DNA from: a virus | Length of the DNA stretch: 30,767 nucleotides | Direction: 5' to 3' (one strand) | IMG/VR virus record: IMGVR_UViG_3300035670_000932 | Location: 1 to 30,767 of that record | Part shown: piece by piece, positions 1 to 30,767 of the stretch | Position numbering within the stretch: the stretch's first letter is position 1 | Layout of the letters: each line of letters starts with the position of its first letter | The notes under the pieces: generated by a model | The model's database searches: none | What the model was told of the DNA's origin: nothing | The model's input: only the letters and a program-made list of their open reading frames with translations | Translations under genes and position numbers: made by a program

Positions 1-174
1 GTTGCGGGCGGTGATGCCGCTGACTTGCTCCAGGCGGCGAGCGAGGTAGCGGTTGAGCTTGTCGCTGCCGATGGTGCCGGCCCGCGCCGCGATGGCACGA
101 ACGTGCCGCCCGTAGGCAGGCGAGACCTTGCGGCCCGCGAGGTAGTGCTCGGCGAGTTCGGTGAAGGTGGTCAT
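1..174 (-). CDS. Partial protein, recombinase core-binding-domain-like N-terminus
   Basis: Only the first 58 codons are in the window; the gene runs off the left edge. The ATG at 174 overlaps the stop of the gene upstream (ATGA, 171-174). The residues include FTELAEHYLAGRKVS near the start, an Arg/Ala-rich helical middle and a VSGITARN ending. That is the layout of the SAM-like core-binding domain of tyrosine recombinases (an 'ELAEHYL...' helix, then 'lspxTxxN'). No catalytic residues can be seen. If correct, it would be a second recombinase besides the integrase at 8507-9622. It could also be another all-helical DNA-binding protein. Confidence 0.55.
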   Translation of the reverse strand, partial: MTTFTELAEHYLAGRKVSPAYGRHVRAIAARAGTIGSDKLNRYLARRLEQVSGITARN

Positions 175-356
175 CGCGTCTCCTCCGCGAGCAGCCGCTT
201 GTCGAGGTGTTCGTTCACATCACGCAACGCCCGGCAGAGCGTGTGCAGCCGGCGGTTCTCCTCGCGGAGCCGTTCGTTCTCAGCCTCCAGCGACTCGGCG
301 AGTTGCCGCAGATCGCGGGAGGGGCGGCAGCGGAAGAGGGAGATGAGCCAGTTCAT
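171..356 (-). CDS. Small coiled-coil protein, unknown function
   Basis: 61 residues. After a hydrophobic start (MNWLISLF) the rest is a charged heptad-like helix with Leu/Glu/Arg repeats (LAESLEAENERLREENRRL), typical of a leucine zipper or coiled coil. The ATG overlaps the stop of the methyltransferase gene by ATGA (353-356), and its own stop overlaps the next start, so it is translationally coupled within the early operon. I recognise no family. It could be an oligomerising partner of a neighbour; that is inference only. Confidence 0.65.
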   Translation of the reverse strand: MNWLISLFRCRPSRDLRQLAESLEAENERLREENRRLHTLCRALRDVNEHLDKRLLAEETR

Positions 357-1336
357 GCCACGGCCTCCGCGTCAAAGAGGGTGGTCTCGACCTTGCGGCC
401 CCTCGCGGCCTCTTCCATGTTCTTCACCGCCTGCCGGTAGTAGGCGGGCTTGAGCTCCACGCCGATCGCCTTGCGACCGTTGAGCACCGCCCCGTATGCC
501 TCGCTCCCGACGCCCATGAAAGGCGTGAGCACCGTCTCGCCGGGCAGGCTCCGCAGATGCACGATCCGCTCGATTACGTCGAGTTGCAGCGGGTGCATGT
601 GCCGCTCGTCATCGTCCTCGCGGGCCTGCTTGTAGGGCAGCGTCCGCTCTAGGCGGATGTCATCCCAAAACGCCGACGCGTACTGCCGCCAGATCCAGTG
701 CGAGTAGCGGTTCTCGATCTGCTTCCCCTTGTGCCCGCGATAGGACAGCAACTCGGCCGGAATCTCACGCTCGCCCGCGTACTCCAAGAGCCCCGTCGGG
801 TTCGCGACCGGAACCGGGTTATCGCCGTCCTTGCGGAAGAGCAGCAGGCAATCCGCCGATGCCACGTCGCACAGGCTCGCGTCGGTAACGACTTGCTTGT
901 GAGCGAGACCCTTCGCCATCGTGCGGTTTCGCACCCCGAGCGGTTCTTTCCAGATGAAGTGCCGGCACCAGAACCGCCAGCCGAGCGACTCGTGCAGGCG
1001 GATGATCTCGCCGGGGAAGTCGATCAGCCCGCCGGGCGAGGTCTTCCTCGGGATGTCCATGCAATGCACCGCCGAGAGCCGGCCCGGCATCGTCACGCGA
1101 TGGATCTCGCCGACCACGAACGCAAAGTGGTCGAAGAACTCTTGGTGACTACGGCAGTTCGAGAGGTCACGCTCTGAACTAGAGTAGTGGTACAGGCACC
1201 CCGCACCATCCGCCGCGAACGGCGGCGAGTAGATCGAGAGATGCACCGACTCGTCGGGGATGCTCTGGAGCACCTCGCAGCAGTCGCCGTTGTAGATCGC
1301 GTACTCGTCGGTGATTACTTGCTCGCTGACAGCCAT
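353..1336 (-). CDS. DNA methyltransferase, beta-class amino-methyltransferase (N4-cytosine or N6-adenine)
   Basis: 327 residues. It should transfer a methyl group from S-adenosylmethionine to a base amino group in DNA. The catalytic motif IV is SPPF at residues 37-40, preceded by the usual NGDCCEVL..IPDESVHL lead-in. The SAM-binding motif I (PFMGVGS, about 272-278) and IGVEL come near the C-terminus. This IV-before-I order defines the beta class, and SPPF rather than DPPY favours N4-cytosine. The ATG has an AAAGGA Shine-Dalgarno and lies 22 nt inside the end of the helicase gene, so the two are coupled. No cognate nuclease is beside it, so protection of phage DNA is a likely role. Confidence 0.9.
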   Translation of the reverse strand: MAVSEQVITDEYAIYNGDCCEVLQSIPDESVHLSIYSPPFAADGAGCLYHYSSSERDLSNCRSHQEFFDHFAFVVGEIHRVTMPGRLSAVHCMDIPRKTSPGGLIDFPGEIIRLHESLGWRFWCRHFIWKEPLGVRNRTMAKGLAHKQVVTDASLCDVASADCLLLFRKDGDNPVPVANPTGLLEYAGEREIPAELLSYRGHKGKQIENRYSHWIWRQYASAFWDDIRLERTLPYKQAREDDDERHMHPLQLDVIERIVHLRSLPGETVLTPFMGVGSEAYGAVLNGRKAIGVELKPAYYRQAVKNMEEAARGRKVETTLFDAEAVA

Positions 1337-2697
1337 GCCGGAATCCTTTCGCTATGGGGAAACGTCCTGCGGTGATCGACGGCCAGGGCGTTGCCCATGT
1401 GCCGCACGAGTGACTCGAACATCCGGTCGGCGGCGTTCGCCTTGCGTCGCAGATTCGCGAGCACGCCGACCTCGCCCTCGGTGGCGATGACGTGAACATC
1501 GACGGGCTGCGTCTGGCCGAACCGCCAGCACCGCCGCACGGCTTGGTAATACTGCTCCCACGAGTGGGAGGCGAACGTCACGACGTGGTGGCAGTGCTGC
1601 CAGTTGAGCCCGAAGCAGCCAATCTTCGGCTTCGTCACGAGCCGCTTGAGTTGCCCCGCCTGGAACGCGAGCAGAAGTTCTTCCTTCTCGTCTTCGCTCT
1701 GCGACCCGCTCACTTGCCGGCAGTCGGGGGTGATCCGCTCCAGCAGATCGGATTCGTCGTTGAGATGGCACCACACGACCGACGATCCTGAGTGCGACGC
1801 CACGATCCCGGCCGCCGCCTCGCATCGGTCTTCTAGCGTGATCCGCCGCTCTTCGCGTTGCTCTTGCAGGGTGTCAGCCGGCAGCGAGAACAGCATCCCG
1901 GCCCGTGTCTTGCTGCTATGCACGACGTGCTCGTGCTCGCGGAGGGGCGGCAGCACGAGCGTGCCGTCATCGAAGCCCAGGTCGGAGGGCTTACGGCACG
2001 CCCGAGCCCACGAGCAGACCCACCGCCAGAACGGCTCCTCTGCGTGCCCGCGAAAGCGGTAGCTCTTCCGGCCCCAGCCGAGGTAGTCCTTGATGATGTC
2101 TTCCTTGAAGAACCGCGAGAGCATGTCTTGGTAGCCCAGATAGCCGAGGGCTTCGCTGGACGTGCCGAGCTCGTGGTAGTCGTTCGGAGCGGCGGTCGCG
2201 GTGCAGAGCAGGCGATACGGGATCAGCCGCATGAACTCGGTGACGAGAGCCTTGGTAGAGCCGTCGAAGTTCTTGAGGATGCTCGACTCGTCGCAGACCA
2301 TCCCGCCGTAGTCGCCCTGGTCGAAGTTGTGTAGACGCTCGTAGTTCGTGACCACGATGCCGGCGTCGGGCTTGCCGCCGCTCGACCGCACCGCCTCGAT
2401 GCCGAACCGCTTCGCCTCCTCGACGGTCTGGTAACTCACAGCGAGCGGGGTCGCGATCAGCACCGGCTTGCCGGTGTGCTGGCGAATGTTCTTAGCCCAG
2501 ACCAACTGCATCGGGGTCTTGCCCATGCCGCAGTCGGCGAAGATGGCCGAGCGACCCTTGCGACAAGCCCACTCGATCAGATGCCGCTGGTAGTCGAAGA
2601 GCCACCCCGGCAGGAAGTCGGGCGTGAACCCGTGGTCGCCGTCGAGTTGCTGCTTTGTTTCGAGAAACGCGGAGTAGCGGTCGGATGCTGCGATCAT
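1315..2697 (-). CDS. SF2 (SNF2-like) DEAD/DEAH-box helicase
   Basis: 460 residues from the ATG at 2697, chosen because it overlaps the preceding stop as ATGA; the longer open frame upstream looks non-coding. Visible motifs: a Q-like WLFDYQRHLIEWA (about 32-44), Walker A CGMGKT (about 56-61), motif Ia IATPLAV, motif II CDES (about 135-138), motif III TATAAPND (about 167-173) and motif VI QAVRRCWRFGQTQPV toward the end. This is a complete two-domain ATP-dependent nucleic-acid translocase of the type often paired with phage DNA methyltransferases, here overlapping one by 22 nt. Likely role: remodelling or unwinding DNA during replication or recombination. Confidence 0.9.
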   Translation of the reverse strand: MIAASDRYSAFLETKQQLDGDHGFTPDFLPGWLFDYQRHLIEWACRKGRSAIFADCGMGKTPMQLVWAKNIRQHTGKPVLIATPLAVSYQTVEEAKRFGIEAVRSSGGKPDAGIVVTNYERLHNFDQGDYGGMVCDESSILKNFDGSTKALVTEFMRLIPYRLLCTATAAPNDYHELGTSSEALGYLGYQDMLSRFFKEDIIKDYLGWGRKSYRFRGHAEEPFWRWVCSWARACRKPSDLGFDDGTLVLPPLREHEHVVHSSKTRAGMLFSLPADTLQEQREERRITLEDRCEAAAGIVASHSGSSVVWCHLNDESDLLERITPDCRQVSGSQSEDEKEELLLAFQAGQLKRLVTKPKIGCFGLNWQHCHHVVTFASHSWEQYYQAVRRCWRFGQTQPVDVHVIATEGEVGVLANLRRKANAADRMFESLVRHMGNALAVDHRRTFPHSERIPAWLSASK

Positions 2698-2798
2698 TTC
2701 GTGTTCCTTTTGATGCGAAAGTCTGGGCTGCCGCACCGATGGCACCGCGTGACTCGCGGGCTTCGCTCGGCGTTGCAGCGGTTGCAGATGCGTTTCAT
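2694..2798 (-). CDS. Small zinc-ribbon protein
   Basis: 34 residues with two CxxC knuckles (C5-C8 and C19-C22: CNRCNAE and CHRCGSP) and a basic C-terminal tail. This is a minimal zinc ribbon. The ATG at 2798 has AGGA 8 nt upstream, and the stop overlaps the helicase start as ATGA. An alternative GTG at 2927 would overlap the preceding stop and add 43 residues, but that extension looks of low complexity and I prefer the short form. It may bind DNA or a partner protein. Confidence 0.6.
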   Translation of the reverse strand: MKRICNRCNAERSPRVTRCHRCGSPDFRIKRNTK

Positions 2799-2923
2799 CT
2801 CACTCGTCCTTGTGTATTGGCCCTTGTCGCTGGGCTCGCGTCCGGTGTTACCCGCCACCGCCGGATGGGCGACCCCTGCGGCAGCCAGCCGCTTCGGCCA
2901 GGGCGGGCCGGTCGCGTGTTCGA

Positions 2924-3181
2924 TCACCAGCCCTTGCCGTAGCGGGCCTCGATCTCGTTGTCGTAGGCGTCCTCGCATCCGGCGGCGCGAGCCCGGCCGG
3001 CGAAGTGCGAGCCGAGTTGGGCGGGCGTCGTTAGCGGCTCAGTCGTGCGGCAAGGCTCGATCGCCGGTGCCGGCTTCGGTGGGTCAACACCGAAAACGTC
3101 CGCGTCTAGCTCAAGCTCGCGTTCGTGCCGCCAGCGGCGGAACTCTCGCCCGCTTATGCAGTCGTCTTCGTCGCGTCTCAT
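2924..3181 (-). CDS. Small unknown protein with the duplicated CEDAYDN C-terminal module
   Basis: 85 residues; the start overlaps the preceding stop as ATGA (3178-3181). The N-terminal half is charged (FRRWRHERELELDADVF). The last 45 or so residues match, almost position by position, the end of the protein at 5366-5743: EPCR..EPLTTPA..GSH, then AGCEDAYDN and ARYGKGW. I know no function for this module. Conserved Cys, Asp, Tyr and Trp residues suggest a folded motif or a docking tail. Confidence 0.75.
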   Translation of the reverse strand: MRRDEDDCISGREFRRWRHERELELDADVFGVDPPKPAPAIEPCRTTEPLTTPAQLGSHFAGRARAAGCEDAYDNEIEARYGKGW

Positions 3182-3354
3182 TCGGTCACCTCCTCGGATT
3201 GAGCCAACTGCTCCAGCAGTGGCAAGGCTTCGGCAAGCAGCACGCGCGGCGACAGTCGCTCTGCGTGCGGGGTCTCGTCGTTCTGCCGCAGGGCTCGGCG
3301 GATGACGTTGGCAACGGCACGGGCGTCGTTGCGGGTAGTTGCGTCGATGGTCAT
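3178..3354 (-). CDS. Small acidic helical protein, unknown
   Basis: 58 residues from the ATG at 3354, which has AGGAG 7 nt upstream; the open frame extends further but without a ribosome site. It is predicted helical and rich in Ala, Leu, Arg and Glu (ANVIRRALRQN; LLAEALPLLEQLAQ). It sits between the SSB-like gene and the CEDAYDN-module gene, and its stop overlaps the next start by ATGA. No family recognised. Confidence 0.65.
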   Translation of the reverse strand: MTIDATTRNDARAVANVIRRALRQNDETPHAERLSPRVLLAEALPLLEQLAQSEEVTE

Positions 3355-3364
3355 GCGAATGCTC

Positions 3365-3838
3365 CTAGAACGGGATGTCGTCATCGGGCAGACGCTCAGA
3401 CGGCGGCGGCTTCGGCGTCGCCTTGATCGCGGTCTGCTTCGCGGCGACGTTCGCCGGCACGTACCGCTTCACGACCGCCGAGACCTTGCCAGCCTTCGAC
3501 GTGTAGTGGCTGATCTCCACCGTGAGCGTCTGCCCCTCGATGTCGCTCGGCGAGAGCGAGAGGCGACCATCGACGGGCTTGATGCCTAGGGCGTCGGCGA
3601 GGTTCGCGGCCATCCATCCGAGATCCTCGGGGATGTCGTGCCACACGAACTTGTAGTCGCCCTCGACCGTGGAGAGGCAGAGCTTGAGGCAGTCGCCGTT
3701 CGGGTTGGCATCGCTCCGCTTGTATTCGTTCGGCTCTTCCTTCGCGGAGCGAATCTTCATCAGATGCTTGCCGGGCGGCACGAGTTCCCGCTCGCGGGTC
3801 ACGGTCTCGGCCGGCTGGTCTTCGATCAGAAAATCCAT
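3365..3838 (-). CDS. Single-stranded DNA-binding-like protein with SSB-type acidic tip
   Basis: 157 residues. The body looks beta-rich (GDYKFVWHDIPED; GQTLTVEISHYTSKAG). It is followed by a Pro/Lys linker and ends exactly in DDDIPF, the tip by which bacterial SSB proteins recruit replication and repair partners. It lies directly downstream of the RecA/Sak4-like ATPase gene, a common pairing with SSB-like proteins of the DUF669 type in phages. Predicted role: coat ssDNA and recruit host SSB-binding proteins during phage replication or annealing. The assignment rests on the tail, size and context, since I could not confirm an OB fold. Confidence 0.75.
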   Translation of the reverse strand: MDFLIEDQPAETVTRERELVPPGKHLMKIRSAKEEPNEYKRSDANPNGDCLKLCLSTVEGDYKFVWHDIPEDLGWMAANLADALGIKPVDGRLSLSPSDIEGQTLTVEISHYTSKAGKVSAVVKRYVPANVAAKQTAIKATPKPPPSERLPDDDIPF

Positions 3839-3877
3839 CTTTCACGTCCTTTCCGTATGGTTTTGATTCCGTTCCGT

Positions 3878-4786
3878 TCACTCAGTCACAGCGGGCTCGC
3901 CCGCCTCGGTCTCGATCGCGGCGATCCGCGCCGTGATCTGGTCGGTCAGTCGCGACCACTCGTCGCCGGTCAACTGCCCGGCAGAGACGTAGCCATCGAT
4001 CGCCCTGGTCGCCTTCGTGAGATCCGCCTGGGTGCTCGCCTTGGCGATGAAGGCGGCAGCCTGCGTCGCCTTCTCGCTGGGCGGCTTCGCGGCTGGGGTG
4101 CCGCCCGCCAGCCACTCGGCAAAAGCCTCGCCGGTCTCCACGCTGATCGGCTTGGGATCTCCGCCGAAGATGCCTGTGCGATCCTTACTCGCGACGGCGA
4201 AGTGCCCGTCGTGAACGATGTCGAGAACGGTCGTGAACTCGTACTCCGCACCGTCGCGGCTTTCGAGTTTCATGCCGAGCTTGACCACCTTCTTTCGCCC
4301 GTGGTCATCGACCTGCGCCGTCTCCGTTTTTGCCCGGCCGGTAGCGATGATGTGTGCCGAACTGCGGAGCATCCGGTCGATGAAAGCCCGGTGACGCGGC
4401 GTGAGCTCGGACCACGCCGACCATGTGTTGCCCTTGAACTTCGCCCGTGCGATCTCGTCCACGAGCTCCAGGCAGCCGCCCTTGCCGTTCCACTCGTGGC
4501 TGATTGAGTCGATCACGATGCAGTCGGCCCCGGCCGCCTCTGCGGCGTCGATCGCCTCGATGTACGACTCGGGCGTGAACGGCGGCGAGAGGTCGATCAC
4601 ATCGAATTCGTGCAGCCGATCGTAGAGATCGCTCGAACCCTGCTCGGTGTCGATGACGATCGTCCGCTGTGAGCCGAGACCCTTCGCCACAAGCAGACCG
4701 CCGTAGGTCTTGCCGCTGCCGCTAGGGCCGGTGAGCAGGAGCCGCAACTTCGTAGCACTGCGGCGTGCTTTTCTGATCTGAACCAT
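3878..4786 (-). CDS. RecA/Sak4-like P-loop ATPase, phage recombination
   Basis: 302 residues. Walker A is GPSGSGKT (20-27), followed by IVIDTEQGSSDLY (about 43-55), and Walker B is CIVIDSISHEW (about 89-99). This matches the phage AAA/RecA-core 'nucleotide-binding' ATPases, including Sak4-type recombinases, that promote strand annealing or exchange. The C-terminal 80 residues are Ala-rich and helical, probably regulatory or oligomerising. The SSB-like gene follows 39 nt downstream. The ATG at 4786 has an AAAGG Shine-Dalgarno within the leader type used by neighbouring cassettes. Confidence 0.82.
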   Translation of the reverse strand: MVQIRKARRSATKLRLLLTGPSGSGKTYGGLLVAKGLGSQRTIVIDTEQGSSDLYDRLHEFDVIDLSPPFTPESYIEAIDAAEAAGADCIVIDSISHEWNGKGGCLELVDEIARAKFKGNTWSAWSELTPRHRAFIDRMLRSSAHIIATGRAKTETAQVDDHGRKKVVKLGMKLESRDGAEYEFTTVLDIVHDGHFAVASKDRTGIFGGDPKPISVETGEAFAEWLAGGTPAAKPPSEKATQAAAFIAKASTQADLTKATRAIDGYVSAGQLTGDEWSRLTDQITARIAAIETEAGEPAVTE

Positions 4787-4815
4787 GTTCTGTTGCCTTT
4801 CTTTTGAGGTGTTTT

Positions 4816-5253
4816 TCAGTTCATCGCGTCGCCGTTCATGTCACGCCACGAGCCAACGGGCTCTTTCGTCTGCGTCGCAATAGCCTCGACCGCCGTCGCG
4901 ATCCGTTCGACCTCCGCGACCAGCGACATCTGGCTCGTCGCCAACGCCGAGAGAACTGCGGTCAGGGCAGCGATCGCGTTGTCGGCGGATGCCGCGACCG
5001 AGACAGGCTCGGGCTCCGACAACTTCGCCGCCTCGGCGAGCACGGTTTGAGCGAGGTACTGCTTCGCAGAATCCGCGTGAACGTAGACACGGCCACGATC
5101 GCCGCCGGTTTGCAATCCCGGAATCTTCCGCTGCCGAAACGCCTCGCGGAGTTGCTTGTACTCCGGGGAATGCCCGTCTCCACGACCCCGGCTTCGGTAA
5201 TCAAAATCCGCCAGCGGCACGAAACCAGCCGGCATCCATTCGCTCGTGTCCAT
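4816..5253 (-). CDS. Probable DNA-binding protein (winged-helix-like) with helical C-terminus
   Basis: 145 residues. Residues 31-66 (YKQLREAFRQRKIPG, then GRVYVHADSAKQYL) resemble the short winged-helix fold of AlpA/excisionase-like proteins, with a recognition helix, a turn and a 'VYV' wing. The C-terminal half is an Ala/Val/Ile-rich amphipathic helix (residues about 85-130), probably for self-association. The gene has the recurring leader ACGAAAGGGA before its ATG and lies just upstream of the Sak4-like ATPase gene. It may regulate transcription or bind DNA in replication; undecided. Confidence 0.65.
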   Translation of the reverse strand: MDTSEWMPAGFVPLADFDYRSRGRGDGHSPEYKQLREAFRQRKIPGLQTGGDRGRVYVHADSAKQYLAQTVLAEAAKLSEPEPVSVAASADNAIAALTAVLSALATSQMSLVAEVERIATAVEAIATQTKEPVGSWRDMNGDAMN

Positions 5254-5365
5254 TCGAGTCCCTTTCGTTCTGTCGTTTCCCTTCTTGAAAAGCCGCGTCC
5301 CCGTCCCTAGGTCAGCGGCCCGATCCCTTCCTTGGCTTCGCCGTCTCCGCCGGCTCTCCTGTGTT

Positions 5366-5743
5366 TCACCAGCCCTCGCCGTAGCGGGCCTGCATCGCGT
5401 TGTCGTAGGCGTCTTCGCAGCCCGCCTTGCGAGCCGCGCAGGCGTGGTGGCTGCCCGGCTTCGCGGGCGTGGTCAGCGGCTCGACCGGGCGGCAGGGCTC
5501 GACCACCTGCTCAAGCTCTTCCAGGTACATCAGCAACCGCCCCTCGGCGGTGTCCACGAGGTACGCGTCAGTGCGGAGGCCGCTCGGGCTGCGTTCCTGC
5601 TCGGCGATCACGCCGTCCTGGTAGCCGCCACCAAACGCCTTCGGGCACCGCACGCGGTCGCCGGGCTTCGGGCGGTAGACGGTGCCGTAGAAATCAGCGA
5701 TAGCGGCTTCGGCGGCGGCGGCTTCGCGGTGGTGGGCATCCAT
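5366..5743 (-). CDS. Unknown protein: SH3/KOW-like domain plus CEDAYDN module
   Basis: 125 residues. The N-terminal helix (REAAAAEAAIADFYG) is followed by a beta-barrel-like region (KPGDRVRCPKAFGGGYQDG, then AYLVDTAEGRLLMY) suggesting an SH3/KOW-type fold. The last 45 residues repeat those of the protein at 2924-3181 (EPLTTPA..GSHH; AGCEDAYDN; ARYGEGW). The ATG at 5743 has AGGGA upstream. It is the first gene behind the promoter-bearing gap 5744-5927. Function unknown. Confidence 0.75.
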   Translation of the reverse strand: MDAHHREAAAAEAAIADFYGTVYRPKPGDRVRCPKAFGGGYQDGVIAEQERSPSGLRTDAYLVDTAEGRLLMYLEELEQVVEPCRPVEPLTTPAKPGSHHACAARKAGCEDAYDNAMQARYGEGW

Positions 5744-5789
5744 GCATTCGACTCCCTTCGAGGTGCGGAACTGATCGTCTGTCCATCAG

Positions 5790-5813
5790 TGGGGGGGCGT
5801 ATCCTACCCCCCA
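5790..5813. repeat. G6/C6 hairpin in the leader before 5743
   Basis: TGGGGGG (5790-5796), 10-nt loop, CCCCCCA (5807-5813), flanked by CATCAGT on both sides (5784-5790 and 5812-5818). The loop overlaps the -10 box of the candidate promoter at 5801-5828. May be a regulatory or replication-related structure. Confidence 0.45.
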
Positions 5814-5828
5814 TCAGTCATCGGTCAA
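5801..5828 (-). promoter_or_regulatory. Second candidate promoter before the 5743 gene
   Basis: TTGACC (5828-5823), 16-nt spacer, TAGGAT (5806-5801). Start would be near 5794, about 50 nt before the ATG at 5743. No operator core within it. The initial transcript would carry a GGGGGG/CCCCCC-rich leader (5790-5813). Confidence 0.45.
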
Positions 5829-5890
5829 GCGACTTTTTCCCCGCGTGGTTTGAGTTTGAAAACAAGGCGTATTCGCTTGTGTCGTCCTGT

Positions 5891-5923
5891 CTATCGGTAG
5901 ATAGGCTATAGCCTAGCGGTAGT
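5891..5923. promoter_or_regulatory. Operator cluster with two core copies
   Basis: CTATCGGTAG (5891-5900) and CTAGCGGTAG (5913-5922) lie in the same direction with starts 22 bp apart, two helical turns. Between them TAGGCTATAGCCTA (5902-5915) is a perfect 14-bp palindrome. Suits cooperative binding of a dimeric regulator beside the promoter at 5905-5931. Confidence 0.65.
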
Positions 5924-5931
5924 TCCGTCAA
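5905..5931 (-). promoter_or_regulatory. Putative promoter with operator, upstream of 5743 gene
   Basis: TTGACG (5931-5926) overlaps the stop codon of the membrane-protein gene; 15 nt later is TATAGC (5910-5905). The spacer is short, so activity may need an activator. Core CTAGCGGTAG at 5913-5922 lies between the boxes. Confidence 0.5.
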
Positions 5932-6173
5932 CGCAGTATTCCGAGAGCCGCGTCGGCAAGCTCAATCGTGGCTCGCCCGAACTGCCGCAGGCGGCCGGGA
6001 GGCGGCTCGGCAGGGTGCGGCGCGTACGCCTGGGCGTGGGCGACGTGCTGCCCGATGGCTGCTCGGTGGGCAATGTCGATCGCCGCCAGTTGGTAGCGGG
6101 TCTCGATCAGCAACCCGGCACCGATGGTCATAACTGCGACGAATAGCGTCGTGCGGATGATGTCTCTGAACAT
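5928..6173 (-). CDS. Small membrane protein, unknown
   Basis: 81 residues from the ATG at 6173 (AAAGGA, 5-nt spacing); the longer upstream frame is a shadow of the primase gene. Residues 6-24 (IRTTLFVAVMTIGAGLLIE) form one transmembrane helix or an uncleaved signal anchor, followed by a soluble Ala/His/Pro-rich segment. The stop codon lies inside the TTGACG -35 box of the next promoter (5926-5931). It could be a small membrane effector; nothing specifically indicates a holin. Confidence 0.65.
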   Translation of the reverse strand: MFRDIIRTTLFVAVMTIGAGLLIETRYQLAAIDIAHRAAIGQHVAHAQAYAPHPAEPPPGRLRQFGRATIELADAALGILR

Positions 6174-6183
6174 GTGAATCCTT

Positions 6184-6669
6184 TCAGCAAACGAGACCAA
6201 GATCGGCGAGCGTGACCACCGCCGGGCTGCATTGCAGCGGCGACACGATCCATGCGTAGGGTCTGCCGCTCGGGTGTCGGCTGGGGGGCAGCACCGATTG
6301 CGCCGGCTTGCCGCCGATGCGGATCTCGGCACCGCCGATCTTTCGCCAGCCCATCGCGGGGAGCGGGCCGGCGAGCCGAAAGAGCCGATGCTCACCACGG
6401 CCGCTCGCCCAGGTCGGCGTCTCGATGTCGAGCAGTCCGCGAGCCGCGAGCACTGCCCGCCCATCGGCATCGTCATACTCAACGTCGATCAGATTGCCGT
6501 GCCCCAGCAGAATGCCGAGGTTGTAGCCCTGGTCGAGCCAGCCGTCGATCACATCGGCGACGCTGGTCGCAAGGGTCTGCCACGCGTTGCCGAGTGGCTT
6601 CTTGTCGCCTTTCGCGACGCGAACGCAGGCGGCACCGGTTTCGAGCAGGGCGGTGAGGTCTGGGGTCAT
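6184..6669 (-). CDS. Stand-alone primase-polymerase (AEP/prim-pol) domain protein
   Basis: 161 residues from the ATG at 6669, which overlaps the preceding stop as ATGA. It carries the N-terminal bifunctional primase/polymerase signature: metal-binding D62 and E64 in IDVEYDDADG, the SGRGEHRLF block (about 89-97) and the GGAEIRIGG...VLPPSRHPSGRPYAW block (about 112-140). Such domains make primers or extend DNA and are usually fused to a helicase; here the protein ends right after the domain. The ATP-driven partner could be the helicase at 1315-2697. Likely the phage replication primase. Confidence 0.82.
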   Translation of the reverse strand: MTPDLTALLETGAACVRVAKGDKKPLGNAWQTLATSVADVIDGWLDQGYNLGILLGHGNLIDVEYDDADGRAVLAARGLLDIETPTWASGRGEHRLFRLAGPLPAMGWRKIGGAEIRIGGKPAQSVLPPSRHPSGRPYAWIVSPLQCSPAVVTLADLGLVC

Positions 6670-6908
6670 GCTTGATCCCTCCCGCCGTTGATGTTCCGCC
6701 CGGTGGCGTCGAGCACGTACCACTCGTCGCCGCTGTAGGTCGCCTCGGCGTAGGCGTTCGCGGCGTCATCGTCGGTTGCGACGAACGTATCGACCACATC
6801 CCACTCGCCGCTGCCAGCGGCATAGGCGATGCGGTACTCGTGGCCGGTCGCCACAAGCACGCAGAATGTGCTGATCGGAGGATTGTCGCGTGTTCCGAAA
6901 GCGTTCAT
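6666..6908 (-). CDS. Small unknown protein
   Basis: 80 residues, acidic, beta-rich in appearance (TFCVLVATGHEYRIAYA; DEWYVLDATGRNING). The ATG at 6908 follows AAGGGAGCAAACG, the recurring cassette leader, and the stop overlaps the primase start as ATGA. The alternation of aromatic and acidic residues suggests a small alpha/beta fold. No family recognised. Confidence 0.7.
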   Translation of the reverse strand: MNAFGTRDNPPISTFCVLVATGHEYRIAYAAGSGEWDVVDTFVATDDDAANAYAEATYSGDEWYVLDATGRNINGGRDQA

Positions 6909-6992
6909 CGTTTGCTCCCTTGTTGGTTGAGGTTGAAAAGTGCCACCCGTTTCGCGGCTGTCGGCTGGCCGGGCGGCCCCACCATGTGCGGT

Positions 6993-7292
6993 CTACTTGC
7001 GGAGTGCCTTGATGTCTGGCTCGGCGTCATCCCAGCCGATGACGTTGCGGATCGCCCGCACTGTCGCCGTAGCGGATGCCACGATTCCGCGAGGCATGCA
7101 GTCGTACCGCCCACGGCGTTCGGTCATGCAGGCGTAGAACTCTGCGTCATCGAGCAACTCGCGAAGCGCGGGATCATCGGCCCGCACGAGTGCATGGTTC
7201 TTGAATGATCCAACGTCCTCGGGCGTAGGCAAAGCCCGTTCCATGTGGTCGATGTAGAAGCGGTCGGGAATCTTGATCGTCGCTGTTGGCAT
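6993..7292 (-). CDS. Small unknown protein
   Basis: 99 residues, starting MPTATIKIPDRFYIDHME, with a helical acidic middle (PALRELLDDAEFYACMTERRG) and a helical end (ATATVRAIRNVIGWDDAEPDI). The leader is GACGAAAGGGA before the ATG, and a strong GC hairpin (7325-7350) lies just upstream. Early-cassette gene of unknown function. The 84 nt between its stop and the next start hold only a weak GGCC/GGCC dyad. Confidence 0.7.
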   Translation of the reverse strand: MPTATIKIPDRFYIDHMERALPTPEDVGSFKNHALVRADDPALRELLDDAEFYACMTERRGRYDCMPRGIVASATATVRAIRNVIGWDDAEPDIKALRK

Positions 7293-7324
7293 CGCTCGGG
7301 CTCCCTTTCGTCTTATGGTCTCGT

Positions 7325-7350
7325 GCCCGCCGGCCCCGGTGCCGGCGGGC
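7325..7350. repeat. GC hairpin, copy 1
   Basis: GCCCGCCGGC (7325-7334), 6-nt loop, GCCGGCGGGC (7341-7350). Follows the stop of the gene at 7360-7635 and precedes the leader of the gene at 6993-7292. Same stem as copy 2 at 7666-7691. May attenuate transcription or stabilise mRNA. Confidence 0.7.
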
Positions 7351-7359
7351 TGTATTTCG

Positions 7360-7635
7360 TCAGGCGGTCGCGGCGAGACTCATGGAGCGGCGATCCGCAG
7401 AGACAACGGGCGACATCGAGTAGTTGCCGAACGGCTCGAACTTCTCGACGCCGCTCCAGACCTTCACGGCTCGGCGAACCTCTTCGCCATTGACCAGCAC
7501 CCACACGCTCTTCGCGGTGCGGCGAAGGATCTTGAAGTGCCAGATGCAGTCGCTGTCGCACAGTGAGCGGCAGAAGTAGCTGATGCCTGCCTCAAAGGTC
7601 ACGGTCTCGGTTGCGTTCTCGGTTGCGGCGTTCAT
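7360..7635 (-). CDS. Small unknown protein
   Basis: 91 residues with a beta-strand-like, aromatic-rich core (GISYFCRSLCDSDCIWHFKI; SVWVLVNGEEVRRAVKVW). Three cysteines (C22, C26, C30 by my count) might chelate a metal. The leader GACGAAAGGGA precedes the ATG. It is flanked on both sides by the same GC hairpin (7325-7350 and 7666-7691). No family recognised. Confidence 0.7.
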   Translation of the reverse strand: MNAATENATETVTFEAGISYFCRSLCDSDCIWHFKILRRTAKSVWVLVNGEEVRRAVKVWSGVEKFEPFGNYSMSPVVSADRRSMSLAATA

Positions 7636-7665
7636 CGTTCGTTCCCTTTCGTCTTGTGGTGCGTT

Positions 7666-7691
7666 GCCCGCCGGCCCTGGTGCCGGCGGGC
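7666..7691. repeat. GC hairpin, copy 2
   Basis: Identical 10-bp stem to copy 1, one loop base different. Lies between the stop at 7704 and the leader of the gene at 7360-7635. In both copies about 30 nt separate hairpin and start codon. Confidence 0.7.
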
Positions 7692-7703
7692 GATAGTCAG
7701 TGT

Positions 7704-7913
7704 TCAGCCCATCGCCGCGTACAGTTCGTCGCAGAACGCGATGAACTTGTCGGAGGGAAGCCGCTTCTCAAGTTGAGCCAAGCAAGCATCGCTCACCATG
7801 CCCGAGTGGTTTGTGTAGTCGCGGGCGAGCTTGCAGCAGATGTCGATCAGCGTGTCAGTGGTCATCGCGGCGAGCTTGGCGTCGAGTGCGATTTTGACTT
7901 CGGCTTGAGTCAT
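7704..7913 (-). CDS. Small unknown protein, first gene of the 7.9-kb leftward operon
   Basis: 69 residues from the ATG at 7913 (AAGGGA 8 nt upstream). It looks mostly helical (EVKIALDAKLAAMTTDTLID; CKLARDYTNHSG; EKFIA-like end). It is the first gene behind promoter 7971-7999, so it should be expressed most directly under the shared operator. Small first-position phage genes are often host-interaction proteins, but nothing here proves that. Confidence 0.7.
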   Translation of the reverse strand: MTQAEVKIALDAKLAAMTTDTLIDICCKLARDYTNHSGMVSDACLAQLEKRLPSDKFIAFCDELYAAMG

Positions 7914-7970
7914 CGTTCGGTCTCCCTTGCGTTCGTGTCCCGCGAGTCTCATTTGCTCGCGTCTGGGGGT

Positions 7971-7999
7971 ACTATAGGCTATCGGTAGTTGGGCGTCAA
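7971..7999 (-). promoter_or_regulatory. Promoter of the early operon
   Basis: TTGACG (7999-7994), 17-nt spacer, TATAGT (7976-7971): both hexamers are 5/6 matches to the bacterial housekeeping consensus. Core element CTATCGGTAG (7979-7988) lies inside the spacer. Transcription would begin near 7964, about 50 nt before the ATG at 7913. Confidence 0.8.
7975..7989. promoter_or_regulatory. Operator copy in early promoter
   Basis: TAGGCTATCGGTAGT, matching the copies at 5909-5923 (TAGCCTAGCGGTAGT) and 8325-8339 (reverse strand TAGGCTAGCGGTAGT). Consensus TAGSCTAKCGGTAGT. Located between the -35 and -10 boxes, where a bound protein would block RNA polymerase. Confidence 0.7.
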
Positions 8000-8024
8000 G
8001 GGGATGAGAAAAGATTTTTTGGGG

Positions 8025-8046
8025 GCGTTTTTCCCTAGGAAAACGC
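8025..8046. terminator. Hairpin just after the helix-turn-helix gene
   Basis: GCGTTTTTCC and GGAAAACGC pair with one bulge around CTA. It begins at the stop codon of the minus-strand gene, placed as a terminator, but the downstream minus strand is A-rich rather than U-rich, so function uncertain. Confidence 0.4.
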
Positions 8047-8315
8047 TACTTCCGCCGCCGGGCAGCCTTTTTCCGCTTGGCGGCGGGCCGCTTGGCGAGG
8101 TGCTTTTTGCCCGTCGCCCTGGTCGTGAGGGTGTCGCGGATATGGGCGGCGGATGATTTCGCGACCAGCCGCAGACGCTTGCCGAGCATCCGGCTTTCGA
8201 GCCGGCCCTCGCGGCAGAGAACCCGCACCCAGCCATCGGTGCAGCCGATGAACTCGACCGCCTCCGAGACCGTGAGGTAATCCACGCCGTCGATGTTGTA
8301 CGCCATGCTGACCAT
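8046..8315 (-). CDS. Excisionase/MerR-like helix-turn-helix protein with basic tail
   Basis: 89 residues from the ATG at 8315, or 86 from the ATG at 8306. The core LTVSEAVEFIGCTDGWVRVL...GRLESRMLGKRLRL is the classic short winged helix of excisionase/AlpA/MerR-like proteins. The last 25 residues are almost all Lys, Arg and Ala (KKHLAKRPAAKRKKAARRRK), which should bind DNA non-specifically. It is divergent from the integrase gene, the usual place of an excisionase or lysogeny regulator. Its promoter (8323-8351) carries one copy of the shared operator, so autoregulation is plausible. That promoter would start transcription within 1-3 nt of the ATG at 8315, giving a leaderless message. Confidence 0.8.
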   Translation of the reverse strand: MVSMAYNIDGVDYLTVSEAVEFIGCTDGWVRVLCREGRLESRMLGKRLRLVAKSSAAHIRDTLTTRATGKKHLAKRPAAKRKKAARRRK

Positions 8316-8322
8316 CCTTCGA

Positions 8323-8351
8323 ATACTACCGCTAGCCTAAAGGTGCGTCAA
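8323..8351 (-). promoter_or_regulatory. Promoter of the helix-turn-helix gene
   Basis: TTGACG (8351-8346), 17-nt spacer, TAGTAT (8328-8323). The -35 hexamer is a 5/6 match, the -10 is 4/6, spacing ideal. The operator-like element (8325-8339, core 8326-8335) lies between the boxes, in the opposite orientation to the other two promoters. Transcription would start at about 8316-8318, next to the ATG at 8315. Confidence 0.7.
8325..8339. promoter_or_regulatory. Operator copy in the helix-turn-helix gene promoter
   Basis: Reverse-strand TAGGCTAGCGGTAGT, differing at two positions from the 5909-5923 and 7975-7989 copies combined. Overlaps spacer and -10 of the promoter at 8323-8351. Suggests autoregulation if the encoded protein binds it. 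Confidence 0.7.
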
Positions 8352-8362
8352 ATAATCGCAGG

Positions 8363-8380
8363 GTTTTCGCCCGCGAAAAC
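8363..8380. repeat. Inverted repeat in the integrase/regulator divergent region
   Basis: GTTTTCGC (8363-8370) and GCGAAAAC (8373-8380) around a CC loop: a perfect 8-bp dyad just upstream of the -35 of the helix-turn-helix gene. Could be a regulator or recombination protein site. Confidence 0.55.
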
Positions 8381-8387
8381 GCATCTT

Positions 8388-8417
8388 TTGCCACTTGCGA
8401 GCGTCGCCGCGTACGAT
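8388..8417 (+). promoter_or_regulatory. Weak candidate integrase promoter
   Basis: TTGCCA (8388-8393), 18-nt spacer, TACGAT (8412-8417), 90 nt before the GTG at 8507. Both boxes are 4/6 matches. Placement in the divergent region fits, but the match is not strong. Confidence 0.35.
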
Positions 8418-8506
8418 GCAACTACTGAACAGATTCCGACTGGAGACGATGGGAGTGGAAATCTGTACAGGTAGGGTACGTTGGCGGCTTACCCGGAGGG
8501 CAGATC

Positions 8507-9622
8507 GTGGAAAACGCAACCTTGGCGTCGGTTCTTGAGGATGACTACTCGCCGCTGCGGGGGCTCAAGCCAAAAGCACTAGCTCAGTTTCGGCTTTCGC
8601 TCGCCCGCTTCAGAGAACATCTCGGGCACGAGCCGACAATTCTGGATCTGACGGGGGTGACGGTGCAGCGATTTCTCTCCGCGAGGAAGGCGCGGGTCTC
8701 GGTCGCGACCGCATTGAAGGACCGCACCCACCTCGCTGCCCTATGGAATCACCTTTTTCGGCTGCGTCGCGTCGAGGTGGCCCCGGCCGCCGTCCTTCCG
8801 CCCATGCGAGCCCCGCGTCGGGTGCCTCGGGCGTACCGCGACCACGAGGTATCCGCAATCCTGCGGGAGTGTCTCGCCACGCTGGGCGGCATCGACGGCC
8901 GCCCAGCGTCCATCTGGCACGCCTCGCTCGTGCGGGCCGCGTTCGAGACGGCGGAACGCGTGGGAGCCCTCTTGCAGGTCGAATGGCGGGATGTCGATCT
9001 GCACGAGCGAACGATTCTCCTGCGAGCCGAGACCCGCAAGGGTGCCCATGCAGACCTTTTGCGGCCGATCTCGGCGGAAACGGCCGCCTGGATCGCCCAG
9101 CTACGGCGGGATGCAGGCGACCGGCGGCGGGTCTGGAACTGGGATCGATACCCGTCGCACCTCTGGCACCACTTCCGAGCCATCTGCAAGCGGGCCGGCG
9201 TCCAGTGCCGGGGCTACCATGGCCTGCGGAGGGCAGCCGCCTCCTACATCGCGGCGGCCGGCGGGCTCGGGGAAGCCGCGACCGCCCTCGGTCACGCCTC
9301 GCCCACCACGACCCAGCAGCACTACGTCGATCAGACGATCGCGAAACCGAGCCGCAGCCACCTCGATATGCTGCCGCACCTCGATCTCGGGCAGGAACCC
9401 AGCAACCCCGTAGCAGACGCCCAAGAATCCGCCCTGCGGGCTGGTCGGCAGGCGGGCCGTGATCTAGCCGCCCGAGGGGAGCCGTGCCCGGCACGGGCTT
9501 CTATAGACGCTCTGGCGGCGGGGGCGGGGGTGCCGGCCGAAATGGTCGCCCACTACCGCCAGGGGCTCGTCGGAGGGTGGGCTGCAGGCCAGGAAGAGCC
9601 GCCGGCCGAGCCGGCGGCGTAG
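8507..9622 (+). CDS. int: Tyrosine recombinase / phage integrase
   Basis: 371 residues from a GTG with GGAGGG 6 nt upstream. An N-terminal SAM-like core-binding domain (about 20-95) precedes the catalytic domain (about 108-280). Catalytic residues visible: R151 (ETAERVGALL), K178 (RKGAH), H238 and R241 (HGLRR), H263 (LGHAS) and Y273 (QQHYVD). All are intact, so it should be active. About 90 residues follow the tyrosine, an Ala/Gly-rich tail longer than usual. It should integrate or excise the phage genome; the attachment site is not identifiable from this window alone. Confidence 0.93.
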   Translation: MENATLASVLEDDYSPLRGLKPKALAQFRLSLARFREHLGHEPTILDLTGVTVQRFLSARKARVSVATALKDRTHLAALWNHLFRLRRVEVAPAAVLPPMRAPRRVPRAYRDHEVSAILRECLATLGGIDGRPASIWHASLVRAAFETAERVGALLQVEWRDVDLHERTILLRAETRKGAHADLLRPISAETAAWIAQLRRDAGDRRRVWNWDRYPSHLWHHFRAICKRAGVQCRGYHGLRRAAASYIAAAGGLGEAATALGHASPTTTQQHYVDQTIAKPSRSHLDMLPHLDLGQEPSNPVADAQESALRAGRQAGRDLAARGEPCPARASIDALAAGAGVPAEMVAHYRQGLVGGWAAGQEEPPAEPAA

Positions 9623-9687
9623 CAGATGTTCACGTATCTACCGGCATCCGCCTGGGGTAGGCTTTGATTCCTTGAAAGGAGGGTTCG

Positions 9688-9993
9688 ATGAAACTGAAGA
9701 TCTGGCAGATCGTGCTCGCGGTGTTCCTCGGCGTCGCCGGGATAGGCTTTGTCCTCCAGGCGACCGGGTTAGCCCCGAAGCCGAACGGCAAGCCAAGCGG
9801 GGCGATGTATATGGGCGGCATCGCCGCCATCGACATGGCGAATGCTGGGGCCGAAAAGCCGACCGCCGAGCGGGTCGAGGCTTTGGCTCGTGCGGCTGCT
9901 ACGAAGAGCAACGTCGCCGCTGACGATCGCAGCCGGTTCGTGCGAGACTTCGAGTTCGGATTCTGGCAGGGATGGAAGACTGCGACGCGGTAG
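9688..9993 (+). CDS. Small membrane-anchored or exported protein, unknown
   Basis: 101 residues. The ATG is preceded by GAAAGGAGGG, a near-perfect Shine-Dalgarno. Residues 4-24 (KIWQIVLAVFLGVAGIGFVL) form a signal anchor, followed by a charged soluble part (TAERVEALARAAATKS; DFEFGFWQGWKT). It is co-directional with the integrase, 65 nt downstream, and ends convergent with the long minus-strand operon at a strong hairpin. It could be a gene expressed in the lysogen; no known family. Confidence 0.75.
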   Translation: MKLKIWQIVLAVFLGVAGIGFVLQATGLAPKPNGKPSGAMYMGGIAAIDMANAGAEKPTAERVEALARAAATKSNVAADDRSRFVRDFEFGFWQGWKTATR

Positions 9994-10006
9994 CCCGGCA
10001 CAGGGC

Positions 10007-10040
10007 GAGCGGCGGCTGGAAAGGGAGACAGCCGCCGCTC
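10007..10040. terminator. Perfect 12-bp hairpin between convergent genes
   Basis: GAGCGGCGGCTG (10007-10018) and its exact reverse complement (10029-10040) flank a 10-nt loop. It lies between the stop of the plus-strand membrane protein (9993) and the stop of the minus-strand gene at 10056, where a bidirectional terminator is expected. No U-tract follows on either strand, so it may act as a block or need Rho. Confidence 0.6.
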
Positions 10041-10055
10041 AAGCCCCGGCCCGGA

Positions 10056-10262
10056 TCATTCGGCGAAATACCCCAACGCGGGCAGCGGTCTCCGAATGTT
10101 CTCTCGCCGCGCCGCCTCGACTCTCAGCCGCCGCACCTCGAACAGAAGCCGCATCACATCCGCCGCGAGCGTGCCGCTCGTGCCAGTGTACGCCCCCGAG
10201 AACTGGCGTGCCCGTTGCTCGCACTCCGCGAGGTAAACGTCTGTCAGGGGCTCACGATCCAC
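10056..10262 (-). CDS. Small unknown protein, last gene of the structural operon
   Basis: 68 residues from a GTG at 10262 with GGAGG 6 nt upstream. It looks like one helical unit (LTDVYLAECEQRARQF, then TLAADVMRLLFEVRRLRVEA). It overlaps the preceding gene by 11 nt. It is the last minus-strand gene before the convergent hairpin. Similar small proteins occur near the end of phage late operons in my recollection, with no assigned function. Confidence 0.65.
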   Translation of the reverse strand: MDREPLTDVYLAECEQRARQFSGAYTGTSGTLAADVMRLLFEVRRLRVEAARRENIRRPLPALGYFAE

Positions 10263-10761
10263 GCCCCGCCTCCTCCATCTTGATTAGGCAAATGAGAGCC
10301 CAGTTCGCTGCATCGAGCAGAGCGTTCGTTGGATCGACTGGCTGCCCCTGGGCGTACTTCTGCATCCGCACGACGCAATCGCTGAGGTCGCACAGAGCCC
10401 GCCGCCACGGCTCCACGCCGCATTTGGCAGACGCGGTGACGTTCTCGAAAGCGTCATCGGCACCGCCGTATTGAGCCGTCTTCTCGTGGTGCAAGGCTCG
10501 CAGGCGGTCAAGGGCATCAAGCCACTCGTGGCTGCCGGCTGGCCCGCCGATCTGCTTCATCTCCATGCCGGCGGGCATGACCACCGTTCGCCCCATCAGC
10601 GAATCCCCACGCATCCGCGTGCCCTCGCAGCACGTCGGCTCGGGATCGCCCTGGTCGAGTTTGTAGCCGATCATCTTCGGGTCATCAGCCGGCGTCGCTG
10701 CCAGCCGCTCGCGAACCGCCTCTCGCATCGTCCTGCTCAGTTCTTCCACTGCTACGGTCAT
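10252..10761 (-). CDS. All-alpha NTP-pyrophosphohydrolase-like (DUF6378-type) protein
   Basis: 169 residues. The C-terminal 85 residues carry the pattern seen in phage DUF6378/DUF1599-like proteins: HHEKTAQYGGADDAFENV, then CDLSDCVVRMQKYAQG and DALLDAANWALICL-like acidic helices, suggesting a MazG-like nucleotide-binding bundle. The N-terminal half is less typical and contains a CCEGTR motif. The ATG at 10761 (AAAGGA upstream) still overlaps, as ATGA, the stop of the phosphoesterase stump (10758-10874). It may hydrolyse or sense nucleotides; not certain. Confidence 0.65.
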   Translation of the reverse strand: MTVAVEELSRTMREAVRERLAATPADDPKMIGYKLDQGDPEPTCCEGTRMRGDSLMGRTVVMPAGMEMKQIGGPAGSHEWLDALDRLRALHHEKTAQYGGADDAFENVTASAKCGVEPWRRALCDLSDCVVRMQKYAQGQPVDPTNALLDAANWALICLIKMEEAGRGS

Positions 10762-10874
10762 GTCGCTTCCTTTCTCGGTCCTGCTACGTGCGTGGCAATC
10801 ATTCCGCCGTCATGGGCGTAGATGAAAGTCTCCATTGCTTGTCTAGCGTTCAGAAATCCGAGGCGAACTATCCA
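10758..10874 (-). pseudogene. 3' stump of an older metallophosphoesterase gene
   Basis: This stretch, which looks like an intergenic gap, is open in one frame (codons 10874 to 10758). It encodes a peptide with GFLNARQAMETFIYAHDGG. The intact phosphoesterase ends with GFIGAEQAMQGFLYLPEGG in the same place, with a Trp six residues before the GF Phe in both. The stump's TGA overlaps the next start codon as ATGA, the coupling used throughout this operon. I read it as the original C-terminus, left behind when the HNH gene and a foreign phosphoesterase 3' end entered. Confidence 0.8.
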
Positions 10875-11671
10875 GCCGTGACAAGAGGAAGCCCTAGTGC
10901 ACGACGAGCCTCAGCAACACACGCCAACGTCCACTTCTGTCGCGGATCAACAACGAGAGAGTCGCCTTTTGAAAGGTTGTCCGATGCCCACACAGGACGA
11001 AGATTGAGGTAATGAAATGCAACCGCTTGCTGGGACGCGTCCGTAAGGTCGAATGCAGAGCATGGAACAATATGGTCGATGTGCCACAGATGCCTGTTGC
11101 TCCAGTTCATTCCAGGCAGAAACTGTGCCGCCACCCAAGACATCAAATCGCGGCGAGAGCACCCGACTAGCTTCACGGTGCTCTCGTGCTTTGCCGCTAG
11201 GTCGCGACGCAACGCTAGGTAGACTCTGTGGCGAAGCCTAGCAGTGATCGCGGCTTGCGGGTCAGACTTGAGTTTCTGCTTTGCCTTTTCCTTAACGATG
11301 TCGGCGTTCTTGTCTCGATACGCTTTGCACACAGTCAGGATGTGCTGTCTTTTCTTGGCATATCGCTCTCGCGACCACTGCTTGATAGCTTCCCGATTTT
11401 TTGCTTTGTGACTTGGGCCATACGCACGAAGGTAGGCAAGCCTTTCCGCTCGCTGCTCAGGAGTTTCGGATAGCAAACGCTTTTTGGCTCGCTCTCGCAT
11501 TCCCGCCAATCGCGACTCGCGCTGCGCAGGAGTCTCTGTATCTCGCTTCATTTTCGCGCGAGCATTTTCCTGAGCACGCCTTGCTGCCTTCTTGTCGGCA
11601 GGCATCGAAGCATAAGATGCCCTCCTGGCGGCAAGCTGCTCCTCCTTGGTCTTTTTTGCCTTCTTAGCCAT
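10868..11671 (-). CDS. HNH endonuclease, probable free-standing homing endonuclease
   Basis: 267 residues. The C-terminal nuclease domain carries WHIDHIVPCSAFDLTD (H197, D199, H200), then FHYLNLRPVW (N223) and DNLSKGD (N232), the HNH/His-Me-finger pattern of phage homing nucleases. The N-terminal 130 residues are Lys/Arg-rich helical repeats that probably contact DNA. The start overlaps the phosphoesterase stop by 8 nt. GC is near 48-50% in the lines I counted, against about 70% in neighbouring native genes, a sign of transfer. It likely cuts phosphoesterase alleles lacking the insert. Confidence 0.88.
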   Translation of the reverse strand: MAKKAKKTKEEQLAARRASYASMPADKKAARRAQENARAKMKRDTETPAQRESRLAGMRERAKKRLLSETPEQRAERLAYLRAYGPSHKAKNREAIKQWSRERYAKKRQHILTVCKAYRDKNADIVKEKAKQKLKSDPQAAITARLRHRVYLALRRDLAAKHESTVKLVGCSRRDLMSWVAAQFLPGMNWSNRHLWHIDHIVPCSAFDLTDASQQAVAFHYLNLRPVWASDNLSKGDSLVVDPRQKWTLACVAEARRALGLPLVTAG

Positions 11672-12836
11672 TGAGAGATTTCCTGTGGGCGTACGCCATT
11701 TGCATCTGAAATAGCCCGCCTTCTGGCAAGTACAGAAACCCCTGCATGGCTTGCTCCGCCCCTATGAATCCCATGTCAAAATGCCACGAATCCGGCGGGA
11801 CGATCGTGGGGTGCGTCCTTATCACTACCCCATCTATTGTACTGATCTCGGCGGCCTGATGGTGAAGATGCCCGACGTGCCATTCGCGATGCGTGCATTT
11901 TGCCCACTGTTCGGCGGCCTCAAGAGCCATGATGCCGGCCAACTTTTTCTTTCCCTTGTCTCCATGCGTGACTCCAAGCAGATTTTTGCCATTGGTCAGG
12001 TATTTCCGGCTTGTAAAATCGCTGTTCACTTTGATCCGCTTGTCGTTCCGGTATCGCTCAACAAGGATTTTTTGAAGTGCCCAAGTCATCGCGGAGTCAT
12101 GATTGCCAGGCACAATCACAACGTCTGTCTGAACGCTTTCGGCTGACTGTTCAACGGCACGAAAAATAGATTGCGAGGCGCAATCTATCGCCTTCTGAAT
12201 GCGAGAGTCTCGGTCAAGATATGTGCCGCCCGTAGTCGTGCCGGCAACTGTGTCAAAGTGCAAGGTGTCACCGGCCAAAACGATTGACCTGCGTACTGCA
12301 TCGCTGCTTCTGCTAATCAGGTCGGATGTTGTTCGTTCGATAATGTCGCCGGCTATCGTTATGTCATAGTCATTGCCGGTGGTCTGTCTCCATGATCGAG
12401 AGCCAATGTGAAGGTCGCTGACGACCAACACGCTCCAGAGCCCCGGCTTCGCCTTGCCGTGCCCCTTGACCGCCGGTCGCCGGATGTCGCGGGTTGCCGC
12501 CGCGATCATCGCCTCGACCGCCTCGGCAACGCTCGGCCCTGCCTTCGGTCGCAGCCGCACGAACACGCGGTGTAGCTCGGTGACGGTCGTGCCGCCCTCG
12601 CCGTCGCCCGAGGCACACTCCCATTTCGTCGCCTCGCTCGCGGCGATTTCGTAGCGGGTCATGTCCGCTTCAATGTGGGCGAGCAGATCCTCCACGGTCT
12701 TGATTCGCCGGCTAGTCGAGCGGGCTTCGAGCGTGTCTCCTTCCTGCCGCTGCGTCACCTGCTCGGCGGTAGCCGGCGGGCTTGAAGCGGGCAGGCTCGA
12801 CACGATCGCCGCTTTCAGTCCTGCTTTGACAGCCAT
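11664..12836 (-). CDS. Calcineurin-like metallophosphoesterase, mosaic gene
   Basis: 390 residues from the ATG at 12836; the longer frame upstream lies over the previous gene. Metal-binding motifs: VVSDLHIG (D141, H143), IVLAGDTLHFD, VIVPGNHD, THGDKG and VGHLHH. It should hydrolyse phosphodiesters, possibly as a nuclease; a 140-residue helical N-terminus precedes the catalytic domain. GC falls from about 70% to about 50% near 12420, just where the catalytic domain begins, so the gene is a mosaic of a native N-terminus and an imported catalytic domain. The older C-terminus survives as a stump at 10758-10874. Confidence 0.88.
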   Translation of the reverse strand: MAVKAGLKAAIVSSLPASSPPATAEQVTQRQEGDTLEARSTSRRIKTVEDLLAHIEADMTRYEIAASEATKWECASGDGEGGTTVTELHRVFVRLRPKAGPSVAEAVEAMIAAATRDIRRPAVKGHGKAKPGLWSVLVVSDLHIGSRSWRQTTGNDYDITIAGDIIERTTSDLISRSSDAVRRSIVLAGDTLHFDTVAGTTTGGTYLDRDSRIQKAIDCASQSIFRAVEQSAESVQTDVVIVPGNHDSAMTWALQKILVERYRNDKRIKVNSDFTSRKYLTNGKNLLGVTHGDKGKKKLAGIMALEAAEQWAKCTHREWHVGHLHHQAAEISTIDGVVIRTHPTIVPPDSWHFDMGFIGAEQAMQGFLYLPEGGLFQMQMAYAHRKSLNG

Positions 12837-13060
12837 TCGCGCATCCCCGCGAGTCTGCATGTGTCGATGCCACGCTGCCGACAGTTCTCCACGATCGAAA
12901 TCGCGAGCCCGCGAGCGGATGCTTGAATTAGCCCGGCGTGCCACTCGCGGCGAATCGCGAGCAACTCCTCGCGAACATCATCGGGGAGACGATCGATCCA
13001 CGTTGCGATGCGTGGCTTCGTCGTGATTGATGAAACGATCGCTGACCGGAGATCATTCAC
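12815..13060 (-). CDS. Small helical unknown protein
   Basis: 81 residues from a GTG at 13060 with AAGGAGGT (a full anti-Shine-Dalgarno match) 5 nt upstream. Helical and charged (RLPDDVREELLAIRREWHAG), with an end reading SIVENCRQRGIDTCRLAGMREWL. The REW/CRQRGI elements recur in small phage proteins of similar position in my memory, but I cannot name a family. It overlaps the preceding gene by 8 nt and the phosphoesterase start by 22 nt. Confidence 0.7.
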   Translation of the reverse strand: MNDLRSAIVSSITTKPRIATWIDRLPDDVREELLAIRREWHAGLIQASARGLAISIVENCRQRGIDTCRLAGMREWLSKQD

Positions 13061-13337
13061 GCGGCACCTCCTTGTAGCCCAGCATCACAAGCACCCTCCT
13101 CTGCACGCGGGCAAGCTCAGTCACCGCTTCCTCGCTGATCGACGGGCCGAGCACTGCGTGGGCGATCTCATGGAGCACGGTTTCCATCTTCTGCGAACCC
13201 TTGCATCGATCGTCTATGAGGATGCGGGGGCTCGTGGCGTTGTCGAAAAACGTCCACCCCATCGCGTCGCCCTTCAGCCGGGTGAACCGCAGGAGCCACC
13301 GCTTGCCGTCGATCGTGATGTGGTGGTCGTCCGCCAC
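13053..13337 (-). CDS. Mini zinc metallopeptidase-like (HExxH) protein
   Basis: 94 residues from a GTG at 13337 (AAAGGG 6 nt upstream). ETVLHEIAHAVLG (about 53-65) contains the HExxH zinc motif; a downstream helix (SEEAVTELARVQRRVL) has a Glu at the spacing used as third ligand in IrrE/ImmA or SprT-like folds. An N-terminal beta sheet (HHITIDGKRWLLRF) fits that fold. Much shorter than classic families. Position at the end of the tail module suggests processing of a virion or host protein; substrate unknown. Confidence 0.7.
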   Translation of the reverse strand: MADDHHITIDGKRWLLRFTRLKGDAMGWTFFDNATSPRILIDDRCKGSQKMETVLHEIAHAVLGPSISEEAVTELARVQRRVLVMLGYKEVPRE

Positions 13338-13372
13338 GGGCAGCCCTTTCGCCCGTCAGTGTCGCGGTCGTG

Positions 13373-13624
13373 TCAACCGATCCCGAGCCGGCGGCCAAGG
13401 GCGTTGAGAGCCCGCTTGCGACCAGGGCAGCCACATGGGCGACCGAGGAGAGCCGAGACCCGCTCTTCGGTGATGCCGACCGCCGACAGCCCGGCGGCGA
13501 CCATGTCGCCCAGGCCGCGACTCGGCGGCTCCCAGCAGACCATGTCGCCCTCGCGGGTGGCGTCTGCCGGCGGATGCCGTAGCCTTGCGAAGACCGCGAC
13601 CGGGATACACTGCCGGCGGCTCAT
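13373..13624 (-). CDS. Small protein with GLGD..CGCPGRKRALN motif
   Basis: 83 residues from the ATG at 13624, which overlaps the preceding stop as ATGA. The end reads GLGDMVAAGLSAVGI, then CGCPGRKRALNALGRRL. This GLGD-helix plus CxC-RKxxLN pattern occurs in many short phage proteins of unknown role found near tail genes; the Cys pair could bind metal. Not a membrane protein as far as I can see. Confidence 0.7.
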   Translation of the reverse strand: MSRRQCIPVAVFARLRHPPADATREGDMVCWEPPSRGLGDMVAAGLSAVGITEERVSALLGRPCGCPGRKRALNALGRRLGIG

Positions 13625-14112
13625 GTGCAGATCCACCCGAGCGTGAGCGTCAAGGCCGGGTCTGGCCCGCTGTTCTCGGTGAGATCACCCAGGACAACGC
13701 CGGTCGGACAGCCGTCCTCGCCGAGGATCGCCGTGGCGTTCTGCCAGCGGCGCGTCGAGGTGACGGTGCTGCCGCCGCCCCCGATGCCGGGCACGGTCTC
13801 GCGGATGATGACATCCAGAGCGATCACGCCATCCTCGCAAGGGGATACCTCGACGGTGACCTCGATGTCCCGCGCGTCGCTGATGTAGAGCCACTGGGCA
13901 AGACCGAAGCTCGGCCCCCAGTTCTCGACAATGAGGGGGTCGTTCGAGATGACGGCCGTGCCGCTGCCGCAGAAAGCGTCGCGGCCCTGGATCGTGATGC
14001 AGCAGGCGAGCGGACAGTTCTCGCAGCCTGCACCGCAGCAGCAATCCTCACCGATCGCTGCCTTGCCGTCGCGGAGAATGAGCTTTCCATCCTGGAATGC
14101 GAGGCGGGTCAT
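13621..14112 (-). CDS. Cys-rich tail-associated protein, unknown
   Basis: 163 residues, ATGA-coupled on both sides. Residues 21-38 read GEDCCCGAGCENCPLACC, seven Cys in 15 residues, after a short beta repeat (LAFQDGKLILRDGKAAIG). The rest is beta-rich (IEVTVEVSPCEDGVIALDV) with a Gly-rich loop (GIGGGG). It looks like a surface-exposed virion protein or adaptor with a metal-binding or disulfide-bonded knot. No family known to me by name. Confidence 0.7.
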   Translation of the reverse strand: MTRLAFQDGKLILRDGKAAIGEDCCCGAGCENCPLACCITIQGRDAFCGSGTAVISNDPLIVENWGPSFGLAQWLYISDARDIEVTVEVSPCEDGVIALDVIIRETVPGIGGGGSTVTSTRRWQNATAILGEDGCPTGVVLGDLTENSGPDPALTLTLGWICT

Positions 14113-14471
14113 GGGCTAGCAGTCGCCGTGCCGCAGGTGATCGTGACCCACTGCCACTGAATCAAGTGCCACGTGCCGGCGTCCTTCGCGATCGCACAGT
14201 CTTTCGTGCCGTCGCTCGGAAGGTCGAGGAACAAGTTGATCGCAGTGACCGTGTTCGGAGTGTTCGGCACATACTTAAACGTCACGGTCGCTGTAGCACC
14301 TACGCTCCATGCACCCGAGAATGTGCCGATGCGAATGCGGTTCGGCTCGCTCGACTCGACCTTGCGAAACGTCAGCGGAGCCCCGTCGCGGTCGCCCTGC
14401 TCTACAGTGCGCACGACTGCGGCAATCCGCTCGGCGGCACCGCGAGTGAAATCGACGCGGGCCGTGCTCAT
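14109..14471 (-). CDS. Beta-rich virion protein, unknown
   Basis: 120 residues from the ATG at 14471; a GTG one codon earlier is also possible. It shares one base with the preceding stop (TGATG). Beta-strand-rich (APLTFRKVESSEPNRIRIG; SVGATATVTFKYVPN; TAINLFLDLPSDG) with a short helical start. Position within the distal tail cluster suggests a small virion component. Function unknown. Confidence 0.7.
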   Translation of the reverse strand: MSTARVDFTRGAAERIAAVVRTVEQGDRDGAPLTFRKVESSEPNRIRIGTFSGAWSVGATATVTFKYVPNTPNTVTAINLFLDLPSDGTKDCAIAKDAGTWHLIQWQWVTITCGTATASP

Positions 14472-14839
14472 CACTCCTCCAGAATCTGGAGCAGCAGCCG
14501 CGAGTTCGGGGCGTCAGCCTGCGCCGCGTAATTGCCCGGCGCAAGCCGTAGCACGGCAGCCTCGCCGGCCTTGAGTCGCACGGTGTCGAAGAGCGTCGTG
14601 CCGCTGATCCGCCCGAACGAAACGCTATGCGTGCCGGCCGTCGCCAGCGACCGAGCAAAGCACAGACCGAGATTCGACGCCGACGCCGTCGTGATCGCCT
14701 GCGTGCTCGTGCCGACGTTGAGCGTGATCGCGAGAAGCCCCGTCGTGGCGAAGTCACTCGTGATGTTCGACGCGTTGAGATTCTGGGACAACGCACCGGC
14801 GTTGACATTGAGATTGACGCTGTAGGAAATGTCAGCCAT
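14471..14839 (-). CDS. Beta-sandwich virion protein, unknown
   Basis: 122 residues from the ATG at 14839 with AGGAG 5 nt upstream; the longer upstream frame is a shadow. Ser/Thr/Asn/Leu-rich strands (DISYSVNLNVNAGALSQNL; GLLAITLNVGTSTQAI; VLRLAPGNYAAQADA) point to a jelly-roll or Ig-like fold typical of virion surface or distal tail proteins. It follows the 289-residue tail protein by 8 nt. Confidence 0.7.
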   Translation of the reverse strand: MADISYSVNLNVNAGALSQNLNASNITSDFATTGLLAITLNVGTSTQAITTASASNLGLCFARSLATAGTHSVSFGRISGTTLFDTVRLKAGEAAVLRLAPGNYAAQADAPNSRLLLQILEE

Positions 14840-14847
14840 GAGGACTC

Positions 14848-15717
14848 CTAGCTCGGCGGCGTGCCGAAATACTGTGACATCGAGATTCGCTTGTAGACGC
14901 GGCGATCCAAGATCGCCGGCAGTGCAGCCCCTGCCTGCTTGCCGCCGTTGCCGTCGAGGGCGATCGGGTTCGCAGAGGCGACCATCTCTCCATCGGGGCC
15001 TCGAACGTCGGCGCGTTTCTTGACGCCGCCATCGATGAAATTGAACCCGACATCTGGCAGGAGCAGATTCCATCCGCTTTGCCGGCAGAGCAGTTCGCTC
15101 GTGATCTTCCAGTAGCGAACCTCGATGCCGTTCACCTGCTCGACCGCAGGCTCGCCCGAGATGCCCTGCACCTTCACGCCATCCTGGGCAAACCCGAGGT
15201 AGGCACCGTCGTTGACGCAGTTCGTCACCGCTGCAGCTAGGGCAGACGGGAACTGTTGTCGATTGCTCGTGATCGTGACTTTCTGCTGCGCCTCGTCAAC
15301 GGTGAGCCCCTCGAAGTAGTCGCCGGCCGAGTTCGTGAGTGGCTTCTGCGTCGCGCCATCGTAGTAGTAGAGGGCAGGGACCGAGACGCCTTGGGTCTGG
15401 AACTTCCATACGTCAGGCCGCAGCCAAGGCAGGAGGTCGATGCTCTCTTCCTCTGCCGTTGGAATCGTGTACTGAGCGACTACTTCAGCCCAGTACCGAT
15501 TGCCTTCATACGCTTCTGTGACCGTCACCTCGCGGCATTTTGCCGCCGCCACCTCCGGGTGCAACGCTCCATGCTGGGCACCCACGGCCGCGATTATAAC
15601 GCTGGCGTTTGTGTCGGGATTGTTGAGCGTGACCACGAATCGCCGCTCGAACTCGGGCGATGACCCGATCAAGTGCGTCGCAGTGCGCGGCAGTTCCCGC
15701 CAGGAGTGAACGCTCAT
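14848..15717 (-). CDS. Tail protein downstream of the tape measure, unknown
   Basis: 289 residues. The ATG shares one base with the tape-measure stop (TGATG). The body is beta-rich (FERRFVVTLNNPDTNASVII; YWAEVVAQYTIPTAEEESI; ALYYYDGATQKPLTN). Its position directly after the tape measure is where distal tail proteins usually lie in siphovirus genomes. I see no distinct family motif, so distal-tail is a positional inference. Confidence 0.75.
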   Translation of the reverse strand: MSVHSWRELPRTATHLIGSSPEFERRFVVTLNNPDTNASVIIAAVGAQHGALHPEVAAAKCREVTVTEAYEGNRYWAEVVAQYTIPTAEEESIDLLPWLRPDVWKFQTQGVSVPALYYYDGATQKPLTNSAGDYFEGLTVDEAQQKVTITSNRQQFPSALAAAVTNCVNDGAYLGFAQDGVKVQGISGEPAVEQVNGIEVRYWKITSELLCRQSGWNLLLPDVGFNFIDGGVKKRADVRGPDGEMVASANPIALDGNGGKQAGAALPAILDRRVYKRISMSQYFGTPPS

Positions 15718-18638
15718 CAGCCGGTCCCCGCGAGGATGTCAACGCGCTCGGCCTGGAGCTTCGCAAGCTCTTTCCGCATCTTCTCAAGCTCGGCGGTCTG
15801 CTTCTTCGCTTCCGCAATTGCCGGGTCTTCCTTCAACGCGTCGAAGAATGCGGAGATGCCGCCCGAGCGGATGTCGTTGATCTCGACCGAGCCGGTGCGG
15901 ACGCTGGCGAGTTCTTTCGCCCGCTCTAGCTCGATCTCAAACGACTTCGACAACAGGTCTGATTCACGCTTCGCAATGTCGGCTCCGATCTTCTCGGCTT
16001 CCTTCAGTTGCTCCACTCGCGTCTCGAACAGTTCCTTCTGCCGCTCTACCTCCGCCTCGAAGGCTTCGCGGTTCAAGATGCCGTCCTTGACCGCCTCCTT
16101 GGCTGCCTCGATGCCTTCCTTGAGCCGCAGCGAAGCGTCGAACCCGTCTTGCCCGAACGTCCGTGCTTTCTTCGCGAGGTCGTTGAAGCCTTCGTCAACA
16201 CTGGCGAAAGCATCCTCGAATCCCTGCGTGAACCCCTGTGCCGATTGGTCTGCCTGTTCCTGTAGACCGGCTTGGAGTTGGTCGAGTTGCGCAAGCCGGG
16301 CCGCGAGGGCATCCGCCTGGACGGTCGCACCCGACTCGCGGGCCGCCGCGAGTTCTGCCTCGACGCGAGCGATCTCGGAGTCGATCGCGTTGAGGTCTTG
16401 CTCGATCTTCGGAATCTCGTTCGCCTTGGCGAGCAAGCCATCGACGCGGCGAGTGTTCTCCTCAATACGGGCTGCGGCTTGCTCGGCGATTGCAATCTGA
16501 TCGTTGTACGCCGCTTCTGCTGCCGCCGCCTCGCGGCGGAACACTTCCTCGTTGATGAGCCCGCGATCGAGCCGCTCCTGCAAGTCGGCGATCGCATTCT
16601 GGTACTGCAACGCGGCATCAAAACCGGCTTGCCCAAACTTCGCAGACTCGTCGATCGCCTTCGACACGTTGGCGGTGAAGCCTTGCAGGAACTTTTCCCG
16701 CTCGCCAGCCGCCTTACGTTCCTCCTCGGTCAGTTCCTCAATGTCGCTACCGAGGTTCTGAGTCGCCTCGGATGCTTGCTGGGCAGAGCGGTCAATGCCG
16801 AGGAAGTTCTCGGCAATAGTGAGCAGCCGACCAACAAAACCGCCGACCGCGTTCGCGATTGTCGAGAACACTGACGCAACGGAGCCGAACACTGTGCTGA
16901 TGATGTCGCCCAGCGTCTGAAGAAACGGCGACTGTGCGACAAGTTCAGAGAATCGCGAGACAAGCCCGCCGACGAACTCGCCGGCTCTCTGGAATGCTGT
17001 CGTGATGATCGTCACAACGCGGGAGATTGTCTCGCCCAGGGCTCCGACGTTTGCAGCGATAGCCCCGATGGGAGTGAAGGACACGACCCATTCAGTCACC
17101 GATACGGCTGCATTGCTAATGCCTTGCAGGAAGTTGAATATGCCCTCGTATAAGGGCTCCAGTGCTTGCGAAACTTCTTGCACGATCACGGCGAACGGCT
17201 CAAATACCGCGCCGATAACTCGGCCGAGGTTGCCAAGTTGAACGCCAACCAGTTCGACAACGCGACCGATCTGCGTTAGCAGCGGCTCCAAGATACGACC
17301 GATCGGATCAATAATCGCTGTGATCCCCGCCGTGACTTCGGCGAGCCCGCGAGCGATGCCATCGCCAAGACCGACGAACGGGAGCAGCAGTGAAGTGCCA
17401 AGCCCTTCGGTAGCGAGGCTCAATGCGTCAATGCTTCCGCCAAACTCAGCAAGCCGTTCACGATCCAGATCAGACACGGCACGACCGAACCTCTCCATGT
17501 CTGTCGCGGCGAGCCCCAGTTCATTGAAGAATGGCAGCAACTGCACGCCGCTGCGACCGAACAGCGCAATCGCCGCCGCCGATCGCTGGGCGGGATCTTC
17601 AATCTGCGCAAGTCGCTCGCCAATCAGTTCGATTCGCTGCTCTTCGGAAAGTGCCCCGAACTCTGCCACCGACACACCGAGCCGCTGCAACGCCGCTTGA
17701 GCCTTCTTGCTCTCTTCGTCCGCTCCCGCAAGCGTGTTCTGGAGTCGGGCGAAAGAGCCGCTCAACTGCTCGATCGACACGTCGGTACGCTTGCCGGCTT
17801 CTTCCAATGTCTGCACGAACTCGAACGAGACTCCCAACTGATTCGCAAGCCGCCCCAGCCGCTCTACGCGATCCTCTAGACTGACAAGCCCACGGGCGAC
17901 GGCCACCGCACCAGCCACGAACGCCGTGATGCCGGCGAGGGCGAGGGTGAATGGGTTGATGAGAGCGGTCACTGAAGACACAAGCCCCTGAAAGCCCGCC
18001 GTCAACCCACCCGCAAAGATCCGCGACAGTCCCTCGCTCGCACTCGCGATGCCCGAGATCCGCCCCGCAATGTTGCCGAGCGGGCCGGGAAGCACTGAAA
18101 ACACGCCCGACAGTTCGTTGAACTTGAGCGTCGTGCTCTCTGCTGCCGTGTCGATTTCTTTTTGCTGCACCGCGAGACCCCGAGCCGCACGCTCCGCGTC
18201 GGTCAGCCCCTTGGCGGCCGATTCGGTCGCCCGGTTGTAGGTCTCTAGTGAGATCCGCCCGGCATCGAGTTGCTCCTTGAGCTCTACCTGGGCGCGATCA
18301 AACCTCTCTAGTGGCGTCAGGTTCGCCTCGATGATGCGAGCGGCACGCTCGAACGCGGCAGCCTCTTTGTTCGCCGCTTCTGTAAGCCGCTCGAATCCTG
18401 CAGCAAATTCAGTCGCACTGCCACCGTCGCGGAGCGTGTTGATGAGATCCTGCGCCTGAGCCGCAAACCGCTCCTGTGCCTTGGCTGCCGCGTCGCTGTC
18501 CCCGGAGAACTTCGCGAACTGACCACTCAGCTTGTCGGCCTGATCCCCCAGCCCAACGAGGGCACGCTGCACCGGATCGAGCTTGAGTTGGCTCGCATCC
18601 GCCGTGACCCGTAACGCTAGTGAGAGGACGTTAGCCAT
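15717..18638 (-). CDS. Tail tape measure protein
   Basis: 973 residues, by far the longest tail gene. It sets tail length and is ejected with DNA. Long coiled coils rich in Ala, Glu, Lys and Gln are broken by hydrophobic stretches (FTLALAGITAFVAGAVAVA near 240; PIGAIAANVGALGETISRVV near 530) that may cross the membrane at injection. Two segments near 665-715 and 823-873 are related (FGQAGFDAAL / FGQDGFDASL, each followed by a helix and an L/I-N-E/R-E/V-F motif). It follows the chaperone frames with an 8-nt overlap. Confidence 0.92.
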   Translation of the reverse strand: MANVLSLALRVTADASQLKLDPVQRALVGLGDQADKLSGQFAKFSGDSDAAAKAQERFAAQAQDLINTLRDGGSATEFAAGFERLTEAANKEAAAFERAARIIEANLTPLERFDRAQVELKEQLDAGRISLETYNRATESAAKGLTDAERAARGLAVQQKEIDTAAESTTLKFNELSGVFSVLPGPLGNIAGRISGIASASEGLSRIFAGGLTAGFQGLVSSVTALINPFTLALAGITAFVAGAVAVARGLVSLEDRVERLGRLANQLGVSFEFVQTLEEAGKRTDVSIEQLSGSFARLQNTLAGADEESKKAQAALQRLGVSVAEFGALSEEQRIELIGERLAQIEDPAQRSAAAIALFGRSGVQLLPFFNELGLAATDMERFGRAVSDLDRERLAEFGGSIDALSLATEGLGTSLLLPFVGLGDGIARGLAEVTAGITAIIDPIGRILEPLLTQIGRVVELVGVQLGNLGRVIGAVFEPFAVIVQEVSQALEPLYEGIFNFLQGISNAAVSVTEWVVSFTPIGAIAANVGALGETISRVVTIITTAFQRAGEFVGGLVSRFSELVAQSPFLQTLGDIISTVFGSVASVFSTIANAVGGFVGRLLTIAENFLGIDRSAQQASEATQNLGSDIEELTEEERKAAGEREKFLQGFTANVSKAIDESAKFGQAGFDAALQYQNAIADLQERLDRGLINEEVFRREAAAAEAAYNDQIAIAEQAAARIEENTRRVDGLLAKANEIPKIEQDLNAIDSEIARVEAELAAARESGATVQADALAARLAQLDQLQAGLQEQADQSAQGFTQGFEDAFASVDEGFNDLAKKARTFGQDGFDASLRLKEGIEAAKEAVKDGILNREAFEAEVERQKELFETRVEQLKEAEKIGADIAKRESDLLSKSFEIELERAKELASVRTGSVEINDIRSGGISAFFDALKEDPAIAEAKKQTAELEKMRKELAKLQAERVDILAGTG

Positions 18639-18939
18639 TGTCGAGATCGAGGTCGCCTAGACCAAACTGCCGCCGCAACTCAAGCAACGCCGCAATGTCC
18701 TGCGACTCGTGCTGCGGCGGCTTTTCTATCGGAATGAAATCCTCGGGCTTCGGCCGCTTCTGATTCTTCCCAATGTGCGGAGCCAGGAGAGCCGTCACGA
18801 TCAACGCCGTCTCCCGCCACGAGTCGGGCAGTGCCGAGAAGTAGCGGTTGTAGGCGATCCATTCAGAGAACTCGGCCGAATCCATTCGCGTGCTCAACTC
18901 GCCGACGGTCATGTGCAGATCGCGAGCGACCGCGAACAT
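18631..18939 (-). CDS. Tail assembly chaperone, downstream (T-like) frame
   Basis: The open frame lies in the -1 frame relative to the upstream chaperone. If read through the slippery GGGAAAA (18975-18969) it continues with no stop as RLNASPTRRY then MFAVARDLHMTVGEL, giving a fusion of about 225 residues. Its body (LSTRMDSAEFSEWIAYNRYF) resembles the lambda GT/HK97-type T domain that recruits tape measure. An independent start at 18939 has no clear ribosome site. It ends overlapping the tape-measure start. Confidence 0.8.
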   Translation of the reverse strand: MFAVARDLHMTVGELSTRMDSAEFSEWIAYNRYFSALPDSWRETALIVTALLAPHIGKNQKRPKPEDFIPIEKPPQHESQDIAALLELRRQFGLGDLDLDNG

Positions 18940-18962
18940 GTACCGGCGCGTCGGGCTCGCGT

Positions 18963-19307
18963 TCAGCCTTTTCCCAGTTCCTGCACATCCTCCTCTGTCA
19001 TCCGGTTGTGCTTCATCGCCTCATCAAAAAGACGGCCCATCACTGCGCCGCTCTTGCTCGCGAGCTTGTCGATCTGATCGCGGCTAAAGAGGAGCTTCCC
19101 GGCCTCGTCGCACAGCACGCCCGCGAGGTACTGCGTGCGGAAGTTCTCGATCCCCGTCTCTTTTTTGCCGATCCACTTCCGCTCATACGAGTCACGCTCA
19201 CCAACGCTCATCACGCGGATGAACACGTCGCCGCCCCACTCGGGGACCGCGACCCGTTTCAAGCCCATGTCATCCGCCGCGAGAATCTGATCTGCCGTCA
19301 GTGCCAT
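18963..19307 (-). CDS. Tail assembly chaperone, upstream (G-like) frame
   Basis: 114 residues from an ATG with AGGAG upstream. Its mixed acidic/basic helical sequence (EWGGDVFIRVMSVGERDS; NRMTEEDVQELGKG) matches the phage tail assembly chaperone class. The reading frame ends CTG GGA AAA GGC TGA, which contains the G-GGA-AAA heptamer three codons before the stop. This short form should be the major product and the frameshifted form the minor product. Both act in the cytoplasm during tail assembly and are absent from the virion. Confidence 0.85.
   Translation of the reverse strand: MALTADQILAADDMGLKRVAVPEWGGDVFIRVMSVGERDSYERKWIGKKETGIENFRTQYLAGVLCDEAGKLLFSRDQIDKLASKSGAVMGRLFDEAMKHNRMTEEDVQELGKG
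18969..18975 (-). promoter_or_regulatory. -1 ribosomal frameshift slippery heptamer GGGAAAA
   Basis: Read on the minus strand the heptamer is G GGA AAA, an XXXYYYZ motif in the correct zero frame, close to lambda's GGGAAAG. The zero-frame stop TGA comes one codon later. A small GGCT/AGCC stem starts immediately after it. The -1 frame stays open through the downstream chaperone domain. Confidence 0.8.
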
Positions 19308-19320
19308 TTGTCACGTTCTC

Positions 19321-19683
19321 CTATGGGTTCGTAGGTGCATTGAGCGTGTCTTGCACTCTAAAGGTGAACGCAAACCTCACGGCATCATTCGCGTTCGCTT
19401 CGATGCGTGCGTCTTCGTAGATGCAGTCGCGGTCGAACCATGTAAACACAGGTCCGGTCGTCGCGGTGCGACCCGAGAACGTCAGCCGCTTCCGCCGCCC
19501 ATACTCACTCTCGGGCAAATGAGCCGTGGCAAATGCGGCGATTCGCAGCGTGCCTAGGCTCGGAGTCCACGTTGTCACGCGGCCAAGCGGGAGCCCACGC
19601 TGGGCATCAAGCTCAAGCGACTGCACCTCTTGGAGCGACTGACCGCCCCAGGTGATCGTGAACCCTTGGCATGGAATCGCCAT
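19321..19683 (-). CDS. Tail-related protein, unknown
   Basis: 120 residues, beta-rich (MAIPCQGFTITWGGQSLQEV; TLRIAAFATAHLPESEYG; FTWFDRDCIYEDARIEANA). It lies between tail tube and chaperone, where a second tail-tube-like or tube-associated protein is often found. The overall pattern could be a small tail-tube paralogue; I cannot confirm. Ribosome site weak (GGGGT). Confidence 0.65.
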   Translation of the reverse strand: MAIPCQGFTITWGGQSLQEVQSLELDAQRGLPLGRVTTWTPSLGTLRIAAFATAHLPESEYGRRKRLTFSGRTATTGPVFTWFDRDCIYEDARIEANANDAVRFAFTFRVQDTLNAPTNP

Positions 19684-19702
19684 GACGGCACCCCGTCATG
19701 GA

Positions 19703-20122
19703 CTAGCGGGCGACCGTAATGACGCCCTGGCCCCGGATCGCATCGTTCGTAGCCAGCGTGAGAGTTGAACTCTGCACGGTGTGGTAGCTCGCCGTCGTGC
19801 CACCGACCAGCGTCGCGCCTGCTACCTGGATGTGGTAGGTGCCGGTCGCCCCGTCGGAAATCACGATCTTTCCGATGTAGTCGAACGTGATCTGCCGGCC
19901 AGACCCGCCATCGTCCGCTGGGAGCACAAGGGGCGGCGTGAGACGGGCCGCCTGCTCGCCAGTGGTCTGCCCAAGGTGTGCTACGTCAATCTGCGTGTCG
20001 GCAGCGGCACCTGGATTCGTGTTTGAGATGACGATGTTGCTCACGACGTAGGTCGAGGTCACACCGTTGAGCGACAGCGTGAGCTTTGTGCCGGCACCAT
20101 CATGCGGGGTATCAAATGCCAC
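19703..20122 (-). CDS. Major tail tube protein
   Basis: 139 residues from a GTG at 20122 with AGGAG 9 nt upstream. Beta-barrel-like sequence (KLTLSLNGVTSTYVVSNIV; RQITFDYIGKIVISDG; TYHIQVAGATLVGGTTAS), typical of a tail tube fold in position and size, just before the chaperones and after the terminator. Forms the hollow tube through which DNA passes. Assignment from context and fold style, not a diagnostic motif. Confidence 0.75.
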   Translation of the reverse strand: MAFDTPHDGAGTKLTLSLNGVTSTYVVSNIVISNTNPGAAADTQIDVAHLGQTTGEQAARLTPPLVLPADDGGSGRQITFDYIGKIVISDGATGTYHIQVAGATLVGGTTASYHTVQSSTLTLATNDAIRGQGVITVAR

Positions 20123-20125
20123 GGT

Positions 20126-20545
20126 CTAGTTCTCCTGCCAGAGAATGGTGTAGGTCTGCGTCACGCTGTAGACGGGCGGCAAGTCGCCGCCGGCCAGTTG
20201 CACGAACCCGTCGCTCTCGTTGAGCAGCGACACGTTTCGCACCGAAATCCAGTTTCCCAGCGAGCCCCCGAAACCATCCAGTGTCAGCCGGCAGCGGTCA
20301 GCAAGCTCTCTTACTGCCTCATAGGTCGTGGCGTACATGTCCACCGCCAGCGTCACGCTGGCAATCCCTGACGGGCCAGACAGGGTCGCTTCCCGCTGGA
20401 CAGCCTGACGCCGCCAGGTGATGAACGGGATCGCCGCCGAGGCCGGGGCGATGACCGGGTAGACCCGGTCGCCAACGATCTCCGCGACGGCTGGGGCGGC
20501 GACCAGGGCATCGCCGAGGAGGCGTTCGGGGGATTTGACGCTCAT
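20126..20545 (-). CDS. Tail terminator/completion protein (DUF3168-like)
   Basis: 139 residues from the ATG at 20545, overlapping the preceding stop as ATGA. SPERLLGDALVAAPAVAEIVG, then PFITWRRQAVQREATLSG and VDMYATTYEAVRELADRC, with a Gln-rich strand ending TQTYTILWQE. This is the DUF3168 pattern (phage tail terminator, SPP1 gp17-like). It should cap the tail tube at the head-proximal end, which fits its place between gp10-like and tube genes. Confidence 0.82.
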   Translation of the reverse strand: MSVKSPERLLGDALVAAPAVAEIVGDRVYPVIAPASAAIPFITWRRQAVQREATLSGPSGIASVTLAVDMYATTYEAVRELADRCRLTLDGFGGSLGNWISVRNVSLLNESDGFVQLAGGDLPPVYSVTQTYTILWQEN

Positions 20546-21375
20546 GTGCCGATGGTCCCCGTTGATCGCTGCGACAGGGTTTCGAGGGCTTGCTCCAGCG
20601 ATAGCCGTAGTTCTCGCTGGAGGATCTCGGCGACGGTCGGCTGGGTGCGTGCCCAAGCCGTCTTGAGGGGCGGCTGCCCGCTTTCACCACCAACCGGCAT
20701 CGCGGGAATCTTGATCGGCTCGCGCGACTTTTTGAAGAACGCATTCGGGTAAGCTGGGTCTGTGATAAACCCCTTTTCTCCGGCTCGGAACTTTCTGATC
20801 TTGAACGGACCCAGCCGATTGAAACTGCTCGCGTAGAAATAGGAGTTCGGGTCTTTGACGAGATGCGATGTGACGGCGTGACCTCGAACACTGGCGGGCG
20901 AGACTCTGAACGTCTTGCCCTTACGCGTCATCTCGTAGCCCTTACGCTCAAACCCTGGGCGGGTAAAGCCTGGGCGGTTGTATGACTTCGGCGGCGACGG
21001 GAGCTTGATGATTCGCTCTGTCGTGCCCTCTTCGAGCCACCACTGGTGAAACGCTCGATCCGGCCCCTTGCGAACGGTGCCGCCTGCGGCACTCTCTGAG
21101 TCCGAAAGCCCTGCCCGCCGAAAACCTAGCACCGCAACCGCCCCCCCGTCTCGCGTGTAGGTGATGATCTTTTTCGCGATCGCCCGCCGCAGGTTGCCCG
21201 TCGGCCCGAGCGGCGTGGTCTGCTTCAAGGCTTGGAACGCCGGCTCGATAGCCTTCGTAAGAGCCGCCTTAAGAATGCGAGCCTTGTCAGCCTGCGAGAA
21301 CAGCCGACCGATGTCCTGCTGCAACTGCCGCAGTTCTGCCATCTCGGCGGTGATCTCAATGCCAGCGACTGCCAT
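20542..21375 (-). CDS. HK97-gp10-like minor structural protein
   Basis: 277 residues from the ATG at 21375 (GGGAGGG upstream), sharing one base with the previous stop. The N-terminus has a helical AELRQLQQDIGRLF and ILKAALTKAIEPAFQALKQ TTP, then GNLRRAIAKK: the HK97-gp10 (tail-completion/neck) layout, followed by an unusually long basic insert (NRPGFTRPGFERKGYEM; GPFKIRKFRAGEKG) before the C-terminal helix. About twice the usual gp10 length. Likely at the head-tail joint. Confidence 0.75.
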   Translation of the reverse strand: MAVAGIEITAEMAELRQLQQDIGRLFSQADKARILKAALTKAIEPAFQALKQTTPLGPTGNLRRAIAKKIITYTRDGGAVAVLGFRRAGLSDSESAAGGTVRKGPDRAFHQWWLEEGTTERIIKLPSPPKSYNRPGFTRPGFERKGYEMTRKGKTFRVSPASVRGHAVTSHLVKDPNSYFYASSFNRLGPFKIRKFRAGEKGFITDPAYPNAFFKKSREPIKIPAMPVGGESGQPPLKTAWARTQPTVAEILQRELRLSLEQALETLSQRSTGTIGT

Positions 21376-21695
21376 CAGTCCACCCTCTCTTGGCAGAGCA
21401 ACTCGTGCTCGCTGCGGTTCGCGTGTTCGAGCAGCGTCGTGATCTCCAGCACCCGTCCACGCCATACGATCCGCATGGTCTGCTTCAGGCCGGGCACGTA
21501 CCGCAACCGCACGCGATGGCTGATCTCGGTCTGCTGCTGGCCCTGGAGCAGGAACTCACGGCTCGACAGCCCATCCACGCTCGCCCATCGCTCCGCAAAC
21601 GTCGCCCATTCCTGCGTGGTTTCACCGAGTCCGTTGCGCCGCTCGGTCGCCTGCTGGATCGTAACTCGCTCGCGAAGGCGACCAGGGTCGATCAT
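21375..21695 (-). CDS. Head-tail adaptor / head closure protein
   Basis: 106 residues. RLRERVTIQQATERRNGLG, then TFAERWASVDGLSSREFL, and VRLRYVPGLKQTMRIVW is the classic phage head-tail joining (SPP1 gp16-type, 'head closure') pattern, with R-E-V-x-I start. It starts by ATGA overlap and lies between the connector-region genes and the gp10-like gene. Blocks DNA exit from the capsid until the tail attaches. Confidence 0.88.
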   Translation of the reverse strand: MIDPGRLRERVTIQQATERRNGLGETTQEWATFAERWASVDGLSSREFLLQGQQQTEISHRVRLRYVPGLKQTMRIVWRGRVLEITTLLEHANRSEHELLCQERVD

Positions 21696-22120
21696 GAGCC
21701 ATACATCACGAGGGTGTAGGAGGCAGTGCCGGCGGTGCCCATGACGTTGATCGAAAAGGAAGTCGTTTCAACAGCCTCAGAAACGGCAACCTGCCCGACT
21801 CGGGAGTAGATCGTCCAATCATTGTCCCCGCAGCCGCCCGAGCCATCGCACGCCACGAGCGTCGGGCCGTCCGCCGCGAACGCTACTCGCGAGACGCTGG
21901 AAAACGAGACAATGCTGCCGGCCGCGTTGCGGTACGTCGTTGGAGCGACCGCGACCGTGCTCACCGCCGTGCCGCAGGTGCCTGTCACAACCGCGATTTT
22001 TCCGAAATCGTATTCGGTCGCGTGCGTCAAGTTGATCGTCTTCATGCTGCTCGCACCGCCAGACACGGTGGAGTCGTTGAACGAAACGTCGATTCCGAAT
22101 CGTCCCTTGACGCCGCTCAT
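21692..22120 (-). CDS. Virion protein at the connector, unknown
   Basis: 142 residues from the ATG at 22120, overlapping the connector stop as ATGA. Beta-rich, Gly/Ser/Thr-rich (DVSFNDSTVSGGASSMKTI; FGKIAVVTGTCGTAVSTV; SFSINVMGTAGTASYTLVM). Contains CDGSGGCGDN. Head/neck decoration or a small fibre is possible. It interrupts the usual connector-closure gene order, so it may be an accessory acquired by this phage lineage. Confidence 0.65.
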   Translation of the reverse strand: MSGVKGRFGIDVSFNDSTVSGGASSMKTINLTHATEYDFGKIAVVTGTCGTAVSTVAVAPTTYRNAAGSIVSFSSVSRVAFAADGPTLVACDGSGGCGDNDWTIYSRVGQVAVSEAVETTSFSINVMGTAGTASYTLVMYGS

Positions 22121-22713
22121 CGGTAGCTCCCCCACTTCGCAGAATCGAGAAGCGACTTCACGCCGAACGGAATCTCCGAGAGGCTCGCCTGGTCAGCCGC
22201 CATCCGGCGTTCGTACCACATGCCCACGAGCCAGAGAATCGCGTTCTTGATCCGTTGCTCAACGCCCGCCCCATCGGCACCCTTACCGCCCCACCACGTT
22301 ACAGTGACCGCGTTATAGTCGAGCAGGTGCGAGGGCCATGAACCGTTGTAGGTCGTCCGCAGCACGCCAGGCACCGAGTCACGGTCAACCCGGTACTCGG
22401 CAGTCGAGAGCGTGGCAGTGCTCTGGTTCTCCAGCGTGTACGTAATACTCACCGCCGTCACCGTCCCGGCTGTCGCCATCGGCGGGCGGGGAAGCTCGAT
22501 CTCCACGGGGAACGAATCGAGCGTCATCCGGTACTGAGCGTGAACGAACGTCTCGTCGCAGTACGCTTCGCACCACTCCCGCGCCGCCGTGATGAGCGAG
22601 GCGATGTAGCTATCGTCGCTGCTGGTATCGACCCGGCAATGCTGCTTCGCCTCGGCGAGCGTGACCGGCTCAACCGCCGGCTGCGTCAAAGTCTTGAGGC
22701 TGCGGTATCGCAT
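22117..22713 (-). CDS. Head-tail connector (HK97 gp6-like)
   Basis: 198 residues. VEPVTLAEAKQHCRVD, then DDSYIASLITAAREWCEAYC and a beta insert, ending IKNAILWLVGMWYERR: the gp6-like 'phiE125/HK97 gp6' head-tail connector signature. Start ATG with AGGA 6 nt upstream; the start lies 44 nt inside the previous gene. Forms the ring under the portal through which DNA passes. Long for this family owing to the beta-rich central part. Confidence 0.88.
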   Translation of the reverse strand: MRYRSLKTLTQPAVEPVTLAEAKQHCRVDTSSDDSYIASLITAAREWCEAYCDETFVHAQYRMTLDSFPVEIELPRPPMATAGTVTAVSITYTLENQSTATLSTAEYRVDRDSVPGVLRTTYNGSWPSHLLDYNAVTVTWWGGKGADGAGVEQRIKNAILWLVGMWYERRMAADQASLSEIPFGVKSLLDSAKWGSYR

Positions 22714-22909
22714 TCGGTTTCCTGCCGCGTCGCGGTCTCGCGTCAGCCCGCTCGACTTCGGGCTCGACGGTCGCCGTCTCGATCAGATTCATCTGCGGAT
22801 CTCGCACGGCGATGCCGTCGCGGATGAGCCGCTCCGCCGTCTCGTCCTCGCAATCGACCACCCGCCCGACCGTGTAGGTCGAGTAATTCCGCACCAGTTT
22901 GATTTTCAC
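22670..22909 (-). CDS. Small unknown head-region protein
   Basis: 79 residues, ATGA-coupled to the preceding gene. MKIKLVRNYSTYTVGRVVDC, then ETAERLIRDGIAV, is a compact beta-alpha pattern (similar in style to small phage proteins binding beneath the portal). A proline- and Arg-rich tail follows. Unknown function. Confidence 0.65.
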   Translation of the reverse strand: MKIKLVRNYSTYTVGRVVDCEDETAERLIRDGIAVRDPQMNLIETATVEPEVERADARPRRGRKPNAIPQPQDFDAAGG

Positions 22910-23640
22910 GATTTAGGGACACTCCATGCAGTTTTGGGCTTACCGTTCGCGGTGTAGTCGCCCACGTACTGAAACACCGGCTTCTGTAGATCCGGGCCGG
23001 GCCAGACCGACACGTACTCGCCATGCCCGATCGAGACGCGGGGCGTCACGTAGACGCGGTTGCCAGCCTTGCGGAACTGCCGCCAGAAGTGGATATCAGC
23101 GTCGGTTCGCCCCTCGCCGTACTCACCCTTGGCATTCGGCACGTCTACGAACCACGGCTTCGGCGTTCGCTTGAGGGCTTTCGTGCTGATGAGCGTGCAG
23201 CCGAAGTGCGCGGAATCCACTTCCTGCACGGGCTCCGCAAACCACGCCATCGGCAGTTCGGTCGTGCCGTTCTCGGGCGGGTTGTCGAGCGTGCCCGGCA
23301 GCGTGAACATCGGGCGACCGTCCTCGCGTTTGACCTGGAGCGGGGCGAGGGCGTCGCACTGGAAAGCCATCGCCATCGCCACGAGTTCCGATACCTCACG
23401 CTGCCCCCAGAACGAATCAAAGTCGGTCGTGAGAATGAACTCGGTCGAATCTACGAACTGCTCCATGCACCGCTGCAGCACCTGCCCCCAGAGGGCTCCC
23501 TGCCCGAGCGTAGGGCGGATGCCGAGCGGCATGAGGGCTTGAGCCCAGCCGAAGAGATTCGCCAGCGGGCCGAATCGCGGGCCGCTCATCACGCACTCAA
23601 TCCGAACATCGACATCCGTACCGCCGACCTTGACGATCAT
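22906..23640 (-). CDS. Glycosyltransferase-like (GT-A) protein
   Basis: 244 residues from the ATG at 23640 (GAGG 5 nt upstream); 14 codons more are open upstream. TTDFDSF resembles the DxD metal/nucleotide-sugar site. DALAPLQVKREDG follows, then FGCTLISTKALKRTPKPWF, DADIHFWRQFRKAGNRVYV and a GHGE motif, close in order to GT2-type enzymes (DxD, acceptor, E/D-x-D/I, then His). It lies in the head module between decoration and connector genes. Likely sugar-adding to a virion or host component, though activity is not shown. Confidence 0.75.
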   Translation of the reverse strand: MIVKVGGTDVDVRIECVMSGPRFGPLANLFGWAQALMPLGIRPTLGQGALWGQVLQRCMEQFVDSTEFILTTDFDSFWGQREVSELVAMAMAFQCDALAPLQVKREDGRPMFTLPGTLDNPPENGTTELPMAWFAEPVQEVDSAHFGCTLISTKALKRTPKPWFVDVPNAKGEYGEGRTDADIHFWRQFRKAGNRVYVTPRVSIGHGEYVSVWPGPDLQKPVFQYVGDYTANGKPKTAWSVPKS

Positions 23641-23714
23641 GCTGCCCTCAAACAGAGATGGCGGGCACGGCAAATGCCGCACCCGCCATCCACTGTGTCG
23701 AGGCTGTCAAGCGA

Positions 23715-24146
23715 TCAGCCGGAATACTTCGCGAGCACGCCCTTGGCGGAAGCCGACTCAGGGCCGACCTCGCCCTTGCCGAGCCGAGCCACGATGTTCG
23801 TGTTCAGCGTCACGGCGGGGGTGGCATCAACCTTGAGATACCGACCCTTGCCACGGCAATCCACGTCCAGGCGAATCACACTCGCCTGGTTGGTCACGGC
23901 CACGCTCGCGGCGGGAACCGCCACGGTGTAGACATCGGTCGTGACCGAGTTGGAAACGTCGCCCTGCTTCAGACTCAGGACGTTGAGGATCGAGTTAGCC
24001 GTGTGACCGGCAGTCGAACTCTTGTCCACGATGACCTCGATGCTGGCGTAATCGTAGCCCAGCGTGTCGAGGGTCAGGGTTGCCGTGACGTTCGCCGACG
24101 TGCCGGGGGTTCCCACGACCGTCTTGGTAGCTTCGAGATGGTTCAC
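23715..24146 (-). CDS. Head decoration-like protein
   Basis: 143 residues from a GTG at 24146 with GGAG about 10 nt upstream. Beta-rich, Thr/Val/Ala-rich (ANVTATLTLDTLGYDYASIEV; VAVTNQASVIRLDVDCRGKG; TPAVTLNTNIVARLG). Size and place immediately after the capsid gene fit a capsid-stabilising or decoration protein. The evidence is positional. Confidence 0.65.
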   Translation of the reverse strand: MNHLEATKTVVGTPGTSANVTATLTLDTLGYDYASIEVIVDKSSTAGHTANSILNVLSLKQGDVSNSVTTDVYTVAVPAASVAVTNQASVIRLDVDCRGKGRYLKVDATPAVTLNTNIVARLGKGEVGPESASAKGVLAKYSG

Positions 24147-24174
24147 TGTCAGGAGTCTCCTAGAGGGTCAGGGG

Positions 24175-25551
24175 TCAGGCGGCGAACTTGAGGGCGACGA
24201 TCGGGCCAGCCTTGCTGGTGTCCCCGAGGTCGTGAGCGACCATCGCAACGCGAGCGGTCGCGAAGGTCAGAAGCTGGTCATACTCGATGAACCGGCTGGC
24301 GTCGGTCTTCACCGAAACCTCCCGCCGGGTGCCCATCGTGCAAGCCTGCGAGAGGTCGCCGAACAGGCAGGCGATCTTGCCACCGGTGCCGGTCAGAGCC
24401 GACTCCAGGGGGTGGGTCAGCACGACAGGAAATCCAAGAAACTGGAGCCCGCCGCCGCCGGCCACATCGGCACCGTTGTTGCCGCCGGCAGCCATGAGCA
24501 GCCGCAGCATCGAGGAGCCGTAGCCAGCCGGGCTGATGTACCACTTGGCGTTCCGCCGAGCGTACAGCGGAAGCCGGGCCACGACGTTCGTGAAGTCCGA
24601 GAGGTCGAGCCCGCTCGTGCCACCGCCGAACGTGTTGTTGCCAGTGTCAGCCGTCACCACGCTCGCGGAGTGCGTGCCGTCGTTGATAGCGACCGCCACG
24701 CCAACGGTTCCGTGGTAGCTTCCGCCAGCCCCGGTCCCGATGAACCCGGCGTTGTCGAAGGCTTCGGCGTAAGCCTGGGCCACCTCGACCGCCATCGCAT
24801 CGGCAAGGTCGATCACCGAGTCCTCCATCAGCGACATCGGCACGCGGTTATCGACGCCCCACAACTTCGCGACCAACTGCACGTTGTCGAACGTGACGTT
24901 GGTGCTATCGGGGGCAGCGTTCTCGCCGATCGGCTTCGCGGTCAGACCGCCGGTGCGCCGGGCGATGAGCAGCGTGTCGCTGTTCATCGAGACGTTGCGG
25001 GCGTTCGCCGGGAAGGCACCGAACTCCTCGACCAGCCGGATGATCTCGCTGGAGAGTTCGTCATTGGTCAGGACACCGCCGAGCGAATTGATGCCGCCAG
25101 CCTGGGCACGGCTCTGTACGCCGTGATCGAGGCACCACCGACGGGCCTCCTCATCACCGAGCAGGCCAGCCTTGATCGCCATGCCGGCGCGGTAGGCCCG
25201 CTCCTCAGAGCGGAAGCCCTTCAGCGGACGGCTCGACTTCGGGATCGCGAACACGGGGGTCTTGCGACTCTCCACGGCGGGGGTCTCCTCGGTGACGGTC
25301 TCGATCTTCTTGGCGGGAGCGGAACGCTCCAGAACGCTGCGGAGTTCCAGTTCCTTCGCCTGCACCCGCTGCAGGAACTCGATCCGCTCGCGGAGCTTGT
25401 CGGCACGGGCTTCGAGGCTGCGGAGCGACGCCTCCTGCTCTTCGGTCATGGGCTCGGCGGGAGCCTCACCCTCGGGCGCGTCCTCGGTCATCGCCTCCAT
25501 CTCGGCGACAACGGCGGCCAGTTCTTCGAGCAGTGCCTTGATCTTGTCCAC
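24175..25551 (-). CDS. Major capsid protein (HK97 fold)
   Basis: 458 residues from a GTG at 25551 with AGGAG 8 nt upstream; 83 further open codons upstream are a shadow. An N-terminal coiled coil (KIKALLEELAAVVAEMEAM; LRSLEARADKLRERIEFLQ) is the scaffolding-like delta domain removed by the protease. The HK97 core follows (SLGGVLTNDELSSEIIRLV; LFGDLSQACTMGTRREV; TFATARVAMVAHDLGD). Assembles the icosahedral head. Confidence 0.92.
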   Translation of the reverse strand: MDKIKALLEELAAVVAEMEAMTEDAPEGEAPAEPMTEEQEASLRSLEARADKLRERIEFLQRVQAKELELRSVLERSAPAKKIETVTEETPAVESRKTPVFAIPKSSRPLKGFRSEERAYRAGMAIKAGLLGDEEARRWCLDHGVQSRAQAGGINSLGGVLTNDELSSEIIRLVEEFGAFPANARNVSMNSDTLLIARRTGGLTAKPIGENAAPDSTNVTFDNVQLVAKLWGVDNRVPMSLMEDSVIDLADAMAVEVAQAYAEAFDNAGFIGTGAGGSYHGTVGVAVAINDGTHSASVVTADTGNNTFGGGTSGLDLSDFTNVVARLPLYARRNAKWYISPAGYGSSMLRLLMAAGGNNGADVAGGGGLQFLGFPVVLTHPLESALTGTGGKIACLFGDLSQACTMGTRREVSVKTDASRFIEYDQLLTFATARVAMVAHDLGDTSKAGPIVALKFAA

Positions 25552-25637
25552 GAGGGAGGCTCCTGTAGTCGGGGTCGCGGCAACGCAATCGCGTTCGCCT
25601 ATCCCGAAACTAGGAGCCGAGCCCCGGAACCATGCAG

Positions 25638-25820
25638 TTAGCGTGCGTCGGCAGTAAAAGACTTTCGCCGCACTTCGGCAGCGGGCACGATCTGCTTGTC
25701 GGTGCAGCCGCACCGCGTGCACCGCAGATAGCGAGTCTGATACTCGCCGCTGCGAACACTGGAAGCCACCGCGAGCTTGCCCTCGCGGCATCGCTGGCAC
25801 GAATCACCACTAGCGGCCAT
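25638..25820 (-). CDS. Ogr/Delta-like zinc-ribbon protein
   Basis: 60 residues. C8-x2-C11, then a spacer with SVRSGEYQTRYLRC and C-x2-C, close to the Ogr/Delta phage zinc finger pattern (Cx2C ... R-Y-x-C-x3-C). The ATG has GAGG upstream and overlaps the protease stop by 11 nt. Ogr/Delta proteins activate late transcription in P2/P4; here one sits within the head operon. Could equally be a structural Zn ribbon. Confidence 0.65.
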   Translation of the reverse strand: MAASGDSCQRCREGKLAVASSVRSGEYQTRYLRCTRCGCTDKQIVPAAEVRRKSFTADAR

Positions 25821-26823
25821 GCTGCCTCAGAACGTCGCGGTAGAACGCGGCCCGATTCGCGAGGTACTTCCGGGCTTCCTCGTGCTGCCGCCGCTCCTGG
25901 CGGTGCTGGTCGAATGACCGCTGGGCCACCTTCACATCGGCGTCGGGATACGCTGGGAACGTGACCGGCCCGACATCGAGGAGCGAGTCGATTCGCTGAA
26001 TCGTCCGCACGCTGCGACCGTCTTCTACGCTCCACGAGTCGCCGCCGCTCGGCACGGTGAAACTGAATGACGATCCCTTGACGATGCCCGCTCGGATGTT
26101 GCTCGCGATGTCGCGACCGTAGGTCGTGTCTGGCACAGGAAACTCATACCGCAGCCCCACGTCATCGACGCTCAACTTGAGCGTGCCGGGATAGCGGGCG
26201 AGCGGGTAGTTCGGGTCGTGGTTCCAGAGGGCTCGCGTCTCCAGCGGCCGACGCCGGCCGCGACGCTCGGCGACGATGCCGAACGCAGCGGGGTCGATCC
26301 GCTCGATGAACGAGCCTTCGAGTTCCAGCGACAGCACACCGAACTTCGCCGCGTAGCCCACAACCCATTCCCTCTCGGTGCCGTCCTCGCTGCGGCTCTC
26401 GACCGTGAGCAGCGGCACCGCCGACTCGATTTCGTCAATCGCCAGGGAACGCCGTTCGATGTTGCCCATGATGCTCCTGCCCTCCTCGTCTGCCGATTCG
26501 ATCTGCTTTGTCAATTTGCTCGCCCACGCTTGCCCAGGATCGCCGCCCCACAGAGCCCACGCGATCCGCCCAGCACTCGGGAAGCCGTCTTGTCCTGGGC
26601 TCCAGCCCTCGCCCTGTTTGTCTACCTCGTGCCGGGCGAAGTAGCTCGCCATCCGCTTCGCCGTGTCGGGCGAGATGTTCGTGCCGTTCGATAGGTCTCT
26701 CGCTCTGGCAACACCGACTGCCGTGCCGCCTCGGTTGTATTCGTCTCGCCACGCGAGCCCCTTCGCCGCTTCCTCGCGAACGCCAGCCGGCGGGCTGAAG
26801 TCGATGTGGTCATACTTCGCCAC
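25810..26823 (-). CDS. Prohead protease with extra N-terminal domain
   Basis: 337 residues from a GTG at 26823, with GGGGAGG upstream, overlapping the portal end by 14 nt. Residues about 10-105 are a separate module (REEAAKGLAWRDEYNRGG; AKRMASYFARHEVDKQG; DGFPSAGRIAWALWGGDPG) found in various phage structural proteins. The HK97 U35-type serine protease follows, with catalytic His in WNHDPN and Ser in IVKGSSFSF. An internal ATG (26469) with AGGAG 4 nt upstream would yield the protease domain alone (219 residues). It processes the capsid delta domain. Confidence 0.88.
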   Translation of the reverse strand: MAKYDHIDFSPPAGVREEAAKGLAWRDEYNRGGTAVGVARARDLSNGTNISPDTAKRMASYFARHEVDKQGEGWSPGQDGFPSAGRIAWALWGGDPGQAWASKLTKQIESADEEGRSIMGNIERRSLAIDEIESAVPLLTVESRSEDGTEREWVVGYAAKFGVLSLELEGSFIERIDPAAFGIVAERRGRRRPLETRALWNHDPNYPLARYPGTLKLSVDDVGLRYEFPVPDTTYGRDIASNIRAGIVKGSSFSFTVPSGGDSWSVEDGRSVRTIQRIDSLLDVGPVTFPAYPDADVKVAQRSFDQHRQERRQHEEARKYLANRAAFYRDVLRQHGR

Positions 26824-28600
26824 GCTTCCGCCTCCCCGGCTTCCGCTTCGGCTTGCCATACGCCCGCGCCGCCTCGGGCTCCTCTGCCGCTTGCAGTTCG
26901 GAAACCGCGACCGGCACCGGCTCGCCAAACGACTCGCCCTCCCACACGCTTACGAGAGCCACCGGGGCGTCAGGTGTCGCGGGCATCGCCACGTCGCCTA
27001 GGTTCAACTCGCCCTCGGTCATGACGTGATCCACGCGACCCACGCGACCATCGGGCAGCGTGACCCAATCGCCTTCGTAGTAGGGGGCGGCACGCTGCGA
27101 GGCTTCCTCGGGGGCGGGAGCCTCGGGCTCGGGGGCCGGCTCCTCCGCGACGGGCTGCGTGCTCGTGCCCGCGAGGATGCGGTCAATCATCGGCTGCGGA
27201 ATGCTCGGGAACGACGCCATCACGAGAGCCTTCGCCGCGTCAGCCGTGATGAGCCCGGTGCTCACCTGCGTGAGAATCTCCAGCAGACTCGCGATCTGAG
27301 CACCGTTGAGCGAGACATCCGCAAGTTGCTGCGGCTCGTCGGTAATCGGGGCATCCGCCGCCGGCTCCTCGACCGTGATGACTTCCTCGACAACCGGCAC
27401 CTCGGGCTCGGCAGCCGCCTTCTCCAGCGTGGTCATGTTGAGTTGCACGAACCGCGTGTCGCCGCCTTCGACGGGGTTCATGTTCTCCCACGCCCGAATC
27501 TCGTTGACGCTCGCAACGCCCAACTGCCAGAGCGTGTTGTAGTACGTGGCTCGGCCCGCAGCGTCAGCCCGCAGGGAGCCGCGAGTGTCGAACTCCGCGA
27601 AGTATTCGTCATCGCCCTCCAGGAGGTCGCGGGCAATCGCCGACTCGATCCGACGCAGCCACGGCATCAATCCGTTCTGCACGTAGTCGAGGGATTGCTG
27701 CTCGATGTTCGAGTAGCTCGACCGCGACAGGTCGCCCACAAGATGCGGCGGCACGCCCCAGAGCCGGCAGATTTCTTCGACTTGGAACCGGCGGGCTTCG
27801 AGGAACTGGGCTTCCTGGTTGTTCCCGCCGAGTTCGTTGACCTTCAGCCCGCCCTGCAAGACTGCCGTCTTGTGAGCCCGGTCGGCTCCGCGATGCGCCC
27901 GCTCCCATTGGTTCCGAGTGTTCTCGGCAGCCTCGGGCGAAAGCATCTGATCGGTAGACAACACGACACCCGGCCGGGCACCGTTGCCGAAGAAACTCGC
28001 CCCGTGAATCTCGCACGCCCGCGACAGCCCGATCGCGTCGCGGGCCATCTCGATCATCGACAGCCCATGCACGCCGTCATCGCTCATCCCACGCACCGAC
28101 ATGATCGCGTCTTGCGTGTAGACGGTCGAGCCGCCCGACGCCTCGCGGTACGTGTACCGCAGCCGCATGTTCTCGATTTGGTCAATCTTCATCCGCGACG
28201 GGTGCAGCGGCACGATCTCGCTGATGCTGCCGCCCGCGTAGACCTTCTCATCAAACGCCGCCCCGGTCGTGAGCAGGTGCAGCATCATCTGCTCTCGCCA
28301 CTCGAACGAGGTCTGCCACGAGTTCGGCTGCGTGTGCAACAGCCGATAGAGCGGATGCTCGCGGGCGATCTCCTTGCCGCCACCAGCCAGCCGGCGGTAC
28401 AGATGCAGCGGCAGCCCCGCGACGCTGGTCGAGAGAACGCGGATGCACGCAAGCACGACCGTCGAGCGGAGAGCCGTCTCGGCGTCGATCTTCACGCCCG
28501 AGGGGTTGCGGTTGCTGCCAGACCACCCGCCGGATTCGTAGTCGAAGTGCCGGGAGTCTTCGCCGGGGAGCCACAGGATGCGTTGCGAGTTGGCGATCAT
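26810..28600 (-). CDS. Portal protein, HK97 family, with extended C-terminus
   Basis: 596 residues, ATGA-coupled to the terminase. The portal core occupies about the first 400 residues (TVVLACIRVLSTSVAGLPLHL; EEICRLWGVPPHLVGDL; NGLMPWLRRIESAI). An acidic, Ala/Pro/Glu-rich linker leads to a helical segment (LLEILTQVSTGLITADA), then an SH3/KOW-like domain (about 507-571: YEGDWVTLPDGRVGRV), and a Lys/Arg tail. Forms the DNA gate of the capsid. The C-terminal extension is unusual in length. Confidence 0.92.
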   Translation of the reverse strand: MIANSQRILWLPGEDSRHFDYESGGWSGSNRNPSGVKIDAETALRSTVVLACIRVLSTSVAGLPLHLYRRLAGGGKEIAREHPLYRLLHTQPNSWQTSFEWREQMMLHLLTTGAAFDEKVYAGGSISEIVPLHPSRMKIDQIENMRLRYTYREASGGSTVYTQDAIMSVRGMSDDGVHGLSMIEMARDAIGLSRACEIHGASFFGNGARPGVVLSTDQMLSPEAAENTRNQWERAHRGADRAHKTAVLQGGLKVNELGGNNQEAQFLEARRFQVEEICRLWGVPPHLVGDLSRSSYSNIEQQSLDYVQNGLMPWLRRIESAIARDLLEGDDEYFAEFDTRGSLRADAAGRATYYNTLWQLGVASVNEIRAWENMNPVEGGDTRFVQLNMTTLEKAAAEPEVPVVEEVITVEEPAADAPITDEPQQLADVSLNGAQIASLLEILTQVSTGLITADAAKALVMASFPSIPQPMIDRILAGTSTQPVAEEPAPEPEAPAPEEASQRAAPYYEGDWVTLPDGRVGRVDHVMTEGELNLGDVAMPATPDAPVALVSVWEGESFGEPVPVAVSELQAAEEPEAARAYGKPKRKPGRRKRGEV

Positions 28601-30231
28601 AGGATGAGGATGGAGGGTTCGACTGCGGGCTTGTTCGTGATCTTCGACGACTCCCAGCCACCCAGGGCGAAGATTAGAGCCACGATCCCGTCAATGCGGC
28701 CCGTGCTCTTCTTCTTCACCGGCCGAACGTCCTCAAAGGAGTTCGTCTCCACCGTCACATTCGCCGACATCCACGAGAGCACTGGGTTGCCACCGTGGCG
28801 TATCCGGTTCTGGAGCACGAGCGATTCGAGCCTCTTCGTGCCCGAACTCATGCCCCGGAACCCTTGTGACCATCCTGCCACTTTGAGCCCTGCCCCTTGC
28901 AGTTCCACCGCCAACTGCACCGCCCCGGTCAAGTCCATGTAGATGTGCTCGATCTCGTGCGTCTTCGCGTACTCCAGCACGTACTCCCGAATCTTCGAGT
29001 GGTCGATCACGTTGCCGTCGGTCGCCGTGATGTAGCCCGAGTTCACCCAGTGCTGGAACGGCTGGCGGTCAGTTCGCTCACGCTCCATGATGAGATCACG
29101 GGGAGCCCAGAACATCGCATCGACCTCGAACTCGTCGCCCTCGCACGGGTAGAGGGCGACCATCGCGGAGAGGTCGGTTGACTTCGACAAGTCCATGCCG
29201 AGGATGCACTTCCGCCCGGCGAACGGCGAAGTCGGGCCGGCGGAACACGCGGCCCACTTCTCCGGGTCGAGCCAGCGGTTCGTGCTCTCGGTCCAGACCC
29301 CGAGCGAATAGCGGAGCCAGCCGTTGAGCTTTGTCGCTTTATTCCTCGCCTCGCGGGCATCCGCCGCGAATGATTCCTCGGTCATGGTGATGCCCATGCC
29401 AGGATTCACCCGCCGCCAGGTCGCCGGGTCGAAGTAGTCCTCGGTGCCGTCAGTCCTCGCCCCGAAAATCTTTCCGTAGAAGCGGGGGTCGTACTCAGGA
29501 TTCGCAATGGTCAACTCGGCATATTCATGCTGCTCCCAGCAAATCGTGTCGCGCCGGTCGCCGGCAGTCGAGATCGTCGCGAGGAGCGGCTCGCGCCTGG
29601 AACGGCCCGAGTAGCGGAGTGCCTCGAATAGCCTCCGGTCGGGCCACGCGTGCAGTTCGTCGCAGAAGACAAACGAGTAGGACGGTCCTTCCGCCGCCCC
29701 GGCGTCTCGTGAGATCACCCGGAGGCTAGAGCCGGTTTGCTGGCAGACGATCGTCTTCCGCGAATCAACCACCTCCAGCGACGCCGCCAGTTCGGGCGAC
29801 CGCTTCACCATCGCGGCGGTCTCGTCAAAGATGATCGCCGCTTGGTTGCGATCCTTCGCCGCAATGCACCCGAGTTCGCCCTCGCCCTCCATCAGTAAGT
29901 GCCAGATCGAGAGGCATGAGAGGAGCGTACTCTTTGCATTTTTTTTCGGTACTTCGATGTAGGCGAGTCTGTATCTCCGAAGCCCGTCCTCGGTTCGCCA
30001 CCCGTAGAGCGGCTCGATTACGTCGTGCTTATGCCACTCCAGAAGCCGCATCGGCTCGCCGGCCTTCGCGGTCGGGGAGTCCTTGGTGTGGCAGCACACC
30101 GACTCCAAGAATCCGACCACCAGATCGGCGGCGTCTTGATCGTAGGTGTATCCCGCGACCCACTCGGGCTTACGCCTTTCGGGCAGCCTTGAGGGCGCGG
30201 AACTTGTCGATCGCGCTTTCCGCCTTGGCAT
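28597..30231 (-). CDS. terL: Terminase large subunit
   Basis: 544 residues. ATPase: Walker A-like VPKKNAKST (94-102), Walker B SFVFCDELHAW with D191 and E192. Nuclease: LGMDLSKSTDLSA (D347), IYMDLTGAVQL (about D433) and GRIDGIVAL (D514) at metal-binding positions. Cuts and packages concatemeric DNA. The chosen ATG leaves a 62-nt overlap with the small subunit, unusually long, though upstream coding resembles the N-terminal of this family. Confidence 0.93.
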   Translation of the reverse strand: MPRRKARSTSSAPSRLPERRKPEWVAGYTYDQDAADLVVGFLESVCCHTKDSPTAKAGEPMRLLEWHKHDVIEPLYGWRTEDGLRRYRLAYIEVPKKNAKSTLLSCLSIWHLLMEGEGELGCIAAKDRNQAAIIFDETAAMVKRSPELAASLEVVDSRKTIVCQQTGSSLRVISRDAGAAEGPSYSFVFCDELHAWPDRRLFEALRYSGRSRREPLLATISTAGDRRDTICWEQHEYAELTIANPEYDPRFYGKIFGARTDGTEDYFDPATWRRVNPGMGITMTEESFAADAREARNKATKLNGWLRYSLGVWTESTNRWLDPEKWAACSAGPTSPFAGRKCILGMDLSKSTDLSAMVALYPCEGDEFEVDAMFWAPRDLIMERERTDRQPFQHWVNSGYITATDGNVIDHSKIREYVLEYAKTHEIEHIYMDLTGAVQLAVELQGAGLKVAGWSQGFRGMSSGTKRLESLVLQNRIRHGGNPVLSWMSANVTVETNSFEDVRPVKKKSTGRIDGIVALIFALGGWESSKITNKPAVEPSILIL

Positions 30232-30667
30232 CCGGTTCCACCTTCAGCGACGCGCGGGCGGCCGGCGACAAACCAAAGTCCGACTCCAGTTGCCGCAGTT
30301 GTCCCGCGAGCTTGTGGGCGATCGAGACCTCGGGACGCTGGGCGATGTACTTGATCTCGCCGCCGTCGTTGAGAATCGGGTACGTGTCGCCTTCCGCCTT
30401 GAGTTTCACACGCACCGCAAGCCACCACTCCCAGGTGTCGCAGTACCGTGCGAGTGCCTCGACATCCGCCCGCGTCATCACCCGCGTCGCCTGGAGCATC
30501 GGCAGCAACTCCCTCCACCGAGCGGCGGCGACTTCGCCCAGGTGTGGCGGCATCGCGATACCGTCGGCCGGGGGCTGCGGCTCGTCGGCATTTAGTTTCT
30601 GTTTGCCGGGATTCCCTCGAAGGATCTTCAGTTCGGTCGGGATCGGTTTTGGCCCGCGTCTGCCCAT
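30170..30667 (-). CDS. terS: Terminase small subunit, P27 family
   Basis: 165 residues. GRRGPKPIPTELKILRGNPG at the start, then AARWRELLPMLQATRVMT and ADVEALARYCDTW, LARELRQLESDFGLSPAAR-like end: the P27-family TerS signature. Recognises the packaging site and feeds the large subunit. AGG 7 nt upstream of the ATG. It is the first gene of the long leftward operon visible here. Confidence 0.93.
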   Translation of the reverse strand: MGRRGPKPIPTELKILRGNPGKQKLNADEPQPPADGIAMPPHLGEVAAARWRELLPMLQATRVMTRADVEALARYCDTWEWWLAVRVKLKAEGDTYPILNDGGEIKYIAQRPEVSIAHKLAGQLRQLESDFGLSPAARASLKVEPDAKAESAIDKFRALKAARKA

Positions 30668-30767
30668 GATTGACCTCGAAAGCGGCTGCCTGTTTTTGCG
30701 GCGTGAAAACTGGGCGGCGGCGGCAGACCTACCCCCCAGCCGTTACCCTCGCTCGCCCTACTCCGTG
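30668..30767. other. 100-nt non-coding edge upstream of the terminase genes
   Basis: No start codon with ribosome site, no clear -35/-10 pair. It holds CCTACCCCCCA (30728-30738), also found at 5803-5813 in the other promoter-bearing gap. A late promoter or packaging site could lie here or beyond the window. Confidence 0.4.

Follow-up and report, generated by a model that had tools for sequence, protein, structure and literature searches.

A chimeric Mre11/SbcD-like exonuclease gene in an uncultured phage, with an adjoining HNH gene and a remnant of the replaced gene end

Genes at the exonuclease locus

The window analyzed here is the whole of a 30,767-base record from an uncultured virus, which carries terminase, head and tail genes, an integrase gene, and replication genes. 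An exonuclease gene, an HNH endonuclease gene, and a short stretch that we call the stump lie in a row between an upstream gene and the next gene (Table 1). Exonuclease residues are numbered from an in-frame GTG at 12944 and not from the ATG at 12836. The relatives used for comparison were 61 fetched phage contigs with related exonucleases, and individual contigs are given by L numbers.

Table 1. Features of the exonuclease locus, in order of transcription
Feature	Position	Strand	Remarks
Upstream gene	13060-12815	minus	
Exonuclease gene	likely 12836-11664	minus	likely start is the ATG at 12836
Native (recipient) N-terminal half	12449-12836	minus	94% amino acid identity to L002, codons 60-168; third-position GC 0.85
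Left recombination breakpoint	12434-12448	minus	codons 166-171 (KPGLW/S); placed by diagnostic sites
Foreign type B catalytic half	11664-12434	minus	own C-terminal hairpin and stop
HNH endonuclease gene	10868-11671	minus	267 amino acids
Right junction	10862-10868	minus	GTTCGCC, donor's old exonuclease tail; placed by comparison with L065, L067, L002, and L010
Stump	10758-10862	minus	last 34 codons and stop of the recipient's original exonuclease; 94% amino acid identity to the C termini of L002, L006, and L010
Next gene, recipient backbone	10252-10761	minus	ATG overlaps the TGA of the stump

The exonuclease matched the profile of PHROG 704 (DNA repair exonuclease) with an E value of 3.2e-68 and that of Metallophos_2 at just above the cut-off. 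When a low-confidence model of the protein was submitted to Foldseek, the best match in the PDB was Mre11-Rad50 (E value, 3.9e-5). The metal motifs SDLH, GDTLHFD, GNHD, THGD, and GHLHH are found in the catalytic half. By its profile match and motifs, the protein is an Mre11/SbcD-like phage exonuclease with calcineurin-like metal motifs, and its activity is predicted accordingly.

A chimeric exonuclease and the end that it replaced

The two halves of the exonuclease were most similar to different relatives. Compared with L002, the protein was 94% identical across codons 60 to 168 and 48% identical across codons 182 to 392, whereas in comparison with L065 the N-terminal half was 68% and the catalytic half 80% identical. 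Used alone as the query, the catalytic half led to a second lineage, designated type B, at 68 to 80% identity, with L065 the closest (77 to 80% amino acid identity to L065 and L149). Diagnostic nucleotides were defined as those separating L002, L003, L004, and L006 (type A) from L065, L149, and L067 (type B). Before codon 170, 16 of 17 such sites were A-type and one was B-type; after it, 101 of 123 were B-type and 9 were A-type. The A-type sites end at codon 166 and the B-type sites begin at codon 171, and GGGCTCTGG at this breakpoint is common to the A-type contigs L003, L004, and L006 and the B-type contig L067. Since a structure model places the first catalytic strand at residues 170 to 176, the swap falls at a predicted domain boundary. 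Among 109 pairs of relatives with N-terminal halves at least 0.84 identical, 87 were concordant, with a median C-terminal-half identity of 0.99; the strongly discordant pairs involved the window and the L049/L051 group, plus a few milder cases.

An earlier note made from the window's letters placed a drop in GC near 12420, at VVSDLHIG. The drop was confirmed, with GC falling from about 0.70 to between 0.50 and 0.55 between 12.3 and 12.45 kb, staying low until about 10.85 kb, and then recovering, but the breakpoint lies just upstream of that position, at about codons 166 to 171 (12448-12434). Third-position GC, high in the native half (Table 1), is 0.59 in the catalytic half and 0.57 in the HNH gene. 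The HNH-free relatives, whose N-terminal halves and C termini are nearly identical to those of the window, do not share its low-GC catalytic half; theirs is type A, 48% identical to the window's, with a third-position GC of 0.79 to 0.81. The possibility that low GC is intrinsic to this catalytic half was rejected, because third-position GC in type B relatives ranges from 0.63 to 0.85.

Pairwise identities and diagnostic sites, on which the claim is based, confirm at the sequence level that the window exonuclease is a chimera of a native N-terminal half and a foreign type B catalytic half. In unrooted trees of the N-terminal half (107 to 111 codons, with AU tests) and in two-group DNA trees, the window fits at the base of either group. 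The chimeric enzyme is presumably functional. No exact donor was identified, the best match being 80% identical in amino acids. A search for the type B half in bacterial and archaeal genomes found none, and searching named phages for distant nucleotide similarity to the locus gave no match.

Behind the HNH gene, the minus-strand frame running from 10862 to 10758 is open and is translated as LGFLNARQAMETFIYAHDGGMIATHVAGPRKEAT, followed by a stop. The earlier note had described the gap at 10762 to 10867 as open in one frame and likened its product to the end of the intact exonuclease. The gap is open as described, on the minus strand, but the stump proper begins at 10862, and the resemblance is to the true C terminus of HNH-free relatives rather than to the window's own exonuclease end, to which the stump is only 41% identical. 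The exonucleases of L002, L006, and L010 end in LGFLNARQAMETFIYANDGGMIATHVAGPRKE, and the stump matches them at 94% over 34 amino acids (E value, about 4e-18); judged on sequence, this match is not due to chance. The TGA of the stump overlaps the start of the next gene as ATGA at 10761 to 10758, as the note had also observed, and the exonuclease TGA of L002, L006, and L010 overlaps the next gene in the same way. The close match to HNH-free C termini and the shared ATGA overlap together indicate that the stump is the old end of the exonuclease gene. The claim that the native N terminus and a C-terminal stump both remain was thus borne out at each end by 94% identity, to L002 and to native C termini, respectively.

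Compared with L002, the stump is 88.6% identical in nucleotides, with a dN of 0.04 and a dS of 0.51, the changes being mostly synonymous. This low dN/dS, with the N-terminal half similar, suggests that the stump is recent. The sequence AGGAAG at 10771 to 10766, inside the stump, is the likely ribosome-binding site of the next gene. Homologues of that gene (43 to 44% identity) lie directly 3' of an intact exonuclease gene, with the same ATGA overlap, in L003, L004, L005, and L010. The stump preserves the start of that gene together with this likely ribosome-binding site, one reason why a right junction further downstream was not possible.

At the right junction, the GTTCGCC that lies 3' of the HNH stop is donor tail, as seen in GTTCGCCGATGA of L065, and is followed by the recipient sequence CTCGGATTTCTGAACGC. 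Donor CGCC/GATGA and recipient GAGCC/T have only GCC in common (3 bp, 10864-10862). In L065, a type B exonuclease gene is followed at once by an HNH gene whose product is 50% identical to that of the window and ends in ITAGVRR and a stop with GTTCGCCGATGA, the next gene beginning at the ATGA there. The same lineage includes L067, which has no HNH gene and whose exonuclease ends in MAYVR and a stop with GTCCGATGA. Comparison of the occupied site of L065 with the empty site of L067 puts the HNH insertion immediately upstream of the final codons of the exonuclease gene. A search for the exact right-junction pattern in viral contigs gave no match, and the junction is present in one record only.

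The HNH gene and its relatives

The HNH gene has its own start and stop, and its start overlaps the exonuclease stop by 8 bp. An active site, HIDH(200)...N(223)...N(232), is predicted from the sequence at the C terminus, and H200, N223, and N232 were invariant in the 14 relatives aligned. The N terminus matched STPR PF21107 (3.7e-10) through STPR-like helical repeats at residues 28 to 90 (11402-11590), and the match was found in 9 of 14 family members (the window and 8 others). STPR repeats are known from the silkworm DNA-binding protein FMBP-1 (PMC4821344), and the STPR-like N terminus is plausibly the DNA-recognition part of the HNH protein. Structure prediction was confident only for the helical N-terminal region, and the AlphaFold model of the HNH domain was poor.

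Two other classifications were rejected. The protein matched PHROG endonuclease VII weakly (4.7e-7), which is its likeness to F-CphI and other Endo VII (DHHRN) homing endonucleases (PMC6083498). As defined in that paper, however, DHHRN enzymes have CX2-4C/CX2C zinc pairs and no central Asn, whereas in the window protein no CX2C pairs were seen and the central N223 is invariant. An intron or intein was rejected because the gene starts and stops on its own and no known RNA family was matched in an Rfam search of 10200 to 13100 at E values up to 1.

HNH relatives scoring above 190 bits, on contigs reaching that far, all adjoin the exonuclease locus, and most overlap the exonuclease stop codon. 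A second branch lies beyond the gene that follows the exonuclease (L029, 5811-6614; L078, 4037-4846). Counted over distinct exonucleases, an HNH gene is present at the 3' end of 13 of 29 type B genes, leaving 16 without one, and of 1 of 46 type A genes. Sites are empty in L067 and L049, and decayed HNH copies were found in L181 and L049. The comparison of L051 with L049 revealed a near-clean insertion: the HNH gene of L051 lies between GGCCC and GAGGCTGGACC, and its product ends in the old exonuclease tail, RLDRSAMT and a stop. Identity between these two contigs falls from 100% to 75% over the approximately 180 bp before the insertion, as in co-conversion. Behind the type B half and HNH gene of L149 and L182 is a second, independent type A stump, YRPEGGLSSMHVAGPTQ and a stop, with a different right junction.

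Several of these contigs show further rearrangements. In L181 (about 4755-4850, after the exonuclease stop), the HNH gene has been deleted, and the short remnant MTKKTHEPRERLGLIQHNSGARKWARAI joins both ends of the intact gene seen in L154. Downstream of the exonuclease in L049, at 5734 to 5823, lies a decayed copy of an L029-type HNH gene, reduced to an orphan C-terminal piece that is 93% identical over 30 amino acids. Compared with L035, L049 and L051 are 94 to 95% identical in the N-terminal half and about 60% in the catalytic half, with the swap at the same linker as in the window; L049 has kept a native tail of 6 codons, with no HNH gene at the junction.

An HNH motif, an optional presence at a conserved site, a location outside any intron or intein, and co-conversion of the flank, all of which characterize free-standing HNH homing endonucleases, were found for this family. 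In the window, the co-converted tract would be the whole catalytic half. The window gene is predicted to encode such an enzyme, and homing itself is most likely. The window, L065, and L149 formed a clade in both the HNH tree (97/95) and the catalytic-half tree (100/96). Across 12 loci, HNH distances correlated with those of the C-terminal half at a Mantel r of 0.89 and with those of the N-terminal half at 0.60. In type B phages, too, members of this HNH family lie at the 3' end of the exonuclease gene. The shared clade and the matching low third-position GC indicate that the HNH gene traveled with the catalytic half, and a shared arrival is the simplest reading of these sequences. Of the earlier proposal that both entered together by recombination at conserved codons, joint entry agrees with the trees; only the left junction looks homologous, the right one being a 3-bp microhomology.

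Origin of the chimera

Free-standing homing endonucleases cut alleles that lack them and are copied in with flanking sequence, and in T4 crosses with homology on one side only, microhomology junctions formed on the other side (PMC2988022). One-sided homing is the likely origin of the chimeric gene: a free-standing HNH endonuclease gene would have moved in with its left end joined by homology and its right end by microhomology. The donor would have been a lower-GC relative of L065 and L149 with the HNH gene at the end of its type B exonuclease gene, since this HNH family resides in the last codons of Mre11/SbcD-like phage exonuclease genes. The recipient would have been an L002-like phage whose type A exonuclease gene had no HNH gene at its end; when both phages infected one cell, the nuclease probably cleaved the recipient's exonuclease gene, and donor DNA would have served as the template for repair. 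We infer that HNH cleavage likely started the exchange, a candidate target being the type A sequence around the WHASLGFLNARQ codons or upstream of them. On the left, recombination would have used the conserved GLW of the linker that precedes the catalytic domain; on the right, where donor and recipient diverge, the ends would have been joined through 3 bp just upstream of the recipient LGFLNARQ codons. The recipient would thereby have gained the HNH gene along with a complete foreign catalytic half, its own final 34 codons surviving as a stump from which the next gene probably still draws its ribosome-binding site and ATGA start. Under homing, the stump is expected to be untranslated or barely translated. 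A feature of the stump argues against homing: it retains the HVAG/PR region, homologous to the insertion site, and this region might itself be cut if the nuclease does not recognize a sequence further upstream.

It is less likely, though a serious alternative, that ordinary phage mosaicism produced the locus, with the catalytic half and HNH gene moved as a block by homeologous and illegitimate recombination and the HNH gene a passenger. Stumps would then arise because the ribosome-binding site and start of the next gene, inside the exonuclease tail, must be kept. The L049 swap, made at the same linker with a native tail kept and no HNH gene at the junction, supports this account and indicates that such swaps need not involve the nuclease, although an HNH remnant lies downstream in L049, and HNH genes or their remnants also occur in the L049/L051 group. 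An HNH gene is missing from many type B genes, and the type label requires at least seven changes on the weakly resolved N-half tree, both of which also fit mosaicism. However, both chimeras with a stump reaching the folded C-terminal hairpin (the window and L149) carry an HNH gene, the insertion site is conserved, and the short divergent flank of L051 ends at the HNH gene.

An improbable alternative has two steps, in which the type B half was fused in frame to the old C terminus (...MAY-VR-LGFLNARQ...) and the HNH gene was inserted later between MAY and VR, severing the tail that is now the stump. GTT CGC CTC GGA TTT is in the frame of the stump, so that such a fusion is possible, but joining in frame has a one-in-three chance anyway. 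In nearest relatives and base composition, the HNH gene agrees with the catalytic half, and a separate later insertion would show this agreement only with a donor of the same kind.

Misassembly of two phages in the metagenome is very improbable. The contig is uncultured and its exact right junction is not found elsewhere, but an artifact would need two separate junctions, one with only a 3-bp overlap, while leaving the exonuclease frame intact; the middle block is close to no known contig (at most about 73% nucleotide identity over the exonuclease), and a like arrangement is present in L149 and L182, two IMG/VR records. Equally remote is a functional second polypeptide encoded by the stump, as in the split nrdA of Aeh1: few amino acid changes separate it from L002, and genes split by mobE and mobA insertions still work (PMC2988022), but the new exonuclease already ends in a complete hairpin and a stop, the stump lacks a good start, and a low dN equally fits a recent origin.

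One-sided homing resembles the spread of the T4-like free-standing homing endonuclease genes (SegF/gene 56, SegG/gene 32, and MobE/nrd), with their marker exclusion and co-conversion (PMC2988022). Those genes are also intron-free, lie beside a conserved gene, overlap the upstream stop by a few base pairs, are optional in relatives, and transfer flanking target sequence. In contrast, the window tract spans a whole catalytic domain, its other end was joined by microhomology, and the recipient C terminus remains as a duplicate. The T4 homing crosses of 1999, as described in PMC2988022, likewise combined one homologous side with one microhomology junction; they were laboratory crosses with an intron, whereas the window is a natural phage with a free-standing HNH gene. 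Homing endonuclease genes also mark the edges of transferred phage DNA in islands and at exchange boundaries (PMC10448857), but here the exchange lies within a single gene, at a domain boundary. The HNH endonucleases of Skunavirus are similarly optional, cluster by insertion site, and are proposed drivers of exchange (PMC12724721); they are described as I-HmuI-like, whereas the window protein has STPR-like repeats at its N terminus.

The process is thus of a known kind, of which the locus is an unusually clear natural example. In the collections and papers searched, what appears to be new is its whole-domain extent with a fossil of the replaced end. An HNH family with STPR-like DNA-binding repeats, placed recurrently in the last codons of a repair-nuclease gene, also appears not to be described in those papers. 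Both breakpoints and the fossil are footprints, readable in the sequence of a wild phage, of the exchange of an entire enzymatic domain, probably by homing. Because the relatives include chimeric alleles as well as occupied, empty, and decayed ones, the reshaping of neighboring genes by a homing endonuclease gene is directly testable. A further suggestion, tentative and on balance doubtful, is that the type B catalytic domain is co-adapted with the HNH gene in a selfish cassette, in which the nuclease spreads a version of the end-resecting, Mre11-like domain that it cannot cut. If so, the nuclease would attack the gene for the enzyme expected to process the resulting break, and one domain of a phage repair enzyme would behave as gene-drive cargo.

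Two observations concern other parts of the window. The integrase gene, at 8507 to 9622 on the plus strand, is on the strand opposite to the annotated phage genes, and its presence suggests a temperate phage. On the minus strand at 353 to 2745, two adjacent open reading frames match a phage DNA methyltransferase/helicase family (353-1336) and a helicase family (1315-2745); the first additionally matches the C-terminal part of a helicase profile, and the two may be one split or frameshifted gene.
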